From Thermopolyspora flexuosa (GTDB taxonomy: Bacteria > Actinomycetota > Actinomycetes > Streptosporangiales > Streptosporangiaceae): a stretch of 64,000 bases of DNA. Positions within the stretch are counted from its first letter, which is position 1. Each line of letters begins with the position of its first letter. Of the stretch, positions 1 to 64,000 are shown piece by piece. The stretch lies in NCBI RefSeq assembly GCF_006716785.1, contig NZ_VFPQ01000001.1:1550001-1614000 (forward strand), in the 5' to 3' direction. A model generated the notes under the pieces. That model did no database searches. It was given only the letters and a program-made list of their open reading frames with translations, and was not told the DNA's origin. The translations under genes and the position numbers were made by a program.

Positions 1-2
1 CG

Positions 3-314
3 CCGTACCGGGAGATCACCCGGCCGGTGCTCGACTACGTCCGCAAGCTGCGCCGCCGCTCGCCCCGGGACGTGATCACCGTGTTCATCCCGGAGTACGT
101 CGTCGGCCGGTGGTGGGAACACCTGCTGCACAACCAGAGCGCCCTTAGGCTGAAGGGGCGGCTGCTGTTCCAGCCGGGGGTCATGGTGACCAGCGTGCCG
201 TGGCAGCTCCACTCCTCCGACCGCCGGAAGAGCAACCCGGACCGGGACGGCGCACGCCCGGTACGGCGCCCCTCGGACGGCCGGCACAGGGACGACGACC
301 GGGACGGACGATGA
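3..314 (+). CDS. APC-family permease, C-terminal end (partial)
   Basis: The frame is open from the left edge, so this is only the last ~103 residues of a longer protein. The visible tail is soluble: a basic stretch (KLRRRSP), then DVITVFIPEYVVGRWWEHLL, LLFQPGVMVTSVPW and a charged end. From memory this matches the cytoplasmic tail of the large actinobacterial amino-acid permeases usually found directly before a TrmA-like methyltransferase. No membrane segment lies in the visible part, so the transport role rests on that resemblance and on context. Its stop overlaps the next start (ATGA at 311-314), which implies translational coupling. Confidence 0.75.
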   Translation, partial: PYREITRPVLDYVRKLRRRSPRDVITVFIPEYVVGRWWEHLLHNQSALRLKGRLLFQPGVMVTSVPWQLHSSDRRKSNPDRDGARPVRRPSDGRHRDDDRDGR

Positions 315-1603
315 TCGAGCTTGAGGTGGGCAACGTCGCCAACGGCGGCTGGTGCGTGGCCCGGCACGAGGGCCGGGTGGTGTTCGTGCGCCACGCCCTG
401 CCGGGGGAGCGGGTACGCGCCCGGATCACCGAGGAGACCGCGCGCTTCCTGCGCGCCGACGCCGTCGAGGTGCTGCGGCCGTCCCCGGACCGGGTGACCC
501 CGCCGTGCCCGTACGCCGGGCCGGGCAGATGCGGCGGCTGCGACTGGCAGCACGCCACGCCCGAGGCCCAGCGGGCGCTGAAGGCCCGGGTGGTGGCCGA
601 GCAGCTGGAGCGGCTCGCCGGGATCCGGCGGCAGGTCACCGTCGAGGAGGTGCCGGGCGCGCCCGGCGGCCTCGGCTGGCGCACCCGGGTGCGGTTCGCC
701 GTGCGCCCCGACGGCGTGGTGGGGCTGCGGCGGCACCGCTCGCACGAGATCGAGCCGGTGGACGCCTGCCTCATCGCCCACCCCGAGGTGGAGAAGATCG
801 GCGTGGCGGCCCGCAACTGGCGCGGCGCCGCGGCGGTGGAGGCGGTCGCCTCCGGCGCCGGGGACCGTGCCGTGGTCGTCGCCCTCCCGCCGGGACGCCG
901 CGGCGGGCGCGGGCGGGGCCGCCGCGCGGACGAGGCGATCGAGGTGCCGGACATCGACGCCTCGGTCGCGGTCGTGGCCGAGGAGGACGGGCACGCCAGG
1001 GCGGTGCGGGGCCGCGCCGAGGTGCGGGAGCGCGCGGGCGGCCGCACCTTCCAGGTGGCCGCGAACGGCTTCTGGCAGATCCACCCGGGCGCCGCGCAGA
1101 CCCTGCTCGACGCGGTCATGCGCTTCGCCGACCCGCGCCCCGGCGAGTGGGCGCTCGACCTGTACTGCGGGGCCGGGCTGTTCACCGCGGCGCTCGCCGA
1201 GGCCGTGGGCGAGGAGGGCGCCGTGCTCGGGGTGGAGGTGGACCGCGACGCGGTCCGCAACGCCCGCCGCAACCTGCGCGACCTGCCGCAGGCGCGCGTC
1301 GAGCGGGGCAGGATCGAGCCCGCCCTCGACGCCGCCGGGGTGGAGCGGGCCGACATCGTCGTCGTCGATCCGCCGCGCGCCGGGCTCGGCCGGAGCGTCG
1401 TCGACCGGATCGCGGCGCTGGAGGCCGACCGGATCGTGTACGTCTCCTGCGACCCGGCCACGATGGCGCGGGACATCGACTGGCTCGCCGGGCACGGCTA
1501 CCGGCTGGCCGCGCTGCGTGCCTTCGACGCCTTCCCGATGACCGCGCACGTGGAGTGCGTGGCCCTGCTGGAGCCGGAGGCGCGGCCCGCGCGTCGCCGC
1601 TGA
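311..1603 (+). CDS. class I SAM-dependent RNA m5U methyltransferase (TrmA/RlmD-like)
   Basis: A 430-residue methyltransferase expected to put a methyl group on C5 of a uridine in tRNA or rRNA. It opens with a TRAM-like beta domain (GEVGN-type start, GGWCVARHEGRVVFVRHALPGE). An iron-sulfur motif follows with C66, C74 and C77 (CPYAGPGRCGGC) and a fourth Cys near residue 152 (VDACLI). The Rossmann domain has motif I LDLYCGAGLF, motif IV VVDPPRAGLG and the catalytic Cys380 in YVSCDPATMARD. The ATG at 311 is preferred over an in-frame start at 200 because it gives a 4-base overlap with the permease stop and starts at the TRAM domain. Which uridine is modified cannot be told from sequence. Confidence 0.9.
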   Translation: MIELEVGNVANGGWCVARHEGRVVFVRHALPGERVRARITEETARFLRADAVEVLRPSPDRVTPPCPYAGPGRCGGCDWQHATPEAQRALKARVVAEQLERLAGIRRQVTVEEVPGAPGGLGWRTRVRFAVRPDGVVGLRRHRSHEIEPVDACLIAHPEVEKIGVAARNWRGAAAVEAVASGAGDRAVVVALPPGRRGGRGRGRRADEAIEVPDIDASVAVVAEEDGHARAVRGRAEVRERAGGRTFQVAANGFWQIHPGAAQTLLDAVMRFADPRPGEWALDLYCGAGLFTAALAEAVGEEGAVLGVEVDRDAVRNARRNLRDLPQARVERGRIEPALDAAGVERADIVVVDPPRAGLGRSVVDRIAALEADRIVYVSCDPATMARDIDWLAGHGYRLAALRAFDAFPMTAHVECVALLEPEARPARRR

Positions 1604-1664
1604 CCCGCGGCGCGGCCGGGGCGCCGTCACCCGGCCACGGCGGTCCGGTGGCCCCGGCGCGGGG

Positions 1665-2189
1665 TCAGCCGGACGGGCCGAGCCCGTCGATTCGGTGCGC
1701 GGAGGACCGGGTCGGGCGCAGCTGGGCGGCCGAGTGGCAGCCCGGCATGGCGGCGGCCGGCGGGGGAGGCGACGGCGTGGGGGACGGCGGCGTTTCGGGC
1801 ACCGGCCCGGACCGGGGTGACCGCGCCAGGGGCGCCGGGGACGAGGCCCGCGGCGACGGGGGTGGACACCCGGCCGCCTCGCCGTCGGCCGGGTCCGGGT
1901 CCGCCGTCGTGGTCGCCTCGCCCGTCGGTGGCCCGGCGGCCGGCGGGTCTGAGCCGGGGACGGGCGCCGCCGCCGAGGCGGTGGCCGGCGGGCGGGACGG
2001 CCCCCGGGCGGAGTGCGTGGGCGGGTGCGGGGTCGGCCGCTCCGGCGACGCCGTGGTGGTCCCGGTCGCGGCGGTGGGCGGCAGGCGGGGCATGCCCGCG
2101 GGGAGCAGCCACATGGCGAGGCCGGTGGCGACCACCAGCGCCGCCGCCGCGAGGTAGACCAGGGAGCGCGGGGGATTGCCCTCGTTCAT
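1665..2189 (-). CDS. proline-rich single-pass membrane protein, unknown function
   Basis: I do not recognise a family. The product (~174 residues) has a short cytoplasmic start (MNEGNPPRS), one hydrophobic helix (LVYLAAAALVVATGLAMWLL) and a long tail dominated by Pro, Ala, Ser and Thr, with two lone Cys. It looks like a membrane-anchored extracytoplasmic stalk. The ATG at 2189 is chosen for a GGTGAT about four bases upstream; ATGs at 2204 and 2258 are alternatives. It is divergent from the LLM oxidoreductase. The low-complexity tail means the opposite strand is also open, so the gene is less certain than its neighbours. Confidence 0.45.
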   Translation of the reverse strand: MNEGNPPRSLVYLAAAALVVATGLAMWLLPAGMPRLPPTAATGTTTASPERPTPHPPTHSARGPSRPPATASAAAPVPGSDPPAAGPPTGEATTTADPDPADGEAAGCPPPSPRASSPAPLARSPRSGPVPETPPSPTPSPPPPAAAMPGCHSAAQLRPTRSSAHRIDGLGPSG

Positions 2190-2358
2190 CCGATCACCAC
2201 TCATCGTCGCGTGACGATTACCGTGCGCTTGGGATGGTTGCACCATAACAACCCGCATCCACGCGGGCGCGTACGGTCACCGAAACGTGACGGGACGGAG
2301 ACGGGGGTGCGGTGCCGTCCGCCGTGGGGAACGATGGCGGAAGGTCCATAATGTCGGC

Positions 2359-3282
2359 ATGCTTCTGAGGATCTTCACCGAGCCGCAGCAGGGTGCCACC
2401 TACGACGACCTGCTGCGCGTGGCCCAGGCGACGGAACGGCTCGGCTTCGATGCCTTCTTCCGCTCCGACCACTACATGCGCATCGGCCCCGGCGACCACG
2501 GTCCCGGCTCCACCGACGCCTGGATCACCCTGGCCGGTCTCGCCCGGGAGACCTCCCGGATCCGGCTGGGCACGCTGGTGTCGCCGGCCACGTTCCGGCT
2601 GCCCGGCCCGCTGGCGATCAGCGTGGCCCAGGTGGACCAGATGAGCGGCGGCCGCGTCGAGCTCGGCTTCGGCGCGGGCTGGTACGACGCCGAGCACACC
2701 GCGTACGGCATCCCGTTCCCCCCGCAGCGGGACCGGTTCGCGCGGTACGAGGAGCAGCTGGAGATCATCAGCGGCCTGTGGAGCACGCCCGAGGGGTCCA
2801 CCTACTCGTTCGAGGGCGCGCACTACCGGGTGGCCGACTCGCCCGCCCTGCCCAAGCCGGTGCAGCGCCCCCGCCCGCCGATCATCGTCGGCGGCGTCGG
2901 CCCCACCCGCACCCCGCGCCTGGCGGCCCGCTTCGCCGACGAGTACAACGTGCCGTTCCGCACGGTCGCCGAGACCGAGGCGGCGTACGGGCGGGTGCGC
3001 GAGGCCTGCGCGAAGATCGGCCGCGAGTCGATCCGGCTGTCCGCGGCCCAGACGATCGTGGTCGGCGCGAACGAGGCCGAGGCCAAGCGGCGGGCCGAGG
3101 CGATCGGCCGTGACCTGGCGGAGCTGCGGGAGGCGGGTCTCGGCGGCACCCCCGGCGAGGTGCTGGAGAAGATCGGCGAGTTCGCCAAGCTCGGCTGCGA
3201 GCGCCTCTACCTCCAGATCCTCGACCTGAACGACCTCGAGCACCTGGAGCTGATCGCGGCGGAGATCCTGCCGCATGTCTGA
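2359..3282 (+). CDS. LLM-class (F420-type) flavin-dependent oxidoreductase
   Basis: A 307-residue TIM-barrel enzyme of the bacterial luciferase-like superfamily. Family hallmarks are the first strand LLRIFTEPQQGATYDDLL, LGFDAFFRSDHYM, RIRLGTLVSPATFRLPG, the signature VDQMSGGRVELGFGAGWYDAEH, and RPPIIVGGVGPTRTPRLAARFADEYN near the C-terminus. This subgroup commonly uses F420 in actinobacteria, but the cofactor is inferred from family and not from a motif. Start ATG 2359 gives the standard N-terminus; the longer frame from 2287 adds a basic, non-conserved leader. It stands alone and nothing nearby points to its substrate. Confidence 0.85.
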   Translation: MLLRIFTEPQQGATYDDLLRVAQATERLGFDAFFRSDHYMRIGPGDHGPGSTDAWITLAGLARETSRIRLGTLVSPATFRLPGPLAISVAQVDQMSGGRVELGFGAGWYDAEHTAYGIPFPPQRDRFARYEEQLEIISGLWSTPEGSTYSFEGAHYRVADSPALPKPVQRPRPPIIVGGVGPTRTPRLAARFADEYNVPFRTVAETEAAYGRVREACAKIGRESIRLSAAQTIVVGANEAEAKRRAEAIGRDLAELREAGLGGTPGEVLEKIGEFAKLGCERLYLQILDLNDLEHLELIAAEILPHV

Positions 3283-3358
3283 CCCGGTCTCCGGGCGGGC
3301 CACCGGGCGACGTTAATCGGTGGCGGGTCGAATCGGGCCTGCGGAACAATCCGGGAGC

Positions 3359-4816
3359 GTGCTGCTCACGATCTCCACCACACTGCGGCCCGCCACCGAC
3401 CTCGGCTTCCTGCTGCACAAGCATCCCGACCGGGTGCAGGAGTTCGGCCGGTCGTTCGGCACGGCGCGGGTGTTCTACCCGGAGGCGACCGCCGAGCGCT
3501 GCACGGCCGCCCTCCTGCTGGAGATCGACCCGGTACGGCTCGCCCGCACCGGCCGGAACCTCGCCGACACGAGCCTCGCCCAGTACGTCAACGACCGGCC
3601 GTACGCGGCGTCGTCGCTGCTCGCGGTGGCGCTCGGGGACGTGTTCCGCACCGCGCGGCTCGGCCGCTGCGACGCCCGGCCGGAGCTCGCCGCGGCCCCG
3701 ATCCCGCTGGAGATCGGCATCCCGGCGCTGCCGTGCACCGGCGGGCCGGAGATCGCGCACCGGGTGTTCGCGCCGCTCGGCTGGGCGGTGGACGCCCGCC
3801 CGATCCCGCTCGACGAGCGCTTCCCCGAGTGGGGCGACTCGCGCTACCTGCGGCTGCGGCTGCGCGGCGAGCTGCGGCTCGCCGACGCGCTCAACCAGCT
3901 GTACGTGCTGCTGCCGGTGCTCGACTCGGCCAAGCACTACTGGATCGCCCCGGACGAGGTGGACAAGCTGATCCGGGCCGGTGGCGGCTGGCTCGCCACC
4001 CACCCGGAGAGGGCGCTGATCACCCGCCGGTACCTGGGCCGCCGCGCGGACCTGACCCGCGAGGCGTTCGCCCGCCTCGCCGAGCTCGGCGACGACGTGG
4101 CCGAGTCCCTGGAGCCGCCGGTGGAGGAGGACCCCGCCGCGGGCGACGAGGCGGCCCCGGCGGAGGAGGAGCGGGGCGGCGGCACGCCACTCAACACGCT
4201 GCGGCACGAGGCGGTGCTCGCCGCCCTCGAGGAGACCGGCGCCCGCACCGTGATCGACCTCGGCTGCGGCTCGGGCCGGCTGCTCGCCGAGCTGCTCGAC
4301 CGCCCGCACTTCACCAAGGTCACCGGGGTCGACGTGTCGGCCCACGCCCTCGGCCTCGCCGCGCGCCGGCTGCGGATCGACCGCATGCCGGAACCGCGGC
4401 ACGCCCGGCTGCAGCTGTTCCAGGCGGCGCTCACCTACACCGACCCGCGCTTCGCCGGGTACGACGCGGCCGTGCTGATGGAGGTGATCGAGCACGTCGA
4501 CCCGCCGCGCCTGGCCGCGCTGGAGAAGGTGGTGTTCGGCACCGCCCGGCCCGGGCACGTGATCGTCACCACGCCGAACGCCGAGTACAACGTGCGCTAC
4601 CCCGGCCTGCGCGAGCGGGCCGGGTCCGGCCGCCCGGCCCTGCGCCACCCCGACCACCGCTTCGAGTGGGACCGGCGCGAGTTCGCCGGCTGGACCGCCC
4701 ACGTCGCCTCCCGGTACGGCTACCGCGCCGAGATCCGCCCGGTCGGCGACGACGACCCCGAGGTGGGCCCGCCCACCCAGATGGCGATCTTCACCCGTAC
4801 GGAGGGAGGCCGCTGA
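3359..4816 (+). CDS. hen1: Hen1, 3'-terminal RNA ribose 2'-O-methyltransferase
   Basis: Bacterial Hen1 (485 residues) adds a 2'-O-methyl mark at the 3' end of a broken RNA before sealing, so that the repaired site resists a second cleavage. The N-terminal half (LLTISTTLRPATDLGFLLHKHPDRVQ) is the bacteria-specific Hen1 domain that works with Pnkp. The C-terminal half is a class I methyltransferase with VIDLGCGSGRLLAELL near residue 298, and metal-binding EVIEH near 375 with a later HPDHRFEW His. The GTG at 3359 matches the usual Hen1 N-terminus, although the GGGAG upstream is very close; a GTG at 3320 is the alternative. The stop overlaps the pnkp start (TGATG at 4814-4818), so the two are coupled. 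Confidence 0.95.
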   Translation: MLLTISTTLRPATDLGFLLHKHPDRVQEFGRSFGTARVFYPEATAERCTAALLLEIDPVRLARTGRNLADTSLAQYVNDRPYAASSLLAVALGDVFRTARLGRCDARPELAAAPIPLEIGIPALPCTGGPEIAHRVFAPLGWAVDARPIPLDERFPEWGDSRYLRLRLRGELRLADALNQLYVLLPVLDSAKHYWIAPDEVDKLIRAGGGWLATHPERALITRRYLGRRADLTREAFARLAELGDDVAESLEPPVEEDPAAGDEAAPAEEERGGGTPLNTLRHEAVLAALEETGARTVIDLGCGSGRLLAELLDRPHFTKVTGVDVSAHALGLAARRLRIDRMPEPRHARLQLFQAALTYTDPRFAGYDAAVLMEVIEHVDPPRLAALEKVVFGTARPGHVIVTTPNAEYNVRYPGLRERAGSGRPALRHPDHRFEWDRREFAGWTAHVASRYGYRAEIRPVGDDDPEVGPPTQMAIFTRTEGGR

Positions 4817-7512
4817 TGGCCGAGACCGACGCCACGCCCCCGGACGCCCCGGACCGGGACACCCCGGACGCGGCCGCCGCGGAGCCCGCGGCCCGTGCCG
4901 CGCGGGCGGCGGCGCCGGGCGGCGCCACCCCGGCCACCCCGCCGACGGACGCCCCGGACGCCCCGGCGGAGAACCCGGTGGAGGGGCCGGTGGTGAGCCT
5001 GCCCGAGCTGTCGCTCGTGCTGCTCGTGGGCGTGTCCGGCAGCGGCAAGTCGACGTTCGCGCGCCGCCACTTCGCGCCCACCCAGGTGATCTCCTCCGAC
5101 TTCTGCCGCGGGCTGGTCTCCGACGACGAGACCGACCAGTCCGCCACCGCGGACGCCTTCGACGTGCTCCACCACATCGTGGGCGTCCGGCTGCGGCGCG
5201 GCCTGCTCACCGTGGTCGACGCCACCAACGTGCAGCACGAGGCCCGCAGGCGGTTGCTCGATCTCGCCAGGAATCACGACGTGCTCGCCGACGCGATCGT
5301 GCTCGACGTGCCGGAGGGGGTGGCGGCCGCCCGCAACGCCGGACGGCCGGACCGCGACTTCGGCCGCCACGTGATCGCCCGGCAGCGCCGCGACCTGCGC
5401 CGCTCGCTGCCCCGCATGGACCGCGAGGGCTTCCGCCGGGTGCACGTGCTGCGCGGTGTGGAGCAGATCGACGCCGCCCGCGTCGTGTTCGAGCGGGCGT
5501 GGACCGACCGCCGCGACCTGACCGGGCCGTTCGACATCATCGGCGACGTGCACGGCTGCCGCGCCGAGCTGGAGGCCCTGCTGACCCGGCTCGGCTGGCG
5601 GATCGACCGCGACGAGCACGGCCGGCCGTACGGCGCGAGCCACCCGGAGGGCCGCATCGCGGTGTTCGTCGGCGACCTGGTGGACCGCGGGCCGGACACC
5701 CCGGGCGTGCTGCGCCTGGTGATGGGCATGGTCGAGGCGGGCACCGCGCTGTGCGTGTGCGGCAACCACGAGCAGAAGCTCGCCCGGGCGCTCGCCGGGC
5801 GCAAGGTCACGATCTCCCACGGCCTGCGGGAGTCGCTCGACCAGCTCGCCGCCTGCCCGCCGGAGTTCACCGAGGCGGCCCGCCGGTTCCTCGACGGGCT
5901 GATCAGCCACTACCGGCTCGACGGCGGGCGGCTGGTGGTCGCGCACGCCGGGCTGAAGGAGGAGTACCACGGCCGGGCGAGCGCCCGGGTCCGGTCGTTC
6001 GCCCTGTACGGCGACACCACCGGCGAGACCGACGAGTACGGCCTGCCGGTGCGCCGGCCGTGGGCCGAGGAGTACCGCGGCCGGGCGATGGTGGTCTACG
6101 GGCACACCCCGACGCTCCGGCCGGAGTGGGTGAACAACACGATCTGCGTGGACACCGGGTGCGTGTTCGGCGGCTCGCTCACCGCGCTGCGCTACCCGGA
6201 GCGGGAGCTGGTGTCGGTCCCGGCCGAGCGGGTGTGGTTCGAGCCGGTCCGGCCGCTCGCCGCGCCCGCGGTACGCCGGGAGCCGGGCACCCTCGACATC
6301 CGGGACGTGCAGGGCACCCGGCACGTGGAGACCCGGTTCGGCGTCACGGTGAAGGTGCGCGAGGAGAACGCCGCGGCCGCCCTGGAGATCATGAGCCGGT
6401 TCGCGGTGGACCCGCGCTGGCTGGTGTACCTGCCGCCGACCATGGCGCCCGCGGAGACCTCCGCGCTCGAGCACTACCTGGAGCACCCGGCCGAGGCGCT
6501 CGCCGAGTACGCCGCCGCGGGGGTCGCCGAGGTGGTGTGCGAGGAGAAGCACATGGGGTCCCGGGCGGTGGTCGTGCTCGCCCGCGACGCGGCCGTGGCC
6601 GAGTCCCGGTTCGGCGTCGCCGACGCCACCGGCATGGTGTACACCCGCACCGGCCGGCCGTTCTTCGACGACCCGGCGCTCACCGAGGAGCTCGTGGGCC
6701 GGCTGCGGGCGCGGGTGGCCGAGGCGGGCCTGTGGCAGGAGCTCGACACCGGGTGGCTGGTGCTCGACTGCGAGCTGCTGCCGTGGTCGGCGAAGGCCGG
6801 CGAGCTGATCCGGGAGCAGTACGCGGCGGTGGGGGCGGCGGCGCTCGCCGCGCTGCCGGAGGCGCTCGCCGCGCTCGACGCGGCGGCCGGGCGCGGCCTG
6901 GATGTGGGCGGCTTGCGCGACCGCACCCGACGCCGCTTGGAGAACGCTGCCCGGTTCCGCGACGCGTATGCGCGCTACTGCGGCCCGGTGTCCGGCCTCG
7001 ACGGGATCGGCCTCGCGCCGTTCCAGATCCTCGCCGCCGAGGGCCGGGTGCTCGCCGTCGAGCGGCCGCACTCCTGGCACCTGGAGACGCTGGCGCGGCT
7101 CGCCACCGGCGACGGACTGATCATCCCGACCCGGCACGTGTACGTCGCCCTCGCCGACGAGGCGTCCCGCCGGGCCGCGACCGGGTGGTGGGAGGAGCTC
7201 ACCGATGCGGGCGGCGAGGGCATGGTGGTCAAGCCGCTCGCCCCGCCGACCGGGCGCGTGCAGCCGGGCGTGAAGGTGCGCGGCCGCGAGTATCTGCGCA
7301 TCATCTACGGTCCCGATTACACCGAGCCAGAGCAGATGCGAGAATTGCGGCATCGTGCCCTGGGTAAGAAGCGGTCCATGGCGTTGCGGGAGTACGCGCT
7401 CGGGCTGGAGGCGCTCACCCGGCTGGTGGAGGGTGAGCCGCTGTGGCGGGTCCACGAACCCGTCTTCGCGGTGCTGGCGCTGGAGTCCGAACCGGTCGAC
7501 CCCCGCCTGTGA
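4816..7512 (+). CDS. pnkp: Pnkp, polynucleotide kinase-phosphatase / RNA ligase
   Basis: End-healing and ligating subunit of the bacterial RNA-repair complex (898 residues). Three modules follow in order. The 5'-kinase has P-loop GVSGSGKSTFARRHF near residue 70. The 2',3'-phosphatase is a calcineurin-type metallo-phosphoesterase with GDVHGC near 243, VGDLVDRGPDT, VCGNHEQK near 315, HAGL and VYGHTP. The adenylyltransferase/ligase has a KxxG-type motif EEKHMGSRAVVV near 575 and VKPLAPP later. The first ~65 residues are an Ala/Pro/Asp-rich tail that looks disordered and precedes the kinase domain. The family is normally about 850-870 residues, so length fits with that tail. It needs Hen1, encoded just upstream, to complete ligation. 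Confidence 0.96.
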   Translation: MAETDATPPDAPDRDTPDAAAAEPAARAARAAAPGGATPATPPTDAPDAPAENPVEGPVVSLPELSLVLLVGVSGSGKSTFARRHFAPTQVISSDFCRGLVSDDETDQSATADAFDVLHHIVGVRLRRGLLTVVDATNVQHEARRRLLDLARNHDVLADAIVLDVPEGVAAARNAGRPDRDFGRHVIARQRRDLRRSLPRMDREGFRRVHVLRGVEQIDAARVVFERAWTDRRDLTGPFDIIGDVHGCRAELEALLTRLGWRIDRDEHGRPYGASHPEGRIAVFVGDLVDRGPDTPGVLRLVMGMVEAGTALCVCGNHEQKLARALAGRKVTISHGLRESLDQLAACPPEFTEAARRFLDGLISHYRLDGGRLVVAHAGLKEEYHGRASARVRSFALYGDTTGETDEYGLPVRRPWAEEYRGRAMVVYGHTPTLRPEWVNNTICVDTGCVFGGSLTALRYPERELVSVPAERVWFEPVRPLAAPAVRREPGTLDIRDVQGTRHVETRFGVTVKVREENAAAALEIMSRFAVDPRWLVYLPPTMAPAETSALEHYLEHPAEALAEYAAAGVAEVVCEEKHMGSRAVVVLARDAAVAESRFGVADATGMVYTRTGRPFFDDPALTEELVGRLRARVAEAGLWQELDTGWLVLDCELLPWSAKAGELIREQYAAVGAAALAALPEALAALDAAAGRGLDVGGLRDRTRRRLENAARFRDAYARYCGPVSGLDGIGLAPFQILAAEGRVLAVERPHSWHLETLARLATGDGLIIPTRHVYVALADEASRRAATGWWEELTDAGGEGMVVKPLAPPTGRVQPGVKVRGREYLRIIYGPDYTEPEQMRELRHRALGKKRSMALREYALGLEALTRLVEGEPLWRVHEPVFAVLALESEPVDPRL

Positions 7513-7648
7513 GGCGTTCCCGGCGGCAGGACGGCCTCGCCTCGCGCGGGAGCGGCGGCGGGAGTCGCGGTTCCGAGCGGAGACCGGACGGCCACGCGGG
7601 CCGGTCGGCGCCCGAGCCCGGGCAGGCGGAGAGTAGCGGGAACCCGGG

Positions 7649-7807
7649 ATGGCGCGTGGGCGCGTGCGGCGGATGTTGAGAGGGCTCTTCGGCCGGGGCG
7701 GCCGGCTGGTGCACCTGCGCCACGAGTGGCGGGACATCGAGGTCATCGGCCGGGTGCACATGCAGGAGTGCCCCACCTGCCGCCGCACGCGGATCCGCAT
7801 CCGATGA
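7649..7807 (+). CDS. small basic CxxC protein, unknown function
   Basis: A 52-residue open frame follows pnkp by 136 bases on the same strand. The product is strongly basic (about a quarter Arg) with a core GGRLVHLRHEWRDIEVIG and a single CPTC motif eight residues before a basic end (RRTRIRIR). The CxxC could bind metal together with nearby His residues (RVHMQEC), or act as a redox pair. I do not recognise the family. Start ATG 7649 has no clear ribosome binding site; ATG 7673 (44 residues) is an alternative. The protein-like core and the position behind the RNA-repair cassette support it, but the function is unknown. Confidence 0.5.
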   Translation: MARGRVRRMLRGLFGRGGRLVHLRHEWRDIEVIGRVHMQECPTCRRTRIRIR

Positions 7808-8067
7808 TCCCGCGGTCGGTACGGCCCGGCGCGAGGGCGGCCCCGAGTGTGCGTCCGCCCGGCCCCCGGGTGAGCCGTGGCGCCGCCGCCCCGGCCACGT
7901 GGCGCCGCCGCTGCCGATGGCGGCGCCGGTGGTGGGCGGGCGGGGGTACGGCCGCCGCCGGCGCGGTGAGGGGTGGGAAGCCGGGGATGTGCGCGCCCGG
8001 CCCGTACGCGCCGGCCGTCCGGGCACCGGGCAGGAGGCGGCCGGGTGCCGAGGCCCGGCCGGGGCCG

Positions 8068-8661
8068 TTACCGGTGGCGGTGGTGGTGCCGATGGTGGAC
8101 GATGGCGGCCACGCCGGCCACGATCATGAAGATCACCCAGATCTTCAGCGCGGCGATCAGCGGCCAGGCCGTACCGGCGACGAGCGAGACGACGCCGAGC
8201 CCGGCGAACAGGGCGAGGGGGAAGGGCACGTGGTGCCGGTGCCGGTGCGGGCGGTGCGCCCACGGCGGTCCCCAGGGCGCGTGGCGGGCCCCATGCCGGC
8301 ACGCCGGGTGCCGGGCCGGCTCCCAGGCCCGCGCGTAGGCGTCCTGCCAGGCCCGCCGGGCGTCGTCCCACGCGCCGTACGGGGCCCAGGGCTCCGGCCG
8401 CGGCTCGGCGGTCGCCGGGTCGGCGCCGGGCCGCGCCGCGGACGAGCCCGGCAGGTCGGCGAGGAGCGCCCGCAGGTCCGCGTGGGTGCGGGCGGTGAGG
8501 GCCCGCTCGAGCCGCTCGTCGAACTCGTCCCGGTCGAGGCGGCCCTGCGCGTAGTGCTCGCGCAGCGCGGCCGCCACCTCGTCGCGCTCGGCGTCGCCGA
8601 CGCGCAGCCCGTCGGGCGCGGGGGAGGCCGTGCCGTACCGGCCGGTGTGGGGCGCGTCCAT
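8068..8661 (-). CDS. DUF1707 (SHOCT-like) membrane protein, His-rich
   Basis: A 197-residue protein. The N-terminus carries the DUF1707 helix-turn domain (GLRVGDAERDEVAAALREHYAQGRLDRDEFDERLERALTA in pieces), common at the front of small actinobacterial membrane proteins. A Trp/His/Pro-rich linker follows (AHRPHRHRHH), then two hydrophobic helices (LALFAGLGVVSLVAG and IAALKIWVIFMIVAGVAAIV) and a C-terminal tail HHRHHHRHR. The start has a strong GAGGAG upstream and lies 5 bases after the PadR stop, so the two form an operon. The role is unknown; the His clusters at both ends of the operon suggest metal sensitivity, which is only inference. Confidence 0.85.
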   Translation of the reverse strand: MDAPHTGRYGTASPAPDGLRVGDAERDEVAAALREHYAQGRLDRDEFDERLERALTARTHADLRALLADLPGSSAARPGADPATAEPRPEPWAPYGAWDDARRAWQDAYARAWEPARHPACRHGARHAPWGPPWAHRPHRHRHHVPFPLALFAGLGVVSLVAGTAWPLIAALKIWVIFMIVAGVAAIVHHRHHHRHR

Positions 8662-8666
8662 CGGCC

Positions 8667-9389
8667 TCACTCCTCGTCGGGGTCGCCCTCGGCGAGGATC
8701 TGGTAGAGCCTGCGCCGGGTCTCCACCAGCGTCTGCCGCGCCTGGCGGATCTGCGCGTCGCTGCCGGTCTGCAGGACCTGGAAGAGCGCCGCGGCGGTCT
8801 GCCGCCCGAGGTCGAGGATCTCCCAGGCGGAGTCGTCCACCTGCGGGGTCATCTCCTCCCACGGGGCGCGCAGCTCGTCGGCGTGCTCGGCGACGTACGC
8901 GCGGCCGGCCTCGGTGAGGTGGAAGATGCGGCGCCCGTCGGTCTCCTCCGCGCGCACCAGGCCCTCGTCGGTGAGCTGCTGCAGCGCCGGGTAGACCGCG
9001 CCCGGGCTCGGCTTCCAGCCGCCCTGGCTGCGCTCGGCGATCTCCTGGATGATCTGGTAGCCGTTGCGCGGCTCCTCGGCGAGCAGCGCGAGGATCGCGG
9101 CGCGTACGTCGCCGCGCTTCGCCTTACGCCCGCGGCTCCACCCGGGGCGCCCGCCGCCGAACGGGAAGCCCCGCGCCCAGGGGCCGGCCCAGAACCCCCA
9201 GTCGAAGCCGCGCGGGCCGTGATGCCGGTGCATGCGTTCCTTCCTCTCACCGTGGTGGAAACCGCCGCACGCCTCGGCGAGCGCCTCGGCCAGGTGGCGG
9301 CGGAGCTTGTGCCGGAGACGGTGTCCCGGTCCGTGCCAGGGACCGTGCCACGGGCCGCAGAAGGCGCCCGTGGCGAAGGCGTGTGCCAT
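8667..9389 (-). CDS. PadR-family transcriptional regulator with His-rich N-terminal extension
   Basis: A 240-residue repressor-type regulator. The winged-helix PadR domain begins near residue 90 (RGDVRAAILALLAEEPRNGYQIIQEI) and continues GWKPSPGAVYPALQQLTDEGLV and RRIFHLTEAG; a helical C-terminal dimerisation segment follows. The first ~60 residues are unusual: 11 His, with GPWH repeated, HH pairs, and two Cys. The ATG at 9389 has AGAGGGAG upstream. It is the first gene of a two-gene operon with the DUF1707 membrane protein. A perfect 18-base palindrome at 9445-9462, upstream of the start, is a good candidate autoregulatory operator. Confidence 0.9.
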   Translation of the reverse strand: MAHAFATGAFCGPWHGPWHGPGHRLRHKLRRHLAEALAEACGGFHHGERKERMHRHHGPRGFDWGFWAGPWARGFPFGGGRPGWSRGRKAKRGDVRAAILALLAEEPRNGYQIIQEIAERSQGGWKPSPGAVYPALQQLTDEGLVRAEETDGRRIFHLTEAGRAYVAEHADELRAPWEEMTPQVDDSAWEILDLGRQTAAALFQVLQTGSDAQIRQARQTLVETRRRLYQILAEGDPDEE

Positions 9390-9798
9390 CGCGAACTCCC
9401 TCTCGATCCAGCGTTCAGATCTAGCACAGATCACTCTCGATGCTTCGACGATATATCGTCGATATGCTCGCAGCAACGGCCCGTGGGACGTGATTCAGAT
9501 CACAAAAGGATTACGCGAACATGGGGAACATCTAACGAGACCCTGCCGTTATAAAGGTCGAAGACGGACGGGATCGTCCTGCTCTGAGAGGGCTGGGGGG
9601 TGCTCTTGGAGCGGAGCGGTCCTGTCCGTCTTGTTATGTGGCGGTTTTCCGTACCGTCTCTCAGTACCGTCGCACGTCGCATCGCCGCCGTCCAGGCCCG
9701 ACCCCGGCGGCATCCCACCGGCTCGGTCGACCGGGTGTCGCCATCGTCCGCCATGCCGTACAGTCACCCAGGGTGATCTTGAAAGTGGTGATGTGCGG
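9390..9798. other. divergent intergenic region between padR and the membrane hydrolase
   Basis: About 410 bases with lower GC than the flanks and no convincing gene. It holds the 18-base palindrome at 9445-9462 on the padR side and a TATAAA-like element near 9551 that could belong to a promoter. The longest open frames here are shadows or extensions of the flanking genes. Confidence 0.6.
9445..9462. promoter_or_regulatory. perfect 18-bp palindrome, candidate PadR operator
   Basis: TCGACGATATATCGTCGA reads the same on both strands. It sits 56 bases upstream of the padR start in an AT-richer patch. PadR proteins bind AT-containing dyads and often repress their own gene, so autoregulation is the simplest reading. 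This is inference from position and symmetry. Confidence 0.6.
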
Positions 9799-10506
9799 AT
9801 GATGGGGCACTCGCACGCGCTGAGCGGCGCGCTCGTCTGGCTCGCGGCGGCACCCGGGCTCGCCGCGCTCGTCCCGGTGGCGGAGCACGCGACCGTCCCG
9901 GCGGAACTGCTCGCGGGCGCGCTGGTCTGCGCCGGCGCGGCGATGCTGCCCGACCTCGACCATCCCAAGTCGACGATCGCCCAGACCTTCGGCCCGGTCA
10001 CCTGGGTGCTGAGCAGGGCCGTCAACGGGATCGCGGGCGGGCACCGGCAGGCCACCCACTCGCTGCTGTTCTGCGCGGCCGCGGGCGTGGGCACGCACCT
10101 GCTCGCCCAGTGGCACACCGTCGCCCGCGACGTGGTCGTGGTGCTCATGATCGGTCTCGCGCTGCGCGCGCTCGCCGTGGGCGTGCCCGGCCGGACCCTC
10201 ACCTCGGCGATGCTGAACGTGCTGCTCACCACCGCGCTGGTGGTGATCTTCCATTCGTTCGGTGTCGGGTACGGCTGGCTCGGCCTCGCCGTGGCGATCG
10301 GCAGCCTGGCGCACGTGGTCGGGGACTGCCTCACCGAGCGCGGCTGCCCGGTGCTCTGGCCGATCAAGGCACGGTGGCTGCTGCCGTACAAGATCGGGTT
10401 CAAGACCGGCAAGTGGTTCGAGCAGCGGTTCCTCGCCCCGGCCCTGTCGGTGGGCATCGTGGTCCTGCTCTATCTGCGGCTCATGCCCGATGTTACGATC
10501 GGGTAA
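9799..10506 (+). CDS. YdjM-family membrane-bound metal-dependent hydrolase
   Basis: A 235-residue integral membrane protein of the YdjM (DUF457) family. Conserved polar motifs lie between hydrophobic helices: MGHSHALSGA at the start, LPDLDHPKS near residue 50, GGHRQATHS near 79, and HVVGDCLTERGCPVLWPI near 172. These His/Asp motifs are the putative metal site. The true enzyme activity and substrate are unknown; in E. coli the family member belongs to the SOS regulon, but I see no LexA box here. Start ATG 9799 is chosen because MMGHSH is the conserved beginning; a GTG at 9793 is possible. Confidence 0.8.
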   Translation: MMGHSHALSGALVWLAAAPGLAALVPVAEHATVPAELLAGALVCAGAAMLPDLDHPKSTIAQTFGPVTWVLSRAVNGIAGGHRQATHSLLFCAAAGVGTHLLAQWHTVARDVVVVLMIGLALRALAVGVPGRTLTSAMLNVLLTTALVVIFHSFGVGYGWLGLAVAIGSLAHVVGDCLTERGCPVLWPIKARWLLPYKIGFKTGKWFEQRFLAPALSVGIVVLLYLRLMPDVTIG

Positions 10507-10547
10507 CTTGATATCGAGATATAGCCGCCGATATCTTGATATCGAGA
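10506..10547. promoter_or_regulatory. two direct copies of a quasi-palindrome upstream of aconitase
   Basis: Copy one (10506-10519) is ACTTGATATCGAGA and copy two (10534-10547) is TCTTGATATCGAGA. Each 13-14-mer is itself nearly palindromic (TCTYGATATCRAGA), and the copies are spaced 28 bases start to start. Together they form a larger imperfect inverted repeat around AGCCGCCG. They lie about 145 bases before the aconitase start in an AT-rich island, as expected for a cooperative regulator site. The regulator is not identified. Confidence 0.6.
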
Positions 10548-10690
10548 CACTTGCCGCGCAGGGGTAGCGCGGGCGGCTGGGGGCACCCTCACCGACGGGG
10601 CCGCTTCGCGGTGCGGCAGGATTTGCGATGAGCGTGGGGCCCCCACGAATCGTCAGGGCCACAAGAAAGGAACGAGGGAGGCGAATCTTC

Positions 10691-13438
<2,748 letters not shown>

Positions 13439-13468
13439 GCGGGATTTCCGGACACGTCTGACGGTGGT

Positions 13469-13499
13469 CTGCCCGGCAAGTCGTCACCTTGCCGGGCAG
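13469..13499. terminator. hairpin terminator after acnA
   Basis: CTGCCCGGCAAG and CTTGCCGGGCAG form a perfect 12-bp stem with a 7-base loop, followed by a CCCTTCTT tract. It lies between acnA and the convergent toxin remnant and could serve both. Confidence 0.85.
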
Positions 13500-13510
13500 G
13501 CCGCCCTTCT

Positions 13511-13845
13511 TCAGGCTTGGAGCAGATGGAAAAGAGCGGTCCGGAGCCGTTCCATAGTCATGTCGCCGACACATCCAAGCCTGTGCGCAAGCCGCCTGAC
13601 GAAGATCGCGCGGAACTGCTCGGCCATCGCCCGGCCCGGCTTGACCAGGCCGGACGTCTCGTCGGAAATCTCGATATGCGTTGGCCGGCCGCTATTTGTT
13701 CCGGTGATGGGCGCGCGCCATCACGAGGCCGATGGGAACGTCATTGCGCGCCGCTCCGCTGAGAACGACGCAAGGGCGGACGAATCCTTGCTCCCGCCCT
13801 ACCGGTTCGCCGTAGTCTGCGAGCCAGATGTCACCCCCGTGCCAT
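13511..13845 (-). pseudogene. MazF/PemK-like endoribonuclease toxin, broken by two frameshifts
   Basis: Conceptual repair gives a ~110-residue MazF-type mRNA interferase. Its start would be MARGDIWLADYGEPVG, followed by GFVRPCVVLSGAARND, VPIGLVMARPITGTN, HIEISDETSGL, AMAEQFRAIFVRRL and a C-terminal helix ending in FHLLQA. In the sequence as given, an extra G (plus-strand CCCCC at 13834-13838) throws the start ATG at 13845 out of frame. One extra base in the GCGCGCG run near 13711-13719 shifts the frame again after VMAR and would give an early stop (AHHRNK). Neither frame encodes the whole toxin, so I call it a pseudogene. Two homopolymer-type errors in the assembly are the alternative. The antitoxin frame lies immediately upstream. 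Confidence 0.8.
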
Positions 13846-14059
13846 TCGCGTCGCGGCCCTTCCGGGGAGCTTGGGGGATTGGTTCGGAAAAATCCTCGAG
13901 TTCGAGGCCGTCGCCGGCGGGGTCCAGGATCGCGGCCTCGGCCCGATACTCCTCTCCGGCTGCCGGGTCCGCCATCGTCCGCCGAACAGCGGCATGGAAC
14001 TCCGCTACGAACCGCTTGTGCTCGTAGTCGGTGATGGCGCGTTCGATGATCGTCGTCAT
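13799..14059 (-). CDS. antitoxin-like protein of the decayed MazF-type pair
   Basis: An 86-residue open frame starting MTTIIERAITDYEHKRF with GGGTGA upstream. The first ~60 residues are acidic and helical (AEFHAAVRRTMADPAAGEEYRAE), as in many antitoxins that neutralise a toxin of this size. The last ~11 residues (VTSGSQTTANR) appear to be an artefact of the same extra G that breaks the toxin: with four G instead of five this frame would stop in TGA right after DANGTG and overlap the toxin start. So the original protein was probably ~75 residues. I do not recognise the DNA-binding fold. It may be a remnant with no partner left. Confidence 0.6.
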   Translation of the reverse strand: MTTIIERAITDYEHKRFVAEFHAAVRRTMADPAAGEEYRAEAAILDPAGDGLELEDFSEPIPQAPRKGRDANGTGVTSGSQTTANR

Positions 14060-14253
14060 CGGTTCACCCGTCTCGTGCGCGAGTCGAGCGATTCCGTCGC
14101 GTAGCCGACGCCGACGCGGATCGTTGTGCTCTTCGAAGCCCCGGACATTCTCCCGAGGCTACGAGGAGGTCGACGGCGACCGGGTGAGACCGGTCCCGGC
14201 CGGCACGTGATTGGGATGCCCCGCGGCCGACGTGCGGGCTGGCGTGCGGCCCC

Positions 14254-15086
14254 ATGATCGAGCTTCCCGCCGGTGCCGTCGGGCCCGTATCCGCCTCCTG
14301 GCCGGTCCTGCTGCTCCTCGCCGGGGTGGCGGTGTTCGCCGGGGCGGTGGTGCAGGGAGCGGCCGGGTTCGGGCCGGCGCTGGTGGCCGCGCCCGTGGTG
14401 ATGCTGCTCGACCCCTCGGTGATGCCCGGCGCGGTGCAGGTGGTGGCGCTCGTGCTGCCGCTGTGCTCGCTCGCCGCCGAGTGGCGGCACGTGGACTGGC
14501 GCGGGGTCGGCCGGGCGCTGCTCGGGCGGGTGCCCGGGGCGGTCGTGGGCGTGTGGGTGGTGAAGGCGGCCTCCCCGCAGGCGCTCGCGGTGATCGTCGG
14601 GGTGATGGTGCTCGTCGCCGTCGTGCTCACCGCCCGGACGGTGACCGTGCCGCGCACGCCGCGCACCCTCGCGGTGGCGGGCGCGGTCTCCGGGGTGACC
14701 GGGACGGCGACCTCGATCGGCGGGCCGCCGATCGCGCTCGTCCACCGGCACGCAACGGGCCCGCGGATCCGGGCCACGCTCGCCATGTACTTCGTCGTGG
14801 GCGCGGTCCTGTCGCTCGGCGCGCTCGCGGCCGGCGGGGAGTGCCGCCGCGGGCGGTGCTCGCCGGGCTGCTGCTCGTGCCGTTCACGCTCGCCGGGTAC
14901 GCGGCGGCCGGACCGCTGCGCCGGTACCTCGACCGCGACCGCACCCGGGTCGCCGTGCTGGTCGTGGCGGCCCTCTCCGCGGCCCTGTCGATCTTCCGGG
15001 CGATGGGGGTGAACGGCCAGGTAACGGCGGCGTTTCTGGATTGTTATCTCAGACAACAAATTAACCCGCCTCAGGGTCTGGCGTAA
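14254..15086 (+). pseudogene. TauE/SafE-type permease, frameshifted
   Basis: The first ~196 residues read as a TauE/SafE (sulfite/organosulfonate exporter-like) membrane protein: VLLLLAGVAVFAGAVVQGAAGFG, the duplicated-family AAGFGPALVAAP start, and the second-repeat hallmark GTATSIGGPPIALV. Near 14841 one base seems lost (GGGGAGTGCC where GGGGAGGTGCC would keep frame). The reading frame then becomes an Arg/Cys-rich nonsense tail, while the next frame continues perfectly with VPPRAVLAGLLLVPFTLAGYAAAGPL and a last helix VAVLVVAALSAALSIF, ending at 15086. Repaired length is ~277 residues, normal for the family. Either a recent pseudogene or a sequencing error. Confidence 0.8.
15041..15059. promoter_or_regulatory. 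candidate ROK/XylR-type operator upstream of xylF
   Basis: TTGTTATCTCAGACAACAA is an inverted repeat (TTGTT...AACAA) followed by ATTAA. It resembles the TTTGTT...AACAAA half-sites bound by XylR/ROK repressors. It lies ~190 bases before xylF. Assignment is inference. Confidence 0.45.
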
Positions 15087-15098
15087 CGGCCGCAGTCG

Positions 15099-15116
15099 GT
15101 TTACGTTGCCGCAAAC
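15099..15116. promoter_or_regulatory. second inverted repeat upstream of xylF
   Basis: GTTTACGTTGCCGCAAAC carries GTTT...AAAC arms around TTGCCGCAA. It is an AT-richer element ~135 bases upstream of xylF and is a second candidate site for the ROK regulator or part of the promoter. Confidence 0.45.
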
Positions 15117-15250
15117 AACATTCATCGCGACGGTGAAGCCCCGCGACCCGGTGCTCGCCGTACGGCCGTCCGGACGGCCGGCCCCGACACCTGACCAGAC
15201 TCCAGCCACGCCCACGGGCGCGGCCCTCGGCAGAAAGGATCCGTGCTCCC

Positions 15251-16360
15251 ATGCGTAAGAGGATCTTCACTCTGGCCGCCGGAGTGGCGGCGCTGTCCCT
15301 CGGCCTCACCGCCTGCGGCTCCGACTCCGGGACCACCACCGCGCAGGGCGGTGGCGGCGACGCGTCGGCCAAGCCGGGCAAGATCGGCGTCATCCTCCCC
15401 GACAGCAAGTCCTCGGCCCGGTGGGAGACCGCGGACCGCAAGTACCTCTCGGAGGCGTTCCAGGCGGCGGGCGTGGAGTTCGACATCCAGAACGCCCAGG
15501 GCGACAAGAACCAGTTCCAGACGATCGCCGACCAGATGATCACCAACGGCGCGACCGTGCTGATGATCGTCAACCTGGACAGCGGTACCGGTAAGGCGGT
15601 CCTGGACAAGGCGAAGTCGCAGGGTGTCGCCACGATCGACTACGACCGGCTCACCCTCGGCGGCAGCGCCGAGTACTACGTGAGCTTCGACAACACCAAG
15701 GTCGGCCAGCTCCAGGGCGAGGGTCTGGTCAAGTGCCTGACCGACATGAAGGCGGACAAGCCGATCATCGCCCGGCTGAACGGCTCGCCGACCGACAACA
15801 ACGCGACGCTGTTCAAGGAGGGCTACGACGGCGTGCTCAAGCCGAAGTTCGACTCCGGCGAGTACGTCGAGGGCCCCGACCAGTGGGTGCCCGACTGGGA
15901 CAACGCCCAGGCCGCCACGATCTTCGAGCAGATGCTCACCCAGCAGCCGAAGATCGGCGGCGTGCTCGCCGCGAACGACGGCCTCGGCAACGCCGTGATC
16001 ACCATCCTCAAGAAGCAGAACCTCAACGGCAAGGTCCCGGTCACCGGCCAGGACGCCACCGTGCAGGGCCTGCAGAACATCCTCGCCGGCGACCAGTGCA
16101 TGACCGTCTACAAGGCGATCAAGAAGGAGGCCGACGCGGCCGCCCGGCTCGCCATCGCGCTCGCCAAGGGCGAGAAGCCGGCCGTGAACCAGACGGTGCG
16201 CGACCCGGAGGGCAACCGGGACGTGCCCGCGGTGCTCGAGGAGCCGCAGGCGATCTTCTTCGACAACGTGAAGGACGTGGTGGCGGACGGCTTCGTCTCC
16301 AAGGAGGAGCTGTGCACCGAGGAGTTCGCCGCCAAGTGCAAGGAAGCCGGCATCGAGTGA
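15251..16360 (+). CDS. xylF: sugar (xylose-type) ABC transporter substrate-binding lipoprotein
   Basis: A 369-residue extracellular sugar-binding protein of the periplasmic-binding-protein-1 (ribose/xylose) type. It has a lipoprotein signal with lipobox LTAC and lipidated Cys22, then a Gly/Ser linker. The two-lobed domain starts KIGVILPDSKSSARWETADR, with IQNAQGDKNQFQTIADQMI, TIDYDRLTLGGSAEYYVSFDN and VPVTGQDATVQGLQNI. These match XylF/ChvE-like binding proteins closely. It is the first gene of xylFGH and the ROK gene. AGAAAGGA lies ~11 bases upstream. Sugar specificity (D-xylose) is inferred from family and operon. Confidence 0.92.
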   Translation: MRKRIFTLAAGVAALSLGLTACGSDSGTTTAQGGGGDASAKPGKIGVILPDSKSSARWETADRKYLSEAFQAAGVEFDIQNAQGDKNQFQTIADQMITNGATVLMIVNLDSGTGKAVLDKAKSQGVATIDYDRLTLGGSAEYYVSFDNTKVGQLQGEGLVKCLTDMKADKPIIARLNGSPTDNNATLFKEGYDGVLKPKFDSGEYVEGPDQWVPDWDNAQAATIFEQMLTQQPKIGGVLAANDGLGNAVITILKKQNLNGKVPVTGQDATVQGLQNILAGDQCMTVYKAIKKEADAAARLAIALAKGEKPAVNQTVRDPEGNRDVPAVLEEPQAIFFDNVKDVVADGFVSKEELCTEEFAAKCKEAGIE

Positions 16361-16366
16361 CCTGAC

Positions 16367-16403
16367 GGCGTGCCGCCGTCCCCGCGCGGGACGGCGGCAC
16401 GCC
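16367..16403. terminator. strong hairpin between xylF and xylG
   Basis: A perfect 16-bp stem (GGCGTGCCGCCGTCCC with its complement at 16388-16403) around a 5-base loop follows the xylF stop by seven bases. There is no T-run. In binding-protein operons such hairpins protect the 3' end of the binding-protein message or cause partial termination, giving more XylF than XylG/XylH. Confidence 0.75.
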
Positions 16404-16468
16404 CCGGTCGCGGGAACGAGCGAGCCCTACGCCGCCGTCCGGCGGCGTGCGAGCACAGAGGGAGTGCA

Positions 16469-17326
16469 GTGTCCGAGACGACGTCCACGGACCTCGGCGT
16501 CACGCCGGCCGGGCGCGGTGCCCCAGGGTCCGGACCATCAGAGCAGCCCATCCTCGAACTGCGCGGAGTCAACAAGAGCTTCGGCCCCGTGCACGTGCTG
16601 CACGACGTGTCCTTCTCCGCCTACGCCGGGGAGGTGACCGCGCTCGTCGGCGACAACGGCGCCGGAAAGTCCACGCTGGTCAAGTGCATCGGCGGCATCC
16701 ACCCCATCGACAGCGGCGAGTACCTGTTCGAGGGCAAGCCGGTGAACGTGCACTCCCCGCGGGACGCCGCCGCGCTCGGCATCGAGATCGTGTACCAGGA
16801 CCTCGCGCTCTGCGACAACCTGGACATCGTTCAGAACATGTTCCTCGGCCGGGAGCGGAAGAACGGCATCGTCCTCGACGAGGACACGATGGAGCGGATG
16901 GCGGCCGAGACCCTCAAGGGCCTGTCGGTCCGTACCGTCAAGTCGATCCGCCAGCCGGTCTCCAGCCTCTCCGGCGGCCAGCGGCAGACCGTCGCGATCG
17001 CCAAGGCCGTGCTGTGGAACAGCAAGGTCGTCATCCTCGACGAGCCGACCGCGGCGCTCGGCGTCGCCCAGACCGCCCAGGTCCTCGAGCTGGTACGGCG
17101 GCTCGCCGACCAGGGCCTCGCGGTCGTGCTGATCAGCCACAACATGAACGACGTGTTCGCCGTGTCCGACCGGATCGCGGCGCTCTACCTGGGCCGCATG
17201 GCGGCGCAGGTCAAGGCGTCCGACGTCACCCACGCCCAGGTGGTCGAGCTGATCACCGCCGGGCGCAGCGGTGACCTCGGGCTCACCAACGGCAACGGGG
17301 GCGCGGAAGGCAAGGAGGCGCCATGA
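16469..17326 (+). CDS. xylG: sugar (xylose-type) ABC transporter ATP-binding protein
   Basis: ATPase of the sugar importer, 285 residues with a single nucleotide-binding domain. Walker A GDNGAGKST is at residues 61-69, followed by Q-loop VYQDLALCDNL, signature SSLSGGQRQ, Walker B KVVILDEPTAALG and switch His in VLISHNM. Xylose and ribose systems often have a tandem double ATPase; actinobacterial XylG-type proteins are single, as here. GTG 16469 has GGGAG at five bases; the frame is open to 16370. A ~26-residue Pro/Ser/Gly-rich tail precedes the domain. Its stop overlaps the permease start (ATGA, 17323-17326). Confidence 0.93.
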   Translation: MSETTSTDLGVTPAGRGAPGSGPSEQPILELRGVNKSFGPVHVLHDVSFSAYAGEVTALVGDNGAGKSTLVKCIGGIHPIDSGEYLFEGKPVNVHSPRDAAALGIEIVYQDLALCDNLDIVQNMFLGRERKNGIVLDEDTMERMAAETLKGLSVRTVKSIRQPVSSLSGGQRQTVAIAKAVLWNSKVVILDEPTAALGVAQTAQVLELVRRLADQGLAVVLISHNMNDVFAVSDRIAALYLGRMAAQVKASDVTHAQVVELITAGRSGDLGLTNGNGGAEGKEAP

Positions 17327-18573
17327 GCACGACAGTGGCCCCGGAGCGCACCACCACGCAGACACCGACCCTGGGCCAGGGGGTGCGCGGCTACCTGGAA
17401 CGGGTGCGCGGCGGCGAGATGGGCGCGCTGCCCGCCGTGCTCGGCCTCATCGTGCTGTGCACCGTGTTCACCATCCTGCGGCCGGCGTTCCTCACGCCGA
17501 TCAACATCGCGAACCTGTTCACCCAGGGCGCCCAGATCACCGTGATCGCGATGGGCCTCGTGTTCGTGCTGCTGCTCGGCGAGATCGACCTGTCCGCCGG
17601 GTTCGCCAGCGGGGTCTGCGCCGCGGTGCTCGCGGTCACCCTCACCGTGCACGGCCTGCCCTGGTACGTCGCCGTGGCCGCGGCGCTCGCCACCGGCATG
17701 GTGATCGGCCTGCTGCTCGGCACGCTCGTCGCCAAGGTGGGCATCCCGTCGTTCGTCGTGACACTGGCGGCGTTCCTCGCCTTCCAGGGCGTGGTGCTGC
17801 TGCTCGTCCGCGGCGGCACCAACATCAGCATCCGGGACGAGGTCATCCTCGCCATCGCCAACCGGAACCTGCCGCCCACGGTGGGCTGGACCCTGTTCGC
17901 GGTGGGCGTCGCCGGCTTCGCCGCGGTCCAGCTCCTGCGGGCGCGGCGGCGCGTGGCGCACGGCCTGCCCGCCGACCCGATGTCGCTGATCGCGTTCCGG
18001 GTGGGCGTGCTCGCGGTGATCGCCGGTGTCGCCGTCTACGTGCTCAACCTCGAGCGCAGCCGCAACGCCCTGATCGTCTCGCTCAAGGGCGTGCCGGTCG
18101 TGGTGCCGCTCATCGTGCTGCTGCTGATCCTGTGGACGTTCGTGCTGCGGCGCACCGCCTTCGGCCGGCACATCTACGCGGTCGGCGGCAACGCCGAGGC
18201 GGCCCGCCGGGCCGGTATCAACGTCGACCGCATCAAGATCGCGTGCTTCGTGATCTGCTCGACGATGGCGGCGGTCGGCGGCATCGTGGCGGCCTCCCGG
18301 GGCGCCTCGGTCGACCCCAACACCGGCGGCAGCAACGTGCTGCTGTACGCGGTGGGCGCGGCCGTGATCGGCGGCACGAGCCTGTTCGGCGGCAAGGGCC
18401 GGGTGATCGACGCGGTGCTCGGCGGCGCGGTGATCGCGGTGATCGACAACGGCATGGGCCTGATGGGCTACAGCGCCGGCGTGAAGTTCGTGGTCACCGG
18501 TGTGGTGCTGCTGCTCGCCGCGGGCGTGGACGCCATCTCCCGGAAGCGGGCCGCAGCCTCTGGTCTAAGGTGA
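17323..18573 (+). CDS. xylH: sugar (xylose-type) ABC transporter permease
   Basis: Integral membrane subunit (416 residues) of the BPD_transp_2 / RbsC-XylH family with about ten to twelve hydrophobic helices. The conserved loop EIDLSAGF (residue ~87) and the C-terminal RTAFGRHIYAVGGNAEAARRAGIN followed by GAAVIGGTSLFGGKG are family hallmarks and contact the ATPase. The central segment has a long soluble insert (RARRRVAHGLPADPMS) typical of XylH-sized permeases. It is coupled to xylG by a 4-base overlap. Confidence 0.93.
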   Translation: MSTTVAPERTTTQTPTLGQGVRGYLERVRGGEMGALPAVLGLIVLCTVFTILRPAFLTPINIANLFTQGAQITVIAMGLVFVLLLGEIDLSAGFASGVCAAVLAVTLTVHGLPWYVAVAAALATGMVIGLLLGTLVAKVGIPSFVVTLAAFLAFQGVVLLLVRGGTNISIRDEVILAIANRNLPPTVGWTLFAVGVAGFAAVQLLRARRRVAHGLPADPMSLIAFRVGVLAVIAGVAVYVLNLERSRNALIVSLKGVPVVVPLIVLLLILWTFVLRRTAFGRHIYAVGGNAEAARRAGINVDRIKIACFVICSTMAAVGGIVAASRGASVDPNTGGSNVLLYAVGAAVIGGTSLFGGKGRVIDAVLGGAVIAVIDNGMGLMGYSAGVKFVVTGVVLLLAAGVDAISRKRAAASGLR

Positions 18574-18617
18574 TCCCCGACCGGGAGAACAGGACCAACA
18601 CACCAGGGGCAGCACCG

Positions 18618-19829
18618 ATGATGCGTGCGGGACCCTCCCAGGAGGAGATCCGGCGCCACAACCTCGGCGTACTCCTGCGCCACGTCCACCTCGGCGGCCC
18701 GACCTCGCGGGCCGAGCTCACCAGCCGGATGGGCGTCAACCGCAGCACGATCATGGCGCTCACCGCCGATCTCACCGCGGCGGGGCTGGTGCGCGAGGAG
18801 TTGCCGAAGGAGACCGGGCGGGCCGGGCGGCCGTCCCTGGTGGTCCGGCCCGAGTCCGCGCGCGTCTACGTGCTCGCCTTCGACGTCGGTGTGGACCGGG
18901 TGGTGGCGGCCCGGGTCGGCCTCGGCGGGGTGATCCTCGACCGGCGGGACGCGCCGCGCGAGCGCGGCCCGTTCGACCTGGAGGCGCTCACCGCACAGCT
19001 CGCCGGGTTCGCCCACCAGATGCTGCGCGACACCGCGCGCGACGCGGTGTGCGTGGGCGCGGCCGCGGCGATCGCGGGCGGGGTGCGCGCCGCGGACGGC
19101 GTGGTCAAGTACGGCCCCAACCTCGGCGCGTACGACGTGCCGTTCGGCGAGGAGCTCGCCCGCCGCCTCGACATCGGCCTGCCGGTGGCGGTCGGCAACG
19201 ACGCCAACCTCGGCGCCCTCGCCGAGCACACCCGCGGCGTCGGCGTCGGCTGCAACGACCTGATCTACCTGCACGGCGACGTGGGCATCGGGGGCGGCGT
19301 CATCGTCGGCGGCCAGCTGCTGAGCGGCCACGCCGGGTACGGCGGCGAGGTCGGCCACATGGTGGTGAACCCGGGAGGGCGGCTGTGCGGCTGCGGCTCC
19401 CGGGGCTGCCTGGAGGCCGAGGTGGGCGAGCGCACCGTGCTCGAGGCGGCCGGCCGTGCCGGGGGCGGCCGGGTCGGCCGGGACGCGATCCGCGACGTGG
19501 TGGAGGCCGCGGACCGCGGCGACGTGGTCGCCCAGCGGGCGCTGCAGCGGGTCGGCGACTGGCTCGGCATCGGGGTGGCGAACCTCGTCAACATCTTCAA
19601 CCCCGAGATGGTGATCTTCGGGGGCATGCTCCGCGACATCTTCCTCGGCTCGGCCGCGCAGGTGCGCAGCCGCATCGCCACCGCCGCCCTCTCCGGGTCG
19701 CGGGAGGGCCTGCGGCTGCGTACCTCGGCGCTCGGCGACGACGCCACCCTCACCGGCGCCGCCGAGCTCGCCTTCGCCGGGGTGCTCGCCGACCCGCTGG
19801 AGGCACTCGCCCGGGTCAACTCCAACTAA
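18618..19829 (+). CDS. ROK-family transcriptional repressor (XylR/Rok7B7-like)
   Basis: A 403-residue ROK regulator. An N-terminal winged helix ([39 protein letters not shown]) precedes a sugar-kinase-like fold with [24 protein letters not shown] and the zinc motif [10 protein letters not shown] near residue 256. It lies 44 bases after xylH on the same strand. I recall that in Streptomyces coelicolor the ROK protein Rok7B7 is adjacent to xylFGH and controls it; by synteny this gene most likely represses the transporter operon. Start ATG 18618 (or 18621) has AGGGGC upstream; the long frame back to 17271 is a shadow of xylH. Confidence 0.92.
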
Positions 19830-19962
19830 CATGAGATCGGGACCCGTACGGCTTCCGTCGTACGCATCGGTATGGCACCGATGTGCACATTCCGATGAAG
19901 GTCCCACCGCCGGGCCAATTAGACTCCCCACTGTTTCGACTGTGAGCGGAGGCGATGGCTCG

Positions 19963-21858
19963 GTGGGCGTGCTGGACACCATCAACGGTCCGCAGGACGT
20001 CAAGCGGCTGGACAACGACGGTCTTGCCGCGCTGGCGGCGGAGATCCGCGACCTGCTGGTCTCGTCGGTCGCCCGGGGCGGCGGTCACCTCGGCCCCAAC
20101 CTCGGCGTGGTCGAGCTGACGATCGCCCTACATCGGGTGTTCGACTCGCCACGTGACCCGATCCTCTGGGACACCGGTCACCAGGCCTACGTGCACAAGA
20201 TGCTCACCGGCCGGGCCGGCCGGTTCGACACCCTCCGCCAGGAGGGCGGCCTGTCCGGGTACCCGAGCCAGGCCGAGTCCGAGCACGACTTCATCGAGAA
20301 CTCGCACGCGTCCACCGCGCTGTCGTACGCCGACGGCATGGCGAAGGCGATGATGCTGCGCGGCGAGACCGACCGCACCGTGGTCGCGGTGATCGGCGAC
20401 GGCGCGCTCACCGGCGGCATGGCCTGGGAGGCGATCAACAACATCGCCATGCGCAAGGACCTGCCGATCGTCATCGTGGTCAACGACAACGGGCGGTCGT
20501 ACGCGCCGACGATCGGCGGCCTCGCCAAGCACCTGGCCGCGCTGCGCGCCAGCCGGAACTACGAGAACGCGCTCGGGTTCATCAAGGAGAACCTCGGCCG
20601 CGTGCCCGTCGTCGGCACCCCGCTCTACGAGACGCTGCACGGGGTGAAGAAGGGCCTGAAGGACATCCTCGCCCCGCAGGTGCTCTTCGAGGACCTCGGG
20701 CTGAAGTACCTCGGGCCGATCAACGGGCACGACGTGGCGGCGATGGAGTCGGCGCTGCGCACCGCCCGGGACTTCCGCGGCCCGGTGATCGTGCACGCGA
20801 TCACCCGCAAGGGCATGGGCTACGCCCCGGCGGAGAACCACGACGAGGACTGCTTCCACTCGCCGGCGCCGTTCGACATCGCCACCGGCGAGGAGCGGCC
20901 CCGCGCGCACGGCTGGACCAACGTGTTCAGCGAGGAGATGGTACGGCTCGGCAAGGAGCGCGAGGACCTCGTGGCGATCACCGCCGCGATGCTCCACCCG
21001 ACGGGCCTCGCCCCGTTCGCCGAGGAGTACCCCGACCGCATCTTCGACGTGGGCATCGCCGAGCAGCACGCGCTCACCTCGGCGGCCGGGCTCGCGCTCG
21101 GCGGCCTGCGCCCGGTGGTCGCGGTCTACTCGACCTTCCTCAACCGCGCCTTCGACCAGCTCCTCATGGACGTGGCGCTGCACCGGCTGCCGGTCACCGT
21201 GGTGCTCGACCGGGCCGGGGTCACCGGCGACGACGGCCCCAGCCACAACGGCATGTGGGACCTGTCCATCCTGCAGGTGGTCCCGCACCTGTCGATCGCG
21301 GTGCCGCGGGACGGCGAGCGGCTGCGCGAGCTGCTCGGCGAGGCGCTCGACGTCGCCGACGGCCCCACCGTGATCCGCTTCCCCAAGGGCGCGCTGCCGG
21401 AGGACGTGGACGCGGTCGGCAAGCTCGGCGGCATGGACGTGCTGCGCGCCGGGGACGCCGCCGACGTGCTCATCGTCGCGGTCGGGCCGATGGCCGAGCC
21501 GTGCCTGGAGGCCGCGCGGCTGCTGGAGGCCCAGGGCCTGTCCGCCACCGTGGTCGACCCGCGCTGGGTCAAGCCGCTCGACGAGGCGCTCGTGCTCGCC
21601 GCGGGCGCGCACCGGCTCGTCGCGGTGGTGGAGGACAACGGCCGCGTGGGCGCCGTCGGCGACGCGGTGGCGCGGCTGCTGCGGGACAACGACGTGGACG
21701 TCCCGGTGCGCACCTACGGCATCCCGCAGCGCTTCCTCGAGCACGCCAAGCGGTCGAGCATCCTCACCCGCGCCGGGCTCACCGGGCCGGACCTCGCCCG
21801 CAGCATCACCGAGGCGCTCGCCGGCCGCGCCGCGGCGGCGGAGCGGCGCCGCGGGTGA
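19963..21858 (+). CDS. dxs: 1-deoxy-D-xylulose-5-phosphate synthase
   Basis: First enzyme of the MEP isoprenoid pathway: condenses pyruvate and glyceraldehyde-3-phosphate using thiamine diphosphate; cytoplasmic; 631 residues. Visible motifs are [30 protein letters not shown], the TPP motif [16 protein letters not shown]...NDNGRSY, and in the pyrimidine domain [16 protein letters not shown], followed by [17 protein letters not shown] 19963 is chosen because it aligns with known DXS N-termini and has GGAGGCGA about eight bases upstream; the frame is open back to 19831. A TAGACT sequence near 19919 could be a -10 element. The following kinase-like gene starts 31 bases after the stop. Confidence 0.95.
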
Positions 21859-21889
21859 CCGCCCCGGGCCGGTAAGCACGGACGGCGTC

Positions 21890-22897
21890 ATGGGCGCGGG
21901 AACCTCGGCCGGAGGCACCGGGCAGGGGTACGTCATCGGCCTCGACGTGGGCGGCACCGGCGCCCGCGGGCTGATCGCCGACGCGGGCGGCGCGGTCGTG
22001 GCCCGGGCCGAGCGGGACCGCGGCCTGCGTGGCCGGGACACCGGCGGCGGGGCCGCCGACCTCCTCACCGAGCTCGTCGGCGAGCTGCTCGCCGCCGCGC
22101 ACGTGCCCCGGGTGGCGGCCGTCGCGCTGGGCAGCACCGGGGTGTCCGGCCTCGGCGGCGCGCCGCGCGAGACCCTGCCCGCGCTGCTCGGCCGGGCGGC
22201 GGGCGCCCGCGCCGTGCTGTTCGTCTCCGACGCGCTCATCTCGTACGTCGGCGCGCTCGGCCTCACCGGGGGAGCGGTGGTCGCGGCGGGCACGGGCGCG
22301 GTCGCCGTCGGCACCGACGCCCGGGGCGCCTGGCGCAAGGTGGACGGCTGGGGGCACCTGCTCGGCGACGAGGGCGGCGGCGCCTGGATCGGCCGGGCCG
22401 GGCTCGCGGCCGCGCTGCGCCACCACGACGGCCGCCCCGGCGGCTCGGCGCCCCTGCTGGCCGCCCTGAACCGCCGCTTCGGCACGCCCGCCGACCTGGT
22501 GAACGAGCTCTACACCCGGCCCGACCGGGCGTCGCTGCTCGCCCGCTTCGTCCCCGACGTGGCCGCCGCCGCGGCCGAGGGCGACCCGGAGGCCACCGCG
22601 ATCCTCGACCGCGCGGGCACCCTGCTCGCGGAGACCGCCCTCGCCGCCCTGCCGCCGGACGCGCCCCGCGTGGTCTCGTACGCGGGCAGCCTCATCCGCT
22701 CCGTCCCCCGGCTCGGGGAGGCGTTCACCCGCCACCTGGCCGCCTCCGGCGTGGACCTGTCCCCACCCCGCGGCACCGCCGTCGAGGGCGCGCTGCGGCT
22801 CGCCCGGGCACTGCTGGACGACGAGCTGCCGCCCGGTCTCCCGGACTCCGGCCTGTTCCTCGGCTCCTGGCAGGCCGACGCCCGGCCGGGCGACTGA
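21890..22897 (+). CDS. BadF/BadG/BcrA/BcrD-family ATPase, N-acetylglucosamine-kinase-like
   Basis: A 335-residue actin-fold kinase. It has phosphate-1 motif IGLDVGGTGARG, a second phosphate loop AAGTGAVAVG, and GWGHLLGDEGGGAWIGR, which is typical of GlcNAc-kinase-like members of the BcrAD family. The active site seems intact. It could phosphorylate an amino sugar recycled from the cell wall; the substrate is inferred from family only. It is on the same strand 31 bases after dxs and may be co-transcribed, but a metabolic link to isoprenoids is not evident. Confidence 0.82.
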   Translation: MGAGTSAGGTGQGYVIGLDVGGTGARGLIADAGGAVVARAERDRGLRGRDTGGGAADLLTELVGELLAAAHVPRVAAVALGSTGVSGLGGAPRETLPALLGRAAGARAVLFVSDALISYVGALGLTGGAVVAAGTGAVAVGTDARGAWRKVDGWGHLLGDEGGGAWIGRAGLAAALRHHDGRPGGSAPLLAALNRRFGTPADLVNELYTRPDRASLLARFVPDVAAAAAEGDPEATAILDRAGTLLAETALAALPPDAPRVVSYAGSLIRSVPRLGEAFTRHLAASGVDLSPPRGTAVEGALRLARALLDDELPPGLPDSGLFLGSWQADARPGD

Positions 22898-23422
22898 CCC
22901 CATGGTCTGCGCGATCGGGTGTCGCGCCCGCCCGGTCATACCCCCGCGGACATGGCCGACCTGTGGTGACCTCGCCATGCTCGCGTGAGGCCTTCGGGCA
23001 CGGCCGTCGGCGTGACGCCGCACAGGACTCCCGCCGCCGGGCCGTGTGGACCCCGGCCTGCTCCTTGGGGCACTTGGCGTGCGGGGTCCCGCCCTGTGGC
23101 TCTGTGCGGCGCCCACGGTCGCCCCGGAGGTGGCGCATCCGGCCCGTGAGCGCGGCACCGCTTCCCGAGGGCCGCCACGCGGCTCGGCCGCCACGAACCC
23201 GCGGCGGGCCAGGCCGTGCCGTACCGCGTAGGAATCCCGGTTCGCGGCGGGCGGCATGAGGGCGGGCGGCCGGGGCAGTGCACACCCGCACCCGGGCCGT
23301 ACCTCGTGATCGCCGTGGCGGGCGCGTGGCCGTCGCGGGACCGCAACGGATGTCACGTTCGGTGACGGATCGGGTACCCAAAGAAGTGGCAGGTGGAAAC
23401 GACGGCAGCCGGGGGTGCCCAG
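22898..23422. other. ~525-bp stretch without a supported gene
   Basis: Open frames here on both strands are short, rich in Arg, Pro and Cys, have no ribosome binding site and resemble no family. I see no clear hairpin or repeat. It should contain the promoter of the following permease, and possibly a decayed gene beyond recognition. Confidence 0.5.
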
Positions 23423-24934
23423 ATGGACCTTTTCCGTACCAAGTCCATTGAACAGTCCATCAGGGACACGGAGGATCCCCGGCATCGGCTGCGCCGCAGC
23501 CTGGGCGCGCTCGACCTCACCATCTTCGGCGTCGGCGTGATCATCGGCACCGGCCTGTTCGTGCTCACCGGCCGGGTGGCGCGGGAGAACGCCGGGCCGG
23601 CGGTCGCGCTCGCCTTCATCATCGCGGCCGTGGCGTGCGGGCTCGCCGCGCTCTGCTACGCCGAGTTCGCCTCCACGCTGCCGGTCGCCGGGTCCGCGTA
23701 CACCTTCGCCTACGCCACGCTCGGCGAGTTCCCGGCCTGGGTGATCGGCTGGGACCTCATGCTCGAGCTCTCCCTCGCCGCGGCCGTGGTCGCGGTCGGC
23801 TGGTCGGGGTACGCGGTGAGCCTGCTCCATACGATCGGGATCGACCTGCCACCCGCGATCGCGGGGGAGGGCGGCGTGGTCAACGTGCCCGCGGTGCTCG
23901 TCGTGCTGCTGCTCACCGCCGTGCTCGTGGCGGGCATCCGCATCTCCGCCCGGGTCAACCTGATCATGGTGATCATCAAGCTGGCGGTGATCCTGCTCGT
24001 GCTCGTGGCGGGCGTGGCCTTCATCGACCCGGCGAACTACCGCCCGTTCATCCCGCCGCCGGTGCACACCCCGCAGGTGGAGGGCGTCTCGGTCCCGCTG
24101 ATCCAGGTGCTGTTCGGGGTCACCCCGGTCGCCTTCGGGGTGTTCGGCGTCTTCTCCGCCGCGGCGATCGTGTTCTTCGCCTACATCGGCTTCGACGTGG
24201 TCGCCACCGCCGCCGAGGAGACCCGCAACCCGGCCCGGGACCTGCCGATCGGCATCATCGGCTCGCTCGGGCTGTGCACGCTGCTGTACGTCCTGGTCTC
24301 CCTCGTGCTCGTCGGCATGCAGCCGTACCACGAGCTCAGCGAGGCCGCCCCGCTCGCCGACGCGTTCCGCGCGGTCGGCATGCCGTGGATCGCCTCGTTG
24401 ATCAGCATCGGCGTGATCGCCGGGCTCACCACGGTGATCCTCATCCTCATGCTCGGGCAGAGCCGGGTGTTCTTCGCGATGAGCCGGGACAACCTGCTGC
24501 CGCCCGCCCTCGCCGAGGTGCATCCCCGGTTCCGCACGCCGTACCGGGTGACGCTCGTGATCGGCCTGACCACCGCGGTGCTCGCCGGGCTGATCCCGCT
24601 CGGCGCCCTCGCCGAGCTGGTGAACATCGGCACGCTCTTCGCGTTCGTGGTGGTCTCGGCCGGGGTGATCATCCTGCGGCGCACCCGTCCCGACCTGCGG
24701 CGGACCTTCCGGGTGCCGTGGGTGCCGGTGCTGCCGCTGCTCTCGGTGCTCTCCTGCGTCTACCTCATGCTCAACCTGCCGGTCGACACCTGGCTGCGGT
24801 TCGCCGTGTGGATGGCGATCGGCGTGGTGCTCTACTGGCTGTACGGCTCGCGCCGCAGCCGGGTGGCCCGATCGGAGAACGGGCCCGCCGCCGAGCCCGC
24901 CGGGTCCGCGCCCGAGCCGCCGGTCAGGCCGTGA
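23423..24934 (+). CDS. APC-superfamily cationic amino-acid-type permease
   Basis: A 503-residue membrane transporter with ~12 helices. It starts MDLFRTKSIEQSIRDT, the usual beginning of the CAT-type APC permeases, with LGALDLTIFGVGVIIGTGLFVLTG as the first helix motif. Further hallmarks are AGSAYTFAYATLGEFPAWVIGWDL, FFAYIGFDVVATAAEETRNPARDLP and MLGQSRVFFAMSRDNLLP. It probably imports an amino acid; specificity is not readable. ATG 23423 is preferred over 23393 by similarity. The gene ends 10 bases into the convergent lysE-like gene. Confidence 0.92.
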   Translation: MDLFRTKSIEQSIRDTEDPRHRLRRSLGALDLTIFGVGVIIGTGLFVLTGRVARENAGPAVALAFIIAAVACGLAALCYAEFASTLPVAGSAYTFAYATLGEFPAWVIGWDLMLELSLAAAVVAVGWSGYAVSLLHTIGIDLPPAIAGEGGVVNVPAVLVVLLLTAVLVAGIRISARVNLIMVIIKLAVILLVLVAGVAFIDPANYRPFIPPPVHTPQVEGVSVPLIQVLFGVTPVAFGVFGVFSAAAIVFFAYIGFDVVATAAEETRNPARDLPIGIIGSLGLCTLLYVLVSLVLVGMQPYHELSEAAPLADAFRAVGMPWIASLISIGVIAGLTTVILILMLGQSRVFFAMSRDNLLPPALAEVHPRFRTPYRVTLVIGLTTAVLAGLIPLGALAELVNIGTLFAFVVVSAGVIILRRTRPDLRRTFRVPWVPVLPLLSVLSCVYLMLNLPVDTWLRFAVWMAIGVVLYWLYGSRRSRVARSENGPAAEPAGSAPEPPVRP

Positions 24935-25562
24935 GCCGCAGCAGGCCCGCCGGCCCGAAGATCCCGGGTACGGCGAGCGCGGCCCCGGCGGCGACGAGCA
25001 GCAGCCCGCTGCCGCCGAGCAGCAGCCGGTAGGCGCGAGGGCCCAGCCGGTGCCGTCCCACGCCGATGAGGCAGGCGAGGGCCGCCTTGGAGCCCACCAG
25101 GACGAGGTAGAAGGCGCACACGAACGCGACCGCGAGCGCCGGGGCGCGGCCCCAGGCGGCGGTGAACGCGGGCGCCCCGACCGCGATCCAGAACAGCCAG
25201 GCGTGCGGGTTGAGCAGGTTCACCGCGACGCCGTGCAACACCTCCCGCGCCCCGCCCGGCGGCCGCCCGCCCGCGGCCGGGGTATCGGCGCGGCGGGCGT
25301 CCCGGATCGTGGTGATCCCCAGGAAAATCACGTACAGGCCGCCCACCACCGAGAGCGCGGCGACGAGCGTCTCCGGCAACGCCCCGATCACGGTCGTGGT
25401 GAGCAGCACCACCGGCAGGTCGGACAGGAACGGCACGCAGGCGATGCGCAGCCCGGCGAGAAAGCCGCCGCGCAGGCTGGCGCTGATGACCAGGCTGAGC
25501 AGCGGCCCGGGGCTCAGCCCGGCGCCGAGGCCGAGACTGACGCCGAGCAGCAGCTCCCGCAT
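24924..25562 (-). CDS. LysE-family amino-acid exporter
   Basis: A 212-residue inner-membrane translocator with about six hydrophobic helices. The family signature is the N-terminal LGAGLSPGPLLSLVISASLRGG and PFLSDLPVVLL; VAVNLLNPHAWLFWIAVGAP marks the second half. Such proteins (LysE/RhtB) export amino acids or related solutes by proton antiport. It is convergent with the permease and their ends overlap by 11 bases. A possible physiological link (import next to export) is inference. Confidence 0.88.
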   Translation of the reverse strand: MRELLLGVSLGLGAGLSPGPLLSLVISASLRGGFLAGLRIACVPFLSDLPVVLLTTTVIGALPETLVAALSVVGGLYVIFLGITTIRDARRADTPAAGGRPPGGAREVLHGVAVNLLNPHAWLFWIAVGAPAFTAAWGRAPALAVAFVCAFYLVLVGSKAALACLIGVGRHRLGPRAYRLLLGGSGLLLVAAGAALAVPGIFGPAGLLRLTA

Positions 25563-25691
25563 GCCTGACCCCCGTCGTCCGCTACGTCCTGGTCGTCACC
25601 AGGAGCCTAGGGGATCGGGAGCGCCGGCCGGGCGTGGGGTGGGGCGGCCCGGTCCCGGCCACGGCCGGATGGTGTCGCCGCCCCGCCGTAC

Positions 25692-26084
25692 CTACCGCGC
25701 GAACTCGAACAGGACCCCGGTCGTCGCGAGCATCTCGCACCGGTTGCTGTAGGTGCGCGTGACCGCGAACTGCTTCGTTCTGCGCCAGACGCCGCGCGCC
25801 GACGCCAGCCGCGGCGCGTACTCCCGCGTGCAGGCGGTCCCCGGCGACCGGCGAAGCAGGCCGATCTCGCCGTCGACCGAGCGCAGCAGGTCGCAGGCCT
25901 CCCGGGGGCTGGGGTGGGTGCCGCCGTCCGGGTCGCAGGTGAGCGTCACCGACTGCGGGTTCGAGCCGTCCGGCCTCGTCACGGTGAGGGTCATCTCGCT
26001 CTTGGGGGTCGAGTCCGCCGTGGCGCCGGGGGCCGCGGCGAGCAGGAGCGCGGCGCCCAGCGCCACCATGGTGATCGCCTTCAT
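25692..26084 (-). CDS. secreted subtilisin-inhibitor (SSI) family protease inhibitor
   Basis: A 130-residue secreted inhibitor. A signal peptide (MKAITMVALGAALLLAAAPGATA) is followed by a ~107-residue SSI domain: LTVTRPDGSNPQSVTLTCDPDGGTHPS, ACDLL, GVWRRTKQFAVTRTYSNRCEM and a C-terminal F. All four SSI Cys are present (C50, C64, C85, C116), pairing 50-64 and 85-116 in the family. The reactive-site loop reads CTREYAPRL where classical SSI has CPMVYDPVL, so P1 is Arg87 instead of Met. This predicts inhibition of trypsin-like more than subtilisin-like proteases. ATG 26084 has AGGAGG upstream. Confidence 0.9.
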   Translation of the reverse strand: MKAITMVALGAALLLAAAPGATADSTPKSEMTLTVTRPDGSNPQSVTLTCDPDGGTHPSPREACDLLRSVDGEIGLLRRSPGTACTREYAPRLASARGVWRRTKQFAVTRTYSNRCEMLATTGVLFEFAR

Positions 26085-26328
26085 CGTGTGCCTCCTGATC
26101 GGTTGTGCGGGCCGGCACATCGTGCGCCGGGAACCCGCGCCGATGGGGCACGGCACGCCGTCGCCTGGCACGCCGATGGCGGAGCCGGGAGAGTCGATCG
26201 GCCTCGCCCGGCCGTGCACGACCGGAATCAGGGCACGCCAAAACGAAACCTTTACCCGTCCTCGCCCGTCCGGGGCGGGGGCGGTGACCCGCGGCGGTAC
26301 GGCTCGCGCGTCCGGCCGCGGCCGGACG

Positions 26329-27558
26329 TCACGCCTTGGCGCGCAGGCGGGTGAGGGCCGCCGACAGCGGCTCGGTGGTGAGCGCGATCTGCCACTCCCG
26401 GGCGCCGAGCCGGCGCAGCCGGGCCGCGATGCCGTCGGGGGAGATGTCCTCGGGGGGATCCCAGGTGAGGCGGCGCACCGTGTCGGGCTGGAGCAGGTTC
26501 TCGGTCGGCAGCCGGTGCTTCTCGGCGAGCTCGGTGAGCGTGGCGCGGGCGGCGGCGAGCCGGGCCGCGGCGGCGGGGTCGCGGTCGGCCCACCGGTTCG
26601 CGGGCGGCGGCCCGTCCCCGGGCGCGCTCGGCTGGGGGAGCTGCGACTCGGTCATCATCCGGGCCCGGGTGATCGCGCCGAGCCACTCGCGCAGGTGGCG
26701 GCGCGCGGCCCGCCCGGTGAACGCGCTGATCTCGGTGAGCGCCTTGGTGGTGCGGGGCATCTCCAGCGCCGCGGTGATGATCGCCGCGTCCGGCAGCACC
26801 CGGCCGGGGGCGAGGTCGGCCTCCCGGGCGATGCGGTCGCGCAGCAGCCACAGCTCGCGCACCACGGCGAGCCCGCGCAGCGTGCGCACCCGGTGGATGC
26901 CGGAGGTGCGGCGCCACGGGTCGGAGCGCGGCTGCGGCGGGGGAGCGGCGAGGATCGCGGCGAACTCCTCGCGCGCCCACTCCAGCTTGCCCGCCTCGGC
27001 GAGCTCGTCGTGCAGCGCGTCGCGCAGCTCGACGAGCAGCTCCACGTCGAGCGCGGCGTACCGCAGCCACTCGATCGGCAGCGGCCGGGTGGACCAGTCG
27101 GCCGCCGAGTGCCCCTTCTCCAGCCGGTAGCCCAGCACGGTCTCCACCATCGTGCCGAGGCCGACCCGCTCGTAGCCGAGCAGCCGGCCGGCGAGCTCGG
27201 TGTCGAACAGCACGCGCGGCCGGAAGTCGAGCTCGGAGAGGCACGGCAGGTCCTGGGTGGCGGCGTGCAGCACGATCTCCGCGTCGCCGAGCGCCTCGGC
27301 CAGCTCCCCCAACCCGCTGGGCAGGCCGGTGGGGTCGATCAGCACCGTCCCGGAACCCGCCCGGCGGAGCTGGACCAGGTAGGCGCGGCCGCTGTAGCGG
27401 TAGCCGGAGGCGCGTTCGGCGTCCACGGCGACCGGTCCGGTGCCCGCCGCCAGCGCCTCGATCGCCGCGGCGAGGCCCTCGGCGTCGTTCACCACCGGCG
27501 GAATGCCGTCGCGCGGCTCCAGCAGCGGGACGACGTCGCTGTCGCTCTCTTCGATCAC
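26329..27558 (-). CDS. rnd: ribonuclease D-like 3'-5' exonuclease with HRDC domain
   Basis: A 409-residue DEDDy-type exoribonuclease for 3' trimming of structured RNA such as tRNA precursors. Exo I is AVDAERASGYRY, Exo II lies in HAATQDLPCL, the region FDTELAGRLLG follows, and Exo III is RYAALDVELL with Tyr and Asp. One HRDC domain follows (MPRTTKALTEISAFTGRAARRHL) and a second, weaker helical unit ends the protein. The start overlaps the DUF3000 stop by four bases (27555-27558), so the pair is coupled. DUF3000-rnd adjacency is conserved in actinobacteria as I recall. Confidence 0.92.
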   Translation of the reverse strand: MIEESDSDVVPLLEPRDGIPPVVNDAEGLAAAIEALAAGTGPVAVDAERASGYRYSGRAYLVQLRRAGSGTVLIDPTGLPSGLGELAEALGDAEIVLHAATQDLPCLSELDFRPRVLFDTELAGRLLGYERVGLGTMVETVLGYRLEKGHSAADWSTRPLPIEWLRYAALDVELLVELRDALHDELAEAGKLEWAREEFAAILAAPPPQPRSDPWRRTSGIHRVRTLRGLAVVRELWLLRDRIAREADLAPGRVLPDAAIITAALEMPRTTKALTEISAFTGRAARRHLREWLGAITRARMMTESQLPQPSAPGDGPPPANRWADRDPAAAARLAAARATLTELAEKHRLPTENLLQPDTVRRLTWDPPEDISPDGIAARLRRLGAREWQIALTTEPLSAALTRLRAKA

Positions 27559-28172
27559 GATCTATGGGACTCCCGATCTTCCCTACGCGGAGGCCTTGGG
27601 GGAAGTGCCGCCACTTCGGATGGTAGTGGGGGAATCCCGGCCGCAAGACACAACATGTCGCACCACGCGGCAACATGCGCGGACAGATCCTCCTGCTGAG
27701 GGGACCAGGACGCCCGCAGTTCCAGTTCCGTCGTGACCGGTTCGCCGTCCTTGTCGCCGAACCCCTCCGACACCGCCCGGGTCACCGTGCCCCCGGCCGC
27801 GAGGTACCGCGCCCCGTGCGCGTCGAGGGACTCGGTGAGCCAGCTCCAGGCCACCGGGCCGAGCAGCGGGTCGTTGGTGATCTCCGGCTCCATCTCCGCC
27901 CGGGCGTACGCGACCAGGCGGAACCGGCCACCCCAGCCGTGCCGGCCGTCGGGGTCGAACAGCAGGATCAGCCGCCCCACCGCCAGTTCCTCGTCGCCCC
28001 GGCCGCGGGGGTCGCGACGGTATACCGTGGCGCCGATCGCGGCGGAGTACGGGGCGAGCCGCTGCGGGGCCGGGATGTCCTCCAGCTCGATCTCGGGCCG
28101 GGGCCGGGCGGCGAGCAGGCTCTCCCGCGCCCGCCGGAACGCGGCGGGCAGCGGCGCGTCACCGAGGGCCAT
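27555..28172 (-). CDS. DUF3000 protein
   Basis: A 205-residue cytoplasmic protein of the actinobacterial DUF3000 family, function unknown. Recognisable parts are PAAFRRARESLLAARPRPEIELEDIPAP in sequence, GRLILLFDPDGRHGWGGRFRLVAYARAE, and DPLLGPVAWSWLTESL. It immediately precedes rnd with an ATGA overlap. ATG 28172 fits the family N-terminus; a GTG at 28232 would add 20 basic residues. Neither has a good ribosome binding site, so the start is uncertain. Its position upstream of rnd hints at RNA metabolism, which is inference only. Confidence 0.82.
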   Translation of the reverse strand: MALGDAPLPAAFRRARESLLAARPRPEIELEDIPAPQRLAPYSAAIGATVYRRDPRGRGDEELAVGRLILLFDPDGRHGWGGRFRLVAYARAEMEPEITNDPLLGPVAWSWLTESLDAHGARYLAAGGTVTRAVSEGFGDKDGEPVTTELELRASWSPQQEDLSAHVAAWCDMLCLAAGIPPLPSEVAALPPRPPRREDRESHRS

Positions 28173-28540
28173 AACTGCAGGGTAGGCCGGACGTCGCAGG
28201 GCACGAAGCAGCGGGGTGCTCACGACGGTCACCGCAGGTGATCAATCCGTCCACCGTGGCGAGAGGAGCGGCACCGGGTGCCGCGCTCGGGGGAACTCCA
28301 CATCGCGGTCATGTCACGGACCTTTCGTTGAGTCCCGGCTATGGGTCGGTCCTGACGTTGACATGTCACGCCGACATTTCCGCGCATCGCGCTCGGCGTG
28401 TCCCGAAAGTGGTATCAGAATCGTTGCCCCAAGGTGAGATGTCGGAGACTTGAACGGCCATCGTCCTCCACTTGACGCTCCGGTGACCGACAGGGCGTGG
28501 CGGATGCCGACCCGACGCTCCGGCATGGCACCCTGGACAG
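28173..28540. other. divergent promoter region DUF3000 / hemE
   Basis: About 370 bases of lower GC with no gene. It contains repeated ATGTCAC/GACAT elements (ATGTCAC at 28314, GACATGTCAC near 28358, GACATTTC near 28373), one overlapping a TTGACA that could be a -35 box. These may be sites controlling haem synthesis, but no known haem-regulator consensus is recognised. Confidence 0.45.
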
Positions 28541-29578
28541 GTGCATTCCCAGCCTGCCGACTCCGTCTTCATCCGGGCCTGCCGACGCCAGGCGGTGCCG
28601 TACACGCCGGTCTGGTACATGCGCCAGGCCGGGCGCTCGCTGCCCGAGTACCGCAAGGTGCGCGAGGGCGTGCCCATGCTCACCGCCTGCGCCACGCCGG
28701 AGCTCGTCGTGGAGATCACGATGCAGCCGGTCCGGCGGTACGGCGTGGACGCCGCGATCTTCTTCAGCGACATCGTGGTGCCGCTGAAGGCGATCGGCGT
28801 CGACCTCGACATCAGGCCGGGCGTCGGGCCCGTGGTCGAGGCGCCCATCCGGGACCGCGAGGGCCTGGCCGCGCTGCGCCCGCTGGAGCCGGACGACGTG
28901 CCGTACGTCACCGAGTCGGTGCGCGCGCTCGTCGGCGAGCTGGGCGGGACGCCGCTGATCGGGTTCGCCGGCGCGCCGTTCACCCTCGCCTCCTACCTGA
29001 TCGAGGGCGGCCCGTCGAAGAACCACGACAACACCAAGGCGATGATGTACGGCGAGCCGGAGCTGTGGCACGCCCTGATGGAGCGGCTGAGCGAGATCAC
29101 GCTGGCCTTCCTGCGCCTGCAGGTGGCGGCCGGGGCGTCGGCGGTGCAGCTGTTCGACTCCTGGGTGGGCGCGGTCGCCCCGGAGGACTACCGCGAGTTC
29201 GTGCTGCCGCACACCTCCCGGATCTTCGCCGGGCTCGCCGACCTCGGCGTGCCCCGCATCCACTTCGGCGTGGGCACCGGGGAGCTGCTCGGCCTGCTCG
29301 GCGAGGCCGGGGCCGACGTGGTCGGGGTGGACTGGCGGGTGCCGCTCGACGAGGCGGCGCTGCGCGTGGGCGCGGGCAAGGCGCTGCAGGGCAACCTCGA
29401 CCCGGCGGTGCTGCTCGCCCCGTGGGAGGTCGTGGAGCGGCGCGCCCGCGACGTGCTCACCCGGGGGCGCGTCGCCGAGGGCCACGTGTTCAACCTGGGC
29501 CACGGGGTGCTCCCGGCGACCGACCCCGACCAGCTCGCCCGGCTCACCGACCTGGTGCACGAGGCGTCCGCCCGCTGA
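28541..29578 (+). CDS. hemE: uroporphyrinogen decarboxylase
   Basis: Converts uroporphyrinogen III to coproporphyrinogen III by four decarboxylations; cytoplasmic; 345 residues, normal for HemE. Signatures: [16 protein letters not shown] (Arg-rich substrate site), [31 protein letters not shown] (family signature 2), [12 protein letters not shown] and [16 protein letters not shown] with the conserved His. It starts with GTG at 28541. It stands divergent to DUF3000-rnd and 1.4 kb before hemG-hemQ on the same strand, giving three haem-pathway genes within 4.7 kb. Confidence 0.96.
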
Positions 29579-29701
29579 CGCCGCGCCGCGGCGCGTGCCG
29601 GCGTGCCGTCCTCCGGTTCGCCGTGCCCGGCCGGCGCCCCGCGCCTCGCGTGGGCGGCGCGCCGGCCGGTGCGGCGCGATGGGGACGCGATGGGGGAGCG
29701 G

Positions 29702-30832
29702 TCAGCGCGGCCGCCCGGGGGTCGCGTCCGGGTCCTGCGGCGGGGCCTCGGGCTCCTCCGGGCCGGAGAGCGGCACCGGTGACGACGCCTCGGGCGGCGC
29801 GTCTCCCGGCGGTTCCGGTGGGGCGCCCCACGACGGGCCGCGCGGCCGCCGTGGCCGCGGTCGTGGCCGCGGGGAGACGAGGCGGGTACGGCTCAGCAGG
29901 CGCGCCAGCGGCCAGACCAGGAGCACGAGCAGGCCGATGGCGAGCAGCCACGGCAGCAGCACCCCGAGCACGGTGAGCCCGACCTTGGTGGCGGCGACGA
30001 GCGCCCGCCAGCCGGTGACCAGCCCGCCGAGGAAGCCCTCCGGCTCGTCCTCGTCCTCCGGCACCTCGACCGCGGGGCCGATGAGGTGGAGGGTGATCGT
30101 CGCCATGCCGGTCAGGGACGCGAGCGCCTTCTGCCGGGCCTGGAGCGACTCCAGCTCGGCCGTGCGCGCGGAGATCTCCCGTTCGATCTCCAGGATCTCG
30201 CCGATCTTCTCGGCGCGGCGCAGCAGGGCGCGGAACTGGTCGATCGCCGCCTCGGCCGACTTGATCCGGCTCTTGACGTCGGCGACCTCCTCGGTGACGT
30301 CCTCGGTGCGCTGGGTGAGGCTCTCCCGCGTGCCCAGCTCGGTGCCGAACCGTTTGAGCACCGTCGCGTAGCGGTCCGGCGGCACCTTGAACGTGATCCT
30401 CGTGCTGCTGCCGGCGGCGGTGGAGGAGTCGCTCTGCTCCTCGGACACGTATCCGCCGGCCTCGGTGGCGATCCGCGTCGCCTTCTCCGCCGCGGCGGCC
30501 ACGTCCTTGGCGCGCACCGTCATCTCGGCGCTGCGGACGAGCGCCCGCTCCGGCGCGACCGTGGCCTTGGTCAGCGGCCGCTCTCCGGCCTCGTCGGCCT
30601 CGCCGCCACCGCCGCGCCCGGCCCCGGCGAGGTCGCGGCCCTCGCCGCCACTCTCCGGGCGGGCCTGGGTGGCGGCCTCGCCGTCCTGTGCCACCGACGC
30701 GGGCGGCGGCTCGGCGGCCTCGTAGCCGCCGCCGGAGCATCCGGCGAGCGCCAGCGCCGCGGCCGTCGCGATCAGCGCGGGCCATGTGGGCCCGACCGTC
30801 CGGGAACGACCCTGGAGCCCGTGGTTCCTCAT
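29702..30832 (-). CDS. DUF4349 lipoprotein
   Basis: A 376-residue membrane lipoprotein. A lipobox-like ALAGC ends the signal peptide, followed by a disordered Gly/Ala/Glu linker. The DUF4349 domain then reads ALVRSAEMTVRAKDVAAAAEKATR, GGYVSEEQ, ITFKVPPDRY, and a coiled coil (VTEEVADVKSRIKSAEAAIDQ through EREISARTAELESLQARQ). A C-terminal helix (LLPWLLAIGLLVLLVWPLARLL) anchors it and a Pro/Arg tail follows. The function of the family is unknown; it sits between hemE and hemG on the opposite strand in this genome. Confidence 0.88.
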   Translation of the reverse strand: MRNHGLQGRSRTVGPTWPALIATAAALALAGCSGGGYEAAEPPPASVAQDGEAATQARPESGGEGRDLAGAGRGGGGEADEAGERPLTKATVAPERALVRSAEMTVRAKDVAAAAEKATRIATEAGGYVSEEQSDSSTAAGSSTRITFKVPPDRYATVLKRFGTELGTRESLTQRTEDVTEEVADVKSRIKSAEAAIDQFRALLRRAEKIGEILEIEREISARTAELESLQARQKALASLTGMATITLHLIGPAVEVPEDEDEPEGFLGGLVTGWRALVAATKVGLTVLGVLLPWLLAIGLLVLLVWPLARLLSRTRLVSPRPRPRPRRPRGPSWGAPPEPPGDAPPEASSPVPLSGPEEPEAPPQDPDATPGRPR

Positions 30833-31018
30833 GCCCCCTTAACGACACGCCGGGCCCGCCGGTTTGGCCACGTTGATCACGACCCGGTCACGTTATCGGA
30901 CAAACGCCGTTATCCGCCGGGCCGGGTGCGGCACATCGGGACGCCGCCGGGACGACGCGCGGCGCCGCGGCGAGGGCGGCGGGCCGTACCGGTGCGACGG
31001 CACGGTAACGTCTGTGGT

Positions 31019-32518
31019 ATGGCAGGAAGATCGAGTCGCGAGAGCGAGTCCCGGAACGCCCCGGAGCGGGACGGGCGACGACACGTCGCGATCGTCGGCG
31101 GGGGCATCGCGGGCCTCGCCGCGGCGTGGTACCTCGGGCGGGACGGCGGCGACCGCGTCAGGGTCACCGTGCTCGAGGGCGGTGACCGGGTGGGCGGCAA
31201 GCTGCGCGTCTCCGAGGTGGCCGGGGTGCCGGTGGACGAGGGCGCCGAGGCGATGCTCGCCGCCCGGCCCGAGGGCAGGGAGCTGGCGCGGCTCGCCGGG
31301 CTCGGCGACGAGCTGGTGGACCCGGGCCCGACCTCCTCGCTCATCTACTCCCGGGGCGCGCTGCGCGAGCTGCCCAAGGGCCACGTGATGGGCGTGCCGT
31401 CCGACCTCGCGGCGCTCGGCCGTTCCGGCATCCTGTCGCCGCTCGGCTTCCTGCGCGTCCCGCTCGACCAGGTGCTGCCGCCCACCCTGGTGCGCACCGA
31501 CGTCTCGGTCGCCGCGTACGTGCGCGCCCGGATGGGCGACGAGGTGGTGGAGCGGCTCGTCGAGCCGCTGCTCGGCGGCGTCTACGCCGGTCGGGCGGAG
31601 TACCTGTCGCTCGACGCCACGATGCCGCGCATCGCCACCGCGGCACGCACCGAGCGGTCGCTGCTCGCCGCGGCGCGGCAGATCGCCCAGGAGGGCGCAA
31701 GCCGTCCCCGCGGGCCGGTGTTCACCACGCTCGCCCGGGGCCTCGGCACCCTGCCGGAGGCGCTCGCCGCCGGGTCCGGGGCCGAGGTGCGCACCGGCAC
31801 GCTCGTGCGCGAGCTGCGCCGTACCGACAATGGCTGGCGGCTGGTCGCCGGCCCGGCGAACGCGCCGGAGGAGATCGAGGCGGACGCCGTGATCCTCGCC
31901 CTGCCCGCGGTCCCGGCGTCCCGGCTGCTCCAGGACGAGGTGCCGAAGGCCGCGGCCGAGCTGGCCCGGATCGAGTACGCGAGCATGGCGATCGTCACCC
32001 TCGCCTACCCGCGCTCGGCGTTTCCCGCGCTCCCCGAGGGCAGTGGCTACCTCGTGCCGCCGGTGGAGGGCCGCGCGGTCAAGGCGGTGACGTTCAGCTC
32101 GGTCAAGTGGCCGCACCTGGCGAAGGCCGCCCCCGACCTGGTGATCGTGCGGTGCTCGATCGGCCGGCTCGGCGAGGAGCAGGTGTTGCAGCGCGACGAC
32201 GCCGAGCTCGTCTCGCTGGCCATGGCGGAGCTGACCGACGTGCTGGGGGTACGCGGGCTGCCGCGGGACAGCCGGGTCACCCGGTGGGGCGGCTCGCTGC
32301 CGCAGTACAACGTCGGCCACCTCGACCGGGTGGCGCGCATCCGGGCCGCGGTCGCCATGCAGCCGGGCCTCGCGGTGTGCGGGGCCGCGTACGACGGGGT
32401 CGGCGTTCCCGCCTGCATCGCGACCGCCCGTACCGCGGTGGGCCGGATTCTGGACCACCTCGATCCGCGGGGAGAATGGCGTCATGACCGAGGAAAGGCA
32501 ACAGCCAAAAGCGCGTGA
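31019..32518 (+). CDS. hemG: coproporphyrinogen III / protoporphyrinogen oxidase (HemY/CgoX type)
   Basis: A 499-residue FAD-dependent oxidase of the HemY type. The dinucleotide motif [14 protein letters not shown] is at residues 26-39, then [33 protein letters not shown] and the C-terminal FAD segment [25 protein letters not shown]. Since HemQ follows directly (35-base overlap), the natural reaction is most likely oxidation of coproporphyrinogen III to coproporphyrin III in the coproporphyrin-dependent branch; the name cgoX would then fit. ATG 31019 is chosen from the family start; the frame is open back to 30086 as a shadow of the DUF4349 gene. Confidence 0.93.
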
Positions 32519-33185
32519 TCTCAACGAAGTGATCCGGTACACCATGTGGTCGGTGTTCCGGCTGTCCGAGCGGCTGCCCGACGAGCGGGACGAGATCGTC
32601 CGCGAGGTCGAGGACCTGCTCGCCCAGGTCGGGCAGAAGGACGTGGTGACCCGCGGCTCCTACGACGTCGCCGGGTTCCGCGCCGACGCCGACTACATGT
32701 TCTGGTGGCACGCCCCGTCCGCGGAGGACCTGCAGGAGGTCTACGGCCGGTTCCGGCGCACCCGCCTGGGACGGGCGAGCGAGCCGGTCTGGTCGGTCAT
32801 CGGGCTGCACCGCCCGGCCGAGTTCAACCGCTCGCACATCCCGGCGTTCCTCGCCGGTGAGGAGCCGCGCGGCTACCTGTGCGTGTACCCGTTCGTGCGT
32901 TCGTACGAGTGGTACCTGCTCGACGAGCGGGAGCGGCGCGAGCTGCTCGCCGAGCACGGCGCCATGGCGCGGGGCTTCGCGGACGTGCGGGCGAACACGG
33001 TGTCCGGGTTCGCGCTCAACGACTACGAGTGGCTGCTCGCGTTCGAGGCGAACGAGCTGCACCGCATCGTCGACCTCATGCGCCACCTGCGGGGCGCGCG
33101 GGCGCGCCGGCACGTCCGGGTGGAGATCCCGTTCTACACCGGCACCCGTAAGCCGCTCTCGGAGCTCGTCGCCGCCCTCCCGTAG
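32484..33185 (+). CDS. hemQ: HemQ, coproheme decarboxylase
   Basis: A 233-residue chlorite-dismutase-fold enzyme that turns iron-coproporphyrin III into haem b, the last step in actinobacteria and Firmicutes. Motifs: [47 protein letters not shown] (with the conserved catalytic-region Tyr), [27 protein letters not shown] in pieces, and EIPFYTG at the end. It overlaps hemG by 35 bases, implying co-translation and matched amounts of the two enzymes. Ferrochelatase is not in the window. Confidence 0.95.
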
Positions 33186-33207
33186 CAGAGGGAAATTGCC
33201 TGTTTTG

Positions 33208-33253
33208 CCGTAATCCTTCCACAACCTTGGCATACTGCCTTTCAGGATTACGG
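33208..33253. repeat. 9-bp inverted repeat before the membrane-protein gene
   Basis: CCGTAATCC (33208-33216) and GGATTACGG (33245-33253) are perfect inverted copies 28 bases apart in an AT-rich intergenic stretch, ending 17 bases before the next start. CATACT near 33231 could be a -10 element between the arms. It may be a two-site operator, or an RNA hairpin closing the hemQ message. Confidence 0.5.
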
Positions 33254-33269
33254 TGAGATAGGCGGGTAA

Positions 33270-34298
33270 GTGGCACGGTCCAAGGGACGTAGGCGGAAAC
33301 CACGGCGATCACGGCCTCTGGTGAGGATCACGGCGTTCGCGGCCGTGCCGGTGATCCTCGCCGGCGGGGCCGTCGCCACGGCCCGGTTGTGGAGTCCGGG
33401 CGGCACGACGGGTGGCACGACGGATCACACCGGGCTGTCCGCGTACGTCGCCGCCGACCCCGACCCGACGGCGCAGGCGACCGCGCGGCCTGCGCCGCCG
33501 AAGGCCGCGGCGGAGAGCACCGCGGAGAAGCCGCTTCCGGCGCCCGAGGCCACCACGGCCGCGGCGTCGCGTCCGCACGGCGCCGCCACGCCCCGCGCCG
33601 ACCGGCCGGAGAAGACGCCCACGGCAAAGGACGACAAGCCGGAGAAGGCGAAGGGCGGGAAGAAGGCCGGGGCGTCCCCGAAGCCCGGCGAGGAGCCCGC
33701 CGACCGCTCGCCGGACGCCTGGGCCCGGGGGGATGTGCTCGGCGCGAGCGATCTCGCCGACGGCGAGCCGCTGACCAGCCTGTACGGCCTGGGCGATCCC
33801 GGCGGGGGCGCCCCCGCGGACGGCTCCGGCACGGCGCGGCCGGACGACACCGGACCGGTCACGTTCAGCCTGGTCGACCCCTCCGGGGCGGCCGGCGACG
33901 CGCCGGGCCGTACCGAGCCGGACGGGACGGCGGCCACGCCCCGCGCGGGCCGCTCGAAGTACACCGACGTCGCGGCGATGGAGTACTTCCAGGCGCGCTG
34001 GGGCGCGAAGGACGCCGCGATGAAGAAGGTCACCGACATCCGCAGCGTCGGCGGCTACCTGCGCATCTACACCACGCTCAAGGACAACGCGATCAACCAC
34101 AAGCACGCGGTCACGCTCTGCGAGCGCGGCCGCGACTACCTCGCCAAGGAGCGGGGCGTGCGCCACCCGGTGGTGTTCGTGCACGCCCGCACCGGCCTCA
34201 ACGGCAACCCCGTGCTCGCCAACGACCTCGGCCAGGGCGACAAGGACTGCCGCCTCACGACTCCTCGGCCGGGACGAGGCGCAAAGCGATCGAGTTGA
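33270..34298 (+). CDS. membrane-anchored protein with disordered linker and small C-terminal domain
   Basis: A 342-residue protein of unknown function. A very basic N-terminus ([14 protein letters not shown]) precedes one hydrophobic helix (residues ~18-41). Residues ~45-215 are a low-complexity Ala/Pro/Lys/Glu region. A compact C-terminal part follows: [53 protein letters not shown] in pieces, and [20 protein letters not shown]. This resembles a secreted small sensor-type domain, but I cannot name it. GTG 33270 has GGCGGG upstream. Its last 44 bases overlap the convergent msrB gene. Confidence 0.75.
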
Positions 34299-34662
34299 TG
34301 CAGTAGCGGTCGTCGGTCGGCGTCGGGAAGCCCTCGCCGTGGAAGACGTGCCCGAGGTGGGAGTCACAGCGGGCGCAGCGCACCTCGGTGCGGATCATGC
34401 CGTGCGAGCGGTCCTCCAGCAGCGTCACCGCGTCGGACGAGGTCGGCGCGTAGAACGACGGCCAGCCGCAGTGCGACTCGAACTTGGTCTCCGACCGGAA
34501 CAGCTCCGCGCCGCAGGCCCGGCACGTGTAGACGCCCACGGTCTTGGTGTCGACGTACTCCCCCGAGAAGGGCGGCTCGGTGCCCGCCTCGCGCAGCACG
34601 TGGTACTCCTCGGGCGAGAGCAGCTGCCGCCACTCCCGTTCGTCCTTTACCACCTTGTCCAT
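34255..34662 (-). CDS. msrB: peptide-methionine (R)-S-oxide reductase
   Basis: Repairs methionine-R-sulfoxide in proteins; 135 residues, cytoplasmic. Zinc Cys pairs are C47/C50 (CRACGAELF) and [11 protein letters not shown]; the catalytic Cys is in [11 protein letters not shown]; the core motif [11 protein letters not shown] is intact. ATG 34662 gives [20 protein letters not shown], the standard N-terminus; the open frame to 34704 adds no conserved sequence. It overlaps the end of the convergent membrane-protein gene by 44 bases. Confidence 0.95.
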
Positions 34663-35064
34663 GACCACCAGCCTACCTACGCCGCCAATTGACCTTCCGG
34701 ACATGTCTTTCGCCTCACGGGCTGTTTGCGCAGGCGAGGCATCCTTTCGGCCGCGTTCCGGCGTCTATCGGGATGTGGGGGGTTGATCACCCTTCCGTCG
34801 AGGGCGAGATCGCCCGCCGGGCCGCCCTGGGAGCGGCGAACACCCATATCCCGTGCTGGGAGCCGCCGGGCGGTGGGGAGTTCACCGCGGCCGGGTAGGG
34901 CGCCAGTGCCCGGCGCGCCGAGAAGTACGGCGGGCGGTCACAGGTCCGTCCCGCGCGGGCGCCAGGCCCCGCCGCCGGCAGCCCCGGGACGGACCCGCCC
35001 GGCCCTCCGGGCACGCGCCGGCCGGTCCGGGAGGAATGTCGCCGCCGGGGGGTAGCGTCACGTC
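34663..35064. other. ~400-bp intergenic stretch, no supported gene
   Basis: No gene with a credible start was found. A plus-strand frame ending at 34898 has a protein-like 40-residue end (VDHPSVEGEIARRAALGAAN) without a ribosome binding site or family; it may be a relic. The rest is GC-rich filler before the polymerase gene. Confidence 0.4.
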
Positions 35065-36084
35065 ATGGCCTCGCCGTACATCGAGATCGACGCCGGCGGG
35101 CGGACGATCAAGGTCACCAACCCGGACAAGGTCTACTTCCCGGGGATCGGTGCGACAAAGCGCGAGCTGGTGGAGTACTACCTCGCGGTCGGCGAGGGCG
35201 CGCTGCGCGCGCTCGACCACCGCCCCACCTACCTCAAGCGGCACCCCGACGGGGTGCAGACCGAGCAGATCTACCAGAAACGCGCCCCGGCCCGCCGCCC
35301 GGACTGGCTCGAGACGGTGACGGTGACCTTCCCCAGCGGCCGCACCGCGGAGGCGATCTGCGTCACCGAGGTCGCCGCGCTCGCCTACTGCGCGAACCTC
35401 GGCACGATCGACTTCCACCCCTGGCCGACCCGCTGCTCCGACGTCGAGCACCCCGACGAGCTGCGCGTCGACATCGACCCCCAGCCCGGCACCGGCTTCG
35501 CCGAGGCCCGTCAGGTCGCCCTCGCGGTCCGCGACATCCTCGCCGAGCTCGGCATGACCGGCTTCCCCAAGACCTCCGGCGGCCGCGGCATCCACGTCGC
35601 GGTCCGCATCGAGCCCCGCTGGTCGTTCGTCGAGGTACGGCACGCCGCGATCGCCCTCGCCCGCGAGGTCGAGCGCCGCCTGCCCGCGCTCGCCACCACC
35701 TCCTGGTGGAAGGAGGAGCGCGGCGAGCGCGTCTTCATCGACTACAACCAGAACGCCCGCGACCGCACCATCGCCTCCGCCTACTCGGTCCGCGCCCGGC
35801 CGCACGCTCCCGTCTCCACCCCGGTCACCTGGGAGGAACTGCCCGACGTCGACCCGCGCGATTTCGACATCCGCACCGTGCCACGCCGTTTCGCCGAAAT
35901 CGGCGACGTGCACCGCGCCATCGACGACCGGGCGTACTCCATCGAGCCGTTGCTCGAGTGGTACGCCGCCGACGACCGCGGTGACGAACCGTATCCACCC
36001 AACTATCCGAAAATGCCGGGCGAGCCGAAACGCGTGCAACCGAGCAAGGCACGGCCGAGCGGTGACGGAGCCGATCGAACCTAG
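35065..36084 (+). CDS. LigD-type DNA polymerase/primase domain protein
   Basis: A 339-residue stand-alone polymerase of the archaeo-eukaryotic primase type, as in the polymerase part of LigD used in non-homologous end joining. Motifs: ITNPDKVYFP-like VTNPDKVYFPGIGATKRELV, LKRHPDGV, FHPWPTR, the catalytic Asp pair D136/D138 in LRVDIDPQPG, KTSGGRGIHV, and FIDYNQNARDRTIASAYSVR. No ligase or phosphoesterase domain is fused. An ATP-dependent ligase lies 2 kb downstream on the other strand, but no Ku gene is in the window. It could extend or fill in broken ends with ribonucleotides. Confidence 0.92.
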   Translation: MASPYIEIDAGGRTIKVTNPDKVYFPGIGATKRELVEYYLAVGEGALRALDHRPTYLKRHPDGVQTEQIYQKRAPARRPDWLETVTVTFPSGRTAEAICVTEVAALAYCANLGTIDFHPWPTRCSDVEHPDELRVDIDPQPGTGFAEARQVALAVRDILAELGMTGFPKTSGGRGIHVAVRIEPRWSFVEVRHAAIALAREVERRLPALATTSWWKEERGERVFIDYNQNARDRTIASAYSVRARPHAPVSTPVTWEELPDVDPRDFDIRTVPRRFAEIGDVHRAIDDRAYSIEPLLEWYAADDRGDEPYPPNYPKMPGEPKRVQPSKARPSGDGADRT

Positions 36085-36531
36085 CTCGGCGTGATGTTTT
36101 CACAGCCGGTCGCGATGCCGGTCCGGTACGCACCCCGCCGGGACGTGAAATGACGCCCGTACAACCGCACTCCCCGGCACGGCAGGGGACACGGCATCGG
36201 ATACGGAAAGGTCGCGGGCGCGGCACCGCTGACGCAGCGCATCGGTCCCGCGGCCGAGAGATGACGCACCGTGTCCTGCGCGGTTCGGTACGTCGCGCCC
36301 TGCGCAGGCCGTCGCGTCCCGTAATTCGACGGCGCCGGACGGGCCTGGCGAGATCGTTCCCCGGAAAGTGAGACCGCACATTTCAGGCGGATCCCGGCCC
36401 GGCGCGGCGCGTCGCCGTACGGCACGGCCACGCGCGATTCCCGAAACCCCGGACGCGGGTTGATCCGCGCGGTGGGGCATGCGGTTTACTGCCTGTCGAC
36501 GGCAGATATCAGGCACGACGAGAGGACGCCG
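36085..36531. other. ~450-bp intergenic stretch before the aldehyde dehydrogenase
   Basis: No supported gene; frames on both strands are short and Arg-rich. GC is locally lower. Near its end is an inverted repeat CTGCC...GGCAG (36489-36505, CTGCCTGTCGACGGCAG), close to the dehydrogenase start and a possible operator. GAGAGGA at 36520-36526 is the ribosome binding site of the next gene. Confidence 0.5.
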
Positions 36532-38019
36532 ATGACCGGCAAAGTGATTTCCGTGGACGCGCGCACCGGAAAGGAACGGCGGGAAATCGGGCCCGAGACG
36601 TCCGTCGAGGAGATCGCCACGATTTGCGCCCGGGCCGCGGAGGCGTTCCCGGTGCTGCGCGACCTCGGCCGGGAGGAGCGGGCGCGGCTGCTCGAGGCGA
36701 TCGCGGGTGAGCTGGAGGCCGCGGGGAAGGAGCTGGTCGCCGCCGCCGACGCCGAGACCGCGCTGGGTGAGGGCCGGCTCACCGGCGAGCTGGCGCGGAC
36801 GTGCCACCAGTTCCGGTTCTTCGCCCAGGTGATCCGGGACGGCGGGTACCTCGACGTGGCGATCGACCACGCCGACGCCACCGCGACGCCGCCCCGGCCC
36901 GAGCTGCGGCGCATGATGGTGCCGATCGGCCCGGTCGCGGTGTTCGGCGCGGCGAACTTCCCGCTGGCGTTCAGCGTGCCCGGCGGGGACACCGCCTCCG
37001 CGCTCGCCGCGGGCTGCCCGGTCGTGGTGAAGGCCCACCCGGCGCACCCGGAGACCTGCGAGATCGCGGCGGCCGTGCTGCGCCGGGTGCTGCCGGACGG
37101 CGCCTTCGCCCTCGTGCACGGCATGGCCGCGGGCGCCGCGCTCGTCCAGGACCCGCACATCCGCGCGGTCGGCTTCACCGGGTCGGAGCGCGGCGGGCGC
37201 GCCCTGTTCGACCTCGCCGTCTCCCGCCCCGACCCGATCCCGTTCTACGGCGAGCTGGGCAGCGTGAACCCGCTCGTGGTCACCCCCGGCGCGGCCCGGC
37301 GGCGCGCCGAGGAGATCGGCACCGGTACCGCGGACAGCCTCACCCTCGGCATGGGCCAGTTCTGCACCAAGCCCGGCCTGATCTTCGTGCCGCGCGGCGA
37401 GCACGGCGAGGCCGTGGTGGCCGCCCTGGTGCGCCGGGCCCGCGAGGCCACCCCGGGCGTGCTGCTCACCGAGGGCATCCGCGAGGCCTACGTGGCGGGC
37501 GCGCACCGCGCCCGGCAGGAGGCGACCACGCTGCTCGCGTCCCAGGCCCAGGCCCCGGCGTGCGGCCCCACCCTGGTGCGGGTGGACGCCCAGGCGGTGA
37601 TCGACGGCAAGGCGCCGCTGGAGGAGGTGTTCGGCCCGTTCGGGGTGGTCGTCGACTACGACGGCGAGGAGGACCTGTTCGCCGCGCTGACCGCGCTGCG
37701 CCCGGCCCTGGTCGCCGCGGTGCACGCCGAGGAGTCCGAGACCGACCTCGCCTCCCGGCTGCTCGACCTGCTCACCGAGCGGGTCGGCCGCATCGTGTGG
37801 AACGGCTACCCCACCGGCGTCGCGGTCGCCTGGGCGATGACGCACGGCGGGCCGTACCCGGCCACCACCGCGCCCGGCCACACCTCGGTCGGCGCGAACG
37901 CGATCCGCCGATGGCTGCGCCCGGTCACCTACCAGTCGGTGCCGCTGTCCCTGCTGCCGATCTCGCTGCGCGACACCTCCCCGATGCCCCGCCGCCTCGG
38001 CGGACGGCCCATCCTCTGA
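36532..38019 (+). CDS. aldehyde dehydrogenase (2-oxoglutarate-semialdehyde-type)
   Basis: A 495-residue NAD(P)-dependent aldehyde dehydrogenase. The nucleotide-site motif FGAANFPLAFSVPGGDTASALAAG (in parts), KAHPAHPETCE, FTGSERGGRALFD, the general-base region PFYGELGSVNP and the catalytic Cys in GMGQFCTKPGL are intact; VFGPFGVVV and the C-terminal WNGYPTGVAV complete the fold. The overall pattern fits alpha-ketoglutarate-semialdehyde dehydrogenase of sugar-acid or hydroxyproline catabolism. No partner dehydratase or transporter is adjacent, so the pathway is inference. ATG 36532 has GAGAGGA six bases upstream. Confidence 0.88.
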   Translation: MTGKVISVDARTGKERREIGPETSVEEIATICARAAEAFPVLRDLGREERARLLEAIAGELEAAGKELVAAADAETALGEGRLTGELARTCHQFRFFAQVIRDGGYLDVAIDHADATATPPRPELRRMMVPIGPVAVFGAANFPLAFSVPGGDTASALAAGCPVVVKAHPAHPETCEIAAAVLRRVLPDGAFALVHGMAAGAALVQDPHIRAVGFTGSERGGRALFDLAVSRPDPIPFYGELGSVNPLVVTPGAARRRAEEIGTGTADSLTLGMGQFCTKPGLIFVPRGEHGEAVVAALVRRAREATPGVLLTEGIREAYVAGAHRARQEATTLLASQAQAPACGPTLVRVDAQAVIDGKAPLEEVFGPFGVVVDYDGEEDLFAALTALRPALVAAVHAEESETDLASRLLDLLTERVGRIVWNGYPTGVAVAWAMTHGGPYPATTAPGHTSVGANAIRRWLRPVTYQSVPLSLLPISLRDTSPMPRRLGGRPIL

Positions 38020-38043
38020 CCCCGGAGGGCGGCCCGGTACGGC

Positions 38044-39207
38044 TCAGCCGCGCAGCAGCTCGTCGAGGTCGTAGCCGATCGGCCGGTCGAGCTGGGCGTA
38101 GCCGCAGGACTCGGGGGTGCGGTCGGGGCGCCACCGGCGGAAGTGGGCGGTGTGCCGGAACCGGTCGCCCTCCATGTGGTCGTAGGCGACCTCGGCGACG
38201 AGCTCGGGCCGCAGCGGGATGAAGGAGAGGTCCTTCTTCGCGTTCCACCGGGACACCGCGCCGGGCAGCCGGGGGCCGCCGGGGGAGGGGTTGGCGGCCT
38301 GCTCCGCCCAGGCGGCCCACGGGTGCCCGCTCGGGTCGGCCATCCGGTACGGCGCGAGCTCGTCGACGAGCTCGGCGCGCCGCCGCATCGGGAACGAGGC
38401 GGCCACGCCGACGTGGTGCAGCCGCCCCGCCTCGTCGTACAGGCCGAGCAGCAACGAGCCCACCACCGGACCGGACTTGTGCTCGCGGTAGCCCGCGACG
38501 ACACAGTCGGCGGTGCGCTCGTGCTTGACCTTGAACATCACCCGGCGGTCGGGCTCGTAGCCGAGGTCCCGGCGCTTGACCACCACACCGTCGAGGCCCG
38601 CGCCCTCGAAGCGCTCGAACCACCGGGCCGCGCGCTCCTCGTCGTCGGTGAGCGGGGTGAGCCGTACCCGGTCGTCGGCCCCGGCGAGCGCCTCGGCGAG
38701 CCGGGCACGCCGCTCGGCGAAGGGGCGGCCCATGAGGTTCTCGTCGCCGATCGCGAGCAGGTCGAAGGCGACGAAGGTGACCGGGGTGCGCTCGGCGAGC
38801 AGCCGGATGCGGGAGGCGGCCGGGTGGATGCGCTGCTGCAGCGCGTCGAAGTCGAGGGCCTTGCCCTGGCGCAGCACGATCTCGCCGTCGACCACGCACC
38901 GCTCCGGCAGCTCGGCGCGGACCGCCGCGACCAGCTCCGGGAAGTAGCGGGTGAACGGCCGCTCGTTGCGGCTGCCGAGGTACACCGCCTCCCCGGCGCG
39001 GAACACGATGCACCGGAAGCCGTCCCACTTCGGCTCGTACAGCAGCGAGCCGTCCTGGGCGGGCAGCGTGCGCACCGCCTTGGCGAGCATCGGCGCCACC
39101 GGCGGCGCGACCGGGAGGGCGCCCGCCAGCTCGGCGACGACCGGATCGGCGGCGGGATCGGGGCCGGTATCGGCGGGGTCCGGGCCGGATGGCTGGTCGT
39201 GGCTCAT
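38044..39207 (-). CDS. ATP-dependent DNA ligase (LigC/LigD-ligase type)
   Basis: A 387-residue ligase sealing DNA nicks or ends with ATP. Nucleotidyltransferase motifs: PMLAKAVRTLP, the adenylated Lys60 in EPKWDGFRC, YLGSRNERPFTRYFPEL, VVDGEIVLRQG, FVAFDLLAIG, GLDGVVVKRRDLGY and MFKVKHERTADCVVAGYR. The OB-fold follows (GSLLLGLYDEAGRLHHVG). The first ~35 residues are a Pro/Asp-rich tail. The start overlaps the RibD-like stop by four bases (39204-39207) and has AGGGAGGA upstream. With the separate polymerase at 35065 it could form a split end-joining or repair set. Confidence 0.93.
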   Translation of the reverse strand: MSHDQPSGPDPADTGPDPAADPVVAELAGALPVAPPVAPMLAKAVRTLPAQDGSLLYEPKWDGFRCIVFRAGEAVYLGSRNERPFTRYFPELVAAVRAELPERCVVDGEIVLRQGKALDFDALQQRIHPAASRIRLLAERTPVTFVAFDLLAIGDENLMGRPFAERRARLAEALAGADDRVRLTPLTDDEERAARWFERFEGAGLDGVVVKRRDLGYEPDRRVMFKVKHERTADCVVAGYREHKSGPVVGSLLLGLYDEAGRLHHVGVAASFPMRRRAELVDELAPYRMADPSGHPWAAWAEQAANPSPGGPRLPGAVSRWNAKKDLSFIPLRPELVAEVAYDHMEGDRFRHTAHFRRWRPDRTPESCGYAQLDRPIGYDLDELLRG

Positions 39208-39938
39208 GCGTCCTCCCTGGTGTACCTGCAGAACAGAAACCCGTTGTCGGTCAGGACGTGAGCCAGGCGGAGCCCGGTGGGGGAAGACGTCCCGTCGAGT
39301 ATGCGGGCCGCGCCGCCGCCGACCAGCATCGGGCTGATCGTGAGGCACAGCTCGTCGACGAGCCCCGCGGCCACGAGCTGGGCGTTCAGCCGCGGGCCTC
39401 CTTCGCACAGGATATGGCGGTGGCCGAGGTCGCGCAGCGCGGCCACGGCGCGGCGCACGTCCACCCGGTCCGCCCCGGCGACGATCACCTCGGCCCGCTC
39501 GGCCGCGGCCCGCCGCCGCTCCTCCGGCGCCGCCTCGGTGGTGATCACGATGGTCCGGGCGTACGGCGGGGCGTCGGTGAACAGCTCCGCGTCGAGGTCG
39601 AGGTCGAGCCGCCGGGTGACCACGGCGATCGGCGGGGCCGGTGGGCGGCCCGCGCGCAGCGGCTCCCACGCGGGCCGGGGCCTGGCCGGGCGGTAGCCCT
39701 CGCCGCGCACCGTGGCCGCCCCGGCGAGGATCACGTCGGCCAGGCCGCGCAGTATCCCGAAGATCCGGCGGTCGCCCGCGCCGGACAGCCCGCCGGACAG
39801 GCCGTCGAGCCAGGCCGCGCCGTCCACGCTCGCCACCATGTTGACGCGCAGCCACTCCCGGTCCGGGCAGGCGTAGGCCGCGGCGAGGTCCTCGTCGTCC
39901 AGGGGTGTCGCGCTGGGTTCGGGAAGGATCTGACGCAT
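39204..39938 (-). CDS. pyrimidine reductase-family protein (RibD C-terminal-like)
   Basis: A 244-residue NADPH-dependent reductase fold related to the RibD C-terminal domain and dihydrofolate reductase. Motifs: RVNMVASVDGAAWLDGLSG, DVILAGAATVRGEGYRPA, RHILCEGGPRLNAQLVAAGLVDELCLTISP in parts, and LVGGGAARIL. Stand-alone copies are frequent in actinobacteria and often are not the main riboflavin enzyme, so the substrate is uncertain. GGAGGG precedes ATG 39938. It is coupled to the downstream DNA ligase by an ATGA overlap, which is an odd functional pairing. Confidence 0.88.
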   Translation of the reverse strand: MRQILPEPSATPLDDEDLAAAYACPDREWLRVNMVASVDGAAWLDGLSGGLSGAGDRRIFGILRGLADVILAGAATVRGEGYRPARPRPAWEPLRAGRPPAPPIAVVTRRLDLDLDAELFTDAPPYARTIVITTEAAPEERRRAAAERAEVIVAGADRVDVRRAVAALRDLGHRHILCEGGPRLNAQLVAAGLVDELCLTISPMLVGGGAARILDGTSSPTGLRLAHVLTDNGFLFCRYTREDA

Positions 39939-40002
39939 CCCTCCACGATTCCACAGCGCCGCCGCGGCGCAGGTCACGGCCCCGGCGCGCCCCGGAAACG
40001 GG

Positions 40003-42144
<2,142 letters not shown>

Positions 42145-42261
42145 CAACCCTCATCGTCCTCGTCCATCGACGGCCGGTCCGTACCCACGATCTCACGGTT
42201 CGGGGTGCGATGGTGGCGAGAGTATCGGCGATGACCGGCGCGGACGGCAAAACGATCGGAA

Positions 42262-42294
42262 GGCCGGCCGGGCCGGACGACGCCCGGCCCGGCC
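42262..42294. terminator. GC hairpin between glgX and osmC
   Basis: GGCCGGCCGGGC and GCCCGGCCCGGCC form a long stem with one bulge around CGGACGAC. It lies 24 bases past the osmC stop (minus strand) and upstream of glgX, so it probably ends the osmC transcript. Confidence 0.6.
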
Positions 42295-42317
42295 GTGTGC
42301 GATCGGCCGATGTGCGG

Positions 42318-42746
42318 TCAGCCGATCAGCTCGGCGTTGAGGGTGATCGTGGTGCCCGCGAGGGCCTTGCTCACCGGGCAGTTCTCCTTCGCGGTCTCGG
42401 CCGCCTTCTGGAACTCCTCGGCGGAGATGCCCGGCACCTGGGCCCGCACCGAGATCACGATGCCGGTGATGCCCTGCCCCGGCTGGAAGGTCACCTCGGC
42501 CTTGGTCTCGATGGTCTGCGGCGGGGTGCCGGCCTTGGCCAGGCCGTTCGACAGCGCCATGGAGAAGCACGACGAGTGGGCCGCCGCGATCAGCTCCTCG
42601 GGGCTGGTCTTGCCGTTCGGCTCCTCGGCGCGGGAGGGCCAGGTCACCTCGAAGGTGCCCACGCCCGAGCTGTCCAGCGACACCGTGCCGGAGCCGTCGA
42701 ACAGCGCGCCCTTCCACTGGGTCGTCGCGGTGCGCGTCGTCGCCAT
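42318..42746 (-). CDS. OsmC-family peroxiredoxin
   Basis: A 142-residue thiol peroxidase that reduces organic hydroperoxides. The two redox Cys are in SPEELIAAAHSSCFSMAL (peroxidatic) and AKENCPVSKAL (resolving). The N-terminus carries ATTQWKGALFDGSGTVSLDS, like OsmC rather than Ohr. ATG 42746 has GGAAAGGACT upstream. It is a monocistronic gene between glgX and aidB; osmotic or oxidative induction is known for the family but nothing in the promoter proves it here. Confidence 0.92.
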   Translation of the reverse strand: MATTRTATTQWKGALFDGSGTVSLDSSGVGTFEVTWPSRAEEPNGKTSPEELIAAAHSSCFSMALSNGLAKAGTPPQTIETKAEVTFQPGQGITGIVISVRAQVPGISAEEFQKAAETAKENCPVSKALAGTTITLNAELIG

Positions 42747-42868
42747 CGGCGAGTCCTTTCCGTCGGTTGCGTACTGGTGGACTTTCGGATGCCACTGCCG
42801 AACATACGCGCTGCGCGATCACCAGGGTGCGGCGACCCACCCATCGAGATCGAATCCTTGGCGCCCGG

Positions 42869-44572
42869 CTACCGGGCCGGGGCGGTCCGGCCGCGCTCGA
42901 TGATCGCGTCGAGGTCGACGCCGGACGGCAGGGTGCCGAAGGCGCGGCCCCAGTCGCCGGACAGCCGGGAGGCGCAGAACGCGTCGGCGACCGCCGGCGG
43001 GGCGTGCCGTACCAGCAGCGAGCCCTGCAGCACGAGCGTCATCTCCTCGGCGATGCGGCGCGCGTCGGCCTCGGTGGGCGAGGCGAGCAGCTTGCGCAGC
43101 CGGTCGGCGGCGTCGTCGAGCCGCGGGTCGGCGCCGCGGGCCTTGCCGACCTCGGCGAGGTACGCCTCGGCGGCCTCCGGCTCGCGGGACAGGGCGCGCA
43201 GCACGTCGAGCGCGGCGACGTTGCCGGAGCCCTCCCAGATGCCGTTGAGCGGCGACTCGCGGAACAGCCGCGGCATGCCCGACTCCTCCACGTAGCCGTT
43301 GCCGCCCAGGCACTCCATCGCCTCGGCCGCGTGCATCGGGGCGCGCTTGCACACCCAGTACTTGGCCGCGGCGAGCGCGACCCGGCGGAACGCCCCCTCG
43401 GCCGCGTCACCGCGCACGCCCCGGTCGACCGCCCCGGCGAGGCGCATCATCAGCGTGGTCGCCGCCTCGGACTCGAGCACGAGGTCGGCGAGCACGTTCC
43501 GCATGAGCGGCTGCTCGACCAGCGGGCGGCCGAAGGCGCGGCGGTGGGTGGCGTGGTGGACCGCCTGCACCACCCCGTGGCGGGCCTGCGCGGCCGAGCC
43601 GATCACGCAGTCGAGCCGGGTCATGTTCACCATCTCGATGATGGTGCGCACGCCCCGCCCCTCCTCGCCGACGAGGTGGGCGATCGCGCCCTCGAACTCC
43701 ACCTCGGCCGAGGCGTTCGACCGGTTGCCGAGCTTGTCCTTCAGCCGCATCAGCCGCATCGCGTTGCGGGTGCCGTCGGGCAGCACCCGCGGCAGCAGGA
43801 AGCAGGACAGGCCGCCCGGGGCCTTGGCGAGCACGAGGAACACGTCGCTCATCGGCGCGGAGCAGAACCACTTGTGGCCGGTGAGCGCGTACGTGCCGTC
43901 GCCGAGCGGCTCGGCGACCGTGGTGTTGGCGCGCACGTCCGAGCCGCCCTGCTTCTCGGTCATCGCCATCCCGGCGATCAGGCCCCGCTTGGTGGCGGGC
44001 GGGCGCAGCCCGAAGTCGTAGGTGCGGGAGGCGAGCAGCGGCTCCCAGGCGGCGGCGAGGGCGGGGGAGTGCCGCAGCGCGGCGACCGCGGCGTAGGTCA
44101 TCGAGATCGGGCAGTGGTGGCCGTACTCGACCTGGGACCACACGTAGAACTTGGCGGCGCGGGCGACGTGGGCGCCCGGCCGGGCGGACACCCACGGCGC
44201 GGCGTGCAGGCCGTGGTCGACCGCCACGCTCATCAGCTCGTGCCAGGCCGGGTGGAACTCGACCTCGTCGACGCGGTTGCCGTACCGGTCGTGGGTGCGC
44301 AGGACCGGCGGGTACTCGTTGGCGAGCCGGCCCCATTCCTGCGCCTTCTCGGTGCCGGCGAGCATGCCCAGCCGGTGCAGCTCGCCGACCGCCCAGTCGG
44401 CGCCCTCCCGCGTCAGCGCGTCGAGCAGCGCGGGATCGGCGGACACGTCGTGGCCGACGAGTGGCGGGACCTGGTTGACGACCTCGTGGGTGGCGCGGCC
44501 CCGGGTGCCCGGTACACCGCCGGACCCGGCGATCGGCCCGCTGTCCGTGCGCTGCGTCGTTCCCTCGCTCAC
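42869..44572 (-). CDS. aidB: AidB-like acyl-CoA dehydrogenase-family flavoprotein
   Basis: A 567-residue FAD protein close to E. coli AidB of the adaptive response to alkylating agents. Shared blocks: REGADWAVGELHRLG, RLANEYPPVLRTHD, EFHPAWHELM, AMTEKQGGSDVRANTT, TGHKWFCSAPMSD, GLSCFLLPRVLPDGTRNA, LKDKLGNRSNAS, and AEAMECLGGNGYVEESGMPRL with NGIWEGSGN. AidB binds DNA and isovaleryl-CoA in other bacteria; its true reaction is unsettled. GTG 44572 is selected for GGAGGCTC upstream; the ATG two bases earlier runs directly into a stop. No other alkylation-response gene is near. Confidence 0.92.
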   Translation of the reverse strand: MSEGTTQRTDSGPIAGSGGVPGTRGRATHEVVNQVPPLVGHDVSADPALLDALTREGADWAVGELHRLGMLAGTEKAQEWGRLANEYPPVLRTHDRYGNRVDEVEFHPAWHELMSVAVDHGLHAAPWVSARPGAHVARAAKFYVWSQVEYGHHCPISMTYAAVAALRHSPALAAAWEPLLASRTYDFGLRPPATKRGLIAGMAMTEKQGGSDVRANTTVAEPLGDGTYALTGHKWFCSAPMSDVFLVLAKAPGGLSCFLLPRVLPDGTRNAMRLMRLKDKLGNRSNASAEVEFEGAIAHLVGEEGRGVRTIIEMVNMTRLDCVIGSAAQARHGVVQAVHHATHRRAFGRPLVEQPLMRNVLADLVLESEAATTLMMRLAGAVDRGVRGDAAEGAFRRVALAAAKYWVCKRAPMHAAEAMECLGGNGYVEESGMPRLFRESPLNGIWEGSGNVAALDVLRALSREPEAAEAYLAEVGKARGADPRLDDAADRLRKLLASPTEADARRIAEEMTLVLQGSLLVRHAPPAVADAFCASRLSGDWGRAFGTLPSGVDLDAIIERGRTAPAR

Positions 44573-44862
44573 ATGAGCCTCCGTTGGCGTCGAGCGATCC
44601 TGTTGAGCACCTCTCATCATCCATCGCCATACCCGGCGCGAACAGAGCGTCGCGCGGGGTGCCGGGCCGGCCTGGGCGCCGGTGGGGACCGCCGGAGCGG
44701 CCGGTCCGCGGCCGGGGCCGCGCGGTTCCGCCCCGGCCGGAAACGGCGTTTGGGAAATATGATCAACGCCCGATAATTTGCCCGGCCATGACCTGGAGTA
44801 CCAGCGGAAGTTCCTCCTTGCGGAGGATCGGAGATCCGCCCCGGAAGGCATAGATTGGGGTC

Positions 44863-45603
44863 ATGAGTGACCCCGGCGAACTGAGAGTCTCGGACGCCGA
44901 ACGGGAGGCCGTGGTCGAGCGGCTGCGCCAGGCATCCGTGGAGGGCCGGCTGACCCTCGCCGAGCTGACCGAACGCACCGAGGCCGCCTACCTCGCCGTG
45001 ACCTACCGCGAGCTGGCCCAGGTGACCGCCGACCTGCCCGACCCCGGCGTGCGCCCGGCGCCCGCGCCGGCCCCGCGGCCCGAGGGCAGGCGGCGACGGT
45101 GGTTCGTCGCGGTCATGGGGGACACCAAGCGGCGCGGCAAGTGGCGGGTGGATCAGGAGATCGGCGCCTGCGCGGTCATGGGCGACGTCACGATCGACCT
45201 GCGCGAGGCCGAGGTGCGCGGCAACGAGATCGACATCACGGCGGTCTCGGTGATGGGCGATGTCAAGATCATCGTCCCGGACGGCGTCGACGTCGACCTC
45301 GACGGCGTCGCGGTGATGGGCGACAAGAAGGTCAAGGTCGAGGAGGCGCCCGCCGGCCGGAACGCCCCCAGGGTGCGGGTGCGCGCCTACGTGGTGATGG
45401 GCGACATCAAGGTGCTCGGGGACGCGCACGCCGACCCGATCCGCCGCGCATGGTTCGCGTGGAGCGACTGGCTGCTGGAGCGCCGCGGCCGCCTCACCGG
45501 GCGCGGCTACGACCACCACTTCCGCCACTCGCTCGGCGTGGAGCGCGGCCCCGGCCCGCAGGGCCGCATCCCACCTCCGCCGCCGTCCCCGCCGTACCGC
45601 TGA
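44863..45603 (+). CDS. DUF1707 protein with VMGD-repeat (LiaF-like) domain
   Basis: A 246-residue cytoplasmic protein. Residues ~5-60 form the DUF1707 domain (LRVSDAEREAVVERLRQASVEGRLTLAEL in parts). After an Ala/Pro/Arg linker comes a beta-strand region in which VMGD recurs five times (VMGDTKR, VMGDVTI, VMGDVKI, VMGDKKV, VMGDIKV), roughly every 15-30 residues, as in LiaF-type C-terminal domains that fold as a small beta-helix. LiaF proteins inhibit cell-envelope stress systems, but no sensor kinase is adjacent. It is divergent from aidB and shares a ~290-base promoter region with it. Confidence 0.88.
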   Translation: MSDPGELRVSDAEREAVVERLRQASVEGRLTLAELTERTEAAYLAVTYRELAQVTADLPDPGVRPAPAPAPRPEGRRRRWFVAVMGDTKRRGKWRVDQEIGACAVMGDVTIDLREAEVRGNEIDITAVSVMGDVKIIVPDGVDVDLDGVAVMGDKKVKVEEAPAGRNAPRVRVRAYVVMGDIKVLGDAHADPIRRAWFAWSDWLLERRGRLTGRGYDHHFRHSLGVERGPGPQGRIPPPPPSPPYR

Positions 45604-45623
45604 CCGGCCGGAGAGCAGACGGC

Positions 45624-46358
45624 TCAGGCCGGTACGGCGAGCCGCTCGGTGGCGAGGGCGTGGTCGTAGCGCTCGAGCACCACCTCGGCGAGCTCCGGCG
45701 CGGCCCCGAGCACGCCGCCCACCGCCGCGGCCCCGGCCGCGAGCGTCTCGCGGCGCACCCGGTCGGCGAAGTACCCGGGCGCGAGCAGGTACGGCGCGAC
45801 CACCACGCGCGGCGCCCCGGCCGCAAGCAGCCGGGCCACCTCCGCGCCGGGGGCGGGCGCGGCGGCCGACGCGTACGCGGGCGCCACCGCCCACCAGCCG
45901 CGCTCCCGCGCCCAGCGCCGCGCGATCCGGGCGATCACCTCGTTCGCCCGGCGGTCGCTCGACCCGGCCGCGACGAGCACCACCGCGGTGGCCGCCGTCT
46001 CCTCCGGGTCGCCGACGGCCACCCCCGCCTCGGCGAGCCGCCGCTCGAGCGCCCGCACCAGCAGCGGGTGCGGCCCGAGCGTCGCGCCGTACCGGATCCG
46101 GGTGCCGCGCACCTCGCGCAGCACCCGGGGGATGTCCACCCGGCTGTGGTAGGCGGCGGTGAGCAGCAGCGGGAGCACCACCGCCTCGGGCAGCCCGGAC
46201 AGCACCCGGGCCGGCGTGGGCGGGGCGTGGTCGAGGTAGGACTCCCGCACCGGCAGGCCGGGGCGGGCGCGCCGTACCGCGTCGAGAAGGGCGCGCACGG
46301 TGGCGGCGGCGCGCGGGTCGCGGGAGCCGTGCGCGACGGCGATCAGCGGGACGGTCAC
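45624..46358 (-). CDS. sirohydrochlorin chelatase (CbiX/SirB-type)
   Basis: A 244-residue double-domain chelatase that inserts metal into sirohydrochlorin; here most likely Fe2+ to make the sirohaem of the sulfite reductase in the same operon. The N-terminal half begins VPLIAVAHGSRDPRAA with the catalytic His, then VLPLLLTAAYHSRVDIP with the second His; the C-terminal half repeats the fold (VLVAAGSSDRRAN, VVVAPYLLAPGYFADRV). GTG 46358 overlaps the cysH stop by four bases, so it is coupled as the last gene of the sulfate operon. Confidence 0.9.
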   Translation of the reverse strand: MTVPLIAVAHGSRDPRAAATVRALLDAVRRARPGLPVRESYLDHAPPTPARVLSGLPEAVVLPLLLTAAYHSRVDIPRVLREVRGTRIRYGATLGPHPLLVRALERRLAEAGVAVGDPEETAATAVVLVAAGSSDRRANEVIARIARRWARERGWWAVAPAYASAAAPAPGAEVARLLAAGAPRVVVAPYLLAPGYFADRVRRETLAAGAAAVGGVLGAAPELAEVVLERYDHALATERLAVPA

Positions 46359-47083
46359 GTGTGGATACCGCACTCGATCTTGCCGAGCCCGGCCCACCGG
46401 CCGCTGCGCGGGTCCTCGCCCTCGGCGACCCGGCGGGTGCACGGCGCGCAGCCGATCGAGGGGTAGCCGTCGAAGTGCAGCGGGTTGACCAGCACCCCGT
46501 TGTCGGCGATGTAGTTGTCGACGTCCTCCTGGGTCCACTTGGCGATCGGGTTCACCTTCACCATCTGGCGCTTGGCGTCCCACTCGACCACCTTCACGTT
46601 CGCCCGGGTGGGCGCCTCGTCGCGGCGGATGCCGGAGATCCACGCCAGGTACGGCTCGAGCGCCCGGTTGAGCGGCTCCACCTTGCGCAGGTAGCAGCAC
46701 AGGTCCGGGTTGCGCCCGTACAGCCGGGGCCCGAGGTCGCGCTCCTGCTCCTCGACGGTACGGCTCGGCAGCACGTCGATCACGTTGACGTTGTAGACCT
46801 GGCGGACCGCGTCCCGGGTGCCGATGGTCTCGGCGAAGTGGTAGCCGGTGTCGATGAACAGCACGTCACACCCCGGCTTGACCCGGCTGACCAGGTCGAT
46901 GAGGAGCGCGTCGCTCATCGACGAGGTGAGGCACAGGCGGTCGCCGAAGGTCGCCGCCGCCCAGCGGATGATCTCGAGGGCGGGCGCGTCCTCGAGGTAG
47001 GCGGCGGCGGACTCGGCGATGTGCCGCAGGTCGAACGCGGCACGGTTGGCGCGCAGGTCCGCCTCGATGTCCACCAGGGTCAT
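46355..47083 (-). CDS. cysH: adenylyl-sulfate (APS) reductase
   Basis: Reduces APS to sulfite, 242 residues. The PP-loop-like substrate site is LCLTSSMSDALLIDL, followed by DVLFIDTGYHFAET. Both Cys pairs for the [4Fe-4S] cluster (DLCCYLRK and IGCAPCTRR) mark it as an APS rather than PAPS reductase. The C-terminal ECGIHT supplies the catalytic Cys that forms the thiosulfonate intermediate. ATG 47083 has GAGGAG nine bases upstream. It precedes the chelatase (GTGA overlap) and follows the zinc-ribbon gene by 193 bases. Confidence 0.95.
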   Translation of the reverse strand: MTLVDIEADLRANRAAFDLRHIAESAAAYLEDAPALEIIRWAAATFGDRLCLTSSMSDALLIDLVSRVKPGCDVLFIDTGYHFAETIGTRDAVRQVYNVNVIDVLPSRTVEEQERDLGPRLYGRNPDLCCYLRKVEPLNRALEPYLAWISGIRRDEAPTRANVKVVEWDAKRQMVKVNPIAKWTQEDVDNYIADNGVLVNPLHFDGYPSIGCAPCTRRVAEGEDPRSGRWAGLGKIECGIHT

Positions 47084-47204
47084 GTCCAGGCACTCCTCAC
47101 TGCGTGTGGGTCTCGGGGAAGGTCTCGGGACGCGTGCGTCGCGGCCGGTGGTCACCGGCGGTCCTGCGACGGGTTCGCGGCGTGGCCCGCCGGGTGGGTA
47201 CGGC

Positions 47205-47240
47205 GGGCACGGTCGCGGTGGGCACGGTCGCGGTGGGCAC
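47205..47240. repeat. 15-bp tandem repeat in the sulfate operon
   Basis: GGGCACGGTCGCGGT occurs twice in tandem (47205-47219, 47220-47234) and starts a third time (47235-47240), with degenerate copies after. It lies in the 193-base gap between the zinc-ribbon gene and cysH, which otherwise has no gene. Confidence 0.7.
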
Positions 47241-47276
47241 GGGCACGGATGCGGGCTGCGCGGGTCCGGCCGCCGG

Positions 47277-47420
47277 TCACGACCGGACCCCGATGCCGAG
47301 GAACTTGAGCCGGAACGCCCGGGCGCAGCAGCGGCAGTACCAACCGCCGTCGCCCTCGTACGGCTCCAGGTCCTCCTCGCCGCAGTACGGGCAGTGGAAC
47401 GGGACGGCGCGCTCGCTCAT
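47277..47420 (-). CDS. small zinc-ribbon protein of the sulfite reductase operon
   Basis: A 47-residue protein with two Cys pairs, CPYCGEEDLEPY and WYCRCCARAF, which should bind one zinc. The start overlaps the sulfite reductase stop (ATGA at 47417-47420). I recall similar tiny proteins next to nirA/cysH in other actinobacteria. The role is unknown; it may deliver or sense something for the reductase. The short length, double CxxC-like pattern and strict coupling make it a real gene. Confidence 0.88.
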   Translation of the reverse strand: MSERAVPFHCPYCGEEDLEPYEGDGGWYCRCCARAFRLKFLGIGVRS

Positions 47421-49099
47421 CGCAGATCGGCCTCGTCGGCGCGCTGGACCCACTCGGCGAACGTCTCGCCCTCGGCGCGCTGCTTCTCGTAGTTGCGCAC
47501 CACGCGTTCGACGTAGTCGGGCAACGCCTTCGCCGTGGTCTTCAGGCCGCGCACCTTGCGGCCGAACCCGGAGTTGACGCCGAGCGAGCCGCCCAGGTGG
47601 ATCTGGAAGCCCTCGACCTGGCGTCCGTCCTCGTCGACGACGAGCTGGCCCTTGAGGCCGATGTCCGCGGTCTGGATGCGGGCGCAGGAGTTCGGGCAGC
47701 CGTTGACGTTGATGGTGAGCGGCTCGGCGAAGCCGGGCAGCCGCCGCTCCAGCTCGTCGATGAGCCGGCTCGCGGTGGCCTTGGTCTCGACGATCGCGAG
47801 CTTGCAGTACTCGATGCCGGTGCAGGCCATCGTCTGGCGGCGGAAGGTGCTCGGGTGCACCGGCAGGTCGGCGGCCTCCAGGTCGGCGACGATGTCGTCC
47901 ACCTTGTCCGGGGCGATGTCGAGGATGACCATCTTCTGCTCGGTGGTGGTGTGCACCCGGCGCGAGCCGTACCGCTCGGCGATGTCCGCGATCCGGTCGA
48001 GCCTGTCGGCGTCGAGCCGGCCGACCTTCGGGGCGAAGCCGACGTAGAAGTTGCCGTCCTTCTGCCGGTGCACGCCGACGTGGTCGCGGCGGCCGCCGCG
48101 CGGCGGCGCGGGCGCCGGGCCCTCGGGCAGCGCGTAGCCGAGGTACTCGCGCTCCAGCACCTCGCGGAACCGCTCGACGCCCCAGTCGTTGACGAGGAAC
48201 TTCAGCCGGGCGCGGTGGCGCAGCCGCCGGTAGCCGTAGTCGCGGAAGATGCCCGCGACGCCCGCCCAGACCTCGTGCACCCGCTCCGGCGCGACGAACA
48301 CGCCGAGGCGCTTGGCGAGCATCGGGTTGGTGGACAGGCCGCCGCCCACCCACAGGTCGTAGCCGCGCTCGCCGTCCTCGTTCACCACGCCGACGAACGC
48401 CACGTCGTTGATCTCGTGCACGGTGCAGTGCGCGGGGCAGCCGCTCACCGCGCTCTTGAACTTGCGCGGCAGGTTGGAGAACGCCTTGTCGCCGATGTAG
48501 CGGGAGCGGATGTCGGCGATCTGCGGCGAGGCGTCGATCACCTCGTCGGCGTCGATGCCGGCGAGCGGGCAGCCGATGATGACGCGCGGCGTGTCGCCGC
48601 AGGCCTCGGTGGTGTCGAGGCCGACCCGCTCCAGCGCCTCCCAGATCGCGGGCACCGACTCGATCTCCACCCAGTGGAGCTGGATGTTCTGCCGGTCGGT
48701 GATGTCGGCGGTGCCGCGGGCGTACCGGCGGGAGACGTCGGCGATGGTGCGGAGCTGGTCGACGGTGAGCCGGCCGCCGTCGATGCGGATGCGGAGCATG
48801 AAGTAGCGGTCGTCGAGCTCCTCCGGCTCGAGCACCGCGGTCTTGCCGCCGTCGATGCCGGGCCGCCGCTGGGTGTACAGGCCGTACCAGCGGAACCGGC
48901 CGCGCAGGTCGGCGGGGTCGATCGAGTCGAAGCCCCGCTTGGCGTAGATGTCGATGATGCGCTGCCGGACGTTGAGCCCGTCGTCGTTCTTCTTCAGCTC
49001 CTCGTTCTTGTTCAGCGGCTCTCGGTAGCCGAGCGCCCACTGACCCTCGCCGCGCGGGCGCTTGTGGTGGCGGCTTGCGGACCTAACCGGGGTTGTCAT
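47417..49099 (-). CDS. ferredoxin-dependent assimilatory sulfite/nitrite reductase
   Basis: Six-electron reductase for sulfite to sulfide (560 residues), probably SirA/NirA type, with ferredoxin as donor. Two pseudo-repeated halves: FMLRIRIDGGRLTVDQL, GTADITDRQNIQLHWV, IGCPLAGIDADEV and SGCPAHCTVHEIND in the first; NFYVGFAPKVGRL, VHTTTEQKMVILD, then the sirohaem/[4Fe-4S] ligands TMACTGIEYCKLAI and NVNGCPNSCARIQTADIG. The neighbours (cysH, chelatase) favour sulfite over nitrite. ATG 49099 has GGAGAAGGA five bases upstream. A short leader peptide frame lies 145 bases upstream and may control it. Confidence 0.94.
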   Translation of the reverse strand: MTTPVRSASRHHKRPRGEGQWALGYREPLNKNEELKKNDDGLNVRQRIIDIYAKRGFDSIDPADLRGRFRWYGLYTQRRPGIDGGKTAVLEPEELDDRYFMLRIRIDGGRLTVDQLRTIADVSRRYARGTADITDRQNIQLHWVEIESVPAIWEALERVGLDTTEACGDTPRVIIGCPLAGIDADEVIDASPQIADIRSRYIGDKAFSNLPRKFKSAVSGCPAHCTVHEINDVAFVGVVNEDGERGYDLWVGGGLSTNPMLAKRLGVFVAPERVHEVWAGVAGIFRDYGYRRLRHRARLKFLVNDWGVERFREVLEREYLGYALPEGPAPAPPRGGRRDHVGVHRQKDGNFYVGFAPKVGRLDADRLDRIADIAERYGSRRVHTTTEQKMVILDIAPDKVDDIVADLEAADLPVHPSTFRRQTMACTGIEYCKLAIVETKATASRLIDELERRLPGFAEPLTINVNGCPNSCARIQTADIGLKGQLVVDEDGRQVEGFQIHLGGSLGVNSGFGRKVRGLKTTAKALPDYVERVVRNYEKQRAEGETFAEWVQRADEADLR

Positions 49100-49243
49100 A
49101 GCGCGTCCTTCTCCGGGGGTAATGTCCGGTTTATCTGGCGCGCGGCTCGGCCGGTCCTCCCGGCTCACCGTTGAGGCCCGGGCGGGATGTGGGCATGAAG
49201 AAAGACGCCTGCCACGCGCCCAGAAATCGAAGATGGGCGACCG

Positions 49244-49327
49244 TCAGCGGGCGTCGATACAGATGGCGCTGCGGACACGCAGGAAGTCGACGTGACGGCG
49301 CACGACGAGAAGCGGGTCCACGGGCAT
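49244..49327 (-). CDS. sulfur-operon leader peptide (27 residues)
   Basis: ATG 49327 opens a 27-residue frame reading MPVDPLLVVRRHVDFLRV then RSAICIDAR and a stop. The RxHVDxxRVxSAIC core is the hallmark of short actinobacterial leader peptides that precede sulfur-assimilation genes. The single Cys near the end would let ribosome behaviour at that codon report Cys-tRNA supply, and so cysteine, to the downstream sulfite reductase operon. It ends 145 bases before the reductase start. It is too short for routine gene calling. Mechanism (attenuation or translational control) is inferred. Confidence 0.8.
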   Translation of the reverse strand: MPVDPLLVVRRHVDFLRVRSAICIDAR

Positions 49328-49568
49328 GTCTCGACGATACCGTGCGGTCCGCGGATCTCCAACGACGGGTCCACACTCTGGACACCCCGGCGTCAACCGC
49401 TCGGCCGTGACGCCTGGTACGTCACGGTGTATAGGGGGCGGTCGATGCCATCCGTTGCATAGAAGGTAAATAGGAAAGGCGACAAGGAAGCATGACGAAG
49501 GCGGGCGACGCTGAGGCTCCAGGGGGAAATCCCGTGGTCGTGCGCTACCCGGCGTCCGCTATCGTCTA

Positions 49569-49664
49569 AGGGTCGCGACTGGCGCTGACGCGCCCGCGCG
49601 GGCGCGTCGCAAGGTGGGGTACCACCGGGGAGCGAAACCACGTGGGGGCCGTGCGCCTGGGTCA
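49569..49664 (+). promoter_or_regulatory. ZTP (pfl) riboswitch
   Basis: Conserved blocks of the ZTP/ZMP riboswitch occur in order: GGTCGCGACTGGCG (49570-49583), a variable GC hairpin, GGTGGGGTACCACCGGGGAGC (in parts, from 49613), and GTGCGCCTGGGTCA (49651-49664). It ends 36 bases before glyA. The riboswitch senses ZTP/ZMP, which accumulate when 10-formyl-tetrahydrofolate runs short, and turns on one-carbon genes such as glyA. The blocks are seen; on/off mechanism is established for the family. Confidence 0.9.
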
Positions 49665-49700
49665 CCACGGAACGGGGACGAGAATCGAGGAAGGCGCATA

Positions 49701-50963
49701 GTGGCTGAGAGATCCCTGGCAACCGTCGATCCGGAAATCGCTGAGCTGATCAAGGCGGAGGAGCGGCGTCAGGCCGACACCGTCAAGCTCATTCCGTCGG
49801 AGAACTACGTCTCGCGGGCCGTGCTCGAGGCGACCGGAACCGTGCTGACGAACAAGTACTCCGAGGGATACCCCGGACGGCGCTACTACGAGGGCCAGCA
49901 GGTCATCGACCAGATCGAGACGCTCGCGATCGAGCGGGCCAAGGCCCTGTTCGGAGTGCGGCACGCCAACGTGCAGCCGTACTCGGGATCGCCGGCCAAC
50001 CTGGCCGTCTACACGGCGTTCGCGAACCCGGGTGACACGGTCATGGGCATGGGCCTGCCGTTCGGCGGCCACCTCACCCACGGCTGGACGGTGTCGGTCA
50101 CCGGCAAGTGGTTCAACGCGGTCCGGTACGGCGTGCGCCGCGACACCGGCCGCATCGACATGGACGAGGTCCGCGAGCTCGCCCTTCAGCACCGGCCCAA
50201 GCTGATCTTCGCGGGCGGCACCGCGATCCCGCGCACCATCGACTTCGGGGCGTTCGCCGAGATCGCCCGGGAGGTGGGCGCGGTGCTCGTCGCCGACATC
50301 GCGCACATCGCCGGCCTCGTGGTGGGCGGTGCCCACCCCACGCCGGTGGGCCACGCGGACGTGATCTCCACCACGACGCACAAGACGCTGCGCGGGCCGC
50401 GCGGCGCCATGCTGCTCACCGACTCCGACGAGTACGCGGCCGCGCTCAACAAGGCCGTCTTCCCCGGCCTGCAGGGCGGCCCGCACAACCACACCACCGC
50501 GGCGATCGCGGTGGCGCTCAAGGAGGCGGCGACCGAGGAGTTCAAGGCCTACGCCCACCAGGTGGTGGCGAACGCCCGGGCGCTCGCCGAGGAGCTGCTC
50601 GCCCGCGGCTTCGACCTGGTGTCCGGCGGCACGGACAACCACCTGATCCTCATCGACCTCACCTCCAAGGGCGTGGCCGGCAAGCCCGCCGCGCAGGCGC
50701 TCGACCGGGCCGGGCTGGAGGCGAACTACAACACCGTGCCGTTCGACCCGCGCAAGCCGTTCGACCCGTCGGGTCTGCGCATCGGCACCCCGTCGGTGAC
50801 CAGCCGCGGCATGCGCGAGCCCGAGATGCGGCAGATCGCCGCCTGGATGGACGAGGTCATCACCGCGCTCGCCAAGGGCGACCCGGAGGAGACGATCGCC
50901 CGCGTGCACCGCGAGGTGAGCGAGCTCACCGCCAAGTTCCCCACGCCGGGCCTCGACTGCTGA
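49701..50963 (+). CDS. glyA: serine hydroxymethyltransferase
   Basis: Interconverts serine and glycine with tetrahydrofolate, the main source of one-carbon units; PLP enzyme, 420 residues. Motifs: KLIPSENYVSRAVLEATG, NKYSEGYPGRRYYEG, ADIAHIAGLVVGG, the PLP Lys228 in STTTHKTLRGPRGAM, FPGLQGGPHNH and RIGTPSVTSRGM. GTG 49701 is chosen for GAGGAAGG six bases upstream and the family N-terminus; the frame is open to 49614 inside the riboswitch. Controlled by the ZTP riboswitch upstream. Hairpin terminator follows. Confidence 0.97.
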   Translation: MAERSLATVDPEIAELIKAEERRQADTVKLIPSENYVSRAVLEATGTVLTNKYSEGYPGRRYYEGQQVIDQIETLAIERAKALFGVRHANVQPYSGSPANLAVYTAFANPGDTVMGMGLPFGGHLTHGWTVSVTGKWFNAVRYGVRRDTGRIDMDEVRELALQHRPKLIFAGGTAIPRTIDFGAFAEIAREVGAVLVADIAHIAGLVVGGAHPTPVGHADVISTTTHKTLRGPRGAMLLTDSDEYAAALNKAVFPGLQGGPHNHTTAAIAVALKEAATEEFKAYAHQVVANARALAEELLARGFDLVSGGTDNHLILIDLTSKGVAGKPAAQALDRAGLEANYNTVPFDPRKPFDPSGLRIGTPSVTSRGMREPEMRQIAAWMDEVITALAKGDPEETIARVHREVSELTAKFPTPGLDC

Positions 50964-50980
50964 CGTACGGACATCCGCGC

Positions 50981-51022
50981 AGCGCCCCGGCCGCCCGGCT
51001 CGTCCGCGGTGGCCGGGGCGCT
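50981..51022. terminator. hairpin terminator after glyA
   Basis: AGCGCCCCGGCC and GGCCGGGGCGCT pair perfectly (12 bp) around an 18-base loop, 18 bases after the glyA stop. There is no T-run, which is usual in this GC range. Confidence 0.7.
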
Positions 51023-51259
51023 CGCGTCGTCGTGGCCCTGGTGGGCGCGGGGCCGGGGATCGCGACGGCGGGAAATACGGTTGCCGCCCGGGTGCCGGGG
51101 CGGCTAGCGTCCTGATGTCGTCGCGGCAGGCGCGGAACCGAAGGGAGTGAGGACATATGCGGGCCGGACTCGGCATGCCCGTGGATCCGTCCGTCCTCCC
51201 GGGTGCCCGCCGGAGCTGAGCGCGCAGGGCACCCGGCTCATCCCGAAGGGTGTCCTACG

Positions 51260-52387
51260 TTGACCACTCCTGGTTTCGATCTTCCTTTGGATCTTCGCCG
51301 CCTCGGCTGGACCGGCTCGCTCGCCGCGGACCTTCCCGCCGGAACCGTCCCGGCCCGCGTGGCCCGCGTCGACCGCGGCGCCGCGGAGGTGATCACCGCC
51401 GACGGCCCCCGCCGCGTACGGTTCGGCGCCCGGGTGCGCCGGGCCGCCGCCGCGGACCCGGTCGCGCTCCCATGCGTGGGGGACTGGGCCGCGCTCGCCC
51501 CGCTCCCGGCCGAGGACGTGGCCGGCGACGGCTTCGAGCTTGCGGAGGTGCTGCCGCGCCGCACCGCGATCGTGCGCGGCGGTGTCGCCCGGCCCTCGCG
51601 CGGCGGCCTGTCCGGCGACTCCACCGGTCAGGTGCTCGCCGCCAACGTCGACGTGGTCTTCGTCGCCGAGCCGGCCCGCCACGGCCCGGACCCGGCGAAC
51701 CTCGGCCGGATCGAACGGCTGCTCGCCCTCGCCTGGGAGAGCGGCGGCACCCCGGTCGTGCTCATCACCAAGGCCGACCTCGCCGGCGACGCGCTGCCCG
51801 GCCTGCTCGAGGAGGTGGCGCGGACGGCGCCCGGCGTGGACGTGCACGCGGTCGCCGCCCGGGCCGGGGAGGGGGTGGCGGCGGTGCGCGGCCATATCGG
51901 CGGGTCCCGCACGGCCGTCGTGCTCGGCCCGTCCGGCGCGGGCAAGTCCACCCTCGTCAACGCGCTCGCCGGGGAGGAGGTGATGCCGACCCGGCAGGTG
52001 CGGGCCCGCGACGGCCGGGGACGGCACACCACCGTGCACCGCGAGCTCATCCCGCTGCCCGGGGGCGGCCTGATCATCGACACGCCGGGCATCCGCCGGG
52101 TCGGCCTCTACGAGACGGGGGAGGGCGTCGATCGCGTCTTCGCCGAGGTCGACGAGCTCGCGGCCGGCTGCCGGTTCTCCGACTGCGCGCACGAGAGCGA
52201 GCCGGGATGTGCGGTCCTCGCCGCGATCGAGTCCGGCGAGCTTCCGCCGCGCCGGCTGGAGAGCTGGCGGAAACTGCGGCGCGAGGCCGAGTGGATGGCG
52301 AGCCGTACCGACGCGCGCCTGCGCGGCGAGCAGGCCCGCAGGTGGAAGGTGATCACCAAGGCGATGCGCGGCCGCAACCGACCCTGA
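51260..52387 (+). CDS. rsgA: ribosome small-subunit-dependent GTPase (RsgA)
   Basis: Circularly permuted GTPase assisting late 30S maturation, 375 residues. An N-terminal OB-like part (PARVARVDRGAAEVITADG) comes first. The G motifs run in permuted order G4-G1-G3: VLITKADLAG, then GPSGAGKSTLVNALAG (P-loop), GRGRHTTVHRELIPL (switch), DTPGIRRVGL. The C-terminal zinc site is CRFSDCAHESEPGC. TTG 51260 is selected because AAGGGTG lies eight bases upstream and the product then starts like family members (LTTPGFDLPLDLRRLGW); the upstream ATG at 51203 has no support. Confidence 0.93.
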   Translation: MTTPGFDLPLDLRRLGWTGSLAADLPAGTVPARVARVDRGAAEVITADGPRRVRFGARVRRAAAADPVALPCVGDWAALAPLPAEDVAGDGFELAEVLPRRTAIVRGGVARPSRGGLSGDSTGQVLAANVDVVFVAEPARHGPDPANLGRIERLLALAWESGGTPVVLITKADLAGDALPGLLEEVARTAPGVDVHAVAARAGEGVAAVRGHIGGSRTAVVLGPSGAGKSTLVNALAGEEVMPTRQVRARDGRGRHTTVHRELIPLPGGGLIIDTPGIRRVGLYETGEGVDRVFAEVDELAAGCRFSDCAHESEPGCAVLAAIESGELPPRRLESWRKLRREAEWMASRTDARLRGEQARRWKVITKAMRGRNRP

Positions 52388-53018
52388 TCCGGGTGCCGCG
52401 TGGCCCCGGCCGCCCGGACCGCCCGGGAGGCCGGGGCGGCGTGGGCAGGCCGGGGCCGCGGAGGGTCATGGTCCGGCCGCCGGGGAACGGCCGTCGGCCG
52501 AGGGCCGCGGCGCGGGCACGCCCGAGCACGCGACGGCGAGGTCATGGCGGGAGGCGGCGCGACCCGGGACGGGGAGACGTCCCGGCCATGGCCCAAGCCG
52601 CCGGGCGGGAAACTCCGCATGACCGTACCGGCCGCCCGGGGCCGTGGCCTTGGGCGCGGGCGGCGCGATGCTCGGGTGGCCCGCGGTACGGACCGCTCGT
52701 GCCGTACCGTCGCCGATGCCCGTGACCTCGGTCCGCCGGGGCGGCGGCGAGGACCGGTGCGACGGAAACGCCTACCCCGCCGTGATTTTCGTCGCCTCAG
52801 ACCGGTTTCCGATCGCGCCGAGGGTGGTATGAACACCTCGACCCGCCCTCCGGCGGCGCCGACCGGATCGCAGTGGCGTGCCGGAGGAGCCTGGCTCGGA
52901 TGTGGCGGACCGGTTGAAGGCGAGGTGGTGCGGGGCAGGCGGAAGTGACCATGTGGCCGCCGCGCAGGCGCAACGACCACATGATCACAAGCAGCTGGGT
53001 GTGCCGGGGATGGACGGC
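52388..53018. other. ~630-bp stretch without a supported gene
   Basis: A GC hairpin (52403-52411 with 52429-52437) just after rsgA looks like its terminator. Long plus-strand frames here are Arg/Gly-rich, have no ribosome binding site and match nothing. Near the end, CATGTGG (52950-52956) and CCACATG (52977-52983) form a short inverted repeat close to the 3' end of the Wbl gene and may end its transcript. Confidence 0.55.
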
Positions 53019-53330
53019 TCAGGCAGCGCTGATGCCCGCGCTCGCCGCGCGGCGCATGCGACGCCGGCGCTCGGAAGCCCGCTCGTCCTCGTTGAGGCCG
53101 CCCCACGTGCCGTACTTCTCCGGCCGCGACAGGGCGTAGTCAAGGCATTCGACGCGGACGGGGCACTGGGCGCAGATGGCCTTGGCCTTGCGCTCGCGCA
53201 CCTCGCGCTCGGGCTGCCGCTCGCCATCGGGCCCGAAGAAAAGCACAAGGTCCTCTCCCCGGCACGCGGCATCATCCTGCCATCCCCAACTGGGGCGGGG
53301 GCGGGCGATCTGCCGACGTACCTGAGACAT
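53019..53330 (-). CDS. WhiB-like (Wbl) iron-sulfur transcription regulator
   Basis: A 103-residue Wbl protein. The four cluster Cys are C23, C53, C56 and C62 (ACRGEDLVLFFG, ICAQCPVRVEC); the turn YGTWGGLNEDERASERRRR with its basic tail is the DNA/sigma-factor region. Wbl proteins carry a redox-sensitive [4Fe-4S] cluster and act with the principal sigma factor in development, redox or antibiotic responses. Which paralogue this is (WhiB1-WhiB7 or Wbl group) I cannot say. ATG 53330 has AAGGTGG seven bases upstream; the 80 bases before it are AT-rich, as in a promoter. It is isolated from other regulatory genes. Confidence 0.93.
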   Translation of the reverse strand: MSQVRRQIARPRPSWGWQDDAACRGEDLVLFFGPDGERQPEREVRERKAKAICAQCPVRVECLDYALSRPEKYGTWGGLNEDERASERRRRMRRAASAGISAA

Positions 53331-53412
53331 GAGACAACCACCTTAGGTTGAGAGGTATTTCGTATTTATGCCGCATTGGAGCTTACTGGCGTCCCTGTTT
53401 CCAACGCCGGAA

Positions 53413-54417
53413 TTAGCCGTGATGTTCCCCGCTCCCGGAGGAGCTGAAGGCCAGGGCGTACTGGTCAGGGTCGAGCCTGTCCAGTGAGGCCAGCCGGTAG
53501 GTGGTGATCGTCTCGGCGCAAGCCGTTCCGCATGGTGGGGTGAACACCGTGCGCTCGACCACAACCCGATACCGCGCGCCGCCGCTGGAGACAACGATCT
53601 CAGTGGCGTCGCCGTCAGGCCTGGAGGATTCCACGGCCACTCCGCCTACCGAGAGCTCACCCGTCAGGGAACGGACGAAGTGCTCGGCGGCCTGCAGTGG
53701 CTCAGGGATGCCTGCGCGTCCCCGGAAACGGTCGAGAACGACCTCGCCGCGCCGGTACGCGCTCGCCGCCGCGATCGCAGCAGCCTGAGACATGCTGCCG
53801 TAGTAGAGGCCGTGTGGCAAGCATACGAGGTTGGCGGCGTAGCGATCGCCGCCAACATGTGACGTTTCCCATACCAGGCCCGGTAGTTCCGCGCCCAGTG
53901 CCCTCGCCAGCGGCAGTCCAATGCGGGCACAGCACGCGTTGCGCTTGGCGTGCGTGCAGACCAGAAATACCGGCTCGTCCCTCAGTATGCAGGACTCCGG
54001 AACCACTCCGTGCACGAGAGACCGCAGGTCAAGATCCCTAAGGTCCGCGAACCGGCCCTCCGCGAGCCACGGCCGGTCGCCCACCGCGTACGCGACCAGC
54101 ACGTGGAAGGGCTTTCCGGCGTCGCCGGCCGTCGCCTCGGACGCCGTTCCGGCAACAGGATTCGCTCTGCGCGAACGCCGCTCCCCGGGCCTGCGGATGA
54201 GCTGGACCCGTACCCCGAGCTCCTCGGCGCGCCGGACCAGGTCGGCGAGCGACTCCGGAAGCGCGCTCTCCGCCACCGAGCGGGCCCACGGCCCGGGGTG
54301 CTCCACCAGCACCCAGTACCGCGCTCCGACCGTGGCACTGGCGAAGAGCGGAACGCTCCCCGTGTGACACCCCGTGGGATGGTCACAACCCCTGGCCCGC
54401 GGCGCGCTCTCGAACAA
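53413..54417 (-). CDS. sucrase/ferredoxin-like [2Fe-2S] protein, iron-regulated
   Basis: A 334-residue member of the sucrase ferredoxin-like (thioredoxin-fold ferredoxin) family. The second half of the family core is intact: FLVCTHAKRNACCARIGLPLAR supplies cluster Cys, and VWETSHVGGDRYAANLVCLPHGLYYG is the conserved His/Gly block. The C-terminal ~90 residues contain another Cys pair (PPCGTACAETI). TTG 54417 is proposed because GGGGGAAG stands four bases upstream; GTG 54354 is an alternative. A near-perfect DtxR/IdeR box lies 27 bases upstream, so expression is expected only under iron starvation. A role in reducing ferric siderophores or in electron supply is plausible but unproved. Confidence 0.88.
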   Translation of the reverse strand: MFESAPRARGCDHPTGCHTGSVPLFASATVGARYWVLVEHPGPWARSVAESALPESLADLVRRAEELGVRVQLIRRPGERRSRRANPVAGTASEATAGDAGKPFHVLVAYAVGDRPWLAEGRFADLRDLDLRSLVHGVVPESCILRDEPVFLVCTHAKRNACCARIGLPLARALGAELPGLVWETSHVGGDRYAANLVCLPHGLYYGSMSQAAAIAAASAYRRGEVVLDRFRGRAGIPEPLQAAEHFVRSLTGELSVGGVAVESSRPDGDATEIVVSSGGARYRVVVERTVFTPPCGTACAETITTYRLASLDRLDPDQYALAFSSSGSGEHHG

Positions 54418-54443
54418 CGGCTTCCCCCGAATCGGCAGACTGC

Positions 54444-54462
54444 TTAGGTAAGACTAACCTAA
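54444..54462. promoter_or_regulatory. DtxR/IdeR iron box
   Basis: TTAGGTAAGACTAACCTAA matches the 19-base iron-box consensus TTAGGTWAGSCTWACCTAA at all but one position and is nearly a perfect dyad. It is 27 bases before the sucrase/ferredoxin-like start, where a bound repressor would block transcription when iron is plentiful. Confidence 0.9.
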
Positions 54463-54939
54463 CGCCTCTGGCACTGTTCTGCCCCCTCGACCCCCAACAA
54501 CACCTCCCGGTTTCTCAAATCACCTCGGCTGCCCCGATCCGGCGGCCGGAAACGGGCCGCTCGCGTCAGACCCGCCGCCACGCCCGGGAGCGCACCCCGG
54601 TGAGCCACCCGTGGGTACGGGCCCTCGTGGGCCGCTGGGAGGCGCTGAGAGGCCGTCTCGGGGGCCGGCGACGGGCGTGCCGGGGATCGAGCCGTACGCC
54701 GCCGGACGGGCGCTCTGGCGGGATCACGCGGCGGAGATCGGCGAGAGCCTCGCCGTCCGGGTTCCGGGGCGCGCCGCGGAGGACATGGAAACGATCATGG
54801 AGTACCTTTCCCGGGCGCGCCGGGAACACGGGCCCGGGCGGGCCGGTGCGCCGGCCGGTGACGTGGCCGGGTGAGGCCGGGCGGACGCCTGGTTTGAGCG
54901 GATCTTCGATTTCGCCGCGATTCGCGGCATTGCCGGGCC
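54463..54939. other. intergenic stretch holding only one possible small gene
   Basis: Between the iron box and the metallophosphoesterase start there is no confident gene. The only protein-like frame is at 54677-54874 (plus), listed separately. The region just before 54940 is AT-richer and should contain the promoter of the next gene. Confidence 0.5.
54677..54874 (+). CDS. possible small protein, 65 residues, unknown
   Basis: A GTG at 54677 opens a 65-residue frame whose middle looks protein-like: IEPYAAGRALWRDHAAEIGE followed by AAEDMETIMEYLSRARREHG, two amphipathic acidic helices, with codons using G or C at third positions. There is no clear ribosome binding site and I do not recognise the family. 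The longer frame from 54611 adds an unconvincing Arg/Gly segment. It could also be the remnant of a larger gene. Confidence 0.35.
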   Translation: MPGIEPYAAGRALWRDHAAEIGESLAVRVPGRAAEDMETIMEYLSRARREHGPGRAGAPAGDVAG

Positions 54940-56457
54940 ATGATTGGCATCATGGTCGATGTCGCGAAGATCGCCGAACGGGGTGGGCGGGTCTCGTCGC
55001 GTACATCGGCGCTGGGCGCCGGGTGGGAGTGTGACCGGATCGGCACGTTCGCCGATCTCGTGCCGGACGGGAACGGCTTCACCTGGCTCAACCCGCGCAC
55101 GCTGTGGCGGTCCCGCAACGAGGTCATCGCCCAGCTGTTCGGCGACCCGTCCCCGGCCGCCCGCCGCCGCTGGGTCGCGGCGCTGCGGGAGCGCGACGGC
55201 GACGGGGACTTCCGCATCGACCGGCGCGACCTCGGCGACACCTGCTCGTTCCTCGTGCTCGGCGACACCGGCGAGGGCGACGCCTCGCAGTACGCGGTCG
55301 TGCCCGTCATGCTCAAGGTGGGCGCGGACACCGGCTTCGCGATCATCGCCAGCGACGTGATCTACCCGACCGGGTCGGGCAACGACTACGAGGACAAGTT
55401 CTTCCGGCCGTACCAGGACTACCCGGCCCCGATCTACGCCGTGCCCGGCAACCACGACTGGTACGACGGCCTCGGCGGCTTCATGCGCGTCTTCTGCGGC
55501 ATGCCGCTGATCGACGGCATCACGCCCGGCGGGCTGCGCGGGCTGCTGTGGCGCAAGCCGGAGCGGATCGACGAGGAGCGATTGGCCCGGGCGGCGGCCC
55601 GCCGCTCCCGGCCGGAGCAGGCCGCCCGGCAGCCGGGGCCGTACTGGGTCATCGAGCTGAACCGGCTGCTCGTGGTCGGCATCGACACCGGCATCATCAA
55701 CGGGATCGACGCCGAGCAGGGCGCCTGGCTGCGCCGGATCTCGGCCGACCCGCGGCCCAAGGTGCTCGTCACCGGCAAGCCGATCTACGTGAACAACGAG
55801 TATCACCCGTGCCCGATCGAGGGCGGCGGCACCGTCGACGACATCGTGCGCGACCCGGCCCACCGGTACGTCGCGGCGATCGGCGGCGACGTGCACAACT
55901 ACCAGCGCTACCCGGTGCGGGTCGGGGACCGGGTGATCCAGTACATCGTCTCGGGCGGCGGCGGCGCGTTCACCCACGCCACGCACACCATCCCCCGGGT
56001 GGACGTCGCCGGGGTGGCCGAGGACGAGTTCCGGTGCTATCCGCTGCGCGGCGACTCGCTGTCGTTCTACAGCCTGCTGTACAGCAGGCGGCTGCGCATC
56101 CGGTCGCTCTACCTCACCCCGGAGGAGGCCGTCGAGATCATGTCGGCGGCGGTGGGCAACGAGCCGCCCCGGCCGAACGTTGGGGACGGGCCGCGCATCA
56201 CCCGCCGCATGCGCCTGGCGGCCCGGCTGCTCGGCGCCCTGCCGTTCCCGTTCCACCTGCCCGTGGGCAAGCTCTTCCACCGCTACGTCTCGGAGCTGGC
56301 CGACCACGACACCCCGCCGTTCTTCAAGAGCTTCCTGCACGTCTCGGTGACCCCGGCCGAGCTGCGCATCCGCTGCTTCGCCGCCACCGGCTGCCTCGCC
56401 CAGGAGATCGACCCGCCGCTCGAGGACGAGGTGGCGATCCCGCTCGCCCCGCCCTGA
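54940..56457 (+). CDS. calcineurin-type metallophosphoesterase
   Basis: A 505-residue phosphoesterase. The five metal motifs are in order: VLGDTGEGDAS, ASDVIYPTG, VPGNHDWYDGLGG, VTGKPIYVNNEY region and GGDVHNYQRY, with SGGGGAFTHATHTIP closing the site. The ~100 residues before the catalytic domain and ~120 after it are not recognised; the tail LPFPFHLPVGKLFHRYV could lie at a membrane. Family members of this size occur in actinobacteria without known substrate. It is followed by a polymerase gene on the same strand after 73 bases. Confidence 0.88.
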   Translation: MIGIMVDVAKIAERGGRVSSRTSALGAGWECDRIGTFADLVPDGNGFTWLNPRTLWRSRNEVIAQLFGDPSPAARRRWVAALRERDGDGDFRIDRRDLGDTCSFLVLGDTGEGDASQYAVVPVMLKVGADTGFAIIASDVIYPTGSGNDYEDKFFRPYQDYPAPIYAVPGNHDWYDGLGGFMRVFCGMPLIDGITPGGLRGLLWRKPERIDEERLARAAARRSRPEQAARQPGPYWVIELNRLLVVGIDTGIINGIDAEQGAWLRRISADPRPKVLVTGKPIYVNNEYHPCPIEGGGTVDDIVRDPAHRYVAAIGGDVHNYQRYPVRVGDRVIQYIVSGGGGAFTHATHTIPRVDVAGVAEDEFRCYPLRGDSLSFYSLLYSRRLRIRSLYLTPEEAVEIMSAAVGNEPPRPNVGDGPRITRRMRLAARLLGALPFPFHLPVGKLFHRYVSELADHDTPPFFKSFLHVSVTPAELRIRCFAATGCLAQEIDPPLEDEVAIPLAPP

Positions 56458-56530
56458 CCGCGGGCCGTACCGGTCGCGGAGACCGGACCTCGGGCGGCCG
56501 GGCGTGGGAGAGGCGAGGGAGAATCGCGAT

Positions 56531-58225
56531 GTGTACGTCGCGGTGGCACCGGGGGAGCACGGCGGGGGAACGCTCCGGCCGCTCGGCGCGGACCGGGACG
56601 GGACCGCCGGGCCGCGCATGGTGACCGACCTCGCCGCGGCCGTACGCGAGCTGGAGGCCGCCGAGGCGCCGCGCTGGGTGTGGGCGGACACCCGGGCCGT
56701 CTACCCCGCCCTGCTCGCCGCAGGGGCGCGCGTGGGCCGCTGCCACGACCTCGCGCTCACCGAGGCGCTGCTGCTCGGCTACGAGGGCCGGTACGGCGAG
56801 CCCCGCTCGGCCCGGGCCGCGTACGCCCGGCTGCACGGCCTGCCGGTGCCCCCGGACGAGGACGTGCCGCCGGGCCGCGACGACCCGGCCCAGGCCGCCC
56901 TGTTCGACCTGCGGGCCCTCGACGCCTCGGCCGGGATCGGCGGTACGGCCCGCCGTGCACCGCCGTCCGGCACCGCCGGGCCGGGCCCGGCCGAGATCGA
57001 CCTGGTGGCCGAGGTGCACGCCGACCAGGAGCGCCGCATCGCCGCCACCGCCGACCCGCGCCGGTTCCGGCTGCTGGTGGCCGCCGAGTCGGCCGCCGCG
57101 CTCGCCGCCGCCGAGATGGCCCACGAGGGCATGCCGTGGCGGCGCGACGTGCACGACGCCCTGCTCACCGAGCTGCTCGGCCCCCGGCCGCCGCACGGCC
57201 TGCGCCCGGCCCGGCTGCAGGCGCTCGCCGACGAGGTGAGCGCCGCGTTCGGCCGGCCGGTCAACCCCGACTCCCCGCAGCAGATCCTCAGGGCGTTCCG
57301 GGCGCACGGCATCGAGATCCCGTCCACCCGGTCCCAGGTGCTCCGGCAGATCGACCACCCGGCCGTGGCGCCGCTGCTCGCCTACAAGGAGCTCGCCCGG
57401 CTGCACAGCTTCCACGGCTGGGCGTGGGCCGACCAGTGGGTGCGCGGCGACCGCTTCCACCCCGAGTACGTGGTCGGCGGCGTGGTGTCGGGGCGCTGGG
57501 CCACGAGCGGCGGCGGCGCGCTGCAGATCCCCAAGGCGCTGCGCCGGGTCGTGGTCGCCGACGCGGGCTGGACGCTCGTGGTCGCCGACGCCGCCCAGCT
57601 CGAGCCGCGGGTGCTCGCCGCGATCTCCGGGGACCGGGGGCTGGCCCGGGCCGCGGGCGAGACCGACCTGTACGCGGCGCTCGCCCGCGACTTCGGCGGC
57701 GCCCGCGAGAGCGCCAAGATCGCGCTGCTGTCCGCGATGTACGGCGGGGCCTCCGGCGACGCGGTACGGCTGCTCGGCGTGCTGCGCAGGCGCTTCCCGC
57801 AGGCCTACGGGTACGTGGAGGAGGCGGCCCGGGCGGGGGAGGAGGGGCGGCTGGTGCGCTCCTGGCTGGGCCGTACCTGCCCGCCGCCGTCGCGGCGCTG
57901 GCGGGAGCTGGTCGCCGGGCCGGAGGGCGCCCGCGCCGCCCGCGACCGGGGCCGGTTCACCCGCAACTTCGTGGTGCAGGCCACCGCCGCCGAGTGGGCG
58001 CTCACCCTGCTCGCCGTGCTGCGCGGGCTGCTGCCGGATCCGGCCCGGCTGGTGTTCTTCCAGCACGACGAGGTGATGGTGCACTGCCCGGCCGAGCAGG
58101 CCGGCGAGGTGGCCGCCCTCGTGGAGCGCGCCGCGGAGCGGGCCACCCGCCTGCTGTTCGGCGACACGCCCGTGCGGTTCCCGATGCGGGCGGTCGCGGT
58201 CGCCTGCTACGCCGACGCCAAGTGA
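56531..58225 (+). CDS. family-A DNA polymerase-like protein with degenerate exonuclease domain
   Basis: A 564-residue protein related to the polymerase I large fragment. Motif A is LVVADAAQLEPRVLA, motif B RESAKIALLSAMYGG (Arg, Lys and Tyr-Gly kept) and motif C FFQHDEVMVH with the catalytic Asp. The N-terminal third has the fold of the 3'-5' exonuclease (VWADTRAVYPALLAAGARVG, CHDLALTEALLLG) but I see no DxE first motif, so proofreading is probably lost. It is shorter than PolA and common as a second family-A polymerase in actinobacteria. GTG 56531 has GAGGGAGAA upstream; the earlier GTG at 56504 is less likely. Confidence 0.88.
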   Translation: MYVAVAPGEHGGGTLRPLGADRDGTAGPRMVTDLAAAVRELEAAEAPRWVWADTRAVYPALLAAGARVGRCHDLALTEALLLGYEGRYGEPRSARAAYARLHGLPVPPDEDVPPGRDDPAQAALFDLRALDASAGIGGTARRAPPSGTAGPGPAEIDLVAEVHADQERRIAATADPRRFRLLVAAESAAALAAAEMAHEGMPWRRDVHDALLTELLGPRPPHGLRPARLQALADEVSAAFGRPVNPDSPQQILRAFRAHGIEIPSTRSQVLRQIDHPAVAPLLAYKELARLHSFHGWAWADQWVRGDRFHPEYVVGGVVSGRWATSGGGALQIPKALRRVVVADAGWTLVVADAAQLEPRVLAAISGDRGLARAAGETDLYAALARDFGGARESAKIALLSAMYGGASGDAVRLLGVLRRRFPQAYGYVEEAARAGEEGRLVRSWLGRTCPPPSRRWRELVAGPEGARAARDRGRFTRNFVVQATAAEWALTLLAVLRGLLPDPARLVFFQHDEVMVHCPAEQAGEVAALVERAAERATRLLFGDTPVRFPMRAVAVACYADAK

Positions 58226-59505
58226 GCCCGGCGGGCGGTGACCGCGAGCCATGCCGCGGCGCCGGCGACCAGGGCGCCGACGGCCGCGCCGAGCACGCCG
58301 TACGACAGCGAGCCGACGACCAGCCCGGCGAGCACGGTGCCGCTCGCCCCGCAGACGTTCATCAGCAGGTCGGACAGCCCCTGGACGGCGGGCCGCCGCT
58401 CGATCGGGGCGGACTCGGTGAGCAGCGCCGACCCGGCGACCAGGCCGCACGACCAGCCGGTGCCGAGCAGGAACAGCCCGGCGGTGACCTGGGTGACCCC
58501 GTGCGGGGCCGCGCTGCCCGCGAGGACCGCGGCGGCGAGCAGCTGCGCCATGCCCGCGAGCAGCACCGGGGTGCGGCCGAACCGGTCGGCGAGCCGGCCG
58601 ACGACCGGGGAGAACACGTACATCCCGGCGATGTGCAGGCTGAACACGACGCCGATCGCCGAGACGCTCGCCCCGCCGTGGTCGAGGTGGATCGGCGTCA
58701 TCGACATGATCGACACCATCGCGGTGTGGCTCACCGCGATCCCGGCGATCGCCCGCCGGGCGTCGAGCGACTCGCGGACCACCTGCCAGCCCAGGCGGAG
58801 GGTGCCGGGGCGGCGCGCGCCCGCCGTACCGCCGCCCGCGGCCGCGTCCGGCTCGGCGGTGCCGAGCGAGCGGGCCACGCGCAGCGGGTCGGGCCGCAGG
58901 GCCGCGGCGATCACCACGGCCGCGAGCAGGTACATGATCATGGCGAGCGCGAACCCGCCCGCGTCCACCGGCAGGCCCAGCGTCGCGAAGGCCCGCCCGG
59001 CGGGCTCGGCGAGGTTCGGCCCGGCGACCGAGCCGACCGTGGTCGCCCACACGACCAGCGACAGGTGCCGCGCCGCGCTCCCGGGCGGGGACAGGTCGGC
59101 GGCCGAGTACCGGGCGGCGAGGTTGCCCGCACTGCCCCCGCCGAACAGCACGAGCCCGATAAGCAGCAGCGGCCACGAGCCCAGCGGCACCGCGGCGGTG
59201 GCGACGAGCGCGCCGAGCGTCGCCACGCCGTACGCGAGGGTCAGCCCGGCCCGCCGCCCCGACCGGGTGCCCAGCCGGGCGACGGGGAGGGCGAGCAGCG
59301 CAGCCCCCAGCACCGCGGCCGTGCCCGCGAGGCCGCCGATCGCCTCGGAGCCGGAGAGCCGCGCCGCCACGAGCGCGCTGAGCGCGATCCCGACGGCGAC
59401 GCCGATGCCGCTGATGATCTGGGCGGTACAGAGCACGGCCAGGGTCCGGCGCTGGACGCGCGCGACCTCGGGGGAGAGGGCCGTGCCGAGGGCTGATGCG
59501 GTCAT
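58207..59505 (-). CDS. MFS transporter (drug-efflux-like)
   Basis: A 432-residue major facilitator with 12 hydrophobic helices. The loop 2-3 motif is degenerate (ARLGTRSGRRAGLTLAYG) and the loop 8-9 copy is good (GRLADRFGRTPVLLAGM), which fits small-molecule efflux proteins. A soluble loop in the middle (RPDPLRVARSLGTAEPDAAAGGG) separates the two halves. ATG 59505 is chosen; a TTG two codons earlier is possible. It overlaps the end of the polymerase gene by 19 bases (convergent). A perfect inverted repeat stands 12 bases before the start and suggests a repressor. Confidence 0.88.
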   Translation of the reverse strand: MTASALGTALSPEVARVQRRTLAVLCTAQIISGIGVAVGIALSALVAARLSGSEAIGGLAGTAAVLGAALLALPVARLGTRSGRRAGLTLAYGVATLGALVATAAVPLGSWPLLLIGLVLFGGGSAGNLAARYSAADLSPPGSAARHLSLVVWATTVGSVAGPNLAEPAGRAFATLGLPVDAGGFALAMIMYLLAAVVIAAALRPDPLRVARSLGTAEPDAAAGGGTAGARRPGTLRLGWQVVRESLDARRAIAGIAVSHTAMVSIMSMTPIHLDHGGASVSAIGVVFSLHIAGMYVFSPVVGRLADRFGRTPVLLAGMAQLLAAAVLAGSAAPHGVTQVTAGLFLLGTGWSCGLVAGSALLTESAPIERRPAVQGLSDLLMNVCGASGTVLAGLVVGSLSYGVLGAAVGALVAGAAAWLAVTARRAHLASA

Positions 59506-59516
59506 GGGCAAAGTGT

Positions 59517-59536
59517 GGCATTACTCCTGTAATGCC
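59517..59536. promoter_or_regulatory. perfect inverted repeat before the MFS gene
   Basis: GGCATTACTCCTGTAATGCC has 8-base arms and a 4-base centre in an AT-richer patch. It begins 12 bases upstream of the MFS start, the position of a typical TetR/MarR-type operator. No regulator gene is adjacent, so the binder is unknown. Confidence 0.65.
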
Positions 59537-59654
59537 CGGCAACGGGATTTCCCCCGGCACGGCTCCGGCCGTACCCGCGGCGGCTCGGGGGTACGGCCGG
59601 TCGGTCATTGGCGGGCGGACCCGCCCCGGGACCGGGCGCGGCGCGGTCCCGGGG

Positions 59655-61718
59655 TCAGCGGGCGGGCTTGAAGGTGGCCCACAGCACCGCGAGCGTGCGG
59701 CGGTGCTGCTCCCACTCGGCGTCGGGCGCGGTGAACGTGATCAGGTACGCGGTGTCCGCGTCGATGGTCACGTGGCGGGTGACCACGTGGGTGGGCACCT
59801 GGTTGAGCTCGGTGTAGGTGTACTCCCACTCGCTGGCCTTCCAGCCCTTGAAGGACACCCGCTGCAGCCGCACCTGCAGGTACTCGTTGAAGGTGGCCTC
59901 GGACTCGGCCTTGCTCAGCTCCGCGATGCCGCCGTCGGCCGGCGCGGGCGTGGTCTTCCGGATCTGGATGCGCAGGCCGGAGTTCCGCTCGCCGGTGAAC
60001 GTGGCGACCTGGTTGGTCGCGGAGAGCCGCCAGCCCTCGGGCACCGCGACCGAGACGCCGTTCGCGGTACGGAGCCTGTAGCCCTCGGGCACCTCACCGT
60101 CCACCGCCCGGTCGTCCTCGCTCTGCTGCGGCGAGGCGCTCGGCACCACGCTCGGCACGACCGTCGCCTCGGGAGCGGCGACCTCCGCGGTCTCCTCGCC
60201 TCCGCCGCCCTCGGTCAGCTCGGCCGGGTCGCTCGGCATGAGCACGAGCACCACCGCGGACATCAGCGCGACCACCGCCACGGCGGCCGCCGCGAGCAGG
60301 ATCGTCGCCCGCCGGTCCCGCCCGCCGGTCGGGACGTCCTCCAGCCCGGCCGGGTCGGCCGGGCGCGGCGTGCGCGCATGCGGCGGCGTGACGGGGTTCG
60401 GGACGGGGTGCGGCCCGGTCGACGACCGGGACCCGCCCGGACCGGCCGGCTGCGTGGGCATCCGGTGCGGACCCGTGGAGATCGGGTGCGGGCCGGTGGA
60501 GGAGGAGACCGGATGGGGGCCCGTGGCGGGGGAGACCGGGTGGGGGCCCGTGGAGGAGGAGATCGAATGCGGTCCGCTGGAGGAGGAGATCGGGTGCGGG
60601 CCGGTCGAGTTCATCCGCGCCTCCGTGGCCGAGGCCGCCTCCGCCTTGCGCAGCGCCTCGGGCCGGTAGGTGTTCGCCGGATCCGACGACGGGTCGTACG
60701 GCACCTTCACCGGGCCGGACGGCGTCTCGATGATCCGGGACGGCATCGGCCCGGACGGCGGGTCGAGCGGCGGCAGCGCGTCGAGCGGCGTGGGATCGGG
60801 CGTCTCGGGCTGCGGCTGCGGCGGCCGGGCCGAGCCGTGCGCCGCGAGCACCTGCTCGAGCATCTGGGCGGCCTGCACCGCCGAGATCCGGTCGGCCGGG
60901 TTCTTCCGCAGCAGACCCTCGATCACCGGCTGCAGCGGGCCCGCCCGCTCCGGTCGCGCGGGCTCCTGGGTGAGCACCGCGCCGAGCACCGCCACCGCGT
61001 CCGGCCCCTCGTACGGCGGGCGCCCCTCGACCGCCGCGTACAGGGTGGCCCCGAACGACCACAGGTCGGCCGCCTGGGTGATCGGCCGGCCCTGCAGGCG
61101 CTCCGGCGGGATGTAGGCCGGTGACCCCATGAGCAGCCCGGTCTGCGTGATCGACACCTCGCCCTCGAGGGCGGCGATGCCGAAGTCGGTCAGCACCACC
61201 CGGTCCTGGGTGAGCAGCACGTTACCGGGCTTGACGTCCCGGTGCAGGATGCCGTGGGCGTGCGCGTGCCGCAGCGCGTCGAGCACCCGGATACCGATCT
61301 CGGCGGCCTGGACCGGAGGGAGCGGCCCGTTCTGCCGGATCGCCTGCTCCAGCGACCAGGCACGGACCAGCTCCATCACGATCCAGGGCCGCCCGTCCTC
61401 CTCGACCACGTCGTGGACGGTGACGATGCCCGGGTGGCTCAGCCGCGCCGCCGACCGCGCCTCACGCAGCACCCGCCGGAAGGCGATCTGCGTGCCCGCG
61501 TTGTCCAGCCCGAACGGCAGGATCAGCTCCTTGACGGCGACGTCGCGGTCGAGCAGCACGTCATGGGCGTGCCACACCATGCCCATGCCGCCGCGTCCCA
61601 CGGGATTCAGCAGGCGGTACCGCCTGCCCACGAGCCGCCCTCGCCCTTCCACGTGTCCCTGGGCCGTCGGCCCGGTGGGCTCGGACGAGGTGCTCCCGAG
61701 CAAGCGATCCGCCGTCAC
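59655..61718 (-). CDS. membrane-bound Ser/Thr protein kinase (PknB-like) with GPHP repeats
   Basis: A 687-residue kinase. The catalytic domain has P-loop GRGGMGMVWHAHD, Lys63 in VAVKELI, catalytic loop ILHRDVKPGNVLL, DFG (LTDFGIAALEG) and SPAYIPPERL. A Pro-rich juxtamembrane region contains seven GPH units (STGPHPIS-like) at 60400-60613. One transmembrane helix (ILLAAAAVAVVALMSAVVLVL) leads to an extracellular ~185-residue domain (VPEGYRLRTANGVSVAVPEG, TFTGERNSGLRIQIRKT) without PASTA repeats. GTG 61718 follows GGGGGGAC; the frame is open to 61820. The signal sensed is unknown. Confidence 0.9.
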   Translation of the reverse strand: MTADRLLGSTSSEPTGPTAQGHVEGRGRLVGRRYRLLNPVGRGGMGMVWHAHDVLLDRDVAVKELILPFGLDNAGTQIAFRRVLREARSAARLSHPGIVTVHDVVEEDGRPWIVMELVRAWSLEQAIRQNGPLPPVQAAEIGIRVLDALRHAHAHGILHRDVKPGNVLLTQDRVVLTDFGIAALEGEVSITQTGLLMGSPAYIPPERLQGRPITQAADLWSFGATLYAAVEGRPPYEGPDAVAVLGAVLTQEPARPERAGPLQPVIEGLLRKNPADRISAVQAAQMLEQVLAAHGSARPPQPQPETPDPTPLDALPPLDPPSGPMPSRIIETPSGPVKVPYDPSSDPANTYRPEALRKAEAASATEARMNSTGPHPISSSSGPHSISSSTGPHPVSPATGPHPVSSSTGPHPISTGPHRMPTQPAGPGGSRSSTGPHPVPNPVTPPHARTPRPADPAGLEDVPTGGRDRRATILLAAAAVAVVALMSAVVLVLMPSDPAELTEGGGGEETAEVAAPEATVVPSVVPSASPQQSEDDRAVDGEVPEGYRLRTANGVSVAVPEGWRLSATNQVATFTGERNSGLRIQIRKTTPAPADGGIAELSKAESEATFNEYLQVRLQRVSFKGWKASEWEYTYTELNQVPTHVVTRHVTIDADTAYLITFTAPDAEWEQHRRTLAVLWATFKPAR
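60400..60613 (-). repeat. seven degenerate GPHP-type repeats inside the kinase gene
   Basis: The DNA encodes STGPHPI, SSGPHSI, STGPHPV, ATGPHPV, STGPHPI, STGPHRM and STGPHPV, about one every 7-12 residues. It shows as an internal direct repeat of GGGTGCGGGCCGGT-like units on the plus strand. Low-complexity and Ser/Thr-rich, so it may be autophosphorylated. Confidence 0.85.
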
Positions 61719-61851
61719 CGTGACGTCCCCCCAATCAGGTGTGTCCGTGACGCATCCCTTTGCTGGATCTTGTGGTGAAACTTGGCGAGTTGTGAGACTG
61801 GCCACCGATACTAGGGCCAAATGGGGTCACCGGGGAACGAAACTCGCCGAA

Positions 61852-63999
61852 TCACTGGTTTGACAACGCATTTGCCAATGCGTTCAGGGCGGCCACGAAC
61901 GCCTCTGCGGGAGGCTTGACGAGACCCGCGCCGACCTGCCCGGTCCCCGCCACCTTGCCGGCGATTCCGGTGTTGACCACGGGCAGCAACCCGGTACGGG
62001 CCACGAGAGTCACGTCGATGCCGACCGGGGTGCCCCGGAAACCGAGTCCGGGGATCTGGTAAGCGGGGTGTTCGGCGAGCGTGATCTCGTACATGGACGT
62101 GGTCGCGGTGATCGCGTCGGACACGTCGCCGCCGACGAACCGCACGATCGCCGGCGCCGCGGCCATGGCGAACCCGCCGAGCCCGGCGGTCTCGGTGATC
62201 GTCGAGTCGCCGATGTCCGGGTTGGCGTCGTCCGGGCCGTACGCGCCGAGGTAGAGGCCGTCGGGCACCCCGGCCGGGCCGGTGAACCACTGGTCGGGCA
62301 GCCCGGACACCTGGATGCCGAAGTCGGTGCCGTTGCGGGCCATGCAGACCACCATCGTCGAGCCCGGCACGCCGCGGGCCGCGTCCGCGCTCACCTTCGC
62401 CGCGGCCATGCCCGGGTTGAGGAAGAAGTGGTCGTTGCCGTTGATGAACCGCAGCACCTCGGCGGCGTGCTCGGGGGAGGCCTCCACGATCGCCGGGGCG
62501 AGCTCGCGCACCAGCAGCGAGGTCGCCGCCCGGTTGCGGTTGTGCAGCTCGTCGCCCATCTGCAGGGCCTGGGCGATCATCGCGCGCAGGTCGATCGGGC
62601 CGGACCGCTCGAGGGCGGCGGCGAGCACCGGGCCGAGCACCTCGCTCATCCAGCGCAGCCGCTCGATCACCTCGGGGCCGTACGCGCCGTACCGCAGCAC
62701 CTTGCCGAGGCCCTCGTTGAGCGAGCAGTACGCGGTGCCGCCGTGCTCGGCGTCGTGCACCTCGAACATCCACATCGACGGGCTCACCACGCCCGCCATC
62801 GGGCCGACCGTGCGGTGGTGGTGGCAGGGGTCGAGGGTGATGCCGGTGCCCTTGGCGAGCTTCTCCTCGGCCTCCTCGGGGTCGGCGGCGAGCCCCTCGA
62901 AGAGCATCGCGCCGATCAGCGCGCCGCGCATCGGCCCGGACGCCCGCTCCCAGGTGATCGGCGGGCCGGCGTGGAAGAACGTGCCGGGCGCGAGGTCGAG
63001 CACCTCGCTCGCCCGCCGTACCCCGACGAGCATGGGCCGCGCCGAGGTCATCCGCCCGATCGCGATCCGGTTCGCCTCCTCGCGCCGCGGGTCGGCGAGC
63101 ACCTTGGCGAGCGCCTCGGCCGTGCCGGGCAGCGGCGGGCGCCAGTCCACCGCGATGTGGTCGACCGCCTGCTGGTCGAGCGCCTCGGCGAGCACCGCGG
63201 TGCCGACGCTGATCACCCGCGGCTCGCCGGAGGGCAGCACGCCGGAGGCCGCGCCGTCCGCCTGCCCGGCATCTCCGGAGGTCACGACCTCCTCGCCGGT
63301 CGCGGCGGGCGCGGGCGCCTCGGCGCCGAGCAGCGCGGCCGCGTGCCGGGCCGCCGCCGCGTTCGACAGGAACACCGCCGCGCCGGCCTCCTGCAGCGCC
63401 GCCGCCTGCCGGTGCAGGCCCTGCGGGTCGGCCTCGGTGCCGACGAGCGCGACCACGACCGCCGCGCCCCGGTCCACCGCGGCCCGGATCGCGGGGGCGA
63501 GCCGCGCGGCCGGATCCGGGTCGGCGGCGAGGCCGAGCACCACGTCGAGCAGGATCACCGAGGCGTCGGAGCGCTCCAACGCCTCCAGCCGCAGCGACGG
63601 GTCGATCATCGGGTGGGGCCGTCCCCGGGTGTACTCGTCGTCCCCGAAGTCGGTGAACTCGCCGCCCGGCACGATCAGCCCGGCCTCGGCGCACAGCGTG
63701 CCGCCGGCGTACAGCCCGCGCAGCGTGCCGCCGGCCGGGACGGACGGCGCGGCGGGCGCCGCCCAGGACGGCCATTCGGGCACCTCGCGGCCGAGCGCGC
63801 GCAGCGCCTTCTCCGCCGCCGCGGTCAGGTCGTCCTGCCCCGGCCCGAGCAGCGCGGTCACCACCGGGGTACGGCAGGCCGCCGCGGCCTCGCGCACCTT
63901 CTCGGCGACCTCGGGCGCGGGCGGCTTGGAGATGAGGAGGATGAGCTCGGTGCCCGGGTCCTCGTCGAGCGCCCGCAGCGCGCGCAGCGTGGACAGCCC
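61852..63999 (-). CDS. FdrA-DUF1116 fusion protein (oxamate carbamoyltransferase-type), N-terminus outside window
   Basis: The frame stays open past the right edge, so >715 residues are visible. From the edge to ~63300 it matches the later part of FdrA (acyl-CoA synthetase-like): LILLISKPPAPEVAEKV, GGTLCAEAGLI, FGDDEYTRGRPHPMIDP, ASVILLDVVLG. After a Gly/Ala linker the rest is a DUF1116 (YlbE-like) domain: VDWRPPLPG, FFHAGPPITWERASGPMRGA, KGTGITLDPCHHHRTVGPMAGV, FINGNDHFFLNPGMAAAK and STMVVCMARNGTDFGIQVSG. In E. coli, FdrA and YlbE are separate and, with YlbF, have been reported as oxamate carbamoyltransferase of allantoin breakdown. Here the two are one chain. YlbF and a carbamate kinase are not in the window. 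Confidence 0.85.
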   Translation of the reverse strand, partial: GLSTLRALRALDEDPGTELILLISKPPAPEVAEKVREAAAACRTPVVTALLGPGQDDLTAAAEKALRALGREVPEWPSWAAPAAPSVPAGGTLRGLYAGGTLCAEAGLIVPGGEFTDFGDDEYTRGRPHPMIDPSLRLEALERSDASVILLDVVLGLAADPDPAARLAPAIRAAVDRGAAVVVALVGTEADPQGLHRQAAALQEAGAAVFLSNAAAARHAAALLGAEAPAPAATGEEVVTSGDAGQADGAASGVLPSGEPRVISVGTAVLAEALDQQAVDHIAVDWRPPLPGTAEALAKVLADPRREEANRIAIGRMTSARPMLVGVRRASEVLDLAPGTFFHAGPPITWERASGPMRGALIGAMLFEGLAADPEEAEEKLAKGTGITLDPCHHHRTVGPMAGVVSPSMWMFEVHDAEHGGTAYCSLNEGLGKVLRYGAYGPEVIERLRWMSEVLGPVLAAALERSGPIDLRAMIAQALQMGDELHNRNRAATSLLVRELAPAIVEASPEHAAEVLRFINGNDHFFLNPGMAAAKVSADAARGVPGSTMVVCMARNGTDFGIQVSGLPDQWFTGPAGVPDGLYLGAYGPDDANPDIGDSTITETAGLGGFAMAAAPAIVRFVGGDVSDAITATTSMYEITLAEHPAYQIPGLGFRGTPVGIDVTLVARTGLLPVVNTGIAGKVAGTGQVGAGLVKPPAEAFVAALNALANALSNQ

Positions 64000-64000
64000 G

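Follow-up and report, generated by a model that had tools for sequence, protein, structure and literature searches.

A leader ORF with a conserved UGU codon upstream of sirA in Thermopolyspora flexuosa is a candidate cysteine-sensing transcription attenuator

In Thermopolyspora flexuosa, a 27-codon leader ORF upstream of the sulfite reductase-like gene sirA is, on comparative evidence, a real element, more than a chance reading frame, and by its sequence it is a variant form of a leader kind that is already known. What appears to be new beyond the known leader kind is a rule that the last cysteine is encoded by UGU, together with a covarying stem after that codon. We propose, with a probability of about 0.65, that one UGU codon would let the leader sense cysteine and act as a ribosome-mediated transcription attenuator.

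The window is the whole stretch of 64,000 nucleotides that was analysed (contig NZ_VFPQ01000001.1, positions 1,550,001 to 1,614,000), and coordinates count from its first letter. The sequence-only reading of this DNA had described a 27-residue frame with one Cys codon near its end, lying 145 bases before an operon of four genes. The frame is present, with its cysteine at residue 23, and it does precede the operon, at a spacing of 144 nt by our count; the four genes are borne out as sirA, a 47-aa ORF, cysH and a CbiX-family gene. The features are as follows.

49357..49362 (-), -35-like element TTGGAG; TTGGACA in most relatives
49334..49339 (-), -10-like element TATCGT, 17 nt after the -35 and 6 nt before the leader ATG
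49244..49327 (-), leader ORF MPVDPLLVVRRHVDFLRVRSAICIDAR*, 27 codons; ATG at 49327-49325, stop at 49246-49244
49259..49261 (-), putative sensor codon TGT, Cys23, the sole Cys of the window leader
49250..49255 (-), 5' arm of the outer stem P1, GACGCC, inside the last leader codons and 3 nt past TGT (UGU+6 to +11)
49234..49239 (-), 5' arm of the inner stem P2, CGCCCA, from folding
49217..49222 (-), 3' arm of P2, TGGGCG, from folding
49204..49209 (-), 3' arm of P1, GGCGTC, from folding and covariation
49197..49203 (-), U-rich tail TTTCTTC, after P1
49106..49114 (-), Shine-Dalgarno (SD) region of sirA, GGAGAAGGA
47417..49099 (-), sirA, assimilatory sulfite reductase-like (NIR_SIR), ATG at 49099-49097
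47277..47420 (-), 47-aa ORF with CxxC pairs, overlapping the sirA stop
46355..47083 (-), cysH, (phospho)adenylylsulfate reductase
45624..46358 (-), CbiX-family chelatase-like gene; NCBIfam chelatase models score under their own cut-offs

The closest solved structure to the sirA product is 1zj8 (E 7.6e-206), deposited as the ferredoxin-dependent nitrite reductase NirA, a protein that we take to act as a sulfite reductase. An NCBIfam search of sirA gave no model above its cut-off, and a family search of the 47-aa ORF assigned none.

Leader family, occurrence and promoter

The window peptide matched the NCBIfam model NF042934, 'putative leader peptide' (cis_reg_atten), along the full profile (positions 1-19). 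It has the same 19-position motif at full length and scored 25.1 bits (E 9.3e-06), just below the curated cut-off of 27; the sirA leader of another genome (G004) scored above the cut-off, at 33.9 bits. The comparison with NF042934 is by its name and description only, which give no mechanism, codon or structure. Leader-family matches at E <= 0.001 occurred in 144 of 197 genomes of the class versus 0 of 14 control genomes; with E up to 10, matches appeared in 10 of the 14 controls, none over the cut-off. T. flexuosa itself has about six more leader-like frames, two of which score poorly (E 0.02 and 0.4). The seven frames of this genome were chosen by eye from 14 matches with E up to 10, the other seven lying inside long frames. 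The genes found after these frames were a dicarboxylate-type symporter, a rhodanese (behind a further frame), a GST-like gene, a frame without a Pfam match, a 2-oxoacid:acceptor oxidoreductase and an SfnB-like oxidoreductase. When 20 leader loci were chosen out of 30 and the next gene was picked by codon bias, that gene was DUF4395 in eight, rhodanese in five, sulfite reductase in three, a luciferase-like monooxygenase in three and a sulfatase in one, all of them sulfur genes or plausible partners of such genes. Judged by its motif, the window leader looks like a class of actinobacterial leaders linked to sulfur. This resemblance favours the cysteine control by a leader peptide that the sequence-only reading had suggested; the lone Cys codon that it had pointed to is, taken alone, a weak argument. 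A single Cys is a feature of the window leader, and some orthologous leaders have a second or third.

With residues 1-182 of SirA as the query, sirA was found in 53 of 60 genomes, a set that includes the window's own. Upstream DNA was readable in 51 of them (G012 and G056, which lack upstream DNA, were left out before the leader count). A motif-bearing short frame lay upstream of sirA in 45 of the 51, or 44 once a false positive in G048 had been removed by inspection, compared with 1 of 51 antisense regions and a mean of 0.1 of 51 shuffled regions. The leader was present in all 36 readable genomes of the window's genus and family (own included), and the scan found none upstream of sirA in six of the 51 (G038-G042 and G053). 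Five leader positions were invariably L, R, H, D and R (44/44) with varied codons, which points to selection on the translated peptide. At V3, V12, R13 and S14, codon choice was narrower than predicted from sirA usage, so that some constraint at the RNA level is likely too.

The arrangement TTGGAG-17-TATCGT-6-ATG is too tight for a 5' UTR; a transcript from this putative promoter would begin at the start codon, and the spacing suggests that it is leaderless. The sequence-only reading did not include a promoter. In-frame GTG and TTG codons are further possible starts of the window leader, and the ATG is favoured because the promoter fits it. In all 33 leaders examined, a TGGACA-like motif preceded an in-frame start by 35-37 nt, compared with 61 of 1,650 random positions; these are 33 of the 44 leaders (G036 and the ten genomes left out of the swapped-arm set below were excluded), with the best start of each taken. 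No SD-like motif preceded the start in any of the 33. A canonical TAnnnT at -12 or -13 was found in only 14 of 44 leaders, and a generic sigma-70 scan called no promoter at the leader. Leaderless initiation is common in the phylum, accounting for 17% of primary transcription start sites in S. lividans (PMC8079986).

The last cysteine codon

The last Cys of the motif was encoded by TGT in all 43 sirA leaders that have Cys there; genome G036 has CCC at this place, the Cys being lost. Among the matches listed from a named genome collection, searched with a pattern open at the third base of the codon, 118 of 119 frames had TGT, the sole exception being a UGC in a metagenome-assembled genome (L176). 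Leaders found with an amino-acid profile gave 30 of 30 and 60 of 60, or 90 of 90 across 66 genomes and 21 families; these are the best 30 and 60 of the next 61 among the matches listed (G080:C33 was left out). The seven leader-like frames of the window's own genome also had TGT. The sets of 43, 119 and 90 overlap in part.

In sirA genes, UGU accounts for 12 of the 291 codons for Cys; a choice of 32 genes in the window gave 14 of 158. Cruder backgrounds, which take all long frames of the leader loci and include spurious frames, were higher (149/707 and 2,017/8,949). The 90 leaders also supply an internal control: at positions -7 and -2, Cys was TGC in 89 of 99 cases and TGT in 10, and the difference from the last Cys gave a Fisher p of 5e-43, uncorrected for relatedness. 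TGC accounted for 53 of 54 of these positions in the 60 leaders and 36 of 45 in the 30. Five of the ten TGT exceptions, at -2, belong to six polycysteine tracts, in which -2 is TGT in 5 of 5 and the other positions are mixed or too few.

The bases flanking TGT vary on both sides in the set of 60 leaders, so that a long base-paired partner is an unlikely reason for UGU. One tRNA-Cys is expected to read both UGU and UGC, the former by G-U wobble, in which case selective tRNA charging would be unable to explain the choice. The simplest reason for the invariance would be a property of decoding UGU. We regard a synonymous choice made in 90 of 90 leaders, where the alternative prevails elsewhere, as a strong indication that regulatory information would reside in the codon as well as in the amino acid. 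Such a rule would surprise a specialist, and it makes wobble-pair decoding directly testable in vivo.

A terminator-like stem after the UGU codon

The terminator-like stem that overlaps the end of the leader is an observation from sequence, folding and covariation. In the window, the 62-nt fold had a free energy of -27.3 kcal/mol (z -2.8), which 2 of 200 shuffles equalled or bettered. In a single-genome shuffle test, 18 of 100 shuffles of the window scored as well; such tests are weak, only 14 of 43 leaders having five or fewer of 100 shuffles as good. A terminator scan called another, smaller hairpin (49221-49203) before nearly the same tail, not P1, and this hairpin could compete with P1 and P2. 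Plain MAFFT alignment followed by RNAalifold missed P1 and gave four other pairs at -0.93 kcal/mol. No Rfam family reached its threshold at the leader; a match to the Streptomyces-metK family at 49111-49168 (21.1 bits against a threshold of 44.2) was set aside as chance.

Evidence for P1 comes from its relatives. Both arms are changed in AACGTCGGC/GCCGACGTT, CACGACGCC/GGCGTCGTG, GCCCCG/CGGGGC, GCGCCG/CGGCGC and AACGCC/GGCGTT. For these comparisons we left out ten genomes (G020, G025, G030, G043, G046, G049, G051, G052, G057 and G058), loci without sirA and near-duplicates (more than 0.88 alike), which left 61; a sequence-only alignment of 55 (A1) omits from these L115, L116, L135 and L154 (Streptomyces), L176 and L186. 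In this alignment, 90.9% of 318 cells at the six pairs of P1 can pair, compared with 53.1% for the best slid control, and 18 cells were changed on both sides, where shuffles gave 5.8 and none of 500 came as high. Counted by pair, the result was ordinary: three pairs have a two-sided change (168 of 500 shuffles), and there are eight further pair types (226 of 500). P1 was named by hand after viewing the relatives' sequences, so this 55-row covariation test is applied to a structure that some of the same sequences had suggested.

Two other tests are independent of the 55-row alignment but share its sequences. In the alignment-free one, cognate P1 arms paired better than swapped arms across the 61 genomes (0 of 5,000 permutations), as they did among the 43 that are not of Nocardiopsis type, a label of our own (0 of 5,000); the 12 of that type gave a weaker 114 of 5,000. 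Three control segments gave 4,342, 294 and 42 of 5,000; the last is the leader segment UGU-39..-28, and its low value means that relatedness contributes to the swapped-arm result. In the other test, the best outer stem after UGU had a mean probability of 0.82, compared with 0.25 in shuffled downstream DNA, and was better in 48 of 55 leaders; the 9 nt after it contained 3.4 T's compared with 1.6 (better in 42 of 55). This score used only 10 shuffles each, and in several rows the best stem is not P1.

U-tracts are weak in the Actinomadura and Nocardiopsis types. In Actinomadura, the arm TGACGCC takes in the leader stop codon (TGT CGG TGACGCC), so that its position after UGU is kept despite the altered codons. 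Actinomadura belongs to the order Streptosporangiales by checked taxonomy, and the other named genera of the P1 comparison presumably do as well. Four Streptomyces sirA leaders keep UGU and gave no evidence of the stem in the swapped-arm test (460 of 500). We also looked for P1 in G020, G025 and G030, from the window's family: UGU is kept, evidence for P1 was not found, and the letters after UGU (..CTGCTGA) match a GCAGCA just before the SD. As this partner lies by the SD and is not that of P1, the readout may differ in these three.

Mechanism, alternatives and known leaders

From the leader with its conserved residues (mostly free in codon), the promoter spacing, the invariant UGU and the covarying stem, we infer the following course of translation, stalling, occlusion, termination and cysteine response. 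The transcript would start at the leader AUG. With Cys-tRNA plentiful, the ribosome would pass UGU, terminate at UGA and depart; GACGCC, after UGU, could then pair with GGCGUC 46 nt further on, around the inner hairpin, and P1 with its U-rich tail would end transcription before sirA. With Cys-tRNA scarce, the ribosome would stall with UGU in the A site and its leading edge over the 5' arm of P1, which would block P1 and let RNA polymerase continue into sirA-47aa-cysH-cbiX. The footprint of a ribosome stalled in this way reaches about 9-12 nt past the first base of the codon, and would therefore cover the site of the P1 arm (UGU+6 to +11 in the window). A nascent peptide in the upper tunnel assists stalling in known arrest peptides, and RRHVDFLRVRSAI, the conserved peptide that would occupy the exit tunnel during the stall, may sharpen it.

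The attenuator model is restricted to part of the Streptosporangiales because U-tracts are weak in two lineages, stem evidence is absent from the four Streptomyces leaders and G036 has lost this Cys. Within that range, the leader ORF has an end-product codon, UGU, at a fixed place, and this codon and the stem 3 nt after it could give the cysteine idea a concrete mechanism. Codon invariance, the conserved peptide and the covarying stem, on which the idea now appears to rest, were all missing from the sequence-only reading. For leaders that so far bear no other label than 'putative leader peptide', the model suggests how they may work, and such a leader might serve as a cysteine reporter for industrial actinomycetes.

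The foremost rival, which we nevertheless consider unlikely, is translational attenuation, in which pairing with leader RNA would hide the sirA ribosome-binding site until a stalled ribosome exposes it. SD release of this kind is reported for M. smegmatis cysteine leaders (PMC9031893, PMC13236596). In our set, the part of the leader that precedes UGU is able to pair with the SD region of sirA, cognate pairs exceeding swapped ones (0 of 5,000 for 43 leaders; 1 of 5,000 within 35 genomes), and the GCAGCA match of G020, G025 and G030 adjoins the SD. Against this, in the window type the covarying stem comes with a U-rich tail and is placed far upstream of the SD, the window leader has one Cys only, and in ensemble folds of 43 leaders the SD was unpaired with a mean of 0.32 when a ribosome sat on UGU, compared with 0.36 when it did not. 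Sequestration by thermodynamic folding is thus unsupported, the SD being no freer with the ribosome on UGU in these 43. Pairing between leader and SD is kept as a rival only, because related genomes share both sides and full folds ignore the pairing.

Ranking just behind, and also improbable, is a sensor of the arrest-peptide type, whose peptide would bind free cysteine or another sulfur metabolite in the tunnel and arrest at UGU, with Cys-tRNA charging secondary. The residues conserved at a fixed distance from UGU and the similar motif in leaders of other sulfur genes favour it, both as observations at the level of sequence, but metabolite arrest alone gives no reason for UGU over UGC, and the RNA-level constraint indicated by narrow codon choice at V3, V12, R13 and S14 may account for part of the conservation. 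We give least credence to Rho-dependent control, in which Rho would gain access to the 144 untranslated nt once the ribosome is released, a stalled ribosome would keep it out and the hairpin would be a polymerase pause only. The weak U-tracts of some lineages fit this scheme, and Rho has been proposed for terminator-less mycobacterial cys leaders by Seliverstov 2005 (PMC1262725); Rho-dependent control leaves the compensatory changes of P1 and the U-rich tail of the window and its close kin unexplained.

Beyond the attenuator model, it is possible, with the odds somewhat against it, that actinobacterial sulfur leaders share a sensor: a peptide R-x-[HA]-V-D-x-x-R would hold the ribosome, a single UGU, read by wobble nine codons after the Asp, would decide and the other, mostly UGC, Cys codons would be passed. 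Readouts would be exchangeable, namely a terminator stem in most Streptosporangiales sirA leaders, SD-adjacent pairing in G020, G025, G030 and mycobacteria, and another in Streptomyces. If this were true, UGU and UGC would be two words of different regulatory meaning, notwithstanding the one tRNA that is expected to read both.

Canestrari 2020 reportedly described polycysteine leaderless short ORFs in M. smegmatis. These reportedly lie before sulfur genes with Cys codons near the end, as the window leader does, and are leaderless, as its transcript may be; they differ from the window leader in having a tract of consecutive Cys codons where it has a single one, and a hidden SD where it appears to have a terminator-like stem. 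Cysteine-rich leaderless uORFs are also described by Shell 2015 (PMC4633059), and Seliverstov 2005 (PMC1262725) predicts, for Mycobacterium and P. acnes, cysteine leaders that lack an obvious terminator. The same study predicts attenuators of the trp type in Corynebacterium and Streptomyces, which likewise combine a leader peptide with a terminator; unlike them, the window leader has neither a run of sensor codons nor an identified antiterminator, and the ribosome itself would cover the terminator arm. The closest logic is that of uORFC-8-2, upstream of cysS in Rhodobacterales, for which PMC8632094 gives a Cys-codon uORF, an intrinsic terminator and the same use of stalling and readthrough. 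That element belongs to Alphaproteobacteria, has tandem Cys codons with UGC dominant and precedes cysS, whereas the window leader has one Cys codon, an invariant UGU and a conserved peptide, and precedes sirA. In the literature searched, titles and abstract openings showed nothing on an invariant UGU or on a terminator after such leaders, although Canestrari 2020 could treat codons. The window peptide also weakly matched the model of the Cys-rich leader Ms4527A (NF042936), at 23.1 bits under a cut-off of 45.

Possible pairing at the sirA SD region

In three genomes of the window's own family (G020, G025 and G030), the leader of each (L064, L065 and L063, respectively) ends in ..CTGCTGA, which matches a GCAGCA directly before the sirA SD. 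A readout that hides the SD could possibly stand in for the terminator in these genomes. With each genome taken by itself, 41 of 100 shuffles scored as well as the best stem for L064, 67 of 100 for L065 and 24 of 100 for L063. In the window itself, the terminator scan returned a hairpin overlapping the sirA SD region on the opposite strand from the operon, which may be due to chance:

49113-49129, +, terminator-like hairpin, CCGGGGG..CCGG followed by TTTATC

Exceptions at the putative sensor codon and a repeated leader end

The sirA leader L043 (genome G036) carries CCC where TGT is expected (..RSAIPGTGR). Either the putative sensor codon has been lost naturally in this genome, or its assembly, 74% complete, is poor. 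Among the 119 matches listed, L176, from a metagenome-assembled Actinophytocola, is the sole leader with TGC for TGT. In the leader L233 (G158), the end GCCATCTGTCGGTG recurs no more than 37 nt past its own stop codon, a sequence pattern that would perhaps fit a duplicated leader end.

Other features of the operon and its surroundings

Two features were recorded within and near the operon:

47277-47420, -, 47-aa CxxC-type ORF between sirA and cysH
49565-49669, +, ZMP/ZTP riboswitch (RF01750, 39.4 bits against a gathering threshold of 39)

The small ORF had no match in Pfam or NCBIfam. The riboswitch was the sole Rfam match at gathering threshold in the whole window, and immediately downstream of it lies a divergently transcribed ORF that, judged by eye, looks like a serine hydroxymethyltransferase.

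Further leader-like frames in the same genome

Elsewhere in GCF_006716785.1, the following loci were found:

C1:911285-913291, L003 and L004, a leader pair on opposite strands with 2 kb between them
C1:4675068-4675124, L006, leader-like frame MLFARRHVDFGRLAATLCRPLILRA with TGT, weak score (E 0.018)

One member of the pair precedes a GST-like gene and the other a frame without a Pfam match. L006 lies approximately 0.4 kb upstream of a 2-oxoacid:acceptor oxidoreductase gene, which, if this leader is real, may be under cysteine control.
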